Assembly (NCBI GenBank): GCA_947088345.1
Contig: CAMUGE010000014.1
Location: forward strand, 1-56,361
Reading direction: 5' to 3'
DNA length: 56,361 nucleotides
Origin: an uncultured Roseburia sp.
Lineage (GTDB): Bacteria; Bacillota; Clostridia; Lachnospirales; Lachnospiraceae
This document shows, in pieces, positions 1-56,361 of the stretch. Position numbers and translations under genes: made by a program. Numbering within the stretch: position 1 is the stretch's first letter; each line of letters opens with the position of its first letter. The notes beneath the pieces were generated by a model. It was not told the origin of the DNA and did not search any database. It worked only from the letters and a program-made list of their open reading frames with translations.

Positions 1-2
1 AC

Positions 3-845
3 TATCATCCCGAAAGCCTGCCGGATGAGAGCGTACTTCCTGAAAATACACAGACTCCTGAGAGTTTCGAATATGTGGAAACAGATGATGCGTATGTGGA
101 GGGAAGATGGGGCGGATCCGCCCATCAAAACGCTGTGCAGAACGGCGGCAGCGCGCTTGGATTCAGCGCCGATGCCATTGCAGTGATCAAAAAGGGGGCG
201 ACTTATCCCGATGGCAAAGATACCGGTATAAATAAATGCTCTGCCAACCCAAGGTGGCATGGGGGAACCGTAACTATAGACGGAAAAGAACACGAACACA
301 ACAACTATGCCGCAGCCGCAGAATATGTCACCCTCGTTGCTCTGGCCGGCGGAAAAGTATCTACTGTTACACAGTATGATGTCTTAGGCCTGGATGGCGA
401 TTTATATAAAAAACTTAAAACCGATATCAAATCCATGGATTTTGATTCCATCCTTACCACTAACACAAAAACAAACAGAAAATACTTTTTATACGGATGC
501 GCCATTCACGGCCTGACAGATATCTTCGCCCATTCCGCGACAAACCCGGACGGCGTATATCTGGGCCACAAATATAAATATGATGACCGTACCGATGACA
601 TTGAATTTTATAAAAGACGCTATATCGTGGCATCCAAACTGGCGGAGATTAGTTTGGATATGCTGCTAAATGATGTTTACACTAACGGCATCGATATTAT
701 TGAGGCTCTAAACGAAGCATATGGACCGGGAACGTATAAGATTATAAATTTAAAAAAATATGTCAATGAAAATGGATATGATGAGCCGATCTTAAAGAAA
801 GTAAATATAAATTTTGATAAAAACGTTTTGAAATTCAAAAAATAA
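3..845 (+). CDS. Putative zinc-dependent phospholipase C-like protein (5' end outside window)
   Basis: The reading frame is open to the first base of the window, so the N-terminus is missing; the first in-frame GTG at 75 is unlikely to be the true start. The visible 281 residues contain an HGLTDIFAHSA segment and other scattered His and Asp residues. These resemble the metal-ligand pattern of phospholipase C / S1-P1 nuclease-like helical proteins, but the match is by eye and remote. The acidic, Pro/Glu-rich beginning suggests a linker after an unseen domain. No membrane segment is visible in this part. The neighbour downstream is a secreted LRR protein, which makes an extracellular role plausible. 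It could equally be an uncharacterised clostridial secreted protein. Confidence 0.5.
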   Translation, partial: YHPESLPDESVLPENTQTPESFEYVETDDAYVEGRWGGSAHQNAVQNGGSALGFSADAIAVIKKGATYPDGKDTGINKCSANPRWHGGTVTIDGKEHEHNNYAAAAEYVTLVALAGGKVSTVTQYDVLGLDGDLYKKLKTDIKSMDFDSILTTNTKTNRKYFLYGCAIHGLTDIFAHSATNPDGVYLGHKYKYDDRTDDIEFYKRRYIVASKLAEISLDMLLNDVYTNGIDIIEALNEAYGPGTYKIINLKKYVNENGYDEPILKKVNINFDKNVLKFKK

Positions 846-866
846 ACTTTCAAATTTTTCTTACCG

Positions 867-895
867 GGAACAGGGATTGCTCTTATCCCTGTTCC
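867..895 (+). terminator. Stem-loop after the phospholipase-like gene
   Basis: An 11-bp perfect stem (GGAACAGGGAT / ATCCCTGTTCC) with a 7-nt loop lies 21 bases after the stop codon. The T-run after it is poor, so termination strength is uncertain. Confidence 0.55.
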
Positions 896-1093
896 TGCTC
901 TACTATATCTGATCATACATGACAAACAACAGATTAGAGATTCCGCAGAGCGGAATCATAGGGGTTCCTGTAAAAAATAAATATTTCGCATGTTGTTTTG
1001 CGTCTACGCGCTGCAAAGCCATAAATGACTTCCCATAAATGATTTGCCACAAAGTCCCTTATGCGCAGCGGCAGCGCAGAAATGAGGATTATT

Positions 1094-2335
1094 ATGAAGA
1101 AAAAAACGATTTTGACTGCATCTCTATTCATTGCCGCTCTTTTCTGCTTCCTGTTTCTCCCAAAGACATTATCTGCGGCGGAACCAAATCCCGGGGACGA
1201 AATCATTGAAAACGATGAATCTGGCATCCCCGACCCGTACCTTTACCAGTGTGTACTAGAAATACTGCACAAAAATGAAGATGAGACATTTACAAAAGCG
1301 GAGGCCGCCACGATCGACTGGATTGAAATCAAAACCAGCAAATACCCGGTAAAAAACTTTAAAGGAATTGGTTATTTTACAAACCTGCAGCAGTTGGATC
1401 TGCACAGTTATGGTTTGAAAAGTCTTGCAAATATGGAAGAACTCCCCAGCCTGTGGGCCCTTTCTGTAGAAAGCAATAAAATAAAAAATATAGATGCGCT
1501 TGCCCTCGAAAATTTTAAAAATCTCACCTATTTATCTGTTTCCGACAACCAGCTGTCTACATTAAACGGAATTGAAGTACTTTCCAATTTAAAATGGCTT
1601 TATGCGGACTACAATAAGATTACGGATATAAAGGTGTTAAAAAAACTGAATCATCTCGAATATGTCGATGCATCCGGCAATCAGCTGACCAGCCTCAAAC
1701 CGCTGCGCAATTGTACGAAACTAAAAAAACTGAATGTATCGTACAATAAATTAAAAAGTTTAAAGGATCTGAAAAAATTAAAAAACCTGCAGGAGCTGTC
1801 TTTCAGCAACAACGAAATAAAAAACGCCGACGTCCTGCTAAATTTCAAAAATCTGACACAGCTGGATGGCAGTTACAATAAACTTCAGAAACTGCCCGAT
1901 CTGAAAAAACTAAAAAAACTGTACAGCATTGATTTGCGGTGCAATCTCCTATCGGAACAGGAAATAAGAAACAAAGCGCCAAAAAAATTTTTAAAAAACC
2001 GCGCCTGGCTGAGCGACGTGATTACATTCCAACACATGGTCCCGGAACTGGACTCGCCTGCAGACTTTCATCAGATTACCAGAAAGACTACAAAAATCAC
2101 CGGCAGACTCCCCATCGCCAAAGCATACAACAAAAAAATCTACATTGATTTTTCCCCATGGGGTCGACGTAATGTGAGCCGCACCGCCGTTAATTCCGAC
2201 GGGACTTTTGTACTGGACCATCTGAATCTGAAAAAATACAAAAAAGGACAGGAAATGGTATTCTGCGTTTACATTTACAGCGCGGAAATGAAAGGATATA
2301 CTTTCCTGGATACTGTGCGAATATTTCTGAAATAA
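1094..2335 (+). CDS. Secreted leucine-rich-repeat protein, internalin-like
   Basis: The start is set at the third possible Met because GAGG lies 6 bases upstream and the protein then begins with MKKK and a clean signal peptide ending near SAAEP. About residues 75-290 hold roughly nine 21-22-residue leucine-rich repeats of the internalin type (L..L...N.I..L), with many Lys-rich LKKLKKL turns. The last 80 residues form a beta-rich domain resembling a bacterial Ig-like fold. There is no LPXTG motif, so release or non-covalent wall binding is likely. LRR proteins of this kind bind proteins or glycans; the ligand here is unknown. It has its own gene space and is probably monocistronic. Confidence 0.8.
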   Translation: MKKKTILTASLFIAALFCFLFLPKTLSAAEPNPGDEIIENDESGIPDPYLYQCVLEILHKNEDETFTKAEAATIDWIEIKTSKYPVKNFKGIGYFTNLQQLDLHSYGLKSLANMEELPSLWALSVESNKIKNIDALALENFKNLTYLSVSDNQLSTLNGIEVLSNLKWLYADYNKITDIKVLKKLNHLEYVDASGNQLTSLKPLRNCTKLKKLNVSYNKLKSLKDLKKLKNLQELSFSNNEIKNADVLLNFKNLTQLDGSYNKLQKLPDLKKLKKLYSIDLRCNLLSEQEIRNKAPKKFLKNRAWLSDVITFQHMVPELDSPADFHQITRKTTKITGRLPIAKAYNKKIYIDFSPWGRRNVSRTAVNSDGTFVLDHLNLKKYKKGQEMVFCVYIYSAEMKGYTFLDTVRIFLK

Positions 2336-2572
2336 CGAAACTGTCTGCTGCGTTCACAATTTCGCCGTGAGTCAAACCATGGAAATGACCCGGAACTTCT
2401 TAGCAGAGCATCACTGCCACATGCAATAGCAGTTCTATGCGATTCCTGAAATGCTGTCATTATGTTACTTTCCATTGACAAGAGCATGTGTTACTTTATC
2501 AATATAGGGTACTGCAAATAAATAGAGAAGCGGCATCATTGTCTGAAAATTTTTCAAATATTACAAGCAATA

Positions 2573-2601
2573 TTGACGGACTATAGTATGACTTCTATAA
2601 T
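2573..2601 (+). promoter_or_regulatory. Orphan sigma-A promoter
   Basis: TTGACG at 2573-2578 and TATAAT at 2596-2601 are separated by 17 bases. No + strand gene lies downstream; the next gene is convergent and ends at 2748. Confidence 0.6.
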
Positions 2602-2607
2602 AAAATG

Positions 2608-2703
2608 TATTTATTTTTTAAGAAAATATAGAAAGCCCCCTGTCAACCATGTTAATGAAACGGAGACTAGCGTGAAAAGTATAACATGATGTCTGGCTTT
2701 TTC
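2608..2703 (+). ncRNA. Candidate small RNA (or bidirectional terminator)
   Basis: About 7 bases after the orphan -10 box, a ~95-nt segment forms a nested inverted repeat: AAAGCC (2632-2637) with GGCTTT (2695-2700), and CATGTTA (2648-2654) with TAACATG (2682-2688). It ends in TTTTT at 2698-2702. The loop contains GGAGACTAG. I do not recognise a known riboswitch or RNA family. The same repeat could serve as terminator for the convergent ECF gene, so the RNA call is tentative. Confidence 0.3.
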
Positions 2704-2747
2704 ATTTATTGTTGCTGACTCTTTGGTAATACCTAATAATTACATAC

Positions 2748-3266
2748 CTAATCTTTCCCGGTCATCCTTTCCGCAAGCTTTAATGCCGAAACAATCGGCA
2801 TAATCAATATACCGCATAAAAAATTGCTGACGCCATGCATACAGTCCCACGGCAGCCCGGCAATAATCCAGGCAATCATTCCTTTAAAACTCAAACCAAA
2901 TATGATTGCCTGGGCCGGTGCATACAATGTTCCAAATAAAAAACCATGCAGACCGCAGACAGCCATATACACGAGAGGCTGTATTTTTTTGGGTATCCTT
3001 CCAGGAAGAATCATAACAACGCCCCAGAGTATGGTCCATACATACAGGTAGGGAATCCACCATGCTGCAAAACCGCAGAAAATACCGTTTAAAATAACAT
3101 AAGTATATATCGGATATAATGCCTTTTTCCTGTATACAATCGTAAATGAAACAATAAATACGCCAAGCAGATGTACATTAGGCAGCAATTCCATAATCAT
3201 TTTGGAAGCATACATAACTGCTCCAAGCATTCCAAAAACAGCAGTCTCTCTGATGGTAAGCTTCAT
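2748..3266 (-). CDS. ECF transporter S component, probably for cobalamin or a precursor
   Basis: The 172-residue protein is highly hydrophobic with about five to six membrane helices, the usual size and layout of the substrate-binding S subunit of energy-coupling factor importers. No ATPase or T subunit is encoded nearby, so it would share the general ECF module (group II). Its start lies 2 bases after the stop of the upstream lipoprotein gene and has no good ribosome site of its own, which points to translational coupling. The pair sits behind a cobalamin riboswitch, so the substrate is inferred to be a corrinoid; sequence alone does not prove it. A conserved cluster of Trp and Pro residues lies in the middle loops. 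Confidence 0.75.
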   Translation of the reverse strand: MKLTIRETAVFGMLGAVMYASKMIMELLPNVHLLGVFIVSFTIVYRKKALYPIYTYVILNGIFCGFAAWWIPYLYVWTILWGVVMILPGRIPKKIQPLVYMAVCGLHGFLFGTLYAPAQAIIFGLSFKGMIAWIIAGLPWDCMHGVSNFLCGILIMPIVSALKLAERMTGKD

Positions 3267-3268
3267 AA

Positions 3269-3724
3269 TTATTCAACGCGAAAAGAGTAGCGCTCCCCTT
3301 CCGTTATCGCAGTAGCGTCAACGCCGGTCTGGGCATATTCGTCGTTGATATAAAACGCCCAATAGACTCCGTCTTTGTCATAATCATACGTGACGCCACC
3401 CACAGTTTTTACAAAAAGGCCATACTCGCTTTCATCCCCGTCAATCAGTCCAAGCTCCAGCAGAGCCTCTCCTACCGTTTCTTTGTCCGTGTGGATCTCA
3501 TACTCTGTTTTATTATCCTCCTGATCAACCACCGTAAACGGAAATGCGGTACTGCCCTCTCCAAGCTGATTTATGTCAGCCTGTACCTCTGTCTGCGTTC
3601 CTCTGTCAAAACCCGTAGCATTTGCCTCGCTGCCATTACAACCTGATGTAAATAACGCCATAGCCACAATAAGCGTGATACAAAGGGTAAATGACAATAA
3701 TTTCTTACTTCGTTTCGTTTGCAT
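3269..3724 (-). CDS. DUF4430 (transcobalamin-like C-terminal domain) lipoprotein
   Basis: The N-terminus MQTKRSKK is followed by a hydrophobic stretch and a lipobox-like TSGC, so the protein is probably anchored in the outer leaflet of the membrane. Residues ~55-151 match the DUF4430 pattern: a TVGEALLELG segment, then a YGLFVKTVGGVTYDYDKDGVYWAFYINDE block close to the C-terminus. In animal cobalamin carriers the related domain closes over the corrinoid. AAGGAG lies about 12 bases before the ATG. The gene is first in a two-gene unit with an ECF S component and lies behind a cobalamin riboswitch. The likely job is to capture cobalamin or another corrinoid outside the cell and hand it to the transporter; this is inference from fold and context. 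Confidence 0.8.
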   Translation of the reverse strand: MQTKRSKKLLSFTLCITLIVAMALFTSGCNGSEANATGFDRGTQTEVQADINQLGEGSTAFPFTVVDQEDNKTEYEIHTDKETVGEALLELGLIDGDESEYGLFVKTVGGVTYDYDKDGVYWAFYINDEYAQTGVDATAITEGERYSFRVE

Positions 3725-3794
3725 GTCTTGTCCTAATCTCCTTCGTTTTTATTTCCTCCAAAAACCGGCGCTCGCGGCAATTAAAAGAGAGGAT

Positions 3795-3985
3795 CTGCTC
3801 TGTCCGGATATTTCGACTTGGCACACTGTCAACCGGCCTTCTCAGATAAAATCCAATGGCTTTTCCCCAACTTGTGGCTTTGGGTCAGGACCCCCTCAAT
3901 TGAGGGATAACAGTGTTTCGTATATGCCTTACGGCGACGGGCTCGTACAGGATTTTCACCTGTTTCCCCGGACAGTACAAGATCT
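3795..3985 (-). promoter_or_regulatory. Cobalamin riboswitch
   Basis: Read on the minus strand, the leader contains the conserved GGGAAACAGGTGAAAATCC block (B12 riboswitch core, around 3949-3968) followed by a CGAGCCCGTCGCCGT segment. An 8-bp closing helix is formed by CTGTCCGG (3968-3975) and CCGGACAG (3800-3807). The 3' part has GTGCCAAGTCGAAATATCCGG, in the place of the family's usual end motif. A GC-rich mini-hairpin plus five T residues (3760-3777) follows and may be the expression platform. It would repress the lipoprotein/ECF pair when the cobalamin pool is full. Confidence 0.85.
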
Positions 3986-4017
3986 ATCATAAACTTTTGT
4001 TCCCATTACGTCAACCA

Positions 4018-5070
4018 TCATTTTTCCGGTATCAGTTTTTGCTTTATCCGAAGCAAAAACCGATACTCCATCTCCGACACTTTTTCCTCAGGCCATTGAA
4101 AAATCAGCCTGCGCAGCGCTTCGATCAGCGATCCGACACAGATTAAAATCACCGCGACGGCAAGCAGGATGAAATGATACCAACTGGATTTATTCCACGA
4201 AAGATAATCATAAACCCAGTAAATCAGAGATTCGCGAAGCGTCCATTCCATCATAAAAACAGCGGGAACAAATCCGGCCAGACGATTGATTACTCTATTC
4301 TCAAAGCGGAAATTACAAAAAATCAGAAATACGAGAACCGCCTCCGCCACCGTAAACAGCGTATTGTCCCTTGCAAAACGGTTCTGTACTGTACCTGATA
4401 CCAGGTATAACGCCCCATTCAACGCAAAATTCACACCGGCCACAAGCAAAAAACTGCCGAAAAGTTTTGTTGTTGCATATTTTTTCTCCTGCATATGCAG
4501 CCTAATGTATCGGCCGATCAGATACAGCATTACCATATGCACGATCCCTTTTCCCCCGTCCCCGGTGATATCAAAGAAGAAAAACGTTGTAACGCCGGAA
4601 AACGCAAACAGCATGACCGCCAGCAATTGACGAAATCGTTTCTGCTCCAGATTTTCAATGGCATCATTGAGAAACGGAGCAAGCATTGCAAGTACAAAAT
4701 AACAGGTAAAATACCAGGAACGTTTTCCGATCACCGGAAACAAATAGGAAAGCGCTGTTTCTCCTCCCGGATTCCCGTTCCACAAAAACTGCAGCAGCAG
4801 AGCGGTCCAGGAATAAAAAATCAGCATATAATCTAACTTAAGCATACGCTTACCGTTCCAGCGAATCCCGAAATATCCGGATATCAGGATAAAACAGGAT
4901 ACCCCGATATTTCCGATCGTATCCGCCAAAATAGAAAGCCATGCGCTGACCTCATTCTCCTGAAAGCTGCTTGCTCCATGCATCCAGAAAATCAAAAACA
5001 GACATAGCAAACGCAGAAGCTCGATACTTGAATTTCTGGACTTCATCTCTCCTGTCAAACCTTGTTTCAT
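4018..5070 (-). CDS. Membrane acyltransferase (acyltransferase 3 family), polysaccharide O-acetylation
   Basis: About ten hydrophobic segments and an early RNSSIELLRLLCLFLIFWMHG motif place this in the OafA/WecH-type acyltransferase-3 family, which moves acetyl or other acyl groups onto cell-surface glycans. The start at 5070 is chosen because GGAGG lies 5-6 bases upstream; the in-frame ATG at 5082 is itself part of that ribosome-binding region (ATG GAG GTT). The protein is 350 residues. It is the last gene of the polysaccharide operon, separated from asnB by a 216-base gap filled with an unusual repeat element. It is a clear paralog of the protein at 18774-19832: both begin M K - x - R/E N S S - x - E L L R L L C. 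Confidence 0.85.
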   Translation of the reverse strand: MKQGLTGEMKSRNSSIELLRLLCLFLIFWMHGASSFQENEVSAWLSILADTIGNIGVSCFILISGYFGIRWNGKRMLKLDYMLIFYSWTALLLQFLWNGNPGGETALSYLFPVIGKRSWYFTCYFVLAMLAPFLNDAIENLEQKRFRQLLAVMLFAFSGVTTFFFFDITGDGGKGIVHMVMLYLIGRYIRLHMQEKKYATTKLFGSFLLVAGVNFALNGALYLVSGTVQNRFARDNTLFTVAEAVLVFLIFCNFRFENRVINRLAGFVPAVFMMEWTLRESLIYWVYDYLSWNKSSWYHFILLAVAVILICVGSLIEALRRLIFQWPEEKVSEMEYRFLLRIKQKLIPEK

Positions 5071-5270
5071 TCTAACCTCCATGATCCCGCTTCCCGGAAT
5101 CTCTTATCCAGAGCGTGAAACTTAGTACTTGTTGGCGCGCGAACCTGTTTCACGTTTTGCCCTCTGGCATGAGCCTTACAAGTACTTTTCACGCTTCCCC
5201 CCATGTCGCGGCTCTGCCGCAACTCTAATCCAGATGATAAATGCCGTATTTCAGGCATTTCTCAGTGTGA
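5071..5270 (-). repeat. Intercistronic hairpin element, copy A
   Basis: The gap between asnB and the acyltransferase gene is filled with stem-loops. A long hairpin spans 5113-5194 (GCGTGAAA with TTTCACGC, GTACTTG with CAAGTAC) and carries GCGCGCGAACCTGTTTC at 5135-5151. CATGTCGCGGCTCTGCCGC (5202-5220) and a small hairpin with arms AAATGCC/GGCATTT (5239-5260) follow on the asnB side. The same blocks occur in copy B at 13165-13350 but with the two short hairpin blocks in exchanged positions. In the transcribed direction it ends in ATGGAGGTTAGAATG, giving the acyltransferase its ribosome site. Confidence 0.75.
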
Positions 5271-5286
5271 GTCTATTGTAGCTGAT

Positions 5287-7155
5287 TTAAAACTCCTGCC
5301 GGATCATCGCCCGCTCCCACAGATACGGCTGAATGCGGTTCCAGATATCGGCGGCCTGATGAAAGGTCGCATTTTTATTCTGCAAAAACTCCTGCAGATC
5401 GGCACGCACTTTTGCAGGATCACGAATCAGACTGCACTCCGCAAACGCTTTACTTGCCGCAGTATCCTCAAAAAACTGACGGTACGGCCCTCGCATCCAA
5501 TCCAAAATGGGCGCGTTAAAACCAAGTTTCGTTCTTCTGTATGCAATTTCTTTTGGCATAAACGCCGCCCCGGCATCGCGCACAATGGACTTTGAAAAAC
5601 CGCCGTGCAGTTTGGACTGCCAGCCAATCGAGAATGCAAATTCCACAATGCGGTAATCGAGAAACGGCATTCGAATCTCTACTCCGGCGGCCATACTGTC
5701 GCGGTCGTAATTGCGCAGCAATGTAGGTAAGATCGTTTCATGTGTCGAGACAAACAGCGTCTTATTCAGATGATCAAGACGGTTCCAATTAAGATGCGTC
5801 GCATAGGCGCTCTTTACATCGACCCTGCCAAGCGCCTTTTTCGCATAATATTTTGCCATATAACCCCGGTAGAGACGGTTTCTCGCCTTTTTAAACGCAG
5901 GAGAGCCGACCTTGACGCCCTCGCTCTCATCCTGATTTAAATACGCTGTTGTAATCTGATTCACCTGTTCTCTTCCCTTTGCATCCGGATAGGCGTGCAG
6001 CAAATCAAATCCATATCCTGCAAAGAGCTCATCCGCTGCATGTCCGTCTAATGAAACTGTTGTCCCATATTCCTGTTCTTTTTTATATAATTCCATCATC
6101 GGAACCTGCGGGTTTCCCCAGAGTTCTTCCATACAGTAAATCTGCCGCAAAAACTCCTGCTCGGAAACTGCGTCATCCACATTCATGAACGTGTGCGGAA
6201 TACCAAGAAAATCGGTCACTTTTTTCGCATATTGCGTCTCATCCAGTTTTGTGCCCGGGAAACAGGCCACGTAGGCATGCTGCCAGTCCGCGCTGGCACG
6301 CGCGTCCGGGTTATTTTTTGAAATCTTGGCCATCGCACAGATGACGGCGGAGGAGTCAATCCCCCCGCTTAATCCTGTGCCAAGCGTCACGTCGCTTCGC
6401 ATCCTGATTTTGCAGGCATCCAGAAACAATTCACGAAACAGTTCTACCTGCTCCTCGTAAGATGACGGAACATCATCTCTTAGATGATCGAGCGTATTCC
6501 ACCATCTCTGCAATGTAATATTTCCTTTGCGCACCCAAGCAATATGACCTGCAGGAAAACGTCTGATTCCCTCAATCAGACACTCTTCCTCCGACTCATA
6601 GTGGTTGTCGGCAAAATACCGGTCAAACATCCGCACATTCGGTTTTACTTCGGGAAGCATCGGCAAAAGCGCTTTCATCTCGGAGGCAAAAGCAAAGCCC
6701 CCGCCCGGGAGCTGTGCATAAAACAGCGGTTTTACGCCAAAACGGTCGCGTGACAGAAACAGAATCTGTTCGGTCCGATCCCAGATTGCAAAAGCCCACA
6801 TGCCGTTAAACCGATCCACGCATTTTTCTTTCCATTCACAATAGGCGGCAAGAATCACTTCCGAATCACTGTCGCCTCGAAACCGGTAACCCTTTTTCTC
6901 CAGCTGCTGCCGTATCTCGATGAAATTGTAGATTTCACCGTTATAGGTCAGATAATAGCGGTCGTCTGCATAAGCCATCGGCTGGCTCCCGTTCTGCGAA
7001 AGGTCTAATATGGAAAGCCGCCTGTGTCCAAGCGTCACATCGCCTTCCTGCCAGAGCCCAAAGCCGTTCGGCCCGCGGTGCGTCAAGGTATTTAAACATT
7101 TCATTGCAAGTTCCCTGTCTGTTTTCTGATTCATTACGCCATAAATTCCACACAT
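5287..7155 (-). CDS. asnB: Asparagine synthase (glutamine-hydrolysing), AsnB type
   Basis: The 622-residue protein starts MCGIYGVMN; Cys2 is the class II glutaminase nucleophile. The N-terminal half has the expected THRGPNG and NGEIYNF segments; the C-terminal half has the ATP-binding SGGIDSS loop near residue 265 and the synthetase core. A GGGAGG site lies just before the ATG. The reaction is transfer of glutamine nitrogen to a carboxylate. In surface-polysaccharide operons such enzymes often amidate sugar acids rather than make free asparagine. Here it lies between the WecG/TagA transferase (16-base gap) and copy A of the repeat, so amidation of a glycan component is a reasonable alternative to a housekeeping role. 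Confidence 0.9.
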   Translation of the reverse strand: MCGIYGVMNQKTDRELAMKCLNTLTHRGPNGFGLWQEGDVTLGHRRLSILDLSQNGSQPMAYADDRYYLTYNGEIYNFIEIRQQLEKKGYRFRGDSDSEVILAAYCEWKEKCVDRFNGMWAFAIWDRTEQILFLSRDRFGVKPLFYAQLPGGGFAFASEMKALLPMLPEVKPNVRMFDRYFADNHYESEEECLIEGIRRFPAGHIAWVRKGNITLQRWWNTLDHLRDDVPSSYEEQVELFRELFLDACKIRMRSDVTLGTGLSGGIDSSAVICAMAKISKNNPDARASADWQHAYVACFPGTKLDETQYAKKVTDFLGIPHTFMNVDDAVSEQEFLRQIYCMEELWGNPQVPMMELYKKEQEYGTTVSLDGHAADELFAGYGFDLLHAYPDAKGREQVNQITTAYLNQDESEGVKVGSPAFKKARNRLYRGYMAKYYAKKALGRVDVKSAYATHLNWNRLDHLNKTLFVSTHETILPTLLRNYDRDSMAAGVEIRMPFLDYRIVEFAFSIGWQSKLHGGFSKSIVRDAGAAFMPKEIAYRRTKLGFNAPILDWMRGPYRQFFEDTAASKAFAECSLIRDPAKVRADLQEFLQNKNATFHQAADIWNRIQPYLWERAMIRQEF

Positions 7156-7171
7156 CTTTCTTACCTCCCGG

Positions 7172-7909
7172 CTAACCCCTCTCTTTGTGCAAAAGCCACA
7201 GATATCTGGTATTTGTTACAAAATAACGCTTTAGCAGACGCCTTGGCTCCTGTAAAAGCCGGTAGAGCCATTCCAGACTTAACTTCTGCATAATACGGGG
7301 CGCTCGTTTGATATTGCCGGCATAATAGTCGAACCCGGCTCCCACCCCAATCATCACACCGTTCACTTTTCCTTTATGCTCATACATCCAGTTTTCCTGT
7401 TTGGGCGCGCCAAGACCCACCCAGATAATATCGGCGCCCGCATCATTGATTCTCGAAACGGAAGCTTTATCCTCCTCTTTCGTGAGTGTACGAAACGGCG
7501 GAGATTCCATCCCGGCAACAGACAGATGCGGGTATTCGTCATTTAGTTTCTTTCTCATCATGGCAAGTGTTTCTTCTTTGCCGCCATAAAAATAATGTCT
7601 CATATGATTTTTGCGTCCAAACAGCGCAAGCATTAAATCAGGCCCCGTCACACGCTCTGCACCGGGAAATCCGTGCCGCCTGCTGTAAACGGAAAGGGGC
7701 TTTCCGTCCGGCAGCACAAAGGCGGCTTCCCTTTGAACTCTGTGATAAGCGGGATTATCATGCGCCATAACTGTAGTGTGCACATTGCCGACACAGATGT
7801 ATGCGCCGCGCAAATCCTCTATCCCCCGTTCAATCCGCTCTACCGTATCAGCCATATTAGTTACAAGAATTTCCGTACCGAGTATATTACAGCATTTCTT
7901 TTCTGTCAT
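7172..7909 (-). CDS. WecG/TagA/CpsF family glycosyltransferase (GT26)
   Basis: The start at 7909 is favoured over 7939 because AGGTGGG lies 5 bases upstream, while the earlier ATG has none. The 245-residue protein has the family pattern: an N-terminal VTNM segment, FYGGKEETL near the middle, and the strongly conserved WVGLGAPKQENWM block. Members transfer N-acetylmannosamine or a related sugar onto undecaprenyl-linked N-acetylglucosamine at the inner face of the membrane, an early step in teichoic acid or enterobacterial-type glycan assembly. In this operon it probably adds the second sugar of a lipid-linked repeat unit. The actual donor sugar is not predictable from sequence. Confidence 0.9.
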   Translation of the reverse strand: MTEKKCCNILGTEILVTNMADTVERIERGIEDLRGAYICVGNVHTTVMAHDNPAYHRVQREAAFVLPDGKPLSVYSRRHGFPGAERVTGPDLMLALFGRKNHMRHYFYGGKEETLAMMRKKLNDEYPHLSVAGMESPPFRTLTKEEDKASVSRINDAGADIIWVGLGAPKQENWMYEHKGKVNGVMIGVGAGFDYYAGNIKRAPRIMQKLSLEWLYRLLQEPRRLLKRYFVTNTRYLWLLHKERG

Positions 7910-7959
7910 ATGTCCCACCTTTTTCTGATTTACAGACATGACTGTTTTTTTTATTTTAC

Positions 7960-8778
7960 CTATTTTTTTATGGTAACCAACGGAACATTTCCGAGAAAGG
8001 ACGGCAGCAGGCTAAATGTTGAGTTGTAACTTCCCAGAATCTTTTTACAGCGTGAGAGCGCAAGCATCTCAACCATTGCGTCTGTAAGCCCTTCTTTGGA
8101 ATTGCGGTCAATCACACCCTTATCATAAAAGAGAAGTTCCAGATCCGGCAGCAGCTTTTTCAGTTCCAGCCTTACCTGCGCATCGTCCGTGGCGACAAAA
8201 AAACGGGCGTTCCGGCAGCAGTCTGCCTCTCTCCTCATCTCCTGCGCAAACAGTGAGAGCGGACTGTTTGCGATCGCCTCCGTATGATCGCTTCTGCGCA
8301 CATGTACGCCGACCGTATCATTCCCGATCCGTTCAAACAATTCCTGTCCTTTCTTTTCCACCGCAGACGCCGGCTTTAAAAACGAGAAACAGGACGGCTC
8401 CGGCTCGCAGACCGGTCCGAATGTCTTAAAATAAATACGAGGCGTTTCGGATATCAACTGAAACAATCCGGCATATCCCCGCTCCTCTTTGATTTTTTCC
8501 ACATCGTCACATTCCAAAAATAAATCAGCACGGCTGCGCCAGCTTTTTTTCGTACGATTTCCCATAAAATGAGCGATCGGCTCTTTCGAATAGCCGTTCT
8601 CCGAGACTTCCACTACGCGCATCGGCAGCTGAAATAATTCGTCCGCCCTGATATTACAGCCGGTTTCCCGTTTCCAGATTATGACAAGTTCCCGCCCTAA
8701 CTGCTTTGACAGCTCATACGATGTGCAAAGCCCGAGCAGCCTGTTTCCAAGCCCGGCGCAGGGTTCCGTAATCATCAT
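7960..8778 (-). CDS. Fucosyltransferase-like GT-B glycosyltransferase
   Basis: The 272-residue protein has an N-terminal glycine-rich AGLGNRLLG motif and a central HVRRSDH motif (residues 159-165). Both are typical of the alpha-1,2/alpha-1,6 and protein O-fucosyltransferase superfamily, which uses GDP-fucose or related donors. A GAGGAGG ribosome site precedes the start. The ATG overlaps the stop of the ABC transporter gene by 4 bases, so the two are translationally coupled. It shares the HVR-x-x-D motif with the GT11 protein two genes upstream but is otherwise quite different. The donor could be another GDP- or CDP-deoxyhexose. Confidence 0.7.
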   Translation of the reverse strand: MMITEPCAGLGNRLLGLCTSYELSKQLGRELVIIWKRETGCNIRADELFQLPMRVVEVSENGYSKEPIAHFMGNRTKKSWRSRADLFLECDDVEKIKEERGYAGLFQLISETPRIYFKTFGPVCEPEPSCFSFLKPASAVEKKGQELFERIGNDTVGVHVRRSDHTEAIANSPLSLFAQEMRREADCCRNARFFVATDDAQVRLELKKLLPDLELLFYDKGVIDRNSKEGLTDAMVEMLALSRCKKILGSYNSTFSLLPSFLGNVPLVTIKK

Positions 8779-10529
8779 GAGTTTTCTACCTCCTCGTTCT
8801 CCTGTCGGGTAACAGTACCGTTTTCGACCTTATATACTATATTGCAGTTACGTATTGTCGTAAGACGGTGCGCAATAATCAGCATTGTCATTTTTCCCTG
8901 CAGATGGTCAATCGCCTCCATCACGGCAGCTTCTGTCTCCGTGTCGAGCGCCGAAGTCGCCTCGTCCAAAACAAGAACTTCCGGATTTCGGTACAGCGCG
9001 CGCGCAATGCCGATCCGCTGCCTCTGACCGCCGGAGATGCGCACGCCGCCCTCCCCGATCATAGTATCAAGGCCATGTTCCAGCCCCGCAACAAAGGTAT
9101 CGAGCTGCGCTTTCTTTAGCGCTTCCCAAATCTGTGCTTCGTCAATATCGTCCCCCTGGCCGAATGCGATATTGTTGCGTATCGTATCGTCAAGCATAAA
9201 AATAGTCTGCGGTATATATCCGATCTTGTCATGCCAGCCGCGGTACGATTCGCTGATATTCACTCCGTCCGCGGTAATTGCACCCCTGTCCGGCTTTAAA
9301 ACGCCAAGAATCAGATCGACAATCGTTGTCTTTCCCGCTCCTGACGGCCCGATAAATGCAGCCGATGCATTTTTGGGAATTGTCACATTGACATCTTTTA
9401 ACACAGGACTCTCGGTATCCGGATACTGGAATGTCATATGTTCCACACATATCTCTTTCTCCAGTGAAATCGGCTTATAATTTTTCTCTTTTTTAATCAC
9501 AATATCCATATCTTTAATCGCCGCATACTGATCTCCGATTTTGTGGAGCACAACGCCGTTATGGATGATAGACCCAAGATATTCCGACATTTTATTGGCC
9601 GACGGAAGCAGACAGAACGCTGACGCCGCAAATACGGCCAAAGTCTCTACAAACTGGGTCGAATCGACATCTGTCAGATTGATGCGCACAATAATTGCGC
9701 CCATTAAGCCGGCAATACAGACTGCCTCCATAACCGGTTTTGGAATCGAACTTAAAAACGCGTTCTGTTTGATGACATGTGTATAGATCCCGTTTTGCCG
9801 GCAAAACTCCTGTTCAAAATAAGGTTCCCGGTTGGCAATTTTTATCTCCTTGATGCCCCCGAACGCCTCCTGCATACACTGCAATACACCGGCGTTGTAT
9901 TTGCGGCGTTCTTCTCCGAATCTTGATAGAATACGTCTCAATTTTTTCATAAATAGAAAAACAAGCAGTATCATCGCCACTGCAACGCCGCATGTAATCA
10001 GCGGATCTTTCCAGAGAAGATACAAAAGCAGCAGGCCGCTCACGCAAACTTCTGACGCAAGCTGAAGCATATTTAAAACCGCCGCATAAAACATTTCCGG
10101 ATCAAAGTAGATATCCTGCAGGAGATTCGCACTGTTGTTTTTCAGAAAAAAGGTGTATTCCCGGCTGATATAATATTTCATCAGCTTATTCTGCATCTCG
10201 CGTTTTCCGTAATAGGAAAAACGATACTGCATGTTATTCATAAAGATTACAAATGCATTTTTTCCGATATAGACAAGCATAATCAGCACTGCCAAAAGCG
10301 TGACCAGCTGATTTGTATCGCTAAGAGAAAGCATATCGTAGATCATTTTGATCAGATCGCTTTTTAGCAGCTCTTCCGGACTCATAACCGCCTGAATAAA
10401 CGGTGTGAGCACCGAGACGCTGAGCAGGCTGACAAAGGAATTAACTAAAATTAAAAATGCCATTCCCGCCAGATTGCGCTTCTGTCTGCCGCTGAACACT
10501 TTAAAAACACTTTTTAACATTTCTTTCAT
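8775..10529 (-). CDS. ABC transporter, fused permease-ATPase (lipid-linked glycan flippase-like)
   Basis: The 584-residue half-transporter has an N-terminal membrane domain (about residues 18-330, six helices) and a C-terminal ATPase domain. Visible motifs are Walker A GPSGAGKTT (394-402), signature SGGQRQR (499-505), Walker B VLVLDEATSALD (517 onwards) and the switch His at 554. This is the MsbA/PglK layout; it would act as a homodimer. In a polysaccharide operon with no recognisable Wzx flippase, PglK-like translocation of a lipid-linked oligosaccharide is the best guess. Export of another lipid or peptide cannot be excluded. Start codon choice between residues 1 and 4 is uncertain. Confidence 0.85.
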   Translation of the reverse strand: MKEMLKSVFKVFSGRQKRNLAGMAFLILVNSFVSLLSVSVLTPFIQAVMSPEELLKSDLIKMIYDMLSLSDTNQLVTLLAVLIMLVYIGKNAFVIFMNNMQYRFSYYGKREMQNKLMKYYISREYTFFLKNNSANLLQDIYFDPEMFYAAVLNMLQLASEVCVSGLLLLYLLWKDPLITCGVAVAMILLVFLFMKKLRRILSRFGEERRKYNAGVLQCMQEAFGGIKEIKIANREPYFEQEFCRQNGIYTHVIKQNAFLSSIPKPVMEAVCIAGLMGAIIVRINLTDVDSTQFVETLAVFAASAFCLLPSANKMSEYLGSIIHNGVVLHKIGDQYAAIKDMDIVIKKEKNYKPISLEKEICVEHMTFQYPDTESPVLKDVNVTIPKNASAAFIGPSGAGKTTIVDLILGVLKPDRGAITADGVNISESYRGWHDKIGYIPQTIFMLDDTIRNNIAFGQGDDIDEAQIWEALKKAQLDTFVAGLEHGLDTMIGEGGVRISGGQRQRIGIARALYRNPEVLVLDEATSALDTETEAAVMEAIDHLQGKMTMLIIAHRLTTIRNCNIVYKVENGTVTRQENEEVENS

Positions 10530-10552
10530 ATCCGCTTACTGCCTTTCTGCCT

Positions 10553-11407
10553 TTATACAATAATCCAGTCTTTCTGTTTCATCCGCTCGCTTAAAATATC
10601 CTGCGGCATTACTACCGTCTTCTGTGGAAATGGATTTAGATATGCAGCCCAAGTGGAATAAGTACTGTTTGATAAAATTTGATTTTTACAGGACGCCATC
10701 AGAAAAAATTCGTCCACGTCCGAAAATTCCCCAAACTCCTCAATAAATGTAATACGGCTGCCGCCCACTGCATCGACAACAGGTTTAACGGCCCCCATCG
10801 CTTTCTTTCTATCATTGGTAAACACCAGATAATAAACGCCCGGGGCGCGCTCTTCCATCTGCATTGCGGCGCGGTAAAAATAGCTTTCCGTTGGACCGCC
10901 GATATCGCCGCCTCTGACATGAAGCGCACAGGTATTGGAATGAGAAAATACATTCCTGCATTTTCTTACCGTACTGCTCTGTGCATAGGCCGGCGTCATC
11001 ATCGCGCAGATCTCTCCCAGATACTCTTCAAAATACGGCAGATGCTGCCAGTAACCAAGCAGATACTTATTGCGCAGTTTCTTTTTTTCAAATACGCGCG
11101 GATCGATATCGTCTACCGTATACTTTCCGTCACGGTTTAAATAAACTTCGCGTTCCATAATCACATGATATTTCAGGTTCCTGCGCACTTTTTTATATAC
11201 TTTCTGTAATGTCGTCCGGTTTGGAAATGAGATACGCTTCTCATATTTTAAGTGAAAATTGTCCAGTTCAAACGTCCGAAGCGAAGAATTGTCACAGTCC
11301 GAGGTGTCCAGTGTCAGTAAATCACCGTCGCGCCTCGCAGCCGCGTAACCGCACGCATAATTAAAAAGCTGGTTGCCCATTCCGTCCCCGATTTTTACTA
11401 CAATCAT
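10553..11407 (-). CDS. Alpha-1,2-fucosyltransferase-like glycosyltransferase (GT11)
   Basis: The 284-residue protein begins with the GT11 hallmark GDGMGNQLFNYA and contains LHVRGGDI near residue 162. Family members usually have H-V-R-R-G-D; here the second arginine is replaced by glycine (H163-V-R-G-G-D), which may alter donor binding. The C-terminal LSNSTYSTWAAYL segment is also typical. The enzyme should add L-fucose (from GDP-fucose) or a similar deoxysugar in alpha-1,2 linkage to a growing glycan in the cytoplasm. No GDP-fucose synthesis gene is in the window. Its ATG overlaps the stop of the upstream polytopic membrane protein by 4 bases. Confidence 0.85.
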   Translation of the reverse strand: MIVVKIGDGMGNQLFNYACGYAAARRDGDLLTLDTSDCDNSSLRTFELDNFHLKYEKRISFPNRTTLQKVYKKVRRNLKYHVIMEREVYLNRDGKYTVDDIDPRVFEKKKLRNKYLLGYWQHLPYFEEYLGEICAMMTPAYAQSSTVRKCRNVFSHSNTCALHVRGGDIGGPTESYFYRAAMQMEERAPGVYYLVFTNDRKKAMGAVKPVVDAVGGSRITFIEEFGEFSDVDEFFLMASCKNQILSNSTYSTWAAYLNPFPQKTVVMPQDILSERMKQKDWIIV

Positions 11408-13164
11408 GACGCATTTCCCTCCACAGGTTCGCAGACCGTATACTCCTCTGTCGCAAAGACTTCCCTGTAATTGTGCTGCTCCACAAAATCAACAACAAGG
11501 CGAATCTTTGGCTTATCTTCCTCCACCGCTGTCTTGCAAAAGACAACAATCGGTTCCAGTTCCGCCTCTTTTAACTGTGCGTCTATCTTTTCGTAAGTAA
11601 TAAATTCCGTCTCAATCCAGCCCCCGCACCATGCGTTAAACGGCGGAATGCCGGACAGATAATTTAAGATCGGCGCCGCACCGGCAACCAGAAGTTTTCG
11701 CTCTCCGCCCTCGTATTGTTTTAAAAACCCTGTGATTTCCTCCAGTTCGTCCACCATATCCGCCTCATAACTGATTCCTCTTAACTCCGGCAGCACAAAA
11801 GCTTTTACTTCTTTCTCCGTCGTCATACGCGCTCTGGTCAGATACAGGCTCTGGTATGCGGTCAGTCCCACACACCAGACCGTGACGGCAAGCGTCAGCA
11901 TAACGCCAACCGGATGGCTTCCCGTCAAAAACCGACGCAACCTGCCCTCTGCGCCGCCCTGTCGCTCATTTTCTGCCCAAAAGCCCGTTCTCCTGATCCT
12001 CTCTCCGATACAGACTGCAATAAACGGAAGTACAAAATAACTTTCATTACAGATATGCTGTATCCCGGTATTAGATCCGATCGGCATAATCACGGTTAAA
12101 ATTCCCGCGCAGAGCGCCAGATTTTTAAATTCCTGCGAATATGTCCGGTCGCGCAAAATAAGAATCAAACAGATATAGATTAACGCCACCAGAATCGCCA
12201 GCGCATTGATATAAGCGCCAATGATCCCATAAAGGAACGAAAAGCCCGGCAGACCTTTAAGACCGCCAAAATATCCGACGATCAGAACCGCAATCACTGC
12301 CGGTATGCCGATCAGAAAAACAGGAACGCTTTTTTTCCACCGTTTGGGAATCAGCGAGATCAGATAACACGCCGCTATCAGCAGGGCCCCTCTTAACGCC
12401 CCTTTTGCGTTGCTTACAATCATATTGCCAATGGTATGACCGTCCTTTGAATTTCCTGCATAAAGAAACATCTCTTTTATCATTTCCGTATATTCACCCA
12501 GCCCGCAGGTCGCCTGAATCAACAAAAACGCCACGAAAAGACCTGCCAGAAACCCCAGGATACAAAACAGGATCTGACGAATCAAATAACTTTTGTCTCT
12601 TTTTTTATAGAAATCATAAAATAAAACTGCAAAGACTGCAAACTGCATCATGGAGGAAATCTTGCACAGGCATGCCATCACAATAAAAAATACCGATCCC
12701 GAGAGGAAAAGCGGCTTTTTCTCATTAAGACCGCGCACCAGAAAATAAAGTCCGGTCAGCGCCATCACCGCCACTCCGGTTGCATAGATAAAATAATGGA
12801 AATTACATTTTGCAAACAAAACCGCGAGCGCAAGCGCCGGAAGCACAAGCGCATCGTCTCTGTAACGACGGTACAGCCGATAACTGATGAAACAAAAATA
12901 ATAACAGACCAATACCCATAATATTTCCACGCAAAGATAAGTTGGGATCGACAAAAATCCGCAGATTTTAAGCCACACGCCGCCAATCAGTTCCGACAGC
13001 AGAATCGGCAGATAGACGCTTGTGATATCCTCAAAACAAAACCGATACTGATTAATACTCAGCCCTACATCGGAAATATCCACGCCATAGAGAATCCCCG
13101 ACAACGGAAAAACCGGTATTACCAATATCGTCACAATCCAAAAAATTTTGTAAGCCCGTTTCAT
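11404..13164 (-). CDS. Polytopic membrane protein, probable GT-C type glycosyltransferase
   Basis: The 586-residue protein has at least ten to twelve hydrophobic segments up to about residue 450, followed by a ~130-residue soluble C-terminal domain. An acidic pair (VDISDVGLS) lies in the first extracytoplasmic loop, as in GT-C enzymes that use polyprenyl-phosphate sugars. I see no closer family match. The start at 13164 is set by GGAGG 5 bases upstream; the in-frame ATG at 13176 is part of that ribosome region. Copy B of the repeat lies directly upstream. With the GT2 and SMR genes further upstream it fits a three-part lipid-carrier sugar-modification system, this protein being the final transferase outside the membrane. 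Confidence 0.65.
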   Translation of the reverse strand: MKRAYKIFWIVTILVIPVFPLSGILYGVDISDVGLSINQYRFCFEDITSVYLPILLSELIGGVWLKICGFLSIPTYLCVEILWVLVCYYFCFISYRLYRRYRDDALVLPALALAVLFAKCNFHYFIYATGVAVMALTGLYFLVRGLNEKKPLFLSGSVFFIVMACLCKISSMMQFAVFAVLFYDFYKKRDKSYLIRQILFCILGFLAGLFVAFLLIQATCGLGEYTEMIKEMFLYAGNSKDGHTIGNMIVSNAKGALRGALLIAACYLISLIPKRWKKSVPVFLIGIPAVIAVLIVGYFGGLKGLPGFSFLYGIIGAYINALAILVALIYICLILILRDRTYSQEFKNLALCAGILTVIMPIGSNTGIQHICNESYFVLPFIAVCIGERIRRTGFWAENERQGGAEGRLRRFLTGSHPVGVMLTLAVTVWCVGLTAYQSLYLTRARMTTEKEVKAFVLPELRGISYEADMVDELEEITGFLKQYEGGERKLLVAGAAPILNYLSGIPPFNAWCGGWIETEFITYEKIDAQLKEAELEPIVVFCKTAVEEDKPKIRLVVDFVEQHNYREVFATEEYTVCEPVEGNAS

Positions 13165-13350
13165 ACTAACCTCCATGTCGCGGCTCTGCCGCTACTCAAA
13201 TCCGGATGAGACTTCGTACTTCTTCGCGCGCGAACCTGTTTCGCGTCAGCGCCTTTGCTGCGAGTGATTAGAAGTACTTCTCACACTACCCTCCATGATT
13301 CCGCTCCCAGGAATCTCAAATCCGTATGAATAACGCCTGTTTTTGGCGTA
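13165..13350 (-). repeat. Intercistronic hairpin element, copy B
   Basis: The gap between the SMR gene and the GT-C-like gene carries CATGTCGCGGCTCTGCCGC at 13174-13192 and a long hairpin with GTACTTC (13216-13222) pairing GAAGTAC (13271-13277). GCGCGCGAACCTGTTTC at 13226-13242 is identical to copy A. Next comes the GATTCC/GGAATC hairpin (13297-13315) and a small AACGCC/GGCGT hairpin. Compared with copy A the first and third blocks have changed places. The transcribed end, ATGGAGGTTAGTATG, differs from copy A at one base. Confidence 0.75.
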
Positions 13351-13373
13351 CTTAATTCGACGACAGAATGCTC

Positions 13374-13700
13374 TTACGCCATGGCCACGCAGACCGCACC
13401 CAAAATAATACATGCCACGCCAAATATTTTTTTCTTAGTGATCGTCTCTCCCAAAACCAGAAACGAAAGCGCCATCGTCCAGATATAAGTAATCGATCCC
13501 ATCGGCATTACCACCGAATAATCAAGATACCGCAAAATATATATGTTAATCAGGGCTGCAAAGACATACAGAAAACCGCCGATATAAAGGTTTTTATTTG
13601 TTATCATTTTTACCAGCCCATCGCTGCCGGACGCCTTTTTAAAAAAAAGCGAGGCTGCAGCAGCGACAAACGACATCAAAACTATGATCAGATAAATCAT
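13374..13700 (-). CDS. Small four-helix transporter subunit (SMR/EamA-like, ArnE/ArnF-like)
   Basis: The 108-residue protein has four hydrophobic helices and the drug/metabolite-transporter small-subunit look, including VVMPMGSITYIWTMALSFLVLGE. A GGGAGGG site lies before the start, and the ATG overlaps the stop of the next SMR-like gene by 4 bases, so the two subunits are made together. Paired short proteins of this type form heterodimers; ArnE/ArnF flip undecaprenyl-phosphate-linked aminoarabinose. Next to a GT2 of the polyprenyl-phosphate type, a lipid-carrier sugar flippase is more likely than drug efflux. Confidence 0.8.
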   Translation of the reverse strand: MIYLIIVLMSFVAAAASLFFKKASGSDGLVKMITNKNLYIGGFLYVFAALINIYILRYLDYSVVMPMGSITYIWTMALSFLVLGETITKKKIFGVACIILGAVCVAMA

Positions 13701-14050
13701 TTTTCCCTCCCCGTCTGATCGCCGCCGCCAATAAACAGCATGCCTGTCATAATAATAAATACGCCGATCACTTTCAGCAGGCGAAACGGTTCATTCAGAA
13801 TCACAAATCCGATAATAATACTGAAAATATAGCTGACGCTCTGCATCGGCTGAAGCACCGACAGGCTTCCGTACCGGTATGCAATAAGCATAAACAGAGC
13901 GCCAAGACCATAGAGAAAAAATCCGGCCAGCGCCAGATAAATCCCCTGTTGTGCCGACATTTTCCACAAGAGCTGGCCAACGCAGGCACAGAATGCGGAA
14001 CATAACATTAACAGAATCCCCTTTTTGTTCTTTTGAAATGATTCCAACAT
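13697..14050 (-). CDS. Small four-helix transporter subunit, partner of the next gene (SMR/EamA-like)
   Basis: This 117-residue protein also has four membrane helices, with a YGSLSVLQPMQSVSYIFSIIIGF segment and a conserved Glu in VILNEPF, as in EamA-type half-domains. It lies 10 bases after the GT2 gene and overlaps the following SMR gene by 4 bases. The two halves resemble one EamA transporter split in two. The inferred role is as one subunit of a flippase for a polyprenyl-phosphate-linked sugar. Confidence 0.8.
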   Translation of the reverse strand: MLESFQKNKKGILLMLCSAFCACVGQLLWKMSAQQGIYLALAGFFLYGLGALFMLIAYRYGSLSVLQPMQSVSYIFSIIIGFVILNEPFRLLKVIGVFIIMTGMLFIGGGDQTGREK

Positions 14051-14060
14051 AAGCTATCCC

Positions 14061-15023
14061 CTATTCCGCCATCTGAGAGGCCTTATTCTCTGAAAAATTA
14101 ATACGCTCCTCCTCGACCACAAGCGGCCGCTTCATTGTGCGCGTATTGATATTTAAAATATATTCGCCGAGCAGGCCGATAAAAAAGATTTCAATCCCGC
14201 CGAATGCAAATACGCCGATGCTGATCGCCGCAATACCGATCGGATAAGCGATAATGCCAAGCACCTTTAGAATAAATGTTACAAGCGCTATTAAAATGGA
14301 TAGAAACGAGACAATAAAACCCGCAAATGTGGCAAAGCGCAGAACCACTTTCGAGTAGGAGGTAACGCCCAACATCGCAAGATCATAGATCTTGTACAGG
14401 CTAAAATGCGTCTTTCCTTTTTTGCGTTTATCCTGTTCATATTCGACCTGCTTCATTTTAAATCCCAGTTCCGCGACAATACCGCGAAAATAGGGCATTG
14501 GATCGTCCAGTTTGCGCAGCACGTCCACAAACGACCTGTCATAGAGTCCAAACCCCATAAACTGCTGAATATGGTTGATCTCCGCAATCGAGTTTAAAAA
14601 TTTGTAGTAGCAGTTGCGCAGAAAATATTTGATTTTATTTTCTTTGCTCTTGCTCTTAATGCCGATTACGACTTTATATCCGTTTTCCCACTCTCTTACG
14701 AAATCGACCATCTTTTCCGGCGGTTCCTGCATATCTGCGGCGAGCAGCACAGTACAGTCGCCTGTCGTATTGATAATTCCGTAAAAAGACGAGCGCGACC
14801 AGCCGAAATTATTGCCGTTTAAGATAACTTTTACTTTTTTATCCTTTTCTGAAAGCACTTTTAACAGATCCCTCGTCCCGTCGTCCGAAAAATTATCAAT
14901 AAAGAGCATCTCGTAATCATATTCCGGAAGATCGCGTTCCATAATTTCTTTTAACCTGTGATAGTCGTCAAAAATATTATCTTTCTCGTTGTACGTTGGT
15001 ATTACCATGCTGATTGTTTTCAT
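14061..15023 (-). CDS. GT2 glycosyltransferase of the polyprenyl-phosphate (GtrB/ArnC/DPM1) type
   Basis: The 320-residue protein starts with MKTISMVIPTYNE, has the GT2 donor-binding DNFSDDGT and AADMQEPP (DxD-like) segments, and ends with two hydrophobic hairpins (about residues 225-295), the usual membrane anchor of enzymes that load one sugar onto undecaprenyl phosphate. It faces the cytoplasm. It is followed at once by the two SMR-like subunits and then by the GT-C-like protein, the classical make-flip-transfer set. The sugar is probably one made by the upstream CDP-sugar genes or plain glucose; this is not decided by the sequence. Confidence 0.88.
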   Translation of the reverse strand: MKTISMVIPTYNEKDNIFDDYHRLKEIMERDLPEYDYEMLFIDNFSDDGTRDLLKVLSEKDKKVKVILNGNNFGWSRSSFYGIINTTGDCTVLLAADMQEPPEKMVDFVREWENGYKVVIGIKSKSKENKIKYFLRNCYYKFLNSIAEINHIQQFMGFGLYDRSFVDVLRKLDDPMPYFRGIVAELGFKMKQVEYEQDKRKKGKTHFSLYKIYDLAMLGVTSYSKVVLRFATFAGFIVSFLSILIALVTFILKVLGIIAYPIGIAAISIGVFAFGGIEIFFIGLLGEYILNINTRTMKRPLVVEEERINFSENKASQMAE

Positions 15024-15055
15024 CTGTGCTTTCCGTCCTTACCTGTTCCATGAGG

Positions 15056-15631
15056 TTAAAATCCGCCGTATATTTCCATAAATTCTGCAAACGTCTGTAA
15101 ATTTTTGTCTTTCTCCGCCAAAATCACATGGTCCGGTCCGCCAATACGCGCAAGCGGCCATTCCACATGAATATCCTTATCATTCCACATAATGCCGTCG
15201 TCATACTCGCCGTAAAACTTTTCCGCGCATTTATAGCTTACAATGGATTCTTCCAAAACAAGATAGCCGTGCGCGCATCCCGCCGGCACTAATACTTCAC
15301 GCCCGTTTTCGCCGGACAGTTCAAAGCCCAGCCATTGCATAAATGTTTCACTGTCTTTTCTCAAATCGACAACAACGTCAAATACATGACCATGTATGCA
15401 GCGGACCAGTTTTGGCTGCTGCTTTTCCCGCTGAAAATGGAGCGCACGTATCACGCCTCTGTGTGAAGTTGTATAAAATACTTCCTCCAGATTATGAGAA
15501 ATCCCATGTTCCAGAAAAATTTCTTTTGAGTAATCTTTCGTAAAATATCCTCTCACGTCATCCGCCCGAAACGGCGTAACCTCAATTAATCCCTGTATTT
15601 TTGTCTGTTCAAACGCAAACTTCTGTATCAT
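15056..15631 (-). CDS. RmlC-like nucleotide-sugar 3,5-epimerase
   Basis: The start at 15631 is chosen because GGAGG lies 7 bases upstream and the protein then begins MIQKFAFEQTKIQGL, the usual family start. The 191-residue cupin has the RGVIRALHFQ block with the catalytic His, the KLVRCIHGHVFDVVVDLRK segment and the CAHGY motif. dTDP-4-keto-rhamnose 3,5-epimerase is the best known member, but here the gene sits behind CDP-glucose pathway genes and no dTDP-sugar genes are present. The substrate is therefore probably CDP-4-keto-6-deoxyglucose. Copy C of the repeat lies in its 183-base upstream gap. Confidence 0.85.
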   Translation of the reverse strand: MIQKFAFEQTKIQGLIEVTPFRADDVRGYFTKDYSKEIFLEHGISHNLEEVFYTTSHRGVIRALHFQREKQQPKLVRCIHGHVFDVVVDLRKDSETFMQWLGFELSGENGREVLVPAGCAHGYLVLEESIVSYKCAEKFYGEYDDGIMWNDKDIHVEWPLARIGGPDHVILAEKDKNLQTFAEFMEIYGGF

Positions 15632-15709
15632 TGATCTCCTCCGTCTTTCACATGCCAACCCGCATGCCGCAGCTTCGCTCCGACACAAACGAGCGCGCAG
15701 AATCTGGCG

Positions 15710-15814
15710 CCGCTCATGGAATGTCTTTCGGGATTCTCCCGCGTGAAAAGGCCCACGCCTGAAAATCAGATGTTCTTAGCGAAATGCCCGTTGGCATAAG
15801 CTTTGAACCTTTTC
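15710..15814 (-). repeat. Intercistronic hairpin element, copy C (diverged)
   Basis: A long hairpin is closed by GTGAAAAGG (15743-15751) and CCTTTTC (15808-15814). The segment GAAATGCCCGTTGGCATAAG aligns with the TTTTGCCCTCTGGCATGAG part of copy A, and the flank TCTCACACTTCC matches copies A and B. The other blocks are not conserved. One arm touches the stop codon of the epimerase gene. Confidence 0.5.
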
Positions 15815-16732
15815 TCACACTTCCATCGTAAGCCACCAGTCTCTTGTTCGCCGGCACCCTTCTCCAAAGCTGATTTTTGCCTCAAATCCCGTATCGTCTT
15901 TTGTCTTTGTACAGTCAAAATCTTCTAACGGCTGGTTGACGCCGGTAAACGGAATATCGCCGAAAATAAAATCAAGATCCGGCGCAATCGCCGCTTTCAT
16001 CTCAAGCAAAAATTCCTTTAACGGCTTTGCATGCGAAGATCCGATCAGATATTCGTGAAACGGTTTTCCGTTTTCACCGATCAGATAAAATGCCCGCGCC
16101 ACGTCGTCGATATAGACAAAATCATAATTCTGCGTTCCGGCCGTAAACTGGGGTGACTCCCCGCGGATACATTTTTGTACTGTCGTATTTACCATGCGCG
16201 GACTTTTCTCGCCGACGCCGTATGCATTTGTTATCATTGCCCATACAAGATCAATTCCGATTTGCGCCGCAACGGATTTACACATCGTGTGCGCCGCCAG
16301 TTTTCCGCTTCCATAGATATATCCAGGGCCAGGACGGTTTCCCGCCTGAAAAACTGCCCGCATTGTCTCAAGTTCCATAATGCTTCCGGCATTGACAAAC
16401 CGGCTGCAGCCGCATTCTTTTGCCAGACGCAGGCAGTCCACGGTCCACTGGGCATTTTTCAGCTGCAGCTGCGTATCCGCCCGCTCCGCTCCGGCCGAAC
16501 CGGCCCACGCAAAATGATAGAATGTATCACAGCCGCATTCTTTTAACTGCGAGACCATCCCGCCGGCGCGATCGAGCGAAAACGGAAAGATCTCAACCAG
16601 ACTGCTCTTTGGCAGATTGCGGCCGGAACCATTTCTGCACAGTGCAACGACCTCTATTTCCTGGTTTACCAGCTCTTTGATCAGGGCGCTGCCAACAAAT
16701 CCGTTTGCCCCGGTTACCATTACTTTTTTCAT
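15815..16732 (-). CDS. NAD(P)-dependent nucleotide-sugar epimerase/reductase (SDR), RfbJ-like
   Basis: The 305-residue extended short-chain dehydrogenase has the nucleotide-binding TGANGFVGSA loop at the start, a Ser in VNAGSIME and the catalytic YGSGK (Y-x-x-x-K) around residues 140-145. It follows rfbG with a 26-base gap. In CDP-sugar clusters this position is occupied by a 4-reductase such as CDP-abequose or CDP-paratose synthase. Here the 3-dehydrase RfbH is absent, so a 4-ketoreductase acting on the 4-keto-6-deoxy sugar (before or after epimerisation) is the most likely role. A plain 4-epimerase is an alternative. Confidence 0.75.
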   Translation of the reverse strand: MKKVMVTGANGFVGSALIKELVNQEIEVVALCRNGSGRNLPKSSLVEIFPFSLDRAGGMVSQLKECGCDTFYHFAWAGSAGAERADTQLQLKNAQWTVDCLRLAKECGCSRFVNAGSIMELETMRAVFQAGNRPGPGYIYGSGKLAAHTMCKSVAAQIGIDLVWAMITNAYGVGEKSPRMVNTTVQKCIRGESPQFTAGTQNYDFVYIDDVARAFYLIGENGKPFHEYLIGSSHAKPLKEFLLEMKAAIAPDLDFIFGDIPFTGVNQPLEDFDCTKTKDDTGFEAKISFGEGCRRTRDWWLTMEV

Positions 16733-16758
16733 AAATTATGCCTTTCTCTCTTAAAAGC

Positions 16759-17823
16759 TTACGCTCCCTCCTGACTGAGGTACTGTAAAATCTCCCGCTC
16801 GGTCTCCGCCGAAAGATCGCCGCCGTCAAGAAAAACTTTGCTCCAGGCGACACTGTAATGAACTGCATCACTGATATGCCACTTCGGATGCCAGGACATT
16901 GTTTTTTTTATTTTAGAACAATCCAGTTTTAAAAATCCTGCCTCATGCGGCGCATTTTTCTCCGAAACATCCTCCCAGAGCGCCCCCTGTCCCCATGCAT
17001 CGCAAAACAGGCCGGCCAGCGCCCCTGTTGTCACGCAGTCGCAGTCATCCGGCCCTATATTATAACTCCCCGCATATTTTTCCGGCTCCAGATACTGGCG
17101 TTTAGCAAGTTCCAGATATGCGCATACCGGCTCAAGCACATGCTGGTACGGACGGGTCGAATACGGATTCCTGACAATTATTTTTCTGCCCTCCTGCATC
17201 GCGCGCACACAGTCCGGGATAATCCTGTCCCTGGCAAAATCGCCCCCGCCAATAACGTTTCCTGCCCTGCAGGTGGATATGGCCGGTTTCCCGTTCGAAA
17301 AAAATGATTTCTGATAGGAGGATGTGACAAGCTCAGAGCAGGATTTTGAATTGGAATAGGGATCGTAACCGTCGAGCGCATCATTTTCGCGATACCCCCA
17401 TTCCCACTCACGATTGAGATATACCTTGTCGGTCGTCACATTGATTACGGATTTTACAGCATCGCATTGTCTGACTGCTTCAAGCACATGAACTGTACCC
17501 ATTACATTTGTCCCGTAAGTAGCCACCGGATTCCTGTAACTCTCCCTCACGATCGGCTGCGCCGCCATATGGATGACAATTTCCGGCCGATACTGACCAA
17601 ATACCTGATTCAGATGATCAAGATCCCGGATATCCCCGATCACGGACGTCATCTGCCGTTCCATCGAAAGCAGTGAAAAAATTGCCGGCTCTGTCGGGGG
17701 TTCCATCGCATAGCCAATCACATTCGCTCCGTGCATACGCAAAACCTTTGCCATCCATGTACCCTTAAACCCGGTATGCCCGGTAATAAGAACCGTCTTT
17801 TTCTGATAAAAATCAAAATCCAT
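16759..17823 (-). CDS. rfbG: CDP-glucose 4,6-dehydratase
   Basis: The 354-residue SDR enzyme has TGHTGFKGTW (about residues 14-23) for NAD binding, the TTDKVY segment and the catalytic YSNSK motif. The N-terminus MDFDFYQKKTVLITGHTGFKG and the GGDFARDRIIPD block are characteristic of CDP-glucose 4,6-dehydratase rather than dTDP-glucose dehydratase. It makes CDP-4-keto-6-deoxy-D-glucose. The start codon follows the rfbF stop directly (TAA ATG), so translation is coupled. It is the second enzyme of the CDP-deoxyhexose route. Confidence 0.93.
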   Translation of the reverse strand: MDFDFYQKKTVLITGHTGFKGTWMAKVLRMHGANVIGYAMEPPTEPAIFSLLSMERQMTSVIGDIRDLDHLNQVFGQYRPEIVIHMAAQPIVRESYRNPVATYGTNVMGTVHVLEAVRQCDAVKSVINVTTDKVYLNREWEWGYRENDALDGYDPYSNSKSCSELVTSSYQKSFFSNGKPAISTCRAGNVIGGGDFARDRIIPDCVRAMQEGRKIIVRNPYSTRPYQHVLEPVCAYLELAKRQYLEPEKYAGSYNIGPDDCDCVTTGALAGLFCDAWGQGALWEDVSEKNAPHEAGFLKLDCSKIKKTMSWHPKWHISDAVHYSVAWSKVFLDGGDLSAETEREILQYLSQEGA

Positions 17824-18600
17824 TTAATCCCACACTTTCCATGGCGCTCTGCCCTCTTCCAGCAGAGACTCCAGTAATGTTTTATCGCGCAGCGTATCCA
17901 TACACTGCCAAAATCCGCTGTGGCGATATGCCACAAGCTGACTTTCCGCGGCAAGGCGTTCCAGCGGTTCCCGCTCAAATGTCGTATCGTCGCTTTCAAT
18001 ATAATCAATCACCTGCGGCTCGAGCACCATATAGCCGCCGTTAATCCAGCCGCCGTCCTCTTTTCTTTTTTCGGAAAACCGCGCGATCGTGTTGTCCTGC
18101 CCGATATCCATAGTTCCGAACCGCCCTCCCGGCTGAATGGCAGTCATGGTCGCAAGTTTTTTATGTTTTTTATGAAAGTCAAATAATTCCGTGATATTGA
18201 TATCACAGACACCGTCGCCGTAAGTCAGCATAAACGTCTCGTTTCCAATATATTCCCGAATGCGCCGAATCCTGCCGCCTGTCATAGTATTTAAGCCTGT
18301 ATCAACTACGGACACTTTCCATGGTTCCGCAACATTGTTATGCACAACCATCGCATTGTCCGCCGTGAAATCAAATGTAATATCAGAACGGTGCAGATAA
18401 TAATTTGCAAAGTATTCTTTGATGACCTGCTGCTTATAACCTGCGCAGATTACAAATTCGTTAAAACCGTATGCCGTATATTCTTTCATAATATGCCACA
18501 GGATCGGCTGATTCCCGATTTCGATCATTGGTTTTGGCTTCAGATGGGATTCCTCCGATATCCTTGTCCCAAGTCCGCCTGCTAAGATCACGACTTTCAT
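17824..18600 (-). CDS. rfbF: Glucose-1-phosphate cytidylyltransferase
   Basis: The 258-residue nucleotidyltransferase starts with the sugar-nucleotide loop GGLGTRISEESHLKPKPM and carries the RfbF-type IRRIREYIGNETFMLTYGDGVCDI block. It joins CTP and glucose-1-phosphate to give CDP-glucose. It is the first gene of the long polysaccharide operon; a promoter with near-ideal spacing lies 60-90 bases upstream. An AGGAG site is 13 bases from the ATG, slightly far. Confidence 0.94.
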   Translation of the reverse strand: MKVVILAGGLGTRISEESHLKPKPMIEIGNQPILWHIMKEYTAYGFNEFVICAGYKQQVIKEYFANYYLHRSDITFDFTADNAMVVHNNVAEPWKVSVVDTGLNTMTGGRIRRIREYIGNETFMLTYGDGVCDINITELFDFHKKHKKLATMTAIQPGGRFGTMDIGQDNTIARFSEKRKEDGGWINGGYMVLEPQVIDYIESDDTTFEREPLERLAAESQLVAYRHSGFWQCMDTLRDKTLLESLLEEGRAPWKVWD

Positions 18601-18660
18601 GTTATTATTTTTTCTCCTGTCTGTTATTTTCCATAAATTTCCTCTGTCTCTATTCTATCT

Positions 18661-18689
18661 ATTTTAACAACGAAACAGGCATAATGCAA
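18661..18689 (-). promoter_or_regulatory. Promoter of the polysaccharide operon
   Basis: On the minus strand TTGCAT (18684-18689) and TAAAAT (18661-18666) are 17 bases apart, upstream of rfbF. It overlaps the upstream side of the divergent acyltransferase promoter. Confidence 0.65.
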
Positions 18690-18715
18690 GCTATTTTAAA
18701 AATGCCTGCGAATCC

Positions 18716-18744
18716 TTGCCAAATCTTAAGAATTGTTATATGAT
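18716..18744 (+). promoter_or_regulatory. Promoter of the divergent acyltransferase gene
   Basis: TTGCCA (18716-18721) and TATGAT (18739-18744) are separated by 17 bases. An AAGGAG ribosome site at about 18759 and the ATG at 18774 follow directly. Confidence 0.7.
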
Positions 18745-18773
18745 AGCGATAGAAAAAAAAGGAGCGATACCAT

Positions 18774-19832
18774 ATGAAAACAGAACGAAATTCAAGCTTT
18801 GAACTGCTGCGTCTGCTCTGTATCTTCGGCATCACCGTGATGCATGCTTTTGCAAATATTGATACGGGCGGCTCCTGGCTTAATACGGAAGCCCATATCC
18901 TGTTTAACTCTGTCTTTAATACCGGCGTCACCTGCTTTATTTTAATCTCCGGTTATTTTGGGATTCACTTTAAATTGGAAAAACTGGTACGCATGGACTG
19001 TATGGTCATTTTTTTTACTTTGGCCGGCACGATACTTCTCGGTGATTTTGGAATAAAATCACTGATCAAGTCCTGCATTCCCGTGATTTCAAGACGTTAC
19101 TGGTTTATCACCTGCTATTTTGCACTCTGTATTCTGGCGCCGTTTTTAAACCAGATTCCCGAACGGCTGGAACGCGCCAAATTCCGCAGCCTGCTTCTCG
19201 TACTTCTGCTGCTCTTTAGCGTAATCCCTACGCTTACGACCTATGATATCATGCAGGACGCCGGAAAAGGGCTTGTACATTTTGTTATGGTCTATCTGAT
19301 CGGAAGGTACCTGGCACGCTACCAAAACAGGCAGCATTCCGGAAAAATACTGGCTTTTGGTTTTTTTTGCTGTATCCTGGCCATTTTCCTGCTGGACAGC
19401 GGGCTTACCTTTTTACACCGGGGCGAAATCTACAGTACTTTCGCAAGAGACTGCTCCCTGTTAATCATACTTGCCGCCGTTCTCTTACTGCTGCTTTTTG
19501 GCACAATAAAATTTACCAGCCCGCTGGTCAACCGCATTGCTTCCAACGTATTGGCTGTCACTGTGCTTGACTCCGTTTTGATGAATTTATTAAATCGACG
19601 CTTCAGTCTCAATGCACACTCGCACAGCATATTTCTAACCTGCCTGGTGTTAGGATATGCACTTATTGTCGTAATTATCGCTATTGTTTCAAATGAAATT
19701 CGAAAATTTACAATTGGGCGGATTGAGCCGTGGCTTTGCGATTTTATTGTTAAATTTTGGAATCAGATTCAGGCTCTTACCCTGCGGCTGACAGACCGGA
19801 TCGCGGCCGCCTTTTTGCAGGAAAAACGCTGA
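18774..19832 (+). CDS. Membrane acyltransferase (acyltransferase 3 family)
   Basis: The 352-residue protein has about ten membrane helices and the N-terminal RNSSFELLRLLCIFGITVMHAF motif with the catalytic-type His shared by OafA-like enzymes. AAGGAG lies 8 bases before the ATG and a clean promoter precedes it. It is a paralog of the gene at 4018-5070 and would decorate a surface glycan with an acyl group. It is transcribed away from the polysaccharide operon and ends convergently with the PH-like gene. Confidence 0.88.
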   Translation: MKTERNSSFELLRLLCIFGITVMHAFANIDTGGSWLNTEAHILFNSVFNTGVTCFILISGYFGIHFKLEKLVRMDCMVIFFTLAGTILLGDFGIKSLIKSCIPVISRRYWFITCYFALCILAPFLNQIPERLERAKFRSLLLVLLLLFSVIPTLTTYDIMQDAGKGLVHFVMVYLIGRYLARYQNRQHSGKILAFGFFCCILAIFLLDSGLTFLHRGEIYSTFARDCSLLIILAAVLLLLLFGTIKFTSPLVNRIASNVLAVTVLDSVLMNLLNRRFSLNAHSHSIFLTCLVLGYALIVVIIAIVSNEIRKFTIGRIEPWLCDFIVKFWNQIQALTLRLTDRIAAAFLQEKR

Positions 19833-19910
19833 TCTAAGACGGAGGAGACTGCACCGCGGCAAAAAGAATATGACGACAACGCATCCGGATCTCTTACGGA
19901 TGAATGAGAG

Positions 19911-19930
19911 AAAAGCCGGCTGTGCCGGCA
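19911..19930 (-). terminator. Terminator of the FkbM-acyltransferase-PH unit
   Basis: On the minus strand GCCGGC-ACA-GCCGGC is followed by TTTTCTCTC. A second hairpin (CATCCG/CGGATG, 19882-19902) lies nearby. The interval also holds the 11-mer CGCGAACCTGT, shared with repeat copies A and B. Confidence 0.65.
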
Positions 19931-19995
19931 CGGGAATTGACGCGAACCTGTCCGCTTTATTTTGATGAATGCAGGACCCGCATGGCGGCCGATTT

Positions 19996-20442
19996 TCAGG
20001 AATACTGAGACAGTACGTTTAAAATTTTATCCCGGTACTGCGCATGGCGGGGCATGCCGCCTCCCAGGCCGCCGCGTTTTGGCAGCTGAATCTTTAGATA
20101 AGTTCCGTCTTTCCATGTTATCGAACAGTTTACGGCTCCCATTATGGCATTTTTTATCTTACAGCTTTCAATATCCGAAAGCGCAAAACAGACGCCCGCA
20201 TCTTCGGCCACTGTTTTGCGCAGATCAGGAATGCGATAGTCTTCATTTAGATATCTGCGCTCTTCACATTCCGCAACCAGCAGGTATCTTGCGGTAATTC
20301 CGACGTACACGTCAAATCTGGATGTCTTTTTTTTGTTCACCTGCAGTGTAATACCGTGTACGCCCGCATCACATGTCTCGCCCTCCGGTATCCATGTTCT
20401 TAATACCTGCATCATATAGTTCTCATCAAATATCCCAGACAT
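19996..20442 (-). CDS. Conserved hypothetical protein, possible bacterial PH-like fold
   Basis: The start at 20442 has AAGGAG 8 bases upstream, giving 148 residues; the earlier ATG in the frame lies inside the preceding gene. The protein is soluble, with alternating beta strands (FDVYVGITARYLLVAEC, NCSITWKDGTYLKIQLPK) and a C-terminal helix, the order expected of a small PH/YokE-like domain. I do not recognise a defined family and assign no function. It is the last gene of a three-gene unit with an acyltransferase and an FkbM methyltransferase. Confidence 0.6.
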   Translation of the reverse strand: MSGIFDENYMMQVLRTWIPEGETCDAGVHGITLQVNKKKTSRFDVYVGITARYLLVAECEERRYLNEDYRIPDLRKTVAEDAGVCFALSDIESCKIKNAIMGAVNCSITWKDGTYLKIQLPKRGGLGGGMPRHAQYRDKILNVLSQYS

Positions 20443-20464
20443 GTTTTCTCTCCTTTTTTCTTTT

Positions 20465-21490
20465 TCATCTGAAAGATCGCAGTTTCCCCAATACAAAATC
20501 AATCATTTTTCCTAAAATCAAGCTGCCAGCGATAGAAGCCGAAATTCTTGCCGTATGATACAGCGCTTTCATCACGCCGGACAATGCGCCTGTATCAATC
20601 AGCCGACCCGCTGCGATACCGAAAATTTCCAGTCCCAATATATGGAACGCAAGAAGCGGCAGCGTATTTGTTCCTATAAAAGTAAAAAACGTGCCTAAAA
20701 ACGTATCCTGCACCAGTTTTGCAAGCCAGATACAAAGGATAGAACCGCCGATTCCGATTAAAATATAGAACGGAACGCTAAACATCCCGTAAACGCCATA
20801 TTCCCGGGCCGAGGTATTAATCCCCGGATTCAGTTCAATCAGCCCGATATAAGCGGCAAGCGTCGCCAGAATCAGCCAGATATTCCATTTTTTTTCAAAA
20901 AATTCCGCGCGCATCAAAAGCGCTCCGACAATCATAAAAATGGCGCCTGCAAATGCGATATCAACGCTCCATGGCAGCAGCACGGGAAGTTTTGTCAGCG
21001 CCATGGTAATCGCTGTCAGAACGGCGATACAGCCGGCCAGAAACTTTTTACTCTCCAGACACCGGTCAATGACAAGATGGAAAACAAGTCCCGTCACAAA
21101 AAATGCCGTCAGATACCACATTGCTCCGTTTGCAATATTAAAGAAAAAAATATTATCTGCCTCCGCCGTCACTGCAACATCATACAGACAGTATCTGGAA
21201 TAGAGGATACCTGCGGCCGAAAATGCAGTTTCTTTAAGACTGCGCCCCATCAGCACATAGAACGCAAGAAGTATCGCGCTGTATCCAAAATACGGAAACA
21301 GCAGTCTTTTTGCCTTTTTCCCAATATTTTCCCCATAACTTCTCCCCGGCCGATAGAGACAGCCGGACAACAGAAAAAATACCTGTATAAAAAAATAACT
21401 TAAGTATTTGCTCAGCCCGCAGCTGTGCCCCGTGATAATAAGCATCATAGCGATTCCTCTCGCCACGTCCAGATATTTACAACGTTTCAT
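20465..21490 (-). CDS. Membrane acyltransferase (acyltransferase 3 family)
   Basis: The 341-residue protein has about ten membrane helices and starts KYLDVARGIAMMLIITGHS, the acyltransferase-3 N-terminal signature with the conserved His. It is only distantly related to the other two acyltransferases in the window and belongs to the Fucose-4-O-acetylase/NolL-like branch in general appearance. A GGGAGG site lies 8 bases from the ATG, and the gene is 14 bases downstream of the FkbM gene. The likely role is O-acylation of a surface sugar. Confidence 0.85.
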   Translation of the reverse strand: MKRCKYLDVARGIAMMLIITGHSCGLSKYLSYFFIQVFFLLSGCLYRPGRSYGENIGKKAKRLLFPYFGYSAILLAFYVLMGRSLKETAFSAAGILYSRYCLYDVAVTAEADNIFFFNIANGAMWYLTAFFVTGLVFHLVIDRCLESKKFLAGCIAVLTAITMALTKLPVLLPWSVDIAFAGAIFMIVGALLMRAEFFEKKWNIWLILATLAAYIGLIELNPGINTSAREYGVYGMFSVPFYILIGIGGSILCIWLAKLVQDTFLGTFFTFIGTNTLPLLAFHILGLEIFGIAAGRLIDTGALSGVMKALYHTARISASIAGSLILGKMIDFVLGKLRSFR

Positions 21491-21504
21491 GTGTCCGCCT
21501 CCCG

Positions 21505-22290
21505 TTATGCCACATTTTTACTGACAAACAGATAGTTTGTACAAAAAAACATTTCCAGTATATCGCCATATTCCGTTATCTCAACCAGTCCGTCCAGCAA
21601 AACGCGGTAGACTCTGTAATGCTCATGTAATAAATTCCAAAAGTCTCTGAAATATGTTCTGGAATCAAGATTACAGCCGCCAAATTCAAGCTGTATCGCA
21701 AGGATCTTTCCCAAACGTATCATTCTTTGCGCACCTTTTAATGCCTGCAGTTCATTTCCCTCAATATCCATTTTCATAAAATGCACATTTTTGATATCAG
21801 ATTCCTCACAGTAACCGTCAATTGTTTTGATACAGATTTTCTCCGTTCTGACATCCCCCTCAAAACACTGCCGCTCGTACATACTTGACAGACCGTAATT
21901 ATCTCCGCTTACGTAGAGCGTTTCCTCCGAACACGCGCTGCCAATCCCAAAATTGTTTAAAATCACCGACTGCTCTCTCAGATTATCGGAGAGCATTTGA
22001 AATGTTTTTTCCGCCGGTTCAAAACAGTGAATTTCGCATTCTCCAAAATGTCGGATCAATTCCTTTGCATATCCGCCTGTATTTGCCCCGACATCAAACA
22101 GCACCGGCTTTTTCTCCCTGACCACATGTTCGCTGACATGCCGCATCACATAATTCTCACCGCTGCTCTCATAACCGCCTCCGTTTCCCACATTCATTCC
22201 CATCAGTGACGCCTTATATACTTTCTGCCAGAATGGATAATACCTCTTTTTCCCAAAAAAAGGATGTAATACTTTTTCCCCAAAACTCAT
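21505..22290 (-). CDS. FkbM family methyltransferase
   Basis: The 261-residue protein has the SAM-binding FDVGANTGGY motif, the CFEPAEKTFQML acidic loop and the family's KIDIEGNE-like KMDIEGNELQALKGA block. FkbM enzymes O-methylate sugars or small molecules. It has a GGGAGG site and its own promoter (22344-22373), and leads a unit with an acyltransferase and a PH-like protein. In this setting methylation of a glycan sugar is likely. Confidence 0.88.
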   Translation of the reverse strand: MSFGEKVLHPFFGKKRYYPFWQKVYKASLMGMNVGNGGGYESSGENYVMRHVSEHVVREKKPVLFDVGANTGGYAKELIRHFGECEIHCFEPAEKTFQMLSDNLREQSVILNNFGIGSACSEETLYVSGDNYGLSSMYERQCFEGDVRTEKICIKTIDGYCEESDIKNVHFMKMDIEGNELQALKGAQRMIRLGKILAIQLEFGGCNLDSRTYFRDFWNLLHEHYRVYRVLLDGLVEITEYGDILEMFFCTNYLFVSKNVA

Positions 22291-22343
22291 AAATACCTCC
22301 CGCTTTCTCTTCCTGCCTCTTTCGTTCCCCTGACTTTAATCTG

Positions 22344-22373
22344 ATTTTAATATATACCGCCTGAAAATGTCAA
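22344..22373 (-). promoter_or_regulatory. Promoter of the FkbM unit
   Basis: On the minus strand TTGACA (22368-22373) and TAAAAT (22344-22349) are 18 bases apart, with about 50 bases to the ATG. Confidence 0.65.
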
Positions 22374-22407
22374 TGACTTTACACGCTGTATGAACGGCAA
22401 CAAAAGA

Positions 22408-22436
22408 TTGCATACTATCGTCAGGTATGCTAGTAT
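22408..22436 (+). promoter_or_regulatory. Promoter of the GT-D-like gene pair
   Basis: TTGCAT (22408-22413) and TAGTAT (22431-22436) are 17 bases apart. The GGAGG site and ATG follow at 22473-22483. Confidence 0.6.
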
Positions 22437-22482
22437 ATACTTCATAAATCCATGGCGCAGATTTTAAGAATGGAGGATTCCT

Positions 22483-23433
22483 ATGAGCAGCCAGATCAGC
22501 CATCTTTATTATTATATGAAATATCTCGCCCGCAGCAAAATCCGGGAAAAAAGAAACGATCCGGACAGTCTCTATGAGAACTATGCCGGCAGGCCATATT
22601 GGGATATGGAAACGTTAAACCGCAATGTCGCATCCATGATTGAGTCAGGCAAACCTTTTATGATGGCGCGTTTTGGGGCCGTGGAGCTGTTTAATATGCG
22701 AACAGACGAATTTCATCTAAAAAAGAAAACCCAAAAAGCCTTAAACCAGCTCTACACAAATGCCGGTTTTTTCCCGAATGACTGTTCCCTGCTTCCGCGC
22801 TTCAATCAGATTATGAAAGAGTCCTGCCGCCAGACAGACGTACTTGGCGTCTGGCAAAACTGCTGCGAAGACTACTATATGAAAAAATACTGCACTAATT
22901 TAAAAGCAACCGCCAAACTGATCGCAATTGAGCCATGGCGAAGCTCGATTCCATGGTCTTCCTCCTTAAAAGGAAAAAAAGTGCTCGTTATTCATCCGTT
23001 TGAGGATTCCATTCGCAGACAATACAAAAACTTTGACAAACTATTTCCAAATCCGGATATTTTACCGAAATTTGAATTAAAAACATTAAAAGCCGTCCAG
23101 ACAGCCGGCGATGCGACAGACGAACGCTTTCGCGACTGGTTTGAAGCTCTGGACTATATGAGCGCAGAATGCGAAAAAACAGACTTTGATATCGCACTGC
23201 TCGGATGCGGCGCCTACGGATTTCCCCTCGCGGCAAAGATCAAAAAAATGGGAAGACAGGCCGTTCATCTTGGCGGATGCCTTCAGATCCTGTTTGGGAT
23301 CAAAGGCGACCGCTGGGACAATATGGAACCGGATATCGTCGCTATGTACAACGATTACTGGCACTACCCGCTGGATTGTGAAATTCCGGACGGCAGCGGC
23401 AATATTGAGGGAAATACCTACTGGAAAAAATAA
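22483..23433 (+). CDS. GT-D-fold-like glycosyltransferase domain protein
   Basis: The 316-residue protein has MMARFGAVELFNM near residue 62, which resembles the R-F-G-x-x-E motif of the GT-D (DUF1792) sugar transferases. The C-terminal LLGCGAYGFPLAAKIKKMGRQAVHLGG block is typical of proteins annotated as GT-D-like in gut Firmicutes. There is no signal peptide. A GGAGG site precedes the ATG. It is followed after 25 bases by a second glycosyltransferase-like gene, so the two probably act on the same glycan. The reaction is not known. Confidence 0.65.
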   Translation: MSSQISHLYYYMKYLARSKIREKRNDPDSLYENYAGRPYWDMETLNRNVASMIESGKPFMMARFGAVELFNMRTDEFHLKKKTQKALNQLYTNAGFFPNDCSLLPRFNQIMKESCRQTDVLGVWQNCCEDYYMKKYCTNLKATAKLIAIEPWRSSIPWSSSLKGKKVLVIHPFEDSIRRQYKNFDKLFPNPDILPKFELKTLKAVQTAGDATDERFRDWFEALDYMSAECEKTDFDIALLGCGAYGFPLAAKIKKMGRQAVHLGGCLQILFGIKGDRWDNMEPDIVAMYNDYWHYPLDCEIPDGSGNIEGNTYWKK

Positions 23434-23458
23434 CAACAGCCCACAGGGAGGATTTGCT

Positions 23459-24442
23459 ATGCCACACATAATCCCGGTAATCATACACCATGAAACCGGC
23501 GCAAAAAACCAGTCCGGCGGTAAAAAACATCAGGAATATCTTCGCTACTGTATTGAACAGGCAAAAAAATACAATCAAAAAGTTGTATTAATCGGAGACG
23601 AATACAATAAAAACTGGTGCAGCGACTGGCACCATGTTGATGAATTTCCGTCAGAACGTTACGATGCGTTTGCCGTTGTTTTCCGGAATCTTTCGGCATA
23701 CCCCGACTCCTGGGCCAACAGCATCTTTAAACGTTTCTTTTTAATTTATGAGTATCTGCAAAAAAACAATGAAACGGACTGCGTAATCTTAGACAGCGAT
23801 ATTCTGCTCTATCAGAACATGAGCAATTATACACCGTTTCAGGACTGTGATACGGCACTCGAAATTCCAAAACTTCAGGATCTGCCGGGCGCACCCGCCG
23901 GAAACGGGCTGCGCTGGACTGCCTGTGCCGGAATTTCCTATTTTAAACGGGACGCTCTGTCTGACTTTCTCGATTACTGTACCGATATGTACAAAAACCA
24001 TATTGATTTTCTGTCCCAAAAATGGGAACTGCACAAACAGTACAAATTATATGGAGGCGTCGGAGAAATGTCTCTTCTGTATCTATGGACAAAAACGCTT
24101 CCAAATGAAAAAGTCTTAAATCTGCTGGAACCATTTCAGGATACCGTCTTTGACCTGAATATGGGCATACCGGCAAATTTTACAGAACAGGAATATGCCT
24201 ATGATCCCATTCTTCGGATCAAAAAACTGATCTGGAAAGACAACCGGCCATTTTGTCTGCGACGCTCCGATCACAGGCAGATCGGCTTTCTTGCCCTCCA
24301 TTTTGTGGATATCTCAAAACTGTATATGTATGATCTTTTTTCTTTCCACCGCATCAGCGCCTCTATCCGGTTCAAAGGTATGATGTGGCACTTCCGAAGC
24401 ATCTTAGCAGGTATCAAACACAGGATCTTTGGTTCGCGTTAG
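23459..24442 (+). CDS. GT-A-like glycosyltransferase
   Basis: The reading frame extends further upstream over the previous gene, but the GGAGG site 7 bases before the ATG at 23459 and the switch in composition mark the true start; the protein is then 327 residues. It begins with MPHIIPVIIHHETG and contains CVILDSDILLY near residue 115, a D-x-D metal site as in GT8-like and other GT-A enzymes. A late ALHFVDISK segment could supply a second metal ligand. The family is not certain. It is the second gene of a two-gene unit closed by a strong terminator. Confidence 0.6.
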   Translation: MPHIIPVIIHHETGAKNQSGGKKHQEYLRYCIEQAKKYNQKVVLIGDEYNKNWCSDWHHVDEFPSERYDAFAVVFRNLSAYPDSWANSIFKRFFLIYEYLQKNNETDCVILDSDILLYQNMSNYTPFQDCDTALEIPKLQDLPGAPAGNGLRWTACAGISYFKRDALSDFLDYCTDMYKNHIDFLSQKWELHKQYKLYGGVGEMSLLYLWTKTLPNEKVLNLLEPFQDTVFDLNMGIPANFTEQEYAYDPILRIKKLIWKDNRPFCLRRSDHRQIGFLALHFVDISKLYMYDLFSFHRISASIRFKGMMWHFRSILAGIKHRIFGSR

Positions 24443-24452
24443 TGATGCTTAA

Positions 24453-24510
24453 AAACAGGAAAAAAACTATGTCCCGTGCAATTACACGGACGCGGCGTTT
24501 TTTCCTGTTT
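24453..24510 (+). terminator. Strong terminator, usable in both directions
   Basis: AAACAGGAAAAAA (24453-24465) pairs with TTTTTTCCTGTTT (24498-24510), with a GC-rich inner loop. Confidence 0.8.
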
Positions 24511-24935
24511 CTTTTTTCTGTTATTCATGTATGTGGCAGATTACCTAAGAGCATGCCGGCTGTACTGCCAAAAGCAGCCTGTCCTGCGAACATCAAATTC
24601 CGGCGACACCCTAAGTCAATAAATCTCATGCCGGCCTTTGGGGCAAGATACTCGACAATCTCTTCTCAAGCGCTGTCGGAAAGAGTTTTGTTCTTTCTCA
24701 TTTGTTCAAACAAATGATAATTAGGATGACTCGTAATATAAGAGGGCAGGTTGTCATATGAATCAATGCCTTTTCGACCCAGATCAATGCCATTGTCATA
24801 CGATGCTGCAATGAATTCCAATGTTTTTCTCAATATGTCCCTCCGCGCTTCCCGATCGTCTTTGTAATATGGCAGCGCCGCGCGGCCCCTGCGCCGCCTC
24901 AGCGGCACACCTCCTCTGCACGGAACTGTGCACAT
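24511..24935. other. Gene-poor interval between glycan genes and tRNA-Gln
   Basis: There is no long gene with clear codon character. The minus strand carries one small open frame, listed separately, behind a GC-rich stretch. The 24511-24660 part shows nothing I can name. Confidence 0.5.
24666..24833 (-). CDS. Possible small protein with TTG start, or gene remnant
   Basis: A GGAGGG motif lies 5 bases upstream of a TTG, giving a 55-residue acidic/basic helical protein that ends QMRKNKTLSDSA. The frame stays open upstream to 24935, where it becomes Arg-rich and GC-rich, unlike a real N-terminus. It could be the 3' remnant of a larger decayed gene. I recognise no family. Confidence 0.3.
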   Translation of the reverse strand: MRKTLEFIAASYDNGIDLGRKGIDSYDNLPSYITSHPNYHLFEQMRKNKTLSDSA

Positions 24936-24964
24936 AAAAATCCCGACAGATAATCTGTCGGGAT
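24936..24964 (-). terminator. Terminator of tRNA-Gln
   Basis: On the minus strand ATCCCGACAG-ATTAT-CTGTCGGGAT is followed by TTTTA, directly after the tRNA gene. Confidence 0.85.
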
Positions 24965-24972
24965 TTCGGAAA

Positions 24973-25044
24973 CAGGGCTACAAGGATTCGAACCTTGAAA
25001 TGACGGAGTCAGAGTCCGTTGCCTTACCGTTTGGCGATAGCCCT
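24973..25044 (-). tRNA. tRNA-Gln (anticodon CTG)
   Basis: Acceptor arms AGGGCTA and TAGCCCT pair fully. The anticodon stem ACGGA/TCCGT carries the loop CTCTGAC, so the anticodon is CTG. The T-loop GTTCGAATC is standard. CCA is not encoded. Confidence 0.93.
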
Positions 25045-25102
25045 TTGTGCTTTCAACAATGGTTATTATATAGAGGTGTGCGAAAAAAGTCAAGCATTTT
25101 TT

Positions 25103-25741
25103 TCAAAAAATTTCAATATTTTTTCCAATGAATGCATATGTCACTTCTTCGTCCCATATGATCTGCGCCGTCCCGTTCGTTGCTTCCGTAATCTGTTTTT
25201 GCGTCTGTTCCTGTTTTTCAAACGGCGCCACGCATAAGATCCTTACCCGGTCCGTATAAGCAGTGTCAATGACAGGAATCTCCTGCTGTGCCAGCAGGTG
25301 CTGAATCTTCCCAAGGCCATTGTAATCCGTGCCGATTGTGAGCCTTCGTCCTCTCTCTTTGTCAATAATGACACAGTTCTTTAATCCTTCGCGCACAGCG
25401 CCCTGATAGGCACGCACAAGACCGCCCGTTCCAAGCAGCGTTCCTCCGAAATAACGTGTCACAACAACAGCCGTATCGTGAAGCTGCTCTCCCAACAATA
25501 CATCCAGCATAGGGCGCCCCGCGGTCTGCGCCGGTTCTCCGTCATCGCTGCAGCGACAGACAGCCCTCGTTCCGCTGACAATATACGCAGAACAATTATG
25601 CCTTGCATCCCAGTATTTTTTTTTCATCTCAGCAATAAACTGTGCCGCTTCCTCCTCGGAGCAGGCAGAACGCACGGTTGCGATAAAACGCGACTTCTTT
25701 TCAATGAGTTCTCCCTCGCCGCCGGAATATATCGTCCTCAT
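25103..25741 (-). CDS. YigZ/IMPACT family protein (UPF0029)
   Basis: The 212-residue protein has the IMPACT-domain features: KKSRFIATV near the start, DARHNCSAY, SDDGEPAQTAGRPML, and VVVTRYFGGTLLGTGGLVRAY. A second, smaller domain (about residues 140-212) is the DUF1949 type. Family members are soluble and linked to translation or stress responses in other organisms; no enzymatic reaction is established. A GGTGGG site precedes the ATG. It is monocistronic. Confidence 0.93.
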   Translation of the reverse strand: MRTIYSGGEGELIEKKSRFIATVRSACSEEEAAQFIAEMKKKYWDARHNCSAYIVSGTRAVCRCSDDGEPAQTAGRPMLDVLLGEQLHDTAVVVTRYFGGTLLGTGGLVRAYQGAVREGLKNCVIIDKERGRRLTIGTDYNGLGKIQHLLAQQEIPVIDTAYTDRVRILCVAPFEKQEQTQKQITEATNGTAQIIWDEEVTYAFIGKNIEIF

Positions 25742-25942
25742 AAATTTCCCACCTATTCTATATCTGCTCCCGTTATCATAGCACGTGCAGCCGTTTCATT
25801 GCAACAGAAAAAAAATGAAAGCAAAAATATGCCAAAATTATAATTTTTTTCTTTTTTTTCAGTCAACTTTTTGGTATACTAAAAGGTAGTGAATTTATCA
25901 TGGAAAGAATCATCAGCGTTAGCTGATGAAAAGGAGGCCGCT

Positions 25943-28669
25943 ATGAATTACGGAAAAAGGCGTACACATAAGCGCGCGCAGGAATTGACTTCAAAAGGCA
26001 CCATGATTCGCAAGAAATTTCATGTCATTTTTCTCAAAGCGCTGCTTGTCTGCTTTTTTGCAGCCATAGTAATCGGAGGATCAGCCGGTATCGGCGTATT
26101 CCAGGGGATCATTGCATCGGCGCCCACGATTGATAACATTGATGCGACACCGACCGGATACCTGACAACCGTACTTGACAACAGGGGAAACGAAACGGCA
26201 AAACTGGTCGCCAGCGGTTCCAACCGCAAATATGTGACAATCGACCAGATCCCGCTTACGCTGCAGCATGCATTTGTCGCAATTGAGGACGAGCGTTTTT
26301 ATGAGCATAACGGGATCGACCTGACCGGTATTATACGTGCCGGCATCAAAGGAATTGCCTCTGGAAAGTTCAGACAGGGCGCAAGTACGATCACACAGCA
26401 GCTTTTGAAAAATACGGTATTGTCGACACAATGGTTCGGCGAATCCTCGTTTATCGACAAAGTAGAGCGCAAAATACAGGAACAGTATCTCGCGATACAG
26501 CTGGAAAAAGTCGTAGACAAAAGCTGGATACTGGAAAATTATTTAAATGTAATCAATCTCGGACAAAATTCTCTCGGCGTGGGAGTTGCAAGCGAACGAT
26601 ACTTCGGAAAAGACGTATCTCAGCTGACCCTGTCCGAATGCGCAGTGCTCGCGGCGATTACAAAAAGTCCAACCGGCTTTAACCCGATCTCTTTTCCGGA
26701 AAAAAATAAAAAAAGACAGATCGACGTGCTGGACAAAATGTTGGAACAGGGATATATCTCACAGCAGGAGCATGACGATGCGTTAGAAGACAACGTTTAT
26801 GACCGCATTCAGATCGTAAATATTGAAAACGACAATGCCACCGTCAACTCCTATTTTGTAGACGAGCTGACCGAACAGGTAATTGAGGATCTGATCGAAG
26901 TAAAAGGTTATTCCGAGGCACAGGCATACAAAGCAGTTTATCAAAGCGGGCTTACCATTGAGTCCACACAGGACCCCAAAATCCAGCAAATCTGCGATTT
27001 TGAAGTGAACAATATGGAAAACTATCCGATGGAACCGAAAATCTCGTTTTCCTACCGTGTATCCATCCTCTCCTTGGACGGCACTGTAAAAAATTACAGT
27101 GAACAGACCATGCTCTCCTACTACCGTGCAGCAGATCCGGGCTTTGGAATCGACTATGAAACGGAAGAGGACGCAAAAGAAGCAATCTTAAAGTACAAAG
27201 ACGATATCATGGTTCCCGGAGACAGTATTGTCGAGGGCAGCGAAACTGTAACATTTACACTGCAGCCGCAGACAGCGCTTACCGTAATCGACCAGACTAC
27301 AGGAGAAGTCAAGGCAATCGTCGGCGGAAGAGGCGATAAAACAGCAAACCGAACGCTAAACCGTGCATGTGACACGCCAAGACAGCCCGGCTCCACATTC
27401 AAAATAATCGCCGCCTATGCCGCCGCACTTGACGCAGGAGGTCTGACGCTGGCCTCGGTACAGGATGATGCGCCTTACAATTACGGCACCGGAGAAAAAG
27501 GCTCTGTCCGTAATTACGATAACAGATACCGCGGTTTTACTACCATACGGGAAGCAATCACACGCTCCATCAATATTGTAACAGTAAAAACACTTGCCCA
27601 GATCGGTCCGACACTCGGCTACAGCTACATTACAAATTTTGGAATCACAACAGTAGGTACAGACGAGAGTGGTAATGAAACGCTTGCACTCGGGGGTCTG
27701 ACACATGGTGTCACGAATCTGGAACTTACCGCCGCCTATGCTGCGATTGCAAACAGCGGTACTTATATCAAGCCAAAATTCTACACCAGAATACTTGACC
27801 ATGACGGAAACGTACTGCTTGACAATACTGCTGCAGAATCGCATACGGTATTAAAAGAAACAAGCGCATGGCTTTTAACAGACGCCATGCAGGATGCAAT
27901 CGCACAGGGAACCGGAACACTCGCCTATTTTGGCAGCAGTATGACACAGGCCGGAAAAACCGGAACGACAACCAAAAACAGAGACGCCCTTTTTGCCGGT
28001 TTTACGCCCTATTACACTTGCGTCGTATGGGGAGGATTTGACGACAATATTCCGCAGCAGGGCGGGCAGACAAGCTACCCAAAACGAATCTGGAAAGCCG
28101 TGATGAGTCGTATCCACGAGGGATTGGAAGACAAAGAATTTACAAAACCGGACGGCATTACAACTGCTTCCGTCTGCAAAAAATCAGGTAAGCTTGCTAT
28201 TGCAGGCGTCTGCGACAGCGACCCGCGCGGCAGCATGGTTTACACAGAATATTTCGCGGAAGGAACTGCGCCGACTGACTACTGTGATCACCATATCCGG
28301 GCCAACATCTGTATGGATTCCGGTTTTCCGATCGGCAACTACTGTCCCGAAACCTCCTATATCGGCGGTATACGCATTATCGGGGGTTCTGCAAATTCGG
28401 ACGACGGTCCATACCTGATCACACAAGATTTTACAACAAATGTCTGCACGGTACACAATGAAACCAACTCCATGTACCACGACATCAGCGCCTATACGCC
28501 GCCCGGCACACAACCGCCAAGTAACCAGCAGCCAGTAAATCCGCCTGTGGACAATCCGCAGCCGCCCGATAATCCGCCTGTGGATAACCAGCCGCCTGCT
28601 GATCAGCCTGCGGACAATCCGCAGCCGCCCGATAATCCGCCTGTGGATAACAACAATAACGGCGGTTAA
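25943..28669 (+). CDS. Class A penicillin-binding protein (PBP1A type)
   Basis: The start at 25943 has AAGGAGG 5 bases upstream; the earlier ATG at 25889 has none. The 908-residue protein has a short basic cytoplasmic tail, one membrane helix (about residues 30-55), a GT51 transglycosylase domain with EDERFYEHNGID holding the catalytic Glu, and a transpeptidase domain with STFK (active Ser484), RSIN and KTGTT (Lys672). After it comes a Cys-containing segment and a Pro/Asn/Asp-rich tail with repeated PPVDN and QPPDN units, likely to lie in or span the wall. It polymerises and cross-links peptidoglycan outside the membrane. A TATACT box lies near 25873 but no good -35 was found. Confidence 0.95.
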   Translation: MNYGKRRTHKRAQELTSKGTMIRKKFHVIFLKALLVCFFAAIVIGGSAGIGVFQGIIASAPTIDNIDATPTGYLTTVLDNRGNETAKLVASGSNRKYVTIDQIPLTLQHAFVAIEDERFYEHNGIDLTGIIRAGIKGIASGKFRQGASTITQQLLKNTVLSTQWFGESSFIDKVERKIQEQYLAIQLEKVVDKSWILENYLNVINLGQNSLGVGVASERYFGKDVSQLTLSECAVLAAITKSPTGFNPISFPEKNKKRQIDVLDKMLEQGYISQQEHDDALEDNVYDRIQIVNIENDNATVNSYFVDELTEQVIEDLIEVKGYSEAQAYKAVYQSGLTIESTQDPKIQQICDFEVNNMENYPMEPKISFSYRVSILSLDGTVKNYSEQTMLSYYRAADPGFGIDYETEEDAKEAILKYKDDIMVPGDSIVEGSETVTFTLQPQTALTVIDQTTGEVKAIVGGRGDKTANRTLNRACDTPRQPGSTFKIIAAYAAALDAGGLTLASVQDDAPYNYGTGEKGSVRNYDNRYRGFTTIREAITRSINIVTVKTLAQIGPTLGYSYITNFGITTVGTDESGNETLALGGLTHGVTNLELTAAYAAIANSGTYIKPKFYTRILDHDGNVLLDNTAAESHTVLKETSAWLLTDAMQDAIAQGTGTLAYFGSSMTQAGKTGTTTKNRDALFAGFTPYYTCVVWGGFDDNIPQQGGQTSYPKRIWKAVMSRIHEGLEDKEFTKPDGITTASVCKKSGKLAIAGVCDSDPRGSMVYTEYFAEGTAPTDYCDHHIRANICMDSGFPIGNYCPETSYIGGIRIIGGSANSDDGPYLITQDFTTNVCTVHNETNSMYHDISAYTPPGTQPPSNQQPVNPPVDNPQPPDNPPVDNQPPADQPADNPQPPDNPPVDNNNNGG
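28549..28651 (+). repeat. Imperfect 63-bp period repeat in the PBP tail
   Basis: A 40-base segment is present twice without change (28549-28588 and 28612-28651) inside the coding sequence, 63 bases apart. It encodes the NPQPPDNPPVDN unit of the extracellular tail. Confidence 0.85.
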
Positions 28670-28823
28670 AAACATGAGCGTCCAGGCTCGCTCGCGCCGG
28701 CGTGCAGCTGCTTCTACAGCCAATATGTGTCAGCTCGCATTTTTCCGGAACATTTTTCTCTGAATCGGAAAGCCATAAGCTTTAACACTTCGCAGCAACG
28801 CAGTCTTTTCTATAAGAATACAG

Positions 28824-28867
28824 AAAAAACAACGGATTCCGCAGCACACCGCGTGTCCGTTGTTTTT
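28824..28867. terminator. Bidirectional terminator between PBP and the convergent gene
   Basis: AAAAACAACGGA pairs with TCCGTTGTTTTT, leaving A-runs and T-runs for both directions. It touches the stop codon of the minus-strand gene. Confidence 0.85.
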
Positions 28868-29532
28868 CAGATGGTATCCTGCATCAATGCAATGACCTGT
28901 TCCTGTATGTTCGCTCTCTCGCATAATCCAAAAAATTCATCCAGAAAATGACCATTGACATATTCCGTCACAAGGCTGTTTCGCCGATCGTTCTCCATCT
29001 CCTTTATGGTTTCATTCCCCTCATGCAAGATATAATACGCATATGCAAAAAAATCCGGCGCCTCCCATTCAAGCGCCTCCAGAAAAATCGCATTCAGATT
29101 TTCCAGTTCGCTCTGAAGCATAACGCGCATTCCCGGCATCTTTAGTCTCTGTTCATCTCCCATTTGCAAAAAACATTCCCGCGACGATACAAAATCCATA
29201 TCGTCCTCCTGCATCAGGCAATCGTTTGAAACAAGCTGCAGTTCTTTTGCCAGAACTTGCAGCTGTTTTACCAGTTCCGACAGCGTCCAGTCCGCAAAAT
29301 AATCCAGCAGACGCTCGATTTTCCGCTGCGCCCGGGTCAGGTGCGTTTTTGCCAGGAGATAATCTGCACGCATTTGATTCGCCGTCTCCAGTGTCTGCTG
29401 CATTTCTTTTAAATATTTGTTTGCCATACTCTTTTCGATACCGGCATGAAAAAGACACTTTCGAAAAAAGCGTATCATACGCTTTCTCTCTTTCGCCTTT
29501 TTCTTTTCTCCCGCCTGATCCCAAGTCCCCAT
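28867..29532 (-). CDS. Hypothetical helical (coiled-coil) protein
   Basis: The 221-residue protein has no membrane segment after a basic, Lys/Arg-rich N-terminus. Long Leu/Gln/Glu-rich helices (about residues 35-105) suggest a coiled coil, followed by a helical domain with many aromatic residues (EWEAPDFFAYAYYILHEGNE). AAAGG lies 7 bases before the ATG. It resembles no family I know; a cytoplasmic structural or regulatory role is only a guess. It is convergent with the penicillin-binding protein gene. Confidence 0.6.
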   Translation of the reverse strand: MGTWDQAGEKKKAKERKRMIRFFRKCLFHAGIEKSMANKYLKEMQQTLETANQMRADYLLAKTHLTRAQRKIERLLDYFADWTLSELVKQLQVLAKELQLVSNDCLMQEDDMDFVSSRECFLQMGDEQRLKMPGMRVMLQSELENLNAIFLEALEWEAPDFFAYAYYILHEGNETIKEMENDRRNSLVTEYVNGHFLDEFFGLCERANIQEQVIALMQDTI

Positions 29533-29621
29533 ATTGCCAACCTTTCCTGTTTTTTAGTGGCTGTCATCAGTTTCATTTTATACCAATCCTCACAATCTGT
29601 CATTCCTTTTTCCAAATTTTC

Positions 29622-29630
29622 TGCTATAAT
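29622..29630 (+). promoter_or_regulatory. Extended -10 promoter element
   Basis: TGCTATAAT (29622-29630) lies 39 bases before the start of the small conserved gene. No clear -35 box is present, as expected of extended -10 promoters. Confidence 0.5.
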
Positions 29631-29668
29631 AAAAACTGACAATAAAAGGAAAACAGGAAGTGATACCA

Positions 29669-29935
29669 GTGATCAAGAACGAAGATATTTTAAGTCTGAA
29701 TTACTATAAAAAAGAAAAATTTACCGGAAGCGACCGCGGAATGCGCTACCTGATTCAAAAAGATACCGAAAACGGGACAGACGTATTTCGAGTCCATGTC
29801 TGGCCGGGTCCATATAATTTCGAATCTACGGATGACTCCAAAAAGATAACCGCCGCGTTTCCGTTCACTTTAGACGGAAAGCGGCAGGTTGTCGATTATT
29901 TAAACGCACAGTGGGTTGATTTTCATCAAAAATAA
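29669..29935 (+). CDS. Small conserved hypothetical protein
   Basis: The second GTG (29669) is preferred because AGGAAG lies about 9 bases before it, while it abuts the first GTG at 29660. The 88-residue soluble protein contains the KKEKFTGSDRGMRYLIQK and VWPGPYNFE segments that I associate with a conserved small protein of Lachnospiraceae of unknown function. It is followed closely by the cytidylate-kinase-like gene and probably shares its transcript. Confidence 0.7.
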   Translation: MIKNEDILSLNYYKKEKFTGSDRGMRYLIQKDTENGTDVFRVHVWPGPYNFESTDDSKKITAAFPFTLDGKRQVVDYLNAQWVDFHQK

Positions 29936-29990
29936 TTTTATAATGAACGTAAGTCATCATAGGAAAACATTTCATAAGGGAGGGCTGAAT

Positions 29991-30593
29991 ATGACAAAAC
30001 AACTAATTATTTCGATCGGACGTGAATTTGGAAGCGGAGGACACGAAATTGCGGCGGAACTTGCAAAACGTTTTTCTCTGCCAATCTACGACTATAATCT
30101 GATCAGCAAAATTGCGGACGAAAAGGATATGGAGCCCGCAAGCTTTGAAAAATATGACGAAGTACCCAAAAAAATAGCATTTTCCAAAACAGTGCGGGGA
30201 TACAGCAGCTCCCCGGAGGAAAATATTGCAAATATCCAGTTTGACTATCTGAGAGACAAAGCATCATCCGGAGAATCGTTTGTTGTTGTTGGGCGCTGCT
30301 CCGAAGAAATCTTAAAGGAGTATGAGGGACTGATCACTTTTTTTGTACATGCTGATTTAAATGTACGTATTCGGCGTATCGCCGACTATGAAAAAATTTC
30401 CGAGCGGAAAGCCGAATTTTTAATCAAACGGCGCGACAAAGCAAGAAAAACATACCACAATTATTACTGCTCCCACAAATGGGGCGACTATAGCTTTTAT
30501 GATCTCTCAATCAACAGCAGCAAACTTGGCATTGCAAAGACAACCGATTTTCTTGAATCCTATATCCGCCAGAAAACCGGTGTAGTACAGTAG
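29991..30593 (+). CDS. Cytidylate kinase-like family protein
   Basis: The ATG at 29991 follows GGGAGGG and opens with MTKQLIISIGREFGSGGHEIA, a P-loop-like GREFGSGG that marks the cytidylate-kinase-2 family (200 residues). The family binds nucleotide at the glycine-rich loop; C-terminal Arg-rich segments (RRIADYEKISERKAEFLIKRRDKARKTYHNYY) act as the lid. Such proteins are common in gut Clostridia, where they are distinct from the essential Cmk and their substrate is not proven. It is the second gene of a small unit ending at the terminator at 30671. Confidence 0.85.
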   Translation: MTKQLIISIGREFGSGGHEIAAELAKRFSLPIYDYNLISKIADEKDMEPASFEKYDEVPKKIAFSKTVRGYSSSPEENIANIQFDYLRDKASSGESFVVVGRCSEEILKEYEGLITFFVHADLNVRIRRIADYEKISERKAEFLIKRRDKARKTYHNYYCSHKWGDYSFYDLSINSSKLGIAKTTDFLESYIRQKTGVVQ

Positions 30594-30670
30594 CCTGTCA
30601 GAATGGCGCAAACCGTCCTAACGCTTCATAGCAACATGATATTTTCCAGGAGATCAGTAAGAATGCAACA

Positions 30671-30697
30671 AAGCCGGATGTCTATGACATCCGGCTT
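30671..30697. terminator. Terminator shared by convergent genes, inside the SGNH gene end
   Basis: AAGCCGGATGTC (30671-30682) and GACATCCGGCTT (30686-30697) form a perfect 12-bp stem with a 3-base loop. The right arm contains the last codons of the minus-strand gene. Confidence 0.75.
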
Positions 30698-31578
30698 AAT
30701 TTCTGCTGCAGCTTCAGCGCCCGATCCCTGCTGTCAGATCCTGTTACCGCGGAACCGCCTGCATTTGCATTCAGATAGTCCAAAACAAAAGCATAAATAT
30801 CCCAATTTGACTGTTCGTTATAATGCAGATTGTCTATCATCCAGAAGCCTTTTCTACTCAGATAACTGTAACAGTCAATATAGCTCACACCTGTTATCTC
30901 CTGCAGCCTTTTGTTAAACGCTTCGATATTGCTGTTGCTGTATCTGGCATCCGACACTCCCATCGTCGGATTGATCGAAAGCAGGCGAATATCCATAGAT
31001 TGCGCCAGATAACTGTATGTATCGACATAACTGTCAATTCGGTCGAGGTCATTCAATCCAAACGCACTGATTAAAACCCAATTGTGTATCTGCGGGTGAG
31101 ACTGTTTGATCTGTTCAATCTGGGGAAATCCGTTTGACATCATCCAGTCATATCCCATCCCCGGACAGCTGACCACAAAAAAATTAGCAGTCTGCTCGAT
31201 CTTACAATCCTGATTCATCAGATAAATTCTGGAATCCCCCAGAAAAATATAGCCGGTTTCATAGGTATAAGGAATATCCGTGTAACTGCTGTCGGTATCA
31301 TAGGAAAAATCAGCCCCTGATTCTGTCGAATAATGAATATCACTCTCCGTATCCTGCTCCGAATTTTCATCAGCCTTGCTGTTTAACAGATAATGCGCCC
31401 GCATCCAGGCAACCACATTTTCTTCTTTTTCCTTTACCCACTCCAGTCTCTCTTTTACCCGGTCAATTGCACTTGCACTTGTCTCTGCAGCTTTCTCGTT
31501 TCTTGCCAAAACCTGCATACCGCCAATAATTAATACAAATAATATGACGGCCGTAATTACCCTCCGAACTGTCTTCAT
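30682..31578 (-). CDS. Membrane-anchored SGNH/GDSL-like hydrolase
   Basis: The 298-residue protein has one N-terminal membrane helix (residues 5-24) and an acidic Ser/Thr/Tyr-rich linker to about residue 105. A hydrolase-like domain follows with YIFLGDSRIY (GDS motif), GMGYDWM, AFGLNDLDR (N in block III) and a late DNLHYN (Asp/His pair). This is the SGNH arrangement for acyl-ester hydrolysis or related chemistry at the cell surface. Several clostridial homologs lie near wall or glycan genes; the substrate is unknown. The stop codon lies in the terminator stem. Confidence 0.8.
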   Translation of the reverse strand: MKTVRRVITAVILFVLIIGGMQVLARNEKAAETSASAIDRVKERLEWVKEKEENVVAWMRAHYLLNSKADENSEQDTESDIHYSTESGADFSYDTDSSYTDIPYTYETGYIFLGDSRIYLMNQDCKIEQTANFFVVSCPGMGYDWMMSNGFPQIEQIKQSHPQIHNWVLISAFGLNDLDRIDSYVDTYSYLAQSMDIRLLSINPTMGVSDARYSNSNIEAFNKRLQEITGVSYIDCYSYLSRKGFWMIDNLHYNEQSNWDIYAFVLDYLNANAGGSAVTGSDSRDRALKLQQKLSRMS

Positions 31579-31628
31579 TTCTTCTCTGACTTCCTTCCCT
31601 CTTCTGCAGGCTGATTCAAACGGAAAGA

Positions 31629-31652
31629 GGAGACGAGTATAAACTCATCTCC
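31629..31652 (-). terminator. Terminator of tRNA-Leu
   Basis: A 10-bp stem with a 4-base loop (one G-U pair on the minus-strand RNA), followed by TCTTTCC. Confidence 0.65.
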
Positions 31653-31671
31653 TCCCTATCCGGTCACAAAG

Positions 31672-31753
31672 TGCGGTTAGTGGGACTTGAACCCACACGC
31701 CGTAAGACACAAGAACCTAAATCTTGCACGTCTGCCAATTCCGTCATAACCGC
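31672..31753 (-). tRNA. tRNA-Leu (anticodon TAG)
   Basis: Acceptor arms GCGGTTA and TAACCGC pair fully. The anticodon stem CAAGA/TCTTG holds the loop TTTAGGT, so the anticodon is TAG. A long variable arm is present, as expected of class II tRNA-Leu. The T-loop is GTTCAAGTC. Confidence 0.93.
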
Positions 31754-31913
31754 ATAAAGTGGATAAAACGATTCTCCGATAATATGCTGCAGAAAAAGTC
31801 CGCTTAACGAACTCTCTGTTTTTATGCATTATACCCCAGACTGTCTCAAAAAGCAAGTGTAGACGCTTTAGATTCCCGAAATTACACAAAAAAATCACAA
31901 AGTTTCAGTCGGA

Positions 31914-32210
31914 TCATTCTTCGATTTTGCGGTAGCGCGTCCAAACCTTATCCTCCCCGCAAACATGACGTGTCGTACCGTCCTCATCCGTAATTATGTA
32001 ATCATTCTCGCCGATAAAAATACGTCCTCTTTTGCCCATGATATAGGGACATACAATCGTTCCGTCCTCCCTCTCAATCTTGACCAGAAAATCGGTCACA
32101 AGCCAGCAGGTCGTAACTACATTGGACCATAATTCAAATCCGTCTTCCATTCCCTTGCCGACTTCATACTTTACAACGTCAGCCATCAAATCTGCTCTTT
32201 TACATTTCAT
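31914..32210 (-). CDS. Small conserved protein, PGDYG-like
   Basis: The start at 32210 has AAGGAGG 7 bases upstream, giving 98 residues. The C-terminal half (FIGENDYIITDEDGTTRHVCGEDKVWTRYRKIEE) resembles the PGDYG domain pattern of a G-D-Y turn followed by an aromatic ending. It is soluble and has no signal peptide. The function is unknown. It is probably monocistronic and separated from its neighbours by tRNA-Leu and a ~155-base gap. Confidence 0.55.
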   Translation of the reverse strand: MKCKRADLMADVVKYEVGKGMEDGFELWSNVVTTCWLVTDFLVKIEREDGTIVCPYIMGKRGRIFIGENDYIITDEDGTTRHVCGEDKVWTRYRKIEE

Positions 32211-32366
32211 AAGCAATCCTCCTTCCCCCAAAAGTCTGACCCAGCCGGTTCCCCGTCAACCACGCCCCCGGCATATGTATCTTTCAGACAGTTTCTTTCA
32301 GGCGGTTTCTTGTATCTTTATTATAGCACATTTTTCTTCGGATACAATCCCTTTTTACTGATCCTG

Positions 32367-32702
32367 TCAGACCTGAAACAGTCTCTCTTCTCCCATGCCC
32401 CATGTAAGTAGCTCTTTCATCTGTAAATCGTACTCCTCTTTCGGCATATAATCCAGGAGCATCTGTCTCAAATACTCGATTTTCTCTGCCGAAACATTTG
32501 CTGTTTTGGAATCAGGACCGCCAGGCCCGCTTTCTTTTATTAACGCGGCAAGCGCAAGCGGCCGGATTTCGTCCGGAATCTCAATGTCCGTCAGCTTTGC
32601 CAACAGGCCTGCCGCATAGTAAAACTCATAATTGCCGGTCAGAATTGACCTTTGCATATTACATTTTAAAATCACGCTCTGGCGTGCAATGGACGGCACC
32701 AT
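32367..32702 (-). CDS. Hypothetical small helical protein downstream of spoVAB
   Basis: AAAGGGG lies 7 bases before the ATG. The 111-residue protein is soluble and mostly helical, with YEFYYAAGLLAKLTDIEIPDEIRPLALAALIKESG in the middle. No family is recognised. It follows spoVAB across the 25-bp tandem repeat and could be co-transcribed with it. Confidence 0.6.
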   Translation of the reverse strand: MVPSIARQSVILKCNMQRSILTGNYEFYYAAGLLAKLTDIEIPDEIRPLALAALIKESGPGGPDSKTANVSAEKIEYLRQMLLDYMPKEEYDLQMKELLTWGMGEERLFQV

Positions 32703-32730
32703 ACGTATTCCCCTTTCTCAACTGAGTTTT

Positions 32731-32800
32731 CCTTAAAACAAGTTTTATGTCATCGCCTTAAAACAAGTTTTATGTCATCGCCTTAAAACAAGTTTTAAGG
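32731..32800 (-). repeat. Tandem 25-bp repeat at the end of spoVAB
   Basis: Two identical 25-base units (32731-32755, 32756-32780) are followed by a 20-base partial unit. Each begins CCTTAAAACAAGTTTTA. The last unit, CCTTAAAACAAGTTTTAAGG, is a perfect palindrome and overlaps the spoVAB stop codon. Replication slippage of a terminator-like palindrome is the simplest origin. Confidence 0.85.
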
Positions 32801-33223
32801 CGGGGAAAATCCGGTCAGAAAATAATACAGCGCCCCTGTAAATTTGCCAAGCGCCATTGCGGTTACCACCCACACAAGTCCGGTCTTTAAACGTATCCGA
32901 CGGAACATAATCGGAAATGTATTTAATATCTCGGCCAGAGACATTGCGATACAACCCACAAAGATCCCTGCCGACAGCCCGTAAATACAAAGGAACACCG
33001 GACCAAACGGCAGACGCAGATCTAAAAACACGGATGCAATATTCCCCAAAATACCGCCCAAAATAACTGCATTTTCAAAGCAAAGCTCATGTTTTGCACC
33101 TCTGCACTTGCCCATCAGCCTGGGAATCACGCCAATCACCATTAAAAAGGCAAATGTGCCCGCAGAAACTGCCACGCCGGAAGTAATGCCAAGAAATCCC
33201 AGAAAAATATGTTTAGCTAACAT
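32795..33223 (-). CDS. spoVAB: Stage V sporulation protein AB
   Basis: The start at 33223 (MLAKHIFLGFLGITSG) is chosen over 33256: it gives 142 residues, the usual SpoVAB length, and leaves an 11-base overlap with spoVAA instead of 44. The protein has about four membrane helices and the GVIPRLMGKC and LAEILNTFPI segments of SpoVAB. SpoVA proteins lie in the inner spore membrane and move dipicolinic acid during sporulation and germination. The other spoVA genes are not in the window. Confidence 0.9.
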   Translation of the reverse strand: MLAKHIFLGFLGITSGVAVSAGTFAFLMVIGVIPRLMGKCRGAKHELCFENAVILGGILGNIASVFLDLRLPFGPVFLCIYGLSAGIFVGCIAMSLAEILNTFPIMFRRIRLKTGLVWVVTAMALGKFTGALYYFLTGFSPP

Positions 33224-33860
33224 CGATACTGTGATCCTTTCTTGATGCATTTTCAATAAATGTCGTATCTACGTCTTTCTCGTATTTACGCATCTGCACC
33301 TGCATCGGCGTAGGGTCCGGCGTGATCTTTTTCTTACCGACATGATTAAAAAATACAAGTATTCCGACCGCAAGTCCGATGCAGTAGCAGACTTCGATCT
33401 CCCCGACGCCCTGTGGTTCCTCGCCCATCACCTGGAGATAAAGTTTGGAAAATACATCCGGAACGCCGACGTCATTGTTAAACATCATAATTGTAAACGC
33501 CGCGCCGAAAAATGTAACGACACAGAGTACGGCTACAAGAAATGCGTTCAGCCATTTTCCCTTATCCGGATTTGGCTCATACTCGACGACAAAATCGCTC
33601 TCACCCTCATTTACAATCAACAGATTCGGATAATCCTCATGGATTAGTTCAATAATCTTCAACACAGAAAATACAAGATTTGTCGTCTTTTGCTTTTTTA
33701 CATTGATCTGATCCGAAAATGTATATATTTTTTTCTGTTTTAATTTGCGGACAACAGACTCATTGCTGCATTCCATCTTTGCAAGATCGGAAAGCGTCAC
33801 ATTTCGGTCTTTGACCACGATATTCTGGTCTATTTTCAAATACAATATTTCACTTGCCAT
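33213..33860 (-). CDS. spoVAA: Stage V sporulation protein AA
   Basis: The 215-residue protein has a soluble N-terminal region with VTLSDLAKMECSNESVVRKLKQKKIY, as in SpoVAA, and two membrane helices (about residues 105-127 and 158-178). It overlaps spoVAB and starts inside the end of a small upstream membrane-protein gene (25-base overlap). It acts with other SpoVA proteins in dipicolinic acid transport in the developing spore. Confidence 0.9.
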   Translation of the reverse strand: MASEILYLKIDQNIVVKDRNVTLSDLAKMECSNESVVRKLKQKKIYTFSDQINVKKQKTTNLVFSVLKIIELIHEDYPNLLIVNEGESDFVVEYEPNPDKGKWLNAFLVAVLCVVTFFGAAFTIMMFNNDVGVPDVFSKLYLQVMGEEPQGVGEIEVCYCIGLAVGILVFFNHVGKKKITPDPTPMQVQMRKYEKDVDTTFIENASRKDHSIDVS

Positions 33861-34030
33861 GCCAAATCCCCGCCTTTGTCAGTGCTGTCTGTCTGCGTAC
33901 AATGCTTTACCAGCGTACCCTCTACCGGCGCCTCCCCGGTTCTGTGATTTTTAAGATAAAGCATTACGCCAACCACCAAAGCGACTGTCAACATCCCGAT
34001 CAGGCATGCGCGATATTTTTTCTCACTCAT
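33836..34030 (-). CDS. Small single-span membrane protein upstream of spoVAA
   Basis: The ATG at 34030 has AAGGAGGG about 6 bases upstream; the 64-residue product has one hydrophobic helix (about residues 8-26, GMLTVALVVGVMLYL) flanked by charged residues, and a short polar tail ending YCI. The gene overlaps the start of spoVAA, so it is most likely the first gene of the spoVAA-spoVAB transcript and expressed in sporulation. I know of no name for it. It was found in frame with strong initiation signals, which makes it more likely real than a chance frame. Confidence 0.6.
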   Translation of the reverse strand: MSEKKYRACLIGMLTVALVVGVMLYLKNHRTGEAPVEGTLVKHCTQTDSTDKGGDLAWQVKYCI

Positions 34031-34118
34031 CGTATCCCTCCTTATTTTTGTGGATACCATTAGTTTGACAAATACCGGCTTTGATTATGTATGAAAATAA
34101 AAATATTTATGTCTGTAT

Positions 34119-34778
34119 TTAAGCGTGCGCTTTCTCCTCAGTCTGCGCTTCCTTTGCCTGTAATATCGCCTCATTCAGCTGCAGCATTTTTGCATCCAGC
34201 ATAGAGACAATATTGGAACATTCTCTAAGATCACGACTGATATACCCCGGCGCGTTTCCCTCAAATTTATAATAAATCTTATGCTCCAAACTGGCCCAGA
34301 AATCCATGGCCATGGTTCTGATCTGAATTTCCACTTTCGTGTGAATAATATGATCCGACAAAAATATCGGTACCGTCACAAGCATATGATAACTTTTATA
34401 GCCGCTCTCTTTCGGATGCCTGATATAATCTTTCACTGATATCACTTTTAAATCATTCTGTTTTCCGATCATCTCTGCAAGCTTGTAGATATCGGATGTA
34501 AACGAACATACAATACGGATTCCGGCGACATCGTTCACGCGGTTGATCATATTGTCAATGGTAGATTCAAACCCGTGCCGCTTTAACTTTTTCACAATGC
34601 TCTCCGGTGATTTAATTCTCGACTTAATATACTCGATCGGATTATACTGGTGTACCTGTTGAAATTCGTCATTTAGAATTTCAACTTTTGTGCTGACCTC
34701 TTTCAGCGCCGAGCGGTATAAAAAGATCGCCGTATTCCAACTATCGATCCCGTCGCTCATTTTATATGGTCTATCCAT
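34119..34778 (-). CDS. Small alarmone synthetase (RelA/SpoT synthetase domain only)
   Basis: The 219-residue protein contains the (p)ppGpp synthetase domain without a hydrolase or ACT part: RVNDVAGIRIVCSF near residue 84, the HPKESGYKSYHMLV substrate loop near residue 127, and EIQIRTMAMDFWASLEHKIYY near residue 155. This is the RelQ/YjbM-type layout, which forms tetramers and makes pppGpp from ATP and GTP or GDP. A GGAGGG site precedes the ATG. The gene stands alone and ends with a His/Ala-rich tail. Confidence 0.93.
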   Translation of the reverse strand: MDRPYKMSDGIDSWNTAIFLYRSALKEVSTKVEILNDEFQQVHQYNPIEYIKSRIKSPESIVKKLKRHGFESTIDNMINRVNDVAGIRIVCSFTSDIYKLAEMIGKQNDLKVISVKDYIRHPKESGYKSYHMLVTVPIFLSDHIIHTKVEIQIRTMAMDFWASLEHKIYYKFEGNAPGYISRDLRECSNIVSMLDAKMLQLNEAILQAKEAQTEEKAHA

Positions 34779-34892
34779 TCATTTCCCTCCAAACAAAATT
34801 CCCCTGTTTATAGTATAACATACTTTCCCCATATATGTGCATTCTTTCAGAAAAATTCACCCTTTTTTTATCTGTCTTCCGGAAAATGACGC

Positions 34893-35156
34893 CTAGTCTT
34901 CTTCCAAAACGTGCATCTCCAAAAAGTCAAATGTGATCTGTTCCACAAAACTGTCCTGCAAAAAACGAGTTTTTGCATGGCGCTTAAACTCACTGATATT
35001 TGTGTCCAGCCAGATCGGCTGCCCCAAATCAAATACATCGCAGACTTGCTCGATTGCCTGAAATATTTTATGCGTCCTTGTGTCATTCTCCGTGTTCTCA
35101 ATCGTAATGTCGCGCAAAAGCCTGTTCTCTTTTATCATCTTAAACCAGATTTTCAT
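34893..35156 (-). CDS. Small hypothetical protein coupled to a SpoU-type methyltransferase
   Basis: The 87-residue protein starts MKIWFKMIKENRLLRD and ends EMHVLEED; it is soluble, acidic at the C-terminus, and has no recognised domain. Its ATG overlaps the stop of the upstream RNA methyltransferase gene by 4 bases, so the two are translated together. Small proteins of this type next to RlmB-like genes are known in several Clostridia, without function. Confidence 0.65.
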   Translation of the reverse strand: MKIWFKMIKENRLLRDITIENTENDTRTHKIFQAIEQVCDVFDLGQPIWLDTNISEFKRHAKTRFLQDSFVEQITFDFLEMHVLEED

Positions 35157-35950
35157 TTTTCTCTCCCAAACCCGCGGCGTAACTGGCGGTTTGCCTCATA
35201 CATAAGAAGCGCCGCGGAAACCGCCGCGTTTAATGATTCCACATTTCCCTCCATCGGTATCTTCACACTCCGGTCTGCCAGCGCTATTATCTCCTCTGAA
35301 AGACCTCTCCCCTCGTTTCCAATCAAAAATGCCGTCCCGCTTTTTGTGTAATCACAGCTGTCATAAAGTATGCTGCCGTTAAGCGCCGCCGCATAAACGG
35401 TAATATTCTCCCCTTTTAAATCCCGGATTGTCTCACCCAGATCCTTCGTAATATAGCAGGGCACACGATATATACTTCCCATCGTGGAACGTATGGTCTT
35501 TGGCGCAAACAAATCGACCGAAGTGCTGTTTATTATAACACCGTCTATCCCCGCTCCCTCCCCGGTACGAATCATTGTTCCAAGATTTCCGGGATCCTGT
35601 ATATTCTCCAGAACAAGCAGTCTTGTATGCCTGGAACAAATCAGATCTGCCCTCCCGTATTTTGGCGTTTCTACCACTGCAAGAATGCCCTGCGGTGTTT
35701 TCGTATCCGAAACACTTTGAAAAACATGATCTGCAACAATCTCGTATTCTGCTTTTGCTAACAGTTTCTCTGCCTCCTGCTCCTTTAAGAAAGATTCTGC
35801 TGCATAAATATGCTTAATCCATCCCGCCGGCGCTTCTGCCAGCATTTTTTTCCCCTCAACTACAAATGATCCCGCTATGCTCCGCTCCTTTGATTTTTTG
35901 AGCAGTGCGGTAATCTGTTTCATCTGACGGTTGCTGCTGCTTGTAATCAT
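35153..35950 (-). CDS. SpoU/TrmH family RNA 2'-O-methyltransferase (RlmB-like)
   Basis: The start at 35950 (MITSSSNRQMKQITALLKK) has CGGAGG about 9 bases upstream. The 265-residue protein has an N-terminal substrate-binding domain and a SPOUT knot domain with VLENIQDPGNLGTMIRTGEGAG, FLIGNEGRGLSEE and the C-terminal SLNAAVSAALLMYEANRQ motif. It methylates a ribose 2'-OH in rRNA or tRNA using SAM; the precise position is not predictable. Confidence 0.92.
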   Translation of the reverse strand: MITSSSNRQMKQITALLKKSKERSIAGSFVVEGKKMLAEAPAGWIKHIYAAESFLKEQEAEKLLAKAEYEIVADHVFQSVSDTKTPQGILAVVETPKYGRADLICSRHTRLLVLENIQDPGNLGTMIRTGEGAGIDGVIINSTSVDLFAPKTIRSTMGSIYRVPCYITKDLGETIRDLKGENITVYAAALNGSILYDSCDYTKSGTAFLIGNEGRGLSEEIIALADRSVKIPMEGNVESLNAAVSAALLMYEANRQLRRGFGREK

Positions 35951-36065
35951 TCGACTCATCCTCCGTTTGCCATACAATCGAGTGGAAGAAAATTTTCAAC
36001 ACTACTCGCTCCCCGGGACGCCTGCACAGAAGCTGCCAACTTCCTTACATACCCTTTCACAAAAC

Positions 36066-36085
36066 AAAGCGGGCTTGCCCGCTTT
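36066..36085 (-). terminator. Terminator upstream of the RNA methyltransferase gene
   Basis: AAAGCGGG-cttg-CCCGCTTT, a perfect 8-bp stem. On the minus strand it is followed by GTTTTGT. Confidence 0.6.
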
Positions 36086-36094
36086 AACTCCCAG

Positions 36095-36119
36095 GCCAGC
36101 CTGAGCCTGGCTGGCTTTT
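36095..36119 (+). terminator. Terminator-like stem-loop on the + strand
   Basis: GCCAGCC and GGCTGGC pair around a 7-base loop, followed by TTTTCC. No + strand gene precedes it here, so its use is unclear. Confidence 0.4.
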
Positions 36120-36280
36120 CCCTCATCCTGAGGAAACTGCACGCTTTGACGCGCCATATACGGCGCTGCCGAATGCCGTCGCCTTTGCGGCTGCAATATA
36201 AAAACAGACCGTTACACCTGAACTCCCTCTCGGTGCAACAGTCCATATACTGACGTAATTATAAAAACGCTACTGTGTCA

Positions 36281-36341
36281 AAAGTTTCACAATTATGGCA
36301 TTCCTGCCGCCTGTCAGGAAAAACGCTGCATGTGAAACTTT
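36281..36341 (-). repeat. Inverted repeat at the end of pfkA
   Basis: AAAGTTTCACA (36281-36291) and TGTGAAACTTT (36331-36341) are perfect 11-base arms around a loop that itself contains TTCCTG/CAGGAA. The right arm overlaps the pfkA stop codon. It may end or pause the pfkA transcript; the T-run after it is short. Confidence 0.65.
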
Positions 36342-37314
36342 ACTGTGACAGATTTTTGCTGATCTGATATTGATAGGCCGAGATCTCTTTTCTCATTGCA
36401 AGAGCTTCGTCTATATCAAAATCAACAAAATCACCATGACGGTAACCCACTACGCGGTTCGACTTTCCTTCACAAAGCAAATCAACCGCCAGCGCGCCCA
36501 TCGTAGAAGCATACACTCGGTCCTTACAGGTAGGGCTTCCGCCTCGCTGCATATGGCCTAAAATGGTAGCTCGCGTTTCCACGCCGGTTGCTGCCTCAAT
36601 CCGTTTGGCCATACTCGCGGAATGGCCGATCCCTTCCGCATTAATAATAATATGATGCTGTTTCCCGTGTTTTCGATTTTCAATTATATGGTTAACAATT
36701 TTTTGCTCGTCAAAATCATAGCGCTCCGGAACAAGAATATCCTCCGCTCCGTTCGCGATACCGCACCACAGTGCGATATATCCTGCGCCACGCCCCATTA
36801 CCTCGATAATACTGCACCGCTCATGGGAAGTGGAGGTATCACGCACCTTGTCAATCGCATCCATAGCCGTATTGACCGCCGTATCAAAACCAATCGTATA
36901 TTCGGTACATGCGATATCGAGATCAATTGTGCCCGGAAGTCCGATCGTATTAATGCCAAATGCGGCCAGCCTCTGCGCGCCGCGGAAAGAACCGTCCCCG
37001 CCGATGACAATCACCCCGTCAATACCATGCTTTTTACAGATCTCGGCTCCTTTCTTCTGCCCTTCCTCATTTGTAAATTCCAAGCAGCGCGCCGTCTGTA
37101 ATATGGTGCCTCCACGCTGAATAATATCCGACACATCCCGTGCTTTCATATCTATAATCTCTTCCTGAAGAAGACCTGCATAACCTCTTTTAATTCCCTT
37201 AATTTTCTTGCCCCGAAACAGCGCTTCGCGCACCACTGCACGGATTGCAGCGTTCATCCCCGGGGCGTCCCCGCCGCTGGTCAGAACGCCGATTGTATTA
37301 ATCTCTTTTGCCAT
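36340..37314 (-). CDS. pfkA: 6-phosphofructokinase
   Basis: The 324-residue enzyme has the ATP-loop TSGGDAPGMNAAIR, the GGDGSFRGA block, and the substrate region GTIDLDIACTEYTIGFDTA with the catalytic Asp. Where most PfkA proteins have T-I-D-N-D, this one has T-I-D-L-D; similar clostridial enzymes carry this change too, as far as I recall. MGRGAGYIALWCGIA and HMQRGGSP complete the match. The length is normal for bacterial ATP-PFK. AGGAGG lies 6 bases before the ATG. The gene is 45 bases downstream of dnaE and probably co-transcribed. Confidence 0.95.
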   Translation of the reverse strand: MAKEINTIGVLTSGGDAPGMNAAIRAVVREALFRGKKIKGIKRGYAGLLQEEIIDMKARDVSDIIQRGGTILQTARCLEFTNEEGQKKGAEICKKHGIDGVIVIGGDGSFRGAQRLAAFGINTIGLPGTIDLDIACTEYTIGFDTAVNTAMDAIDKVRDTSTSHERCSIIEVMGRGAGYIALWCGIANGAEDILVPERYDFDEQKIVNHIIENRKHGKQHHIIINAEGIGHSASMAKRIEAATGVETRATILGHMQRGGSPTCKDRVYASTMGALAVDLLCEGKSNRVVGYRHGDFVDFDIDEALAMRKEISAYQYQISKNLSQ

Positions 37315-37359
37315 TGATGCTTCCTCCTAAAAAAACCCATTTTTTCCATTTTAATCTCT

Positions 37360-40300
37360 TTACTGATTCTTTTCAATGCCCTTTTCTACAACTTTTATGT
37401 TTTTTTTCCCAAAAAAGTTGTTCAAACTGTCCACAAGTTCCGTATTGATACAAATATGAAAATTTTTGCCCAGTCGTTTCATCGCCTTGACAGAGGAGAT
37501 ATATATGACGACGCTGTCGTTCCCGTCTGAATCATGCAGCATATCATAAAGCGCCTGTTCCTGCTGCGCAAATGTTTCTTTCGTCTCAAACTGAACCCAC
37601 AGTTCACGCTTTGACTCTTCAAATGAGTAAATTTTCTCACAGATTATTTTTCCGTCCTTGTCCTCCTCGATATTGGCGCGGCCCCTGATAAATATTTTCT
37701 CATCCTCATTTAACAACATCCGGTAGCGCTCGTATTCTCTCGGAAAAACGGTAACTTCCAGATTACCGTAAAGATCCTCTAACGTCAAAAATGCCATTGT
37801 CTGATTCTTCCTGGTATACTTAATGGATTTTGCGGTAATCATCCCGCCCACCGTGACGCTCGCATGATCCTCTATTTTATGTTCCCTGCTCTCCTCGTCC
37901 CAGAGAAAATCTGTTGTCACAGCAGTTACATTTTTTTTCCACTTTTGTTCGTACTCTTCCAGTGGATGACCTGTCAGATAAATCCCCAGCACTTCCTTTT
38001 CAAACCCAAATTTTACCTCCTTGTCATACTCCCCCACATCGGGGTAGTGAATGACATAAGATTGTTTTTCCTCTTCCGAAACAAAGTCAAACAACGACAG
38101 CTGCCCTGCCATCGTCTTCTTCTTTTCACTGTGCAGGCGATCCAAAATCGTCGCGTAAGTCGTCAGCATCTGTTTTCTCGTACCGTCAAGGCTGTCACAG
38201 GCGCCTGCCTTGATCAGGTTTTCAACTGCCTTTTTGTTGATCTCGCGCTCGCAGATTCGCTCCAGAAAATTCTGCAGTGTCAGAAAGGCCCCATGTTCGT
38301 TCCGCTCCTCTAAAATCGCGTCAACCACCGGTCTGCCGATACTTTTAATCGCATACATGCCAAACCGGATCTCCTTTCCGGACGTGGTAAAACATCCTTC
38401 ACCGCAATTTACATCGGGCGCAAGCAGCCGTATTCCCATCGTACGACAAGTATGAATATAAACGGAAACTTTACTCTGATTGTCAAGCACTGAGGTCATA
38501 AGCGCAGCCATAAACTCCACCGGATAATAGAATTTTAACCAGGCCGTCTGATAAGCGACCACAGCATAGGCCGCTGCATGAGATTTATTAAACGCATATT
38601 TTGCAAAATCAATCATGGAATCGTATATTTTGTTTGCCGCCGTCTCGCTGATCCCATTCCGGATGCATCCTTTTATATTCTGTTCCTCATTTCCGTAAAC
38701 AAAATTCTGGCGCTCCGCATCAATAATATATTGCTTTTTTTTGCTCATCGCACGCCGTATATTGTCCGCCTGTCCCATCGTATAACCGGCCAAATTCTGA
38801 ACAATCTGCATTACCTGTTCCTGGTAGACAATACATCCATAAGTCTGTTCCAAAATCGGAATCAGCTCTTTACATTCATAAGTTACGCTCTGCCGTTCGT
38901 TTTTCCCTTTGATATATTTGGGAATAAAATCCATCGGCCCCGGGCGATAGAGGGCGATACCGGCTATAATATCCTCCAGGCTCTGCGGTCTTAGTTCTTT
39001 CATGAAATTTTTCATGCCTGCGCTTTCCAGCTGAAAAATACCGTCGCACTTGCCTGTCCCGATAAAGTCCAAAACATTTTTGTCATTATAGTCAATCCGG
39101 TCAAGATCAAGCTCTCTTTGATAATTATTTCGCACAAGGCTGACAGCATCCCGAATTACAGTCAGCGTCCTAAGACCAAGAAAATCCATTTTTAACAGGC
39201 CAAGCTCCTCGATTGTCGTCATAACAAACTGTGTTGTTATGGTACCGTCGGAAGCCCGTGAGAGCGGCACATACTCTTCCATTGCTTTCTGCGAAATCAC
39301 AACGCCCGCCGCATGCATGGAAGAATGCCGCGGCAGCCCCTCCAGCCGCCTTGACATATCAATCAGAGTATGTACCTGGCTGTCTGATTCATACATCGTT
39401 CGAAGTTCCGTATTCATAGCAAGCGCCTTGTCAATCGTTATATTCAGCTCATTTGGAATACTTTTTGCAATCGTGTCACAGAGCGCATACGGCAAATCCA
39501 TCACACGCCCCACGTCGCGCACAACGCCGCGCGCCGCTAACGTACCAAAAGTTATAATCTGCGATACACACTCTTTGCCATACTTTTCAATGACATAGTC
39601 TATAACCTCGCCGCGCCTTTCATAACAGAAATCAATATCAATATCCGGCATTGTGATGCGCTCCGGATTTAAAAAACGCTCAAATACAAGCTGATAGCGC
39701 ACCGGATCAATATTTGTAATTCCCATTGTATACGAGACAAGACTTCCGGCCGCGCTCCCGCGGCCGGGCCCGACTGCGATTCCGTTCGTCCTTGCAAAGT
39801 TGATAAAATCCCAGACAATCAGAAAATAATCCACATAGCCCATCTTTTGAATGACAGACAATTCGTATTCCAGCTGTTTTAAATGCGTCTCATGATCGTT
39901 CGGATAACGTTTGACAAGACCCTCGCGGCAAAGTTTATTCAGATAATCCCATGCATCATATCCGTCCGGAACATCAAACCTGGGCAGCTTCGTCACGCCA
40001 AATTCGATATCGACGTGACAGCGATCCGCGATCTTTTGCGTGTTTTCCAACGCCTGCGGGGCAAACGGAAAAAGCTCCGCCATCTCCTCTTCCGATTTGA
40101 CAAAATACTGCCCGCCCTCATAGCGCATACGATTTTCGTCGCTTAATTTCTTCCCTGTCTGCAGACATAAAAGAATATCGTGCGCTTCCGCGTCTTTTGC
40201 ATAGGTGTAGTGCACGTCGTTTGTCGCCACGAGATCAATTCCAAGATCTTCACTTAAACGGAGCAGACCTGTGTTGACGGTTTTTTGGTCCGGAAGTCCA

Positions 40301-40833
40301 TGATCCTGCAGTTCGAGAAAAAAATTGCCCCGCCCGAAACACGCTTCATATTTTAACGCCGCCTCTTTCGCCGTCTCATAAAGTCCGCGCACCAGATATC
40401 GCTGCACCTCGCCTGCCAGACAGGCGCTTAACGCAATAATGCCCTCATGGTAAGCGTTTAATACTTCCATATCGACACGCGGTTTGTAATAGTAGCCCTC
40501 GACAAAACCCTTTGAGACAATCTTAATTAAATTGGCATAGCCCTTATTATTTTCTGCAAGCAGCACCAGATGGTAATAGCGATCCTCCCCATGGGACGTC
40601 TCCCGGTCAAGTCTGGAATTTGGCGCCACATAGACTTCGCATCCAAGAATCGGATTGATTCCCTGCGCTTTCGCTTCCTTGTAGAAATCAATCACACCGT
40701 ACATCACGCCGTGATCCGTAATTGCTGCGCCTGTCATCCCAAGTTCTTTAACTCTCGCAACATACTCTTTGATTTTATTTGAGCCGTCCAAAAGACTGTA
40801 TTCCGTATGGACATGTAAATGGGCAAACGACAT
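37360..40833 (-). CDS. dnaE: DNA polymerase III alpha subunit
   Basis: The 1157-residue protein starts with the PHP domain (HLHVHTEYSLLDG), contains the palm/catalytic GRGSAAGSLVSY and MPDIDIDF segments, the fingers region, tandem helix-hairpin-helix, and an OB domain near the end (ASVTVGGMITAKSIKYTRKNQTMAFLTLEDLYGN). It is full length for DnaE. AGGAAC precedes the ATG. It replicates DNA as part of the replisome. pfkA follows it and the Mrp ATPase gene precedes it. Confidence 0.96.
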   Translation of the reverse strand: MSFAHLHVHTEYSLLDGSNKIKEYVARVKELGMTGAAITDHGVMYGVIDFYKEAKAQGINPILGCEVYVAPNSRLDRETSHGEDRYYHLVLLAENNKGYANLIKIVSKGFVEGYYYKPRVDMEVLNAYHEGIIALSACLAGEVQRYLVRGLYETAKEAALKYEACFGRGNFFLELQDHGLPDQKTVNTGLLRLSEDLGIDLVATNDVHYTYAKDAEAHDILLCLQTGKKLSDENRMRYEGGQYFVKSEEEMAELFPFAPQALENTQKIADRCHVDIEFGVTKLPRFDVPDGYDAWDYLNKLCREGLVKRYPNDHETHLKQLEYELSVIQKMGYVDYFLIVWDFINFARTNGIAVGPGRGSAAGSLVSYTMGITNIDPVRYQLVFERFLNPERITMPDIDIDFCYERRGEVIDYVIEKYGKECVSQIITFGTLAARGVVRDVGRVMDLPYALCDTIAKSIPNELNITIDKALAMNTELRTMYESDSQVHTLIDMSRRLEGLPRHSSMHAAGVVISQKAMEEYVPLSRASDGTITTQFVMTTIEELGLLKMDFLGLRTLTVIRDAVSLVRNNYQRELDLDRIDYNDKNVLDFIGTGKCDGIFQLESAGMKNFMKELRPQSLEDIIAGIALYRPGPMDFIPKYIKGKNERQSVTYECKELIPILEQTYGCIVYQEQVMQIVQNLAGYTMGQADNIRRAMSKKKQYIIDAERQNFVYGNEEQNIKGCIRNGISETAANKIYDSMIDFAKYAFNKSHAAAYAVVAYQTAWLKFYYPVEFMAALMTSVLDNQSKVSVYIHTCRTMGIRLLAPDVNCGEGCFTTSGKEIRFGMYAIKSIGRPVVDAILEERNEHGAFLTLQNFLERICEREINKKAVENLIKAGACDSLDGTRKQMLTTYATILDRLHSEKKKTMAGQLSLFDFVSEEEKQSYVIHYPDVGEYDKEVKFGFEKEVLGIYLTGHPLEEYEQKWKKNVTAVTTDFLWDEESREHKIEDHASVTVGGMITAKSIKYTRKNQTMAFLTLEDLYGNLEVTVFPREYERYRMLLNEDEKIFIRGRANIEEDKDGKIICEKIYSFEESKRELWVQFETKETFAQQEQALYDMLHDSDGNDSVVIYISSVKAMKRLGKNFHICINTELVDSLNNFFGKKNIKVVEKGIEKNQ

Positions 40834-40868
40834 ATCTGTTCCTGCTTTCTTTCATTCTTCTGTACTGA

Positions 40869-41711
40869 TTAAGATTTTAAAAGGTCCACTCCTTTTTGCA
40901 GATAGGAAACATCCATCGAGGCAAAAGCTCCCTCATCGGCTTTTTGTGCAAACGCCGGATCAAGCGGAAGTCTGGCAATGACAGGCACGCCTAAGCGCTC
41001 CGCCGCCTCATCTGCTTTACTCTCTCCAAACAGTCTGATCTCTTTTCCACAATCCGGACATTTCAGATATGAAAAATTTTCGACAATGCCGAGTACCGGA
41101 ATCTGCATCATCTGCGCCATATTGTACGCTTTCTCCACAATCATCTGCACAAGCTCCTGCGGGGATGTTACAATCACAACGCCGTCCACCGGAAGCGACT
41201 GGAACACGGTAAGCGGCACATCGCCTGTACCGGGCGGCATATCGACAAATAGATAATCCAGATCGCCCCAGACCGTTTCGTTCCAGAACTGTTTGACTAC
41301 ACCGGCAATCACAGGTCCTCTCCAGATCACCGGCGCACCCTCATCTTCTAAAATCAGGTTAACCGACATTACTTTAATGCCGTTTTCCGCTTCCATCGGT
41401 ACCATGCCGTCCTCCGTACCGTACACCTGCCCATGCAGACCAAGCATTTTAGGCACAGACGGACCTGTAATATCGGCATCCATGATTCCGACGCGATAAC
41501 CGGCTTTTTGCATTGCACAGGCAAGTGAAACTGTCACGAAAGACTTTCCAACCCCTCCCTTTCCACTGATGACCCCGATTACTTTTCTGATCCGGGAGGC
41601 TGCATTCATCGGTTCCTTTTTGATTCCTCCCGCATTTTGATTGTTTGCGCATCCTTCGCAGCTTTCTTTGCTGCAGCCGGCCGCAGAGCTGCATGAACTG
41701 TTCTCCGGCAT
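40869..41711 (-). CDS. Mrp/NBP35 family iron-sulfur carrier ATPase
   Basis: The 280-residue protein has a Cys-rich N-terminus (CSSAAGCSKESCEGC) and the deviant Walker A GKGGVGKSF, followed by DADITGPSVPKMLG and DMPPGTGDVPLTV. A C-terminal CPDCGKE pair completes the Nbp35/ApbC pattern: two CxxC sites for a bridging 4Fe-4S cluster. It delivers or assembles iron-sulfur clusters in the cytoplasm. The AAGGAGG site is excellent. The dnaE ATG is 35 bases downstream of its stop. Confidence 0.93.
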   Translation of the reverse strand: MPENSSCSSAAGCSKESCEGCANNQNAGGIKKEPMNAASRIRKVIGVISGKGGVGKSFVTVSLACAMQKAGYRVGIMDADITGPSVPKMLGLHGQVYGTEDGMVPMEAENGIKVMSVNLILEDEGAPVIWRGPVIAGVVKQFWNETVWGDLDYLFVDMPPGTGDVPLTVFQSLPVDGVVIVTSPQELVQMIVEKAYNMAQMMQIPVLGIVENFSYLKCPDCGKEIRLFGESKADEAAERLGVPVIARLPLDPAFAQKADEGAFASMDVSYLQKGVDLLKS

Positions 41712-41765
41712 TTTCTTCCCTCCTTTTCAAATATGGCGTCTTTTGACGCCGTTTCCTATAAGGTG

Positions 41766-41794
41766 AAAAAGGCTATGCCAAAATTGACACAGCC
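41766..41794 (-). terminator. Terminator of the ECF S gene
   Basis: On the minus strand GGCTGTG and CATAGCC pair (one G-U), followed by TTTTTC. It lies 14 bases after the ECF stop and before the Mrp gene. Confidence 0.7.
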
Positions 41795-41807
41795 GTCTTT
41801 TGATTTT

Positions 41808-42401
41808 TTATTGATAACGCAGCGCTTTTTTCAACGCGGCAGAAATTGCCGTGCCAATCACAAAGCAGACTGCTGCTTCAATCACACCGTTAATTCCAAC
41901 AAACGCTGCAACAAACGGTATCACTTTCGTCATCCCATACGTTTCACGCATAGTCCCCGCAAAAAGCGTTACCAGCGCGCTCATAAAAAAAGCCGTATTT
42001 AAAACCGGACAGCACAGATTCGCAATTGTCACGGATACGCCGGACGGAATTTTCGTTTTCCGGAGCCCTCTGTAAATGTATCCGGTCAAAAATCCTTCCG
42101 CAATACGCGGCAGGAAACATACGATAAAGGTAAAAAAAGGATTAATACCCAAAAGCGCCGTTCCGAACGGCTCCATCCCAAAACACTGAATGAAGCTTGT
42201 CATTCCGAATACCGTGCCTAACACTGCCCCGGCAGCCGGGCCTAACGTCACTGCTCCCACCGCAACCGGCACAACGATCAGGGTGATCGACAATCCTCCT
42301 GTCCTGATATAACCAATCGGGGTAAAAGCCATGAGTAAAATAATGGCGACAAGCAGCGCCATTTCCACAAAATACTTTGTGGAAATCTTTGATTTCGTCA
42401 T
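41808..42401 (-). CDS. ECF transporter S component
   Basis: The ATG at 42401 (MTKSKISTKYFVEM) is preferred; the frame opens at a GTG at 42413 and the true start between them is uncertain. The 197-residue protein has about six membrane helices and the GLSITLIVVPVAVGAVTLGPAAGAVLGTVFG segment typical of the vitamin S components (ECF_trnsprt superfamily). The substrate is not clear; pantothenate or riboflavin-type members look closest to me. No A or T subunit is nearby and no riboswitch was seen upstream. Confidence 0.8.
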   Translation of the reverse strand: MTKSKISTKYFVEMALLVAIILLMAFTPIGYIRTGGLSITLIVVPVAVGAVTLGPAAGAVLGTVFGMTSFIQCFGMEPFGTALLGINPFFTFIVCFLPRIAEGFLTGYIYRGLRKTKIPSGVSVTIANLCCPVLNTAFFMSALVTLFAGTMRETYGMTKVIPFVAAFVGINGVIEAAVCFVIGTAISAALKKALRYQ

Positions 42402-42438
42402 AGTCTCTTCCACTCTTTTTGATTTCTTTTATCTTACA

Positions 42439-42485
42439 GAAAATACTAAGGCAGCGCACGAAGAGTGCAGCGCCTTAGTATTTTC
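42439..42485 (-). terminator. Terminator of the butyrate-pathway operon
   Basis: GAAAATACTAAGGC (42439-42452) and GCCTTAGTATTTTC (42472-42485) form a 14-bp stem with an inner GCAC/GTGC pairing, 12 bases after the etfA stop. Confidence 0.8.
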
Positions 42486-42497
42486 AGATCTGTTTTA

Positions 42498-43550
42498 TTA
42501 TTTCCCCATTTCAGATTTTAATGCAGCGGTAAGCGCAGGAACGATTTTATTTAAATCGCCAACCAAACCATAATCCGCTACGTCGAAAATAGGCGCATCC
42601 TCATCTTTATTGATTGCAACAATCAGATCCGCTTCCTCCATACCTGCAACGTGCTGGATTGCACCGGAAATACCGATCGCAAAATAAATCTGCGGACGTA
42701 CTGTCTTTCCGGTCTGACCAACCTGCAGATCCTGTGGCTGCCAGCCGTTTTCCACTACGGCGCGGGAACAGCTCACAGTACCGCCAAGCACTTCTGCCAG
42801 ATCGTCAAGCAGCTTGAAATTTTCTTTGGAACCGACTCCACGGCCTCCGGATACAAGAATTTTGGCTTCCATAATATTTGCCGTATTCTTGACTGCCTTT
42901 ACAACATTTAAAATCTCAACATAGCGATTGTCCGGTGTGAAGCCCGGATTAAACTCGATTACATTTGCCTTTGCGCCTGCAATCGGAGCAATTTTCTGCA
43001 TAACTCCCGGACGTACGGTAGCCATCTGCGGACGGTTATAAGGACACGCAATCGTTGCAATTGTATTTCCGCCGAAAGCCGGACGCGTCATTAAAAGCTG
43101 GTTGTGCAGCTGTTCCTCGCCCTCTTTTGCAACCAGTGGGAAATCGCCGATTTCAAGTACAGTACAGTCCGCCGTAAGCCCTGTTTTTACACGAGCCGAA
43201 ACAGTCGGGCCAAGATCACGGCCGATTGCAGTTGCACCTACCAGTACGATCTCCGGCTTATACTCATTGATTACGGATGCAAGCGCATGCGCGTACGGCT
43301 CTGTCTTATATTCTTTTAATTCCGGATCGTCCACCACAATCACTTTGTCGGCGCCATACTCCGCCAGTTTATCGGCAAGGTCTTTGATACCAGAACCGAG
43401 TAATACTGCTGTTACTTCTGTGTTTAAGTTGCCTGCCAGCTCTTTTCCTTTTCCAAGTAATTCAAATGCAACACCGTTTAAGATGTTATCTACCTGCTGC
43501 GCAAAGACAAATACTCCCTTATATTCTTCTAAACCCATTTTATTCACCAC
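42498..43550 (-). CDS. etfA: Electron transfer flavoprotein alpha subunit
   Basis: The 350-residue protein opens with a GTG; a second GTG at 43547 and the ATG at 43538 (MGLEEYKGVFVFAQQ, the usual family start) are also possible. AAGGAA lies just upstream. The C-terminal FAD-binding region has GGRGVGSKENF, QVGQTGKTVRPQIYFAIGISGAIQHVAGM. With EtfB it forms the flavoprotein that passes electrons in the butyryl-CoA dehydrogenase complex, which in Clostridia couples crotonyl-CoA and ferredoxin reduction. It is last in the operon. Confidence 0.96.
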   Translation of the reverse strand: MVNKMGLEEYKGVFVFAQQVDNILNGVAFELLGKGKELAGNLNTEVTAVLLGSGIKDLADKLAEYGADKVIVVDDPELKEYKTEPYAHALASVINEYKPEIVLVGATAIGRDLGPTVSARVKTGLTADCTVLEIGDFPLVAKEGEEQLHNQLLMTRPAFGGNTIATIACPYNRPQMATVRPGVMQKIAPIAGAKANVIEFNPGFTPDNRYVEILNVVKAVKNTANIMEAKILVSGGRGVGSKENFKLLDDLAEVLGGTVSCSRAVVENGWQPQDLQVGQTGKTVRPQIYFAIGISGAIQHVAGMEEADLIVAINKDEDAPIFDVADYGLVGDLNKIVPALTAALKSEMGK

Positions 43551-43565
43551 TTTTCCTTATTTTTA

Positions 43566-44348
43566 TTAGATAATGTGCTTCTCTTTGAATTTACCGATTA
43601 AGTAAGCAACAGATTCGTCTGTGTCAAGGACAACTTTCTCTCCGGCGCCCTTGCGGACTTTGTCGGATGCCTTTGCGATCTTTGTCGGAGATCCTTTCAA
43701 CCCAAGGTCGGAATCATCAACATCTTTTAAATCTGCCCTTCCCCATACGGTTACTTCTTTGTCATAGGAATCAAAGATTCCGCCTGGCGTCATATAACGC
43801 GGCTCATTTAATTCGGAAAGCGCTGTAATAAGGCACGGCATTTTTGCTTTTAACTCATGGTATCTGTCTTCATACTGACGCTGAACGATCACACTGTCTC
43901 CCTCAACTTTGATATCCTGCGCATAAGAGATCACCGGCAGTTTCAGATGCTCTGCAATCTGAGGACCTACCTGTGCGGTATCTCCGTCAATCGCCTGACG
44001 GCCTGTGATAATCAGGTCATACTCCAGATTGCGGATTGCGCCTGCGATCGTAGTAGAGGTAGCCCATGTATCGGCTCCGCCGAGCACTCTGTCTGTCACA
44101 AGGATACCCCTGTCAGCGCCCATTGCCATCGCCTCACGCAAAACTTCATCTGCTTTCGGAAGACCCATCGTAAGAACGGTTACTTCTGCTCCGTACTGCT
44201 CTTTTAATCTGAGCGCTGCCTCAAGTCCTGCTTTATCATCCGGATTCATGATGGTAAGCATTGCAGCTCTGTCTAATGTACCGTCCGGGTTAAATTTCAC
44301 GCCGCCCTTTGTATCGGGCACCTGTTTAATACATACAACTATCTTCAC
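43566..44348 (-). CDS. etfB: Electron transfer flavoprotein beta subunit
   Basis: The 260-residue protein starts at a GTG (MKIVVCIKQVPDT) with AAGGAG ten bases before it. AMAMGADRGILVTD, ATSTTIAGAIRNLEYDLIITGRQAIDGDTAQVGPQIAEHL and PCLITALSELNEPRYM are EtfB signatures. It partners EtfA, 15 bases downstream. Confidence 0.96.
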   Translation of the reverse strand: MKIVVCIKQVPDTKGGVKFNPDGTLDRAAMLTIMNPDDKAGLEAALRLKEQYGAEVTVLTMGLPKADEVLREAMAMGADRGILVTDRVLGGADTWATSTTIAGAIRNLEYDLIITGRQAIDGDTAQVGPQIAEHLKLPVISYAQDIKVEGDSVIVQRQYEDRYHELKAKMPCLITALSELNEPRYMTPGGIFDSYDKEVTVWGRADLKDVDDSDLGLKGSPTKIAKASDKVRKGAGEKVVLDTDESVAYLIGKFKEKHII

Positions 44349-44398
44349 GGTATTGTCACTCCTTATATTTTATTATATTGTAATTCATGAACATTTCA

Positions 44399-45553
44399 TT
44401 ATTTCAGCAATGCGCCGGAAATAACCATTCTCTGAACTTCGCTTGTTCCCTCGTAAATCTCCGTGATCTTTGCGTCGCGCATCATACGCTCTACATCGTA
44501 TTCTCTGATATATCCGTATCCGCCGAACAGCTGAACAACTTCTGTTGTCACTGCCATTGCTGTCTCCGCCGCAAATAATTTTGCTTTTGCAGCTTCCACG
44601 GAATATACTCTCTGCGTTGCCTTTGCCATAGCTGCCTTATAAACAAGAAGCTGTGCAGCCTCAATTCTTGCAGCCATATCGGCAAGTTTAAACTGTGTAT
44701 TCTGCTGCTGTGCGATGGAGCGACCGAACTGCTTCCTCTCTTTGGTGTATGCAATGGCCCGGTCCAATGCGCCCTCTGCGATTCCAAGCGCCTGAGAAGC
44801 GATTCCGATACGTCCGCCGTCAAGTGTATGCATTGCGATCGGGAAACCTTTCCCCTCCGTACCTAACAGATTCTCTTTCGGGATTCTGCAGTCTTCAAAA
44901 ATCAGCTCGTATGTAGAAGATCCGCGGATACCCATTTTCTTTTCCTTTGTCCCAAATGAAAAGCCCGGCGCCCCTTTGTCTACGATAAATGCGGAGAAGT
45001 TCTTTTTCTTTCTTCCGCGCTTGTCAGTCGTTACGCTTGTGATGGCAATCACAATATAAACATCTGCAACTTTACCGTTTGTGATAAAGCATTTGGAACC
45101 GTTTAATACCCACTCATTGCCGTCTAAGACTGCCTTTGTCTGCGCCCCCTGCGCGTCTGTTCCTGCGCCCGGCTCCGTCAGTGCAAATGCGCCAAGCTTT
45201 TCACCGGATGCAAGCGGTTTTACATATTTCTGTTTCTGCTCTTCTGTACCGTATGTCATGATCGGGTCAATGCAGAGAGAAGTATGCGCAGATACAACAA
45301 CGCCTGTTGTCGCACAGACTTTTGATAATTCTTCCACGCACATTACATATGTAAGCGTGTCGCATCCCTGTCCGCCGTACTCCTTTGGCACCGGAATACC
45401 CATAAAGCCTAATTTCTGCATTTTCTTTACGGTTTCCATTGGAAATTCTTCTGTCTCATCCACTTCCTGCGCCAGAGGCTTTACTTCATTTTCGGCAAAT
45501 TCCCTGAACAGGGAACGCGCCATTTCATGTTTTTTATCTAAAGAGAAATCCAT
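44399..45553 (-). CDS. bcd: Butyryl-CoA dehydrogenase (short-chain acyl-CoA dehydrogenase)
   Basis: The 384-residue FAD enzyme has FALTEPGAGTDAQGA, CFITNGKVAD and the C-terminal EIYEGTSEVQRM, where the Glu of E-G-T is the catalytic base. The AAGGAG site precedes the ATG. It reduces crotonyl-CoA to butyryl-CoA with electrons from EtfAB. It is preceded by a strong intercistronic hairpin at 45592-45620. Confidence 0.95.
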   Translation of the reverse strand: MDFSLDKKHEMARSLFREFAENEVKPLAQEVDETEEFPMETVKKMQKLGFMGIPVPKEYGGQGCDTLTYVMCVEELSKVCATTGVVVSAHTSLCIDPIMTYGTEEQKQKYVKPLASGEKLGAFALTEPGAGTDAQGAQTKAVLDGNEWVLNGSKCFITNGKVADVYIVIAITSVTTDKRGRKKKNFSAFIVDKGAPGFSFGTKEKKMGIRGSSTYELIFEDCRIPKENLLGTEGKGFPIAMHTLDGGRIGIASQALGIAEGALDRAIAYTKERKQFGRSIAQQQNTQFKLADMAARIEAAQLLVYKAAMAKATQRVYSVEAAKAKLFAAETAMAVTTEVVQLFGGYGYIREYDVERMMRDAKITEIYEGTSEVQRMVISGALLK

Positions 45554-45591
45554 GATTTTTGCTCCTTCTTTCCTGTTTTTTAATGATAGAC

Positions 45592-45620
45592 AGGGGAAGT
45601 AATAAATTCTTACTTCCCCT
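45592..45620 (-). other. Intercistronic stem-loop between hbd and bcd
   Basis: AGGGGAAGTAA (45592-45602) and TTACTTCCCCT (45610-45620) form a perfect 11-bp stem with a 7-base loop. No T-run follows, so it looks like a processing or stability element rather than a terminator. Confidence 0.75.
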
Positions 45621-45660
45621 CATGTAATTTTTCCACGAAAAAGATTAATTTGATTTCGAT

Positions 45661-46500
45661 TTATTTGGAATAATCGTAGAATCCTTTTCCTGTCTTGCGG
45701 CCTAATTTACCTGCGCGCACCATTTTCTTAAGAAGCGGATGCGGACGGTATTTCGGATCGCCTGTCTCGTCATACAATACGTTCATAATTGCCAGGCAGA
45801 TATCAAGACCAACCAAATCGCCAAGCTCAAGCGGTCCCATCGGATGGTTTGCGCCCAGTTTCATCGCTGTGTCAACACCCTCTACGGAAGCAACGCCGTC
45901 TGCATAAATACCGATTCCCTCATTGATCATCGGAATTAAAATTCTGTTTACAACAAAACCTGCAGCCTCGTTTACTTCTACCGGAGTTTTTCCAATCTCT
46001 TTTGAGATGGCAACAATCTTGTCTTTCATTTCATCCGGTGTGTTTTCACCCTTGATCACCTCAATCAGTTTCATAACAGGAGCCGGATTAAAGAAATGCA
46101 TACCGATCACCGGGCGGTCAAGACCTGATCCGATCTCCGTAATGGAAAGGGACGAGGTATTGGTAGCGAACATACAGGTAGACGGAACGATATCCTGCAG
46201 CTCTTTAAACGTCTGTTTTTTTACGTCCATCACTTCAAGCGCAGCTTCCACAATTAAATCTGCATCTTTGCAGATATCTTTCACGCCTGTTGTGATCTTG
46301 GCAAGAATCTTGTCTGCGTCTTCCTGTGCCATTTTGCCTTTCTCTACTCTCTTAGAAAAGCCTTTCGCGATTTTATTTTTGCCGTTTGCAGCAAACTCCT
46401 CATTGATATCGCACAGATACACCTCATAACCTTCTGTCTGCGCAAATGCCTGCGCAATCCCGGACCCCATTGTCCCGGCTCCAATTACTCCTACTTTCAT
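45661..46500 (-). CDS. hbd: 3-hydroxybutyryl-CoA dehydrogenase
   Basis: The 279-residue NAD(P)-dependent enzyme starts with the Rossmann loop [14 protein letters not shown] and has [30 protein letters not shown] and the GFVVNRIL block. AGGAGG lies 8 bases before the ATG. It reduces acetoacetyl-CoA to 3-hydroxybutyryl-CoA. The next step, dehydration by crotonase, has no gene in this cluster. Confidence 0.96.
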
Positions 46501-46622
46501 TGAAAATGTCCTCCTAATTTAATGTACTGAAATGAATGCTGTTTTTGCACTCTTTGCTGTAAAACGCAGCACTTCCCCGCATAACGCAGACTGACGTGAG
46601 CAGCAGAAGCGCTCCTCACAAC

Positions 46623-47807
46623 TTAGTCTCTCTCTACGATGGTTGAGCAGCCCATGCCGCCGCCGATACAAAGTGTGGCAAGTCCTCTCTTCGCATCTCT
46701 CTTCTGCATTTCATGTAATAACGTAACAAGGATACGGCATCCAGAAGCTCCTACCGGGTGACCGAGCGCAATCGCGCCGCCGTTTACGTTTACTTTTGAC
46801 ATATCAAACCCAAGATCTCTTGCAACTGCAACAGACTGCGCTGCAAATGCCTCGTTCGCCTCGACAAGATCCATATCTTCCATCTTAAGACCTGTCTGTG
46901 CCAGAACTTTCTTTGTGGAAGCGACCGGACCTACGCCCATAATCTCCGGCTCTACGCCGCCAAGCGCGCCTGCTACCCAGGTAGCCATCGGTGTCACGCC
47001 AAGTTCTTTCGCTTTTTCTTCGCTCATGACAACGATTGCTGCGGCGCCGTCATTGATACCGGAAGCGTTTCCTGCCGTAACAAGTCCGCCGTTCTTTCCG
47101 GAGCAGCATTTTAACTTGCTTAAAGATTCTGCCGTTGTGCCTGCACGCGGGCCTTCGTCTGTCACAAAATCAACGATCTCTTTCTTCACTTTCACCGGTA
47201 CCGGTACGATCTCGTCTTTGAATCTGCCGTCGGCAATTGCTTTTTCGCATTTCTGCTGGCTGTTTGCGGAGAACTCGTCAAGTTCTTCTCTTGTAAGGCC
47301 ATATTTATCACAAACGTTTTCAGCAGTGATCATCATATGATACTGGTTGAACGCATCTGTCAGCGCGTCGTTTACCATAGTATCAATGATCGTCGCATTG
47401 TTCATGCGATATCCGAAACGTGCCTTTGTCATAGCGTACGGAGCCATAGACATATTTTCCATACCGCCTGCAACAACGATATCCGCCTGTCCGGAAATAA
47501 TCTGGGCAGCCGCCTCATTGACACACTTTAAACCGGAACCGCAGACTACGTTTAATGTAACTGCCGGAACTTCAATCGGCAGACCGGCTTTAATGGAAGC
47601 CTGGCGCGCTACGTTCTGTCCCTGTGCAGCCTGGATCACGCATCCCATCAGCACTTCATCAACCTGCTCCGGCTTAACGCCTGCGCGGTTTAATGCCTCT
47701 TTAATTACGATCGCACCCAGCTCAGCTGCCGGCGTATTGCTCAGCGCTCCACCCATTTTTCCGATTGCAGTACGGCACGCACCTGCTAAAACTACTTTCT
47801 TTGCCAT
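46623..47807 (-). CDS. thl: Acetyl-CoA acetyltransferase (thiolase)
   Basis: The start at 47807 has AAGGAG 8 bases upstream and gives [20 protein letters not shown], 394 residues. The catalytic Cys lies in [11 protein letters not shown], the His in [11 protein letters not shown], and the second Cys in CIGGGMGCS. It condenses two acetyl-CoA to acetoacetyl-CoA, the first step of butyrate formation. It is the first gene of the operon behind a Rex operator. Confidence 0.96.
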
Positions 47808-47845
47808 TGTTTTGTCTCCTTTTTCGTTATATTTGTGAAACAATG

Positions 47846-47863
47846 CTGTTAATTTTTTAACAA
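47846..47863 (-). promoter_or_regulatory. Rex operator upstream of thl
   Basis: On the minus strand the site reads TTGTTAAAAAATTAACAG, matching the Rex consensus TTGTTAA-N4-TTAACAA in 13 of 14 fixed positions. It lies 38 bases before the ATG and downstream of the predicted transcription start. Rex senses NADH/NAD+ and represses such operons when NADH is low. Confidence 0.8.
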
Positions 47864-47904
47864 TCTTTTCGAAAAAAAATTAACCCGGCATTGTTTTCTC
47901 TCAC

Positions 47905-47932
47905 AGGATGGCTGTTATGTCCCAACCATCCT
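47905..47932 (-). other. Hairpin at the 5' end of the thl transcript
   Basis: AGGATGG and CCATCCT form a 7-bp stem with a 14-base loop, starting within a few bases of the predicted start point. It may protect the mRNA. Confidence 0.55.
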
Positions 47933-47934
47933 TT

Positions 47935-47963
47935 ATGCTATCACAAATCATGGATAATTGCAA
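47935..47963 (-). promoter_or_regulatory. Predicted promoter of the butyrate-pathway operon
   Basis: On the minus strand TTGCAA (47958-47963) and TAGCAT (47935-47940) are 17 bases apart. The -10 box is weak. Confidence 0.45.
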
Positions 47964-48003
47964 TAAATTTATCTGTTTTTTCATTTAATTAATGCATAAA
48001 AAT

Positions 48004-49158
48004 TCAATAAAATACATGATTACCAATCACCGTTCCTGCTATATATCCGTTGTTCACACAAAAATAAAGGCAGCTTGTCACACGCTTTCCGTTTAAAACT
48101 TCCTGCGCCACCGCAAGGCATGTACTGTCCACCCCTGCCTGCAGCCGGTATGCCAGCCTTCCGCTTGCCACCGGAGAAAACTGCCCGCTCTGATAGATAA
48201 CGCCGGAGATCGTATTCGGAAAATAGGAGCTTTTGACTCGATTCATAATCACGCTCCCGACCGCAAGTTTCCCGTCATAAGGTTCGCCCCCTGCCTCGCA
48301 CTCGATGATAGCTCCGAGAAGATATGCGTCGCTCTGCTGCGGGACATAGCTGACGGAGGAATAATCCTCCTGTTCCTGTTTTTTAATCGCCTCCAGACGC
48401 GCCGCATCTTCTTTGGCCTTTTTAATCTCAAGTTCCTTTTCATATGCCTGCATTTTTGCAATTTTCGCTTCCAGTTCGTCCACATCCGACTGCGCTCTGG
48501 AAAGTTCCTGACTCGAAGCGGACAGACTGTTTTGCGTATCGGCAATCAAGCTGTCCACAGACTCCTGCTTTTGCTGCATCTCCTGTTGTTTGGCCATGAG
48601 ACTGTTTCGCTCTTCTTCCAGATTCTTTTTTTCCTGTGCGATCTGTTCTTTATTTTGAATAAATTCGTCAAGCTTTCGCCTGTCATACTGATTTAATTCC
48701 AAAATATAAGAAACCCGGTTTAAAAAATCAGCAAATGTTCCGGCTGACAGCAGATTCTCCCACTCGGAAGTAAAACTGTTCTCATACATATACTGAATCC
48801 GGATCTTCATATCCTCATATTGCTGCTCCTGCCGCTCCTTTGCCTCTTTCAGTCTTTGTCCGGCCGTCTCAATACGTTTTTCCTGTTCGGCAATCGCATT
48901 CTCCAGTTCATTCATGGATGCCGTAATCTCTTTCATCTTTGCGTGCAGCCCGCCAAGTTCCCCCTCCAGTTCCTCTTTCTGCCTGCGGATCTCGTCTACG
49001 TTTCCCTCGGCTTCCTCTTTCTGATCTTCCAGGTTGGAAAGCTGTTTTTTTGCCCTGTCAATCTCCTTTTGTGTCGTTTTGGCATACAGCGTCGTCGCTG
49101 CGGTACAAAAAATGAGCAGGCATGCCGTTATCATTTTTTTCCACAATCGGTATCTCAT
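48004..49158 (-). CDS. Coiled-coil wall hydrolase (PcsB-like N-terminus, SleB/CwlJ-like C-terminus)
   Basis: The 384-residue secreted protein has a signal peptide (about residues 1-26), a long coiled-coil region (about 29-265, with the PcsB-like YEDMKIRIQYMYENSFTSEWENLLSAGTFADFLNR segment) and a C-terminal hydrolase-2 domain. The last part has AIIECEAGGEPYDGKLAVGSVIMNRV with the conserved Glu of SleB-type enzymes. It likely cleaves peptidoglycan glycan strands or cross-bridges, in cell separation or spore-cortex steps. AGGGGAA precedes the ATG. It follows nothing closely and is probably monocistronic. Confidence 0.9.
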   Translation of the reverse strand: MRYRLWKKMITACLLIFCTAATTLYAKTTQKEIDRAKKQLSNLEDQKEEAEGNVDEIRRQKEELEGELGGLHAKMKEITASMNELENAIAEQEKRIETAGQRLKEAKERQEQQYEDMKIRIQYMYENSFTSEWENLLSAGTFADFLNRVSYILELNQYDRRKLDEFIQNKEQIAQEKKNLEEERNSLMAKQQEMQQKQESVDSLIADTQNSLSASSQELSRAQSDVDELEAKIAKMQAYEKELEIKKAKEDAARLEAIKKQEQEDYSSVSYVPQQSDAYLLGAIIECEAGGEPYDGKLAVGSVIMNRVKSSYFPNTISGVIYQSGQFSPVASGRLAYRLQAGVDSTCLAVAQEVLNGKRVTSCLYFCVNNGYIAGTVIGNHVFY

Positions 49159-49251
49159 AATTCCCCTCTGCTCTTATGTCAAATTTCAAATCTTTTAAAT
49201 TTTACCATAATCGGACAAAAAATACAATCTTATAAAAGCTTTCAGGTCCAC

Positions 49252-49280
49252 TTTACACACTCTCAATCATCCGCTATAAT
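49252..49280 (+). promoter_or_regulatory. Promoter of the small stand-alone gene
   Basis: TTTACA (49252-49257) and TATAAT (49275-49280) are 17 bases apart. Confidence 0.7.
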
Positions 49281-49337
49281 ATTAGCAGATGATTTTTCGT
49301 CCATTATATAAACTGAATGAAAGGATGGCACAGAAAG

Positions 49338-49505
49338 ATGACCGAAAAAGAACTCATTTCGATAACTATTGACCGGTATACAGATTTACAGCGCATAAAA
49401 AAAGCAAACGGCGGCAATGAAAATGCGGAGCTTGACTATCAGATCAGAGTGGCCGTTGCAAAATTATCATCCATGGGGATCAATATTGAGGATCTTACTC
49501 TCTGA
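49338..49505 (+). CDS. Small conserved hypothetical protein (55 residues)
   Basis: The start at 49338 has AAAGGA about 12 bases upstream; an in-frame ATG at 49317 has no site before it. The product, MTEKELISITIDRYTDLQRIKK onwards, is soluble and acidic-helical with no recognised domain. It has its own promoter and is followed by a very strong terminator, so it is a true stand-alone transcription unit rather than a chance frame. Function is unknown. Confidence 0.6.
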   Translation: MTEKELISITIDRYTDLQRIKKANGGNENAELDYQIRVAVAKLSSMGINIEDLTL

Positions 49506-49582
49506 CAGACAGATTAACATTTGAAATCTGTCAGAACAAAATCCAGGAAAGTTCCTGAAATGACAGAAAAAGATATACAGTC

Positions 49583-49626
49583 AAAAAGTGCAAAGTCCGT
49601 CAACTCGTCGGGACTTTGCACTTTTT
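49583..49626. terminator. Very strong bidirectional terminator
   Basis: AAAAAGTGCAAAGTCC (49583-49598) pairs base for base with GGACTTTGCACTTTTT (49611-49626), with a 12-base loop. Confidence 0.9.
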
Positions 49627-49701
49627 AGTTCTGCTAATTGTAGCGCCCGGTCTTACGACCCGCCAATCGGCAGGCCATAAAACGGCGCACCGTTCCATAA
49701 A

Positions 49702-52700
49702 TTATTTCTCCACTTTAAATTTCTTTTGTCCTTTGTTCTTGAACAACTTCTTATAAGCGTTCAATTTCTTTTTTGGAACCTTAATTTTAATATTTTTCTT
49801 AGTCCCTTTTAATGCATTTTTGCCGACTTTCGTCAGTTTGGACGACTTGATTACAATCTTGCCAAGCTTCTTGTCATTGTTAAATGCATTGCTTCCGATC
49901 TCTTTGAGCCCTGTTCCGATTGTTACCGTCGTCAATACTGAACAAGATTCAAATGCATTGTTTCCAATTTTTTGCACGCTGTTTGGAAGTGTAATGCTCT
50001 TTAATTTCTTCGCTCCCTTAAAGGCCTTTGTTCCGATTGTCTTGCACTTAGTACCTTTAAATTTCACGGCAGTAAGAGACGTACAGCCTGAGAATGCGCT
50101 GGCGCCGATGGATGTGACATTCTTGCCGATATTTACTGTTTTAAGCTTTGTCGCCTTTTCAAATGCCTTGCTGTCAACCGCCGTTACCTTAAATACCTTG
50201 CCTCCCACTTCTGCGGTATCCGGAATCACCGCGCTTGTCATTGCTTTCTTATCAGCCTGAGCAACATAGGAAACCTCATTGCTTTTTGTTACCTTATACT
50301 TTTTGCCGTCATCTGCCGTAAAGCCCTCGCCTTTTTCCGGAACTTTTACCGTACCTGTACCGTCGTCTTTTTTTGCCGGCACAAGCGCATTTATCGCTCT
50401 GTTTAATGCCGCTGCCGCCTCCGTAATCTGCGCTTCCGTCGCATCTGCGCCAAGCGCTTTTGCCGCCTGCAGCGCGCTCTCAAGTTTCGCAAAACTCTCT
50501 GCCGTATATTCCGCTTTTACTTTTGACTCTGCCGCCTTGATTGCCGCGTCAAGCGCTGTGCGATCCGGCTGCACCGGTTTATTATCCGGTTTTTCTTCCG
50601 GTTTTTTAACAAGAGCGGCAATTGCTGCATTTAAAGATTCTGCCGCTGCATCAATGACTGCCTGGTCATCCCGGAAGCTTAATGCGTTTGCCGCATCAAG
50701 CGCTGCTTTCACTGCCGCATAACTCTCCGCCGTATATTCGCTTTCGTTATATTTGCCGGCTTGTGCAATTGCAGCCATAAGTTTCGTCAGGTCTGATGCA
50801 CCCGCCTTTACACGAATTACCTTGTACGCCGTATATGCTGTACAGTCAGCCGTTCCCAGATCGCCTGCCGTATAAGCTGTTGTAACAATTGCAGTTCCTT
50901 CGCCTGTCGCCACAAGCTTATTCAGTTTGTACTGTACCACACGCTCATCTGAAATATATACCGGACGCTTTCCTATCGGCGCGTTTTCAGCTGTAATCTT
51001 TAAACGTGTCGAATCCGCAGCGCAGGCCGGATCTAAAATCAGAGTTCCGTCACACTCAATTGAAATCGGGTTGTTGTTTACTGCATCTGTCATAAGAGCC
51101 AAAACAGGAGCAAGCTTTTCATCCTTTGACGCGCGCAGCAGATTTCCCATCAGTCCGGTAAACATCCTCGCTCCCGTTTCCGTGGTATGTACTGTATCCT
51201 TATAAACTCCTAACTTCTTGGTGTTTTCACTTCCCATTGCATCGATCAATGCCATGGTAGCTCCCATCAGGTCAAGTACCGGGATATTTTCTGCAGCGCC
51301 CTGCTCCATCATGGCAAGACGATAATCGTCAAATCTGTGATCTACATTGCCGTCATCATCCCATCCCTCGATTGCGATCGGCGTTACAAGTACAAGCGTC
51401 GCGCCGCGCTCTGTCAGCGCTTTATTCAAATTGCTGATTCTCTGCTTAAATTCCGCTACGTCCACATAACGGTTTACTCTTGGCGCATTATCATCATTGT
51501 GAGCAAACTGCATAAACACATAATCGCCTGCGTTGATGTTGAGCAGCATTTCATTCAAACGCCCCTCCTCAAGGAACGATCTTGTAGAACGCGCATCTCT
51601 CGCATAATTTCGGAAAATTACTTTCTCTGTCTCAAAGAAGTCATAGCCGACTTCATTCTTTGCCGCAGTACTTTCATCCAACGTCCCGAATAAGGTATAC
51701 ATATTTTGAGCCCACGACCTTCTGTATCCCGCCGCATAGTAAGACTGTACGGTGGAATCGCCTGCAAAATGAATTGTCGGTTTCTTTGCCCCGGCTGCTT
51801 TACTGTCCATAGCTCTGACAGAAACGCTCTTTACATACACATTCTTCGCCGCCTCAGGCGCTCCGGATGCAACACTGTTCTGCTCAAAACGCAGATTCAA
51901 CTGGCCGTCGGTTAACGCAATATCAAAACCGGCCGCCGCCGTTCCCCCTGCCGGCACATTTGCCACTGCAATTTCACTGCTTGCATGATCGCCGCTTGCA
52001 TAGCGGAAAATATCTTCCGCTTTCACCATCACATCCGCAGCCTCGGAATCCGGATTCGCAAAATCCACAGTCACATGATAATTACCGTTTGGAAGATCCA
52101 CCGCGAATGCAGCTGTATTTTCATAGGTAATCTTATCTTCGTCACGTCCTTTATCCGGAAGCTCGTTCCATACCTGTCCGCGGATCGCAAGATAATCGTT
52201 TGTCGATGCAGATGTATTGACATAGTCCGTACCCGGCTCCTGCACTAACGCTCTTCTGATATAAACGGATTTTTTCCCGTCATAGGGATCTTCGACCTCT
52301 TTCCATCCCTCTGCCGCATTCGGATACGAATAGTTCATAAATCCGTAGCCAACCTCTGCGCTGTATGCATTTACTCTGCCCTTTCCAAACGGGTAAATCT
52401 GTCCTGACACTGTCACTTCAATTGAAGCTGACACACCCGAAACCGCGCCTGTCGCAGTAATCGTCGCCGTACCGTTTTGTTTTGCCGTCACATAAGCCTT
52501 TCCGGCGCTGCCCGAAACAGTCGCAACAGTTTCATCCGAAGAGGTATAGACAATTGCTTCATTTGCATCCGCCGGCGTCAGGTTCGCTGTCAGTTCAACG
52601 GTCTCTCCGGCTCCCGCTCCAAGCGTCGGCGTCGGGAACGATATCTCTGTCACATTTTTCAGCTCAGGGATTTCAGATACTGCGGCTTTCAATACATTTG

Positions 52701-55464
52701 AAGCATAGGTATAATCTGCCGCAGTGAAAAATCCTGCATCCTGCTCCATAATCTTTGCCACAGACTCTGCAAGAATTACTTTCTCACTTGTTAAAAGACT
52801 GCTGTCTATGTTTGCCGTTTTCGCACGATAGCTATCCAGCGCTTTCTGGCAGTCCGCTTTTCCTGTTGTGCTTTCTGTCTGCGCATAATACATTCCGAAA
52901 TTATCGAGATATGTTGTCCAGAGAAGGGAAAGGTCATTCCCGGTATCCCCGTCTTTTCTTCCTCTCTTTAACAGGAATTTCATGGTCTGAATACTGTTTT
53001 TTGTTGTACTTATTTTAATATCTTTTACAGCCGTAACCTTTGCCCCGGCCTCGTCTCTTGGCTGAATATACAGATCTGCTGTGCCATTCTTAAAATGAAA
53101 TACTATTTTTACATTATACCATGCATCCGACGGCAGTCCCAGATCCACCGCAGTAGAATCTTTATATTCATGGAACCCGTTTCCAATCAGATAACTGTTA
53201 TCATTCGGATAATTGCCCACTACATATCCTATATGACCAACTTCATTATCAATCTTTGCCGTTTTTAAAGAAAGTACTCGTTCACCTGCTTTCGCACTGA
53301 AAAACTCAATCTCTGTACAGTTTCTCGTGTCCGGAATCCCCGGGTACCACTCAAATTCAACCAGCTCAACTGCCGCATCCAGCGCGTCAGCACCTTCAAA
53401 TACTTTCTGCAGCGTACGCTCCCCACTCTGGCTTCCTGTCTCCATTTTCAGCAGGCGGTTGCCGTCCAGATCCATAATGGCAGACATATAGGTCGCCTGA
53501 TTTCCGGTCATCCCCCATGCAGATGATTTTAACTCCTCGTCCTCAAATGTCGTCTCCAGAAATGTCTGCGGATTTTTCTTTAAACCGTCAATTGCCGCGT
53601 TCAGACTGGTAAGCTGCGCCTGATACTGCTCTGACGTCGTTGCAGGATCTGCGAGATATTTTTTTGCTTCCTCCAACGCTTTGCTTAAAGCGACAGCGCT
53701 CTCCACCGAATAAATTGTACCGTCATACATCTGATTACTGTATTTCTCAACTAATGCGCTTAAGGTTTCCGGTACGGACGGGTTATACTCCGGCACTTCA
53801 AGCGGATCGGATGCTGGTCCCTCGCCCTTTGTACCTGCCGCTTTTACCGTATAAACATAGTCGCCTTCCTCAGGCGTTACAAATGTCGCAAAAAGTTGAG
53901 GCTGCGTCATATCCGCCGAAAGCATGGCTGACTGCGTATAAACTTTTTCGGCCGGATCAGACGCATCTTTCTTTTGACGATAGATATGAAATTCTCCAAT
54001 CAGCTGATTTTCATTATAAATCGTGCTCTCCGGCATATCCCACTGCAAAGAAATAAAGCCGGTTCCCTGCTTCTTAATACGCAGGTTTTCTACTTTTGCA
54101 GTCGGAGCTGCCTCATTTACAGGAATGTCCTTGATATGGCCGGAAATACTTAAATCCTTTAAATCCTTAATGTCATAAGCCACCATCTGTGCTGCCAGAA
54201 TACCGCCAAGACGGTTTAAATGTGTTCCATCTACTGTTAAGTTCACACTTGACTTATAGGAATTCCATTTTGTTATTAAATCTACATAATGCAGGTTATT
54301 TTTCTCTGACACTGTCTTCATCGGCGTCGTATAGTCTGCAGTAGATTTTGTTCCGGAACTGATAATCACATCAAGTCCGAATGCCTGTAACACATCGACA
54401 AAATACTGCAGATACTGCTCGAACTCTGCCGACGTACTTTTGCGGCGTCCGTCTGCACTGTCGTTAATTCCGCCCTCAATAATAACGGTATCGCCGGGAT
54501 GACTGGTCAATAAGAAATCATTCAGATAACCGTCATATACCCAGCTCTTGATTGAACTTCCTGCAACAGCTTTGTTGACCAGCACTACGGAATCATCCAC
54601 AAATTTACCCATGGAAAACTCTTCGCCCCAGCCGGTCCGCTCCGGAATCGGCGTCCATACTCCGCCGTCCTCAGGCGGATATTTTGCAAGTGTCGAATCC
54701 CCGATAAAGCGCAGCGTGGGAGCCGCTGACGGTTCCGTAATCTGCTCCGCCCTTGTCACACGCACTTCTTTGATATAGGTCATTCCTGACACATTTTCGT
54801 CTGTCAGAGATGTCGCAAAGTCAATCGTCAGCTGGCCGTCCGCAACCGCCGTCTTAACATTGGAAACTTTCTCTTCCCCTGGCTCCGTATAAATCCACGA
54901 GGACTCGGACGGCATTGCATAGGAAGTCGCAAAATCCTCGCTGCTCCATCGCACGGAATACATATTTCCTTCGACATATGCACCGTTCACCGCTTTCTCA
55001 GTGCCGTTTGTTCCCTGTATAATGGTAACGTCATAGACGCCTGTGGGGACATCCACTACAAACCGCGGATACTCCCATGTATGCGCCGTGCTGTCCAGAT
55101 AGTTTGTTCCTGCGATATAATCTCGTCCGCTCTTTAATTTCACATTTTCAAGCTTATCCCAGCCAAAGCCGGTATCCTTGCTGTATGCGGTAAACGATTT
55201 CACATTCCCCGCAGTGCCGAATTTATAAGTTTTTGTCTCTCCAATTGGAAATACGTCTGTACCGGCGTCCGTGTAATCCGCCTGTTTCAGACTCCCTGAT
55301 TCAACTACAGCTTCCTCTCCGCCGGTAATTTCCGGTATCTCTGCTGCAGATGCCAAAACTGCGCCGCCGGAAAAACTTTCCAACAGCAAGGCTGCCGTCA
55401 AAGTCAGCGCTCCCACGCGCCGGCCTCTCTGGCGCATCAAATGCAAATAACCATTTTTATCCAT
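49702..55464 (-). CDS. Giant secreted multi-domain carbohydrate esterase (two SGNH/CE12-like domains)
   Basis: The 1920-residue protein has AAGGAGG 6 bases before its ATG and a signal peptide ending near residue 41. In order: a carbohydrate-binding-like beta domain (about 70-240); SGNH esterase 1 (250-435: GDS at 255-257, N334, D412/H415); an Fn3-like domain (455-555); a FIVAR-type helical repeat (565-630); a concanavalin-like domain (635-862); helices; a Big2 Ig-like domain (938-1021); a second carbohydrate-binding-like domain (1025-1220); SGNH esterase 2 (1230-1445: GDS 1235-1237, N1323, D1423/H1426); another Ig-like domain; two FIVAR repeats (1557-1696); and a BspA-like LRR_5 C-terminus (1720-1895). 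Both esterase domains resemble rhamnogalacturonan acetylesterases (CE12), so the protein probably deacetylates pectin or a similar plant glycan at the cell surface. No LPXTG is seen. Confidence 0.88.
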   Translation of the reverse strand: MDKNGYLHLMRQRGRRVGALTLTAALLLESFSGGAVLASAAEIPEITGGEEAVVESGSLKQADYTDAGTDVFPIGETKTYKFGTAGNVKSFTAYSKDTGFGWDKLENVKLKSGRDYIAGTNYLDSTAHTWEYPRFVVDVPTGVYDVTIIQGTNGTEKAVNGAYVEGNMYSVRWSSEDFATSYAMPSESSWIYTEPGEEKVSNVKTAVADGQLTIDFATSLTDENVSGMTYIKEVRVTRAEQITEPSAAPTLRFIGDSTLAKYPPEDGGVWTPIPERTGWGEEFSMGKFVDDSVVLVNKAVAGSSIKSWVYDGYLNDFLLTSHPGDTVIIEGGINDSADGRRKSTSAEFEQYLQYFVDVLQAFGLDVIISSGTKSTADYTTPMKTVSEKNNLHYVDLITKWNSYKSSVNLTVDGTHLNRLGGILAAQMVAYDIKDLKDLSISGHIKDIPVNEAAPTAKVENLRIKKQGTGFISLQWDMPESTIYNENQLIGEFHIYRQKKDASDPAEKVYTQSAMLSADMTQPQLFATFVTPEEGDYVYTVKAAGTKGEGPASDPLEVPEYNPSVPETLSALVEKYSNQMYDGTIYSVESAVALSKALEEAKKYLADPATTSEQYQAQLTSLNAAIDGLKKNPQTFLETTFEDEELKSSAWGMTGNQATYMSAIMDLDGNRLLKMETGSQSGERTLQKVFEGADALDAAVELVEFEWYPGIPDTRNCTEIEFFSAKAGERVLSLKTAKIDNEVGHIGYVVGNYPNDNSYLIGNGFHEYKDSTAVDLGLPSDAWYNVKIVFHFKNGTADLYIQPRDEAGAKVTAVKDIKISTTKNSIQTMKFLLKRGRKDGDTGNDLSLLWTTYLDNFGMYYAQTESTTGKADCQKALDSYRAKTANIDSSLLTSEKVILAESVAKIMEQDAGFFTAADYTYASNVLKAAVSEIPELKNVTEISFPTPTLGAGAGETVELTANLTPADANEAIVYTSSDETVATVSGSAGKAYVTAKQNGTATITATGAVSGVSASIEVTVSGQIYPFGKGRVNAYSAEVGYGFMNYSYPNAAEGWKEVEDPYDGKKSVYIRRALVQEPGTDYVNTSASTNDYLAIRGQVWNELPDKGRDEDKITYENTAAFAVDLPNGNYHVTVDFANPDSEAADVMVKAEDIFRYASGDHASSEIAVANVPAGGTAAAGFDIALTDGQLNLRFEQNSVASGAPEAAKNVYVKSVSVRAMDSKAAGAKKPTIHFAGDSTVQSYYAAGYRRSWAQNMYTLFGTLDESTAAKNEVGYDFFETEKVIFRNYARDARSTRSFLEEGRLNEMLLNINAGDYVFMQFAHNDDNAPRVNRYVDVAEFKQRISNLNKALTERGATLVLVTPIAIEGWDDDGNVDHRFDDYRLAMMEQGAAENIPVLDLMGATMALIDAMGSENTKKLGVYKDTVHTTETGARMFTGLMGNLLRASKDEKLAPVLALMTDAVNNNPISIECDGTLILDPACAADSTRLKITAENAPIGKRPVYISDERVVQYKLNKLVATGEGTAIVTTAYTAGDLGTADCTAYTAYKVIRVKAGASDLTKLMAAIAQAGKYNESEYTAESYAAVKAALDAANALSFRDDQAVIDAAAESLNAAIAALVKKPEEKPDNKPVQPDRTALDAAIKAAESKVKAEYTAESFAKLESALQAAKALGADATEAQITEAAAALNRAINALVPAKKDDGTGTVKVPEKGEGFTADDGKKYKVTKSNEVSYVAQADKKAMTSAVIPDTAEVGGKVFKVTAVDSKAFEKATKLKTVNIGKNVTSIGASAFSGCTSLTAVKFKGTKCKTIGTKAFKGAKKLKSITLPNSVQKIGNNAFESCSVLTTVTIGTGLKEIGSNAFNNDKKLGKIVIKSSKLTKVGKNALKGTKKNIKIKVPKKKLNAYKKLFKNKGQKKFKVEK

Positions 55465-55504
55465 TCTCTGCCTCCTTATCGTTTCATAGTTGTTTCATAA
55501 ATAA

Positions 55505-55535
55505 GTGCCCCGGAAGCCATTGACCTCCGGGGCAC
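55505..55535 (-). terminator. Stem-loop between the two surface-protein genes
   Basis: GTGCCCCGGA and TCCGGGGCAC form a perfect 10-bp stem with an 11-base loop, 60 bases after the stop of the truncated gene. The T-run after it is weak. Confidence 0.65.
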
Positions 55536-55597
55536 ATATGCCGTCCACAGTGCACTGCTTCACAGCTTTCTCTCTTACCGTATACTACCTGTAAGAA

Positions 55598-56361
55598 TTA
55601 TTTTTTTACTTTGTAACTCTTCTGTCCCTTGTTTCTAAACAGTTTCTTATATGCGGTAACTTTGTTCTTCGGAACTTTGATCGTAATGTTTTTCTTGGTA
55701 CTCTTGAGCGCATTCTTACCGACTGTCTTTAATTTCGCAGACTTCAGAGTAATCGTAGCAAGCTTTTTGTCGCCGCTGAACGCTTCTTTCCCAATTGTTG
55801 TAAGATTCTTTCCGATTGTTACTGATTTTAACTTCTGGCAGGATGCAAACGCCTTGTCTTCAATCTTCTTCACACTGTCCGGAATGGTAATATTCTTTAA
55901 TGCCTTATCACCCTTGAATGCTTCTTTGCCGATTGTCTGGCACTTGCTGCCCTTTGCAAATGTAACTTTTTCCAATTTCGTACAGGATGCGAATGCACTC
56001 TTGCCAATTGTTTTCACATTCTTGGCGATCGTTACATTCTTGATCTTGGCGTTCTTATAGAAAGCTTTGTCACCAATAGAAGTAACCGCATATTTAATAC
56101 CGTTAACAGTTACCGTATCCGGCACTTTAATTGTCGTTGCTTTCTTATCTGTTGTTCCTGAATAAGCAACCTCTTTGCCCTGTGAAGTAACTTTGTATTT
56201 CATTTTACCGGACGAAATCGTTGTTCCATTTACAGGACCCTGCGGCGTTTGGTCACCCGGTCCCGGTCCTGGGTTCGGATCTCCTCCCGGTCCTGGATTC
56301 GGATTCGGGTTCGGATCTCCTCCCGGTCCTGGATTCGGATTCGGGTTCGGATCTCCTCCCG
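55598..56361 (-). CDS. Surface protein with BspA-like LRR_5 C-terminus (5' end outside window)
   Basis: The frame stays open to the last base of the window, upstream of the first possible Met at 56203, so the gene starts outside. The visible part has a Gly/Pro/Asn-rich linker built of GGDPNPNPNPGP units, then about seven BspA-like leucine-rich repeats of ~23 residues and a Lys-rich ending (KLFRNKGQKSYKVKK). This cassette closely matches the C-terminus of the giant esterase (KLFKNKGQKKFKVEK), which suggests that it is a common attachment or ligand-binding module. Its catalytic or other main domain is not visible. Confidence 0.85.
   Translation of the reverse strand, partial: GGDPNPNPNPGPGGDPNPNPNPGPGGDPNPGPGPGDQTPQGPVNGTTISSGKMKYKVTSQGKEVAYSGTTDKKATTIKVPDTVTVNGIKYAVTSIGDKAFYKNAKIKNVTIAKNVKTIGKSAFASCTKLEKVTFAKGSKCQTIGKEAFKGDKALKNITIPDSVKKIEDKAFASCQKLKSVTIGKNLTTIGKEAFSGDKKLATITLKSAKLKTVGKNALKSTKKNITIKVPKNKVTAYKKLFRNKGQKSYKVKK
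56276..56361 (-). repeat. 36-bp tandem repeat encoding a Gly/Pro/Asn linker
   Basis: Two full 36-base units (56276-56311, 56312-56347) and a partial third run to the end of the window. Each unit encodes 12 residues, GGDPNPNPNPGP in one register. It is coding, not a CRISPR array. Confidence 0.85.

Follow-up and report, generated by a model that had tools for sequence, protein, structure and literature searches.

Two gaps in a polysaccharide operon of an uncultured Roseburia sp. are copies of a repeated DNA element built of exchangeable hairpin blocks, and the repeat in the two gaps is beyond chance. The gaps lie in the window, which is the whole 56,361-nt stretch of DNA analysed here (contig CAMUGE010000014.1, assembly GCA_947088345.1). 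Our reading is a new family of mobile repeats of the BOX/REP kind in Lachnospiraceae, suited to gaps inside operons, and the probability that the copies are a non-autonomous mobile element whose home is the spacing between the genes of an operon is put at roughly two in three. Gut-type bacteria hold the element in abundance and a sister species offers unit-free sites for comparison; the element would also explain many odd hairpin gaps in Lachnospiraceae operons.

An earlier note on this DNA had pointed to strings common to the gaps at 5071-5270 (copy 1) and 13165-13350 (copy 2), and both strings are present. The unit limits in these gaps are 5072-5264 and 13166-13344, or about 1.5 units per gap. 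The copies in the window, as scored with R1, a covariance model for whole units, and with R2, a model for the long hairpin H1, are as follows.

908..968 (plus strand): unit fragment with GATTCC-type H3, then a D-like short unit (R1 29.9 bits; sequence)
5072..5193 (minus strand): complete unit with A-type H1, no H2 and GATTCC-type H3 (R1 140.7 bits, model 1-122)
5113..5193 (minus strand): H1 hairpin within the unit 5072..5193 (R2 61.9 bits; fold z -4.64 for 5071-5220)
5194..5264 (minus strand): truncated unit with the 3' arm of a B-type H1, H2 of the GAGAAATGCC type, GCGGC-type H3 and CATGGGGGGAAG (R1 34.9 bits; sequence)
13166..13285 (minus strand): complete unit with B-type H1, almost no H2 and GCGGC-type H3 (R1 109.6 bits)
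13204..13285 (minus strand): H1 hairpin within the unit 13166..13285 (R2 38.8 bits)
13286..13344 (minus strand): truncated unit with part of an H2 (GGCGTT type), GATTCC-type H3 and CATGGAGGGTAG (R1 25.5 bits, E 0.0014)
15655..15817 (minus strand): further degenerate unit, ahead of a dTDP-4-dehydrorhamnose 3,5-epimerase gene named by Pfam (R1 29.9 bits; R2 43.2 bits at 15757-15819; sequence)
46557..46620 (minus strand): degenerate H1 alone (R2 33.7 bits, E 7.4e-5; sequence)

The right end CATGGAGGTTAG of the unit at 5072..5193 is followed one base on by the ATG of an acyltransferase gene (Pfam Acyl_transf_3), and an ATG likewise stands one base beyond the right end CATGGAGGTTAG of the unit at 13166..13285. 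The strings common to the two gaps fall within a 58-nt direct-repeat family (5180-5237, with 13152-13209 at 81% and 13272-13329 at 71%) and a 40-nt repeat pair (5116-5155 and 13207-13246, 88%).

The earlier note had proposed a search for further copies in the genome and its relatives, and both hold them. A blastn query with 5071-5290 against the genome itself (G000; 3.05 Mb in 80 contigs, a draft 90.5% complete) gave 78 pieces at E<=1, many of them between genes, and 73 at E<=0.001; sorting these 78 pieces by hand, together with additional places in the window, yielded 43 clusters. With R1, at least 57 units were found in this genome at E<=0.001 (57 of 766 candidates scored), and the stretches fetched from it hold 85 units in 47 arrays. 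Further places outside these stretches were found with R2, for example C1:53549. Across the genus, R1 matched 16 of 62 genomes at E<=0.001, with 46 units in the sister species G032, 12 in G023, six each in G020 and G004, and at most five in the other carriers. In a sample of the family, R2 matched 23 of 397 genomes and 20 of 334 genera at E<=1e-5, with at least 13 copies each in G000 and five other genomes; two edge rows, L285 and L397's locus L287, were left out of use. Of 391 genomes sampled from the class, five match: four Lachnospiraceae, including G000, and one genome of another family. H1 and H2 recur in other genera, as does the GATTTG-H3-ATGGRG part in G409, G393 and G334. A pattern scan of genome contigs returned 26 stretches, six of which were inspected: five came from one Roseburia MAG with elements or a fragment, and one was a chance match inside a gene. 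Plasmids and phages searched with one 104-nt query gave no match, nor did viral contigs scanned with one strict pattern.

Two observations on distribution stand apart. The genome of another family, G763, holds two element copies of opposite orientation, separated by about 7.6 kb (L360, G763:C11:28000-45000). The region also encodes a type II/IV secretion ATPase plus a CobT-like VWA protein and is perhaps a conjugative element carrying the repeat between families. In the fabD gap of G052 (L208), a D-type short unit, TTAG followed by the TGTGAAAAATAAG hairpin, lies ahead of fabD. Because R1 matches no unit in G052, the models may understate how far the short unit types have spread.

Read along the gene strand, a unit runs through YGTGA, the long hairpin H1, TCACR, in some units a hairpin H2, then GATTTGAG or a close variant, the hairpin H3, and CATGGRGGTTAG. 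The main forms of H1 are A and B, and in both an inner hairpin may be present or absent. H2 is absent or is one of three hairpins (GAATCCCC/GGGGATTC, GAAAAACGCC/GGCGTTTTTC or GAGAAATGCC/GGCATTTCTC), and H3 is either GATTCCGC/GCGGAATC or TCGCGGC/GCCGCGA. Shorter unit types, C and D, have the same start and follow the same plan. Units are about 60-170 nt long and their outer boundaries are fixed, with TAG directly before the initial YGTGA and CATGGRGGTTAG at the end. Inverted loops are found as well, AAAAACA and TGTTTTT on one stem, and H2 and H3 types are swapped between units. In copy 1, a truncated unit with a GCGGC-type H3 precedes an A unit with a GATTCC-type H3, and in copy 2, a truncated unit with a GATTCC-type H3 precedes a B unit with a GCGGC-type H3. 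The H3 types are reversed between the copies, in agreement with the description of hairpin blocks in exchanged order and of tandem units with shuffled loops. Copies within a species are near-identical, and the dominant subtypes are species-specific.

A long hairpin had also been reported for each gap. This holds fully for copy 1, where the minus strand of 5071-5220 folds at -55.8 kcal/mol (z -4.64) and 0 of 200 shuffles folded as well. In copy 2, single-sequence folding of two stretches did not beat shuffles (z +0.44 and -0.18), yet the H1 helix is present in the predicted structures. The compensatory changes that the earlier note had named as a check are present. In the genome's own set, 45 units passed a first filter and 42 were distinct and long enough; 27 of these and three units typed from G032 make up the alignment A1, whose 30 whole units have two-sided changes in 9 of 16 predicted pairs. 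In the alignment A2, which covers H1 alone in 32 sequences from 12 species picked by eye, 95.6% of cells are paired and 14 of 23 pairs have two-sided changes (120 cells), counts that are inflated by relatedness among the sequences and by the use of a structure derived from this same set. Sliding A2 by 1-3 columns leaves 30-45% of cells paired and 3-6 pairs with two-sided changes, and its measure of further pair types does not rise above shuffles (146 of 500 reach it).

Strong covariation, together with bases conserved across genera in unpaired positions (CTAA and CTAAG stretches are found among the conserved H1 columns), could also mark a conserved functional RNA between genes, such as a processing or stability element, that spread slowly and whose repeat nature is secondary. 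The codirectional placement behind an upstream frame, which was seen wherever such a frame was found (75 of 98 arrays), agrees with a functional RNA as well. However, among 118 distinct sequences G-U pairs are not clearly in excess of A-C mismatches (88 versus 46, or about 48 versus 39 when inner helices 4 and 5 are left out), counts compatible with either RNA or single-stranded DNA as the form under selection. Moreover, the host genes differ between species and the sites are not common by gene, units have been gained or lost between sister species, and near-identity among copies is a feature of single species. An RNA conserved for its function is therefore an improbable account of the family.

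The 75 codirectional upstream frames, each an open frame of at least 60 codons, come from the set of 98 arrays, which covers 12 species within the genus; the adjacent TAG is the stop codon in 27 of them and the TGA inside YGTGA in 11, while no other adjacent stop occurs. A second set, defined by H1 starts, covers eleven species, five of them from other genera, and 48 of its 138 units were set aside as array-internal by a pattern and neighbour rule. Here TAG precedes 62 of the 90 first units and another triplet the remaining 28, and in 70 upstream frames the stop is the adjacent TAG in 28, an adjacent TAA or TGA in none, and a TGA within the element in 11. As background, 102 frames of at least 200 codons, taken as every such open frame on either strand and so including some that are not genes, end in TAA (61), TGA (22) and TAG (19). 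TAG is rare ahead of the units in G399 (1 of 4) and G430 (1 of 5). At the other end, 15 of 97 arrays are followed by an open frame whose start lies one base beyond the unit, and any other offset from 0 to 30 occurs in at most four. An in-frame ATG at -11, which is the ATG of CATGGRGG, is found in 19 of the 97. The one-base starts are clear in both window arrays and in L022, L029, L031, L110, L146, L168 and L177; they overlap another unit or look doubtful in L024, L030, L038, L165, L034 and L025. Of the three frames across the boundary TAGYGTGA, two meet a stop codon (TAG or TGA) and one a start codon, GTG.

The proposed tie to glycan genes was not supported. The host genes in the window include those for an acyltransferase, an asparagine-synthase-like protein, an ABC protein, an EamA protein and a dTDP-sugar epimerase. 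Elsewhere they include livG and livF, fabK in the sister species, and a sigma factor and a cation-efflux gene, the latter two named by eye. Because copies stand behind livG, livF, fabK, the sigma factor and the cation-efflux gene, the polysaccharide operon is just one among many hosts; host genes are diverse and glycan genes are not special. The earlier note had also considered recombination that reshuffles glycan genes, and no sign of it was noticed in the sites inspected.

The earlier suggestion of mobile mini-elements is supported by a comparison of G000 with the sister species G032 (draft, 87%), whose LivF and FabD proteins are 97% and 93% identical to those of G000. Units are present in one species and absent from the other at 12 sites, namely the fabK-fabD gap, the site behind livF, eight of 13 sites looked up in one direction and two of ten in the other. 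In the fabK-fabD gap, G000 has GGGGAATAG followed directly by AATGGGA, and G032 has GGGGAATAG, a 134-nt unit and CATGGGA. Behind livF, G032 has GGCGAATAG followed directly by GCAGACGGAGGATAGCTATGAAG, and G000 has the same beginning, then several units, and the end CAGACGGAGGATATGTATGAAG. For the wider comparison, flanks of 13 of 22 listed G000 sites were looked up in G032 and all 13 were found, while 10 of 15 G032 flanks were found in G000; remnants and unit-free sites were told apart by eye. The 13 G000 sites are unit-free in G032 in eight cases (C34, C16:47765, C12, C5, C11, C31, C67 and C43, with C67 and C43 holding 54-74 nt of other sequence instead of units), hold a remnant in two (C10 and C8) and are filled in three (C23, C56 and C45). 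The ten G032 sites are unit-free in G000 in two cases (L350 and L351), remnant-like in three (L349, L352 and L355) and filled in five, the filled pairs including L166/L354 with another unit type and L176/L347 with one unit more. At the window site 13165 both species carry units, but the modules differ (L177), and in the livG-livF gap the arrays of the two species likewise consist of different units. Among the 12 unit-free sites, five have a TAG where the units would be inserted (fabD, livF, C12, C34 and C16); since the other seven have none there, the element may bring part of the TAG itself. C34 and C16:47765 may be losses rather than virgin sites, because a boundary-like TAG followed by TGTGA is present there.

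These last two sites raise the question of direction. The repeats might be ancestral, predating the split of the sister species and lost by recombination at their boundaries, so that apparent insertions are losses and gene conversion keeps the copies alike. Sites at which both species hold units but of different modules (livG-livF, three of 13 in the first comparison and five of ten in the second), the remnants in both genomes and the boundary-like sequence at the two unit-free sites are all consistent with such a history. Nevertheless, it is the least credible of the accounts weighed here, as remnant-free gaps are found at fabK-fabD in G000 and behind livF and at C12, C5, C11 and C31 in G032. 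The livG-livF gap argues in the same direction: livG ends in TAG in nine of 15 other species of the genus (TAA in five, TGA in one), and in eight of nine species with TAG that were tabulated the gap is only 3-35 nt, too short for a unit.

Adjacent typed units in G000 arrays are alike in 3 of 25 pairs, where shuffled labels give 8.5 (P 0.004). Unlike neighbours speak against plain tandem duplication and fit stepwise insertion behind the terminal TTAG of each unit, but preferential deletion of like neighbours by recombination could look the same. One array, C21:42657-42990, is a clear tandem triplication.

For a mobile element of this kind, the following mechanism may be proposed. A nicking-and-joining enzyme would insert the unit 3' of a TAG, and a single-strand type of enzyme is preferred because no terminal inverted repeats were seen across the unit and hairpins lie at both ends. 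Since the unit ends in TTAG, insertion would re-create the target, so that the next unit could land behind it and the array could grow. H2 and H3 would be swapped by recombination between shared boundaries and stems. With a stop codon in front and a GGRGG end that could act as a ribosome-binding site for the next gene, insertions would be tolerated within operons. In the mRNA, units would place hairpins between cistrons and would probably shift the stability or relative output of both genes.

A more specific candidate for the enzyme is the Y1 (HUH) transposase of the RAYT/IS200 kind. The copies would then be REP-like elements with TTAG as a GTAG-like tag, cut as single-stranded DNA; in REPs, GTAG is the cleaved tag (PMC3733652). 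A tetranucleotide immediately ahead of the hairpin, strand-specific placement and the lack of visible terminal inverted repeats would suit this enzyme, and Y1 genes occur in 22 of 62 genomes of the genus. In contrast, Y1_Tnp (PF01797), the one recombinase family searched, is absent from the drafts of G000 (90.5%) and G032 (87%), the two richest carriers in the genus, and a Y1 match is found in 5 of 16 carriers of the genus, one of them (G023) a fragment, compared with 17 of 46 other genomes. Among 13 carriers of other genera, seven give a Y1 match, in some cases to a fragment, and six have none (G409, G393, G257, G121, G334 and G361), although the Y1-free G409 and G393 hold at least 13 copies each. 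The Y1 transposase was rejected as mobiliser, as it is not linked to the carriers, and REP-like elements moved in this manner are an unlikely explanation.

The reading of the copies as a mobile element can be taken further. They may be family-wide intercistronic cassettes whose insertion, by an enzyme not yet recognised, is aimed at the stop-start junction (TAG, one base, start codon), with a built-in ribosome-binding site that restores translation of the next gene and with the TAGYGTGA boundary providing stops in two frames and a start in the third. This extension is tentative and, taken in all its parts, doubtful. If it were true, the intercistronic RNA of operons could be rewritten without breaking either gene. 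The stop-start placement makes target choice, array growth and the effect on operon output directly testable.

Several other features of the window were recorded alongside the element. A Cobalamin riboswitch match lies at 3806-3969 on the minus strand (34.5 bits, gathering threshold 31.5), upstream of small minus-strand genes. At 42439-42485, in a gap between minus-strand genes, there is a perfect-looking 21-nt inverted repeat with a CTAAGGC motif, which recalls the short H1 of G399; neither model matches there. A 25-nt sequence, CCTTAAAACAAGTTTTATGTCATCG, is present in three head-to-tail copies at 32731-32805, and a terminator-like 16-bp perfect inverted repeat with a 12-nt loop lies between two genes at 49583-49626.

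The best-known small interspersed repeats are those of Proteobacteria and streptococci. The core site of integron attC is GTTRRRY, which the element boundary GTTAGYG does not fit when the boundary sequences alone are compared. Group II introns start with GUGYG; a group II intron fragment was set aside by eye, as were the units as small reading frames. Rfam 15 gave no match over the units of the window (E<=5) or over ten relatives' loci (E<=1), in accord with the earlier statement that no named family was known, and a literature search, with subscription papers and preprints outside its scope, found no description of the family.

The element shares with MITEs and ERIC-like repeats a short, non-coding, highly folded form, many copies and insertions in operons, by general background and one published account (PMC3049150). 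Its unit ends, YGTGA and CATGGRGGTTAG, are not inverted repeats of each other, and inspection by eye gave no consistent target duplication; the 5' and 3' flanks of single units differ, and some arrays may be flanked by TAG at either end, also by eye. With REP/RAYT systems it has in common high-copy palindromes, a short tag just ahead of the hairpin and intergenic spread. In contrast to the GTAG-tagged REPs (PMC3733652), the tag here is TAG or TTAG, the sequence at the foot of the palindrome is usually TTAG, ATAG and similar, the units are longer and multi-hairpin, and the richest carriers, G000 and G032, lack a Y1 gene, as do 6 of 13 carriers elsewhere. The BOX elements of Streptococcus pneumoniae, in which boxA and boxC surround a variable number of boxB (PMC3049150), are likewise modular intergenic repeats of variable length and many copies, with predicted hairpins in transcripts and with gain and loss of modules between strains. 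Measured against that described layout, the present element differs in its succession of unlike whole units, its exchangeable H2 and H3, and its tie to TAG and stop-start junctions (PMC3049150). Overall, the family has no name in the sources searched and is like BOX and REP in kind; what distinguishes it is the link with TAG and the stop-start junction, together with a widely conserved, covarying hairpin.
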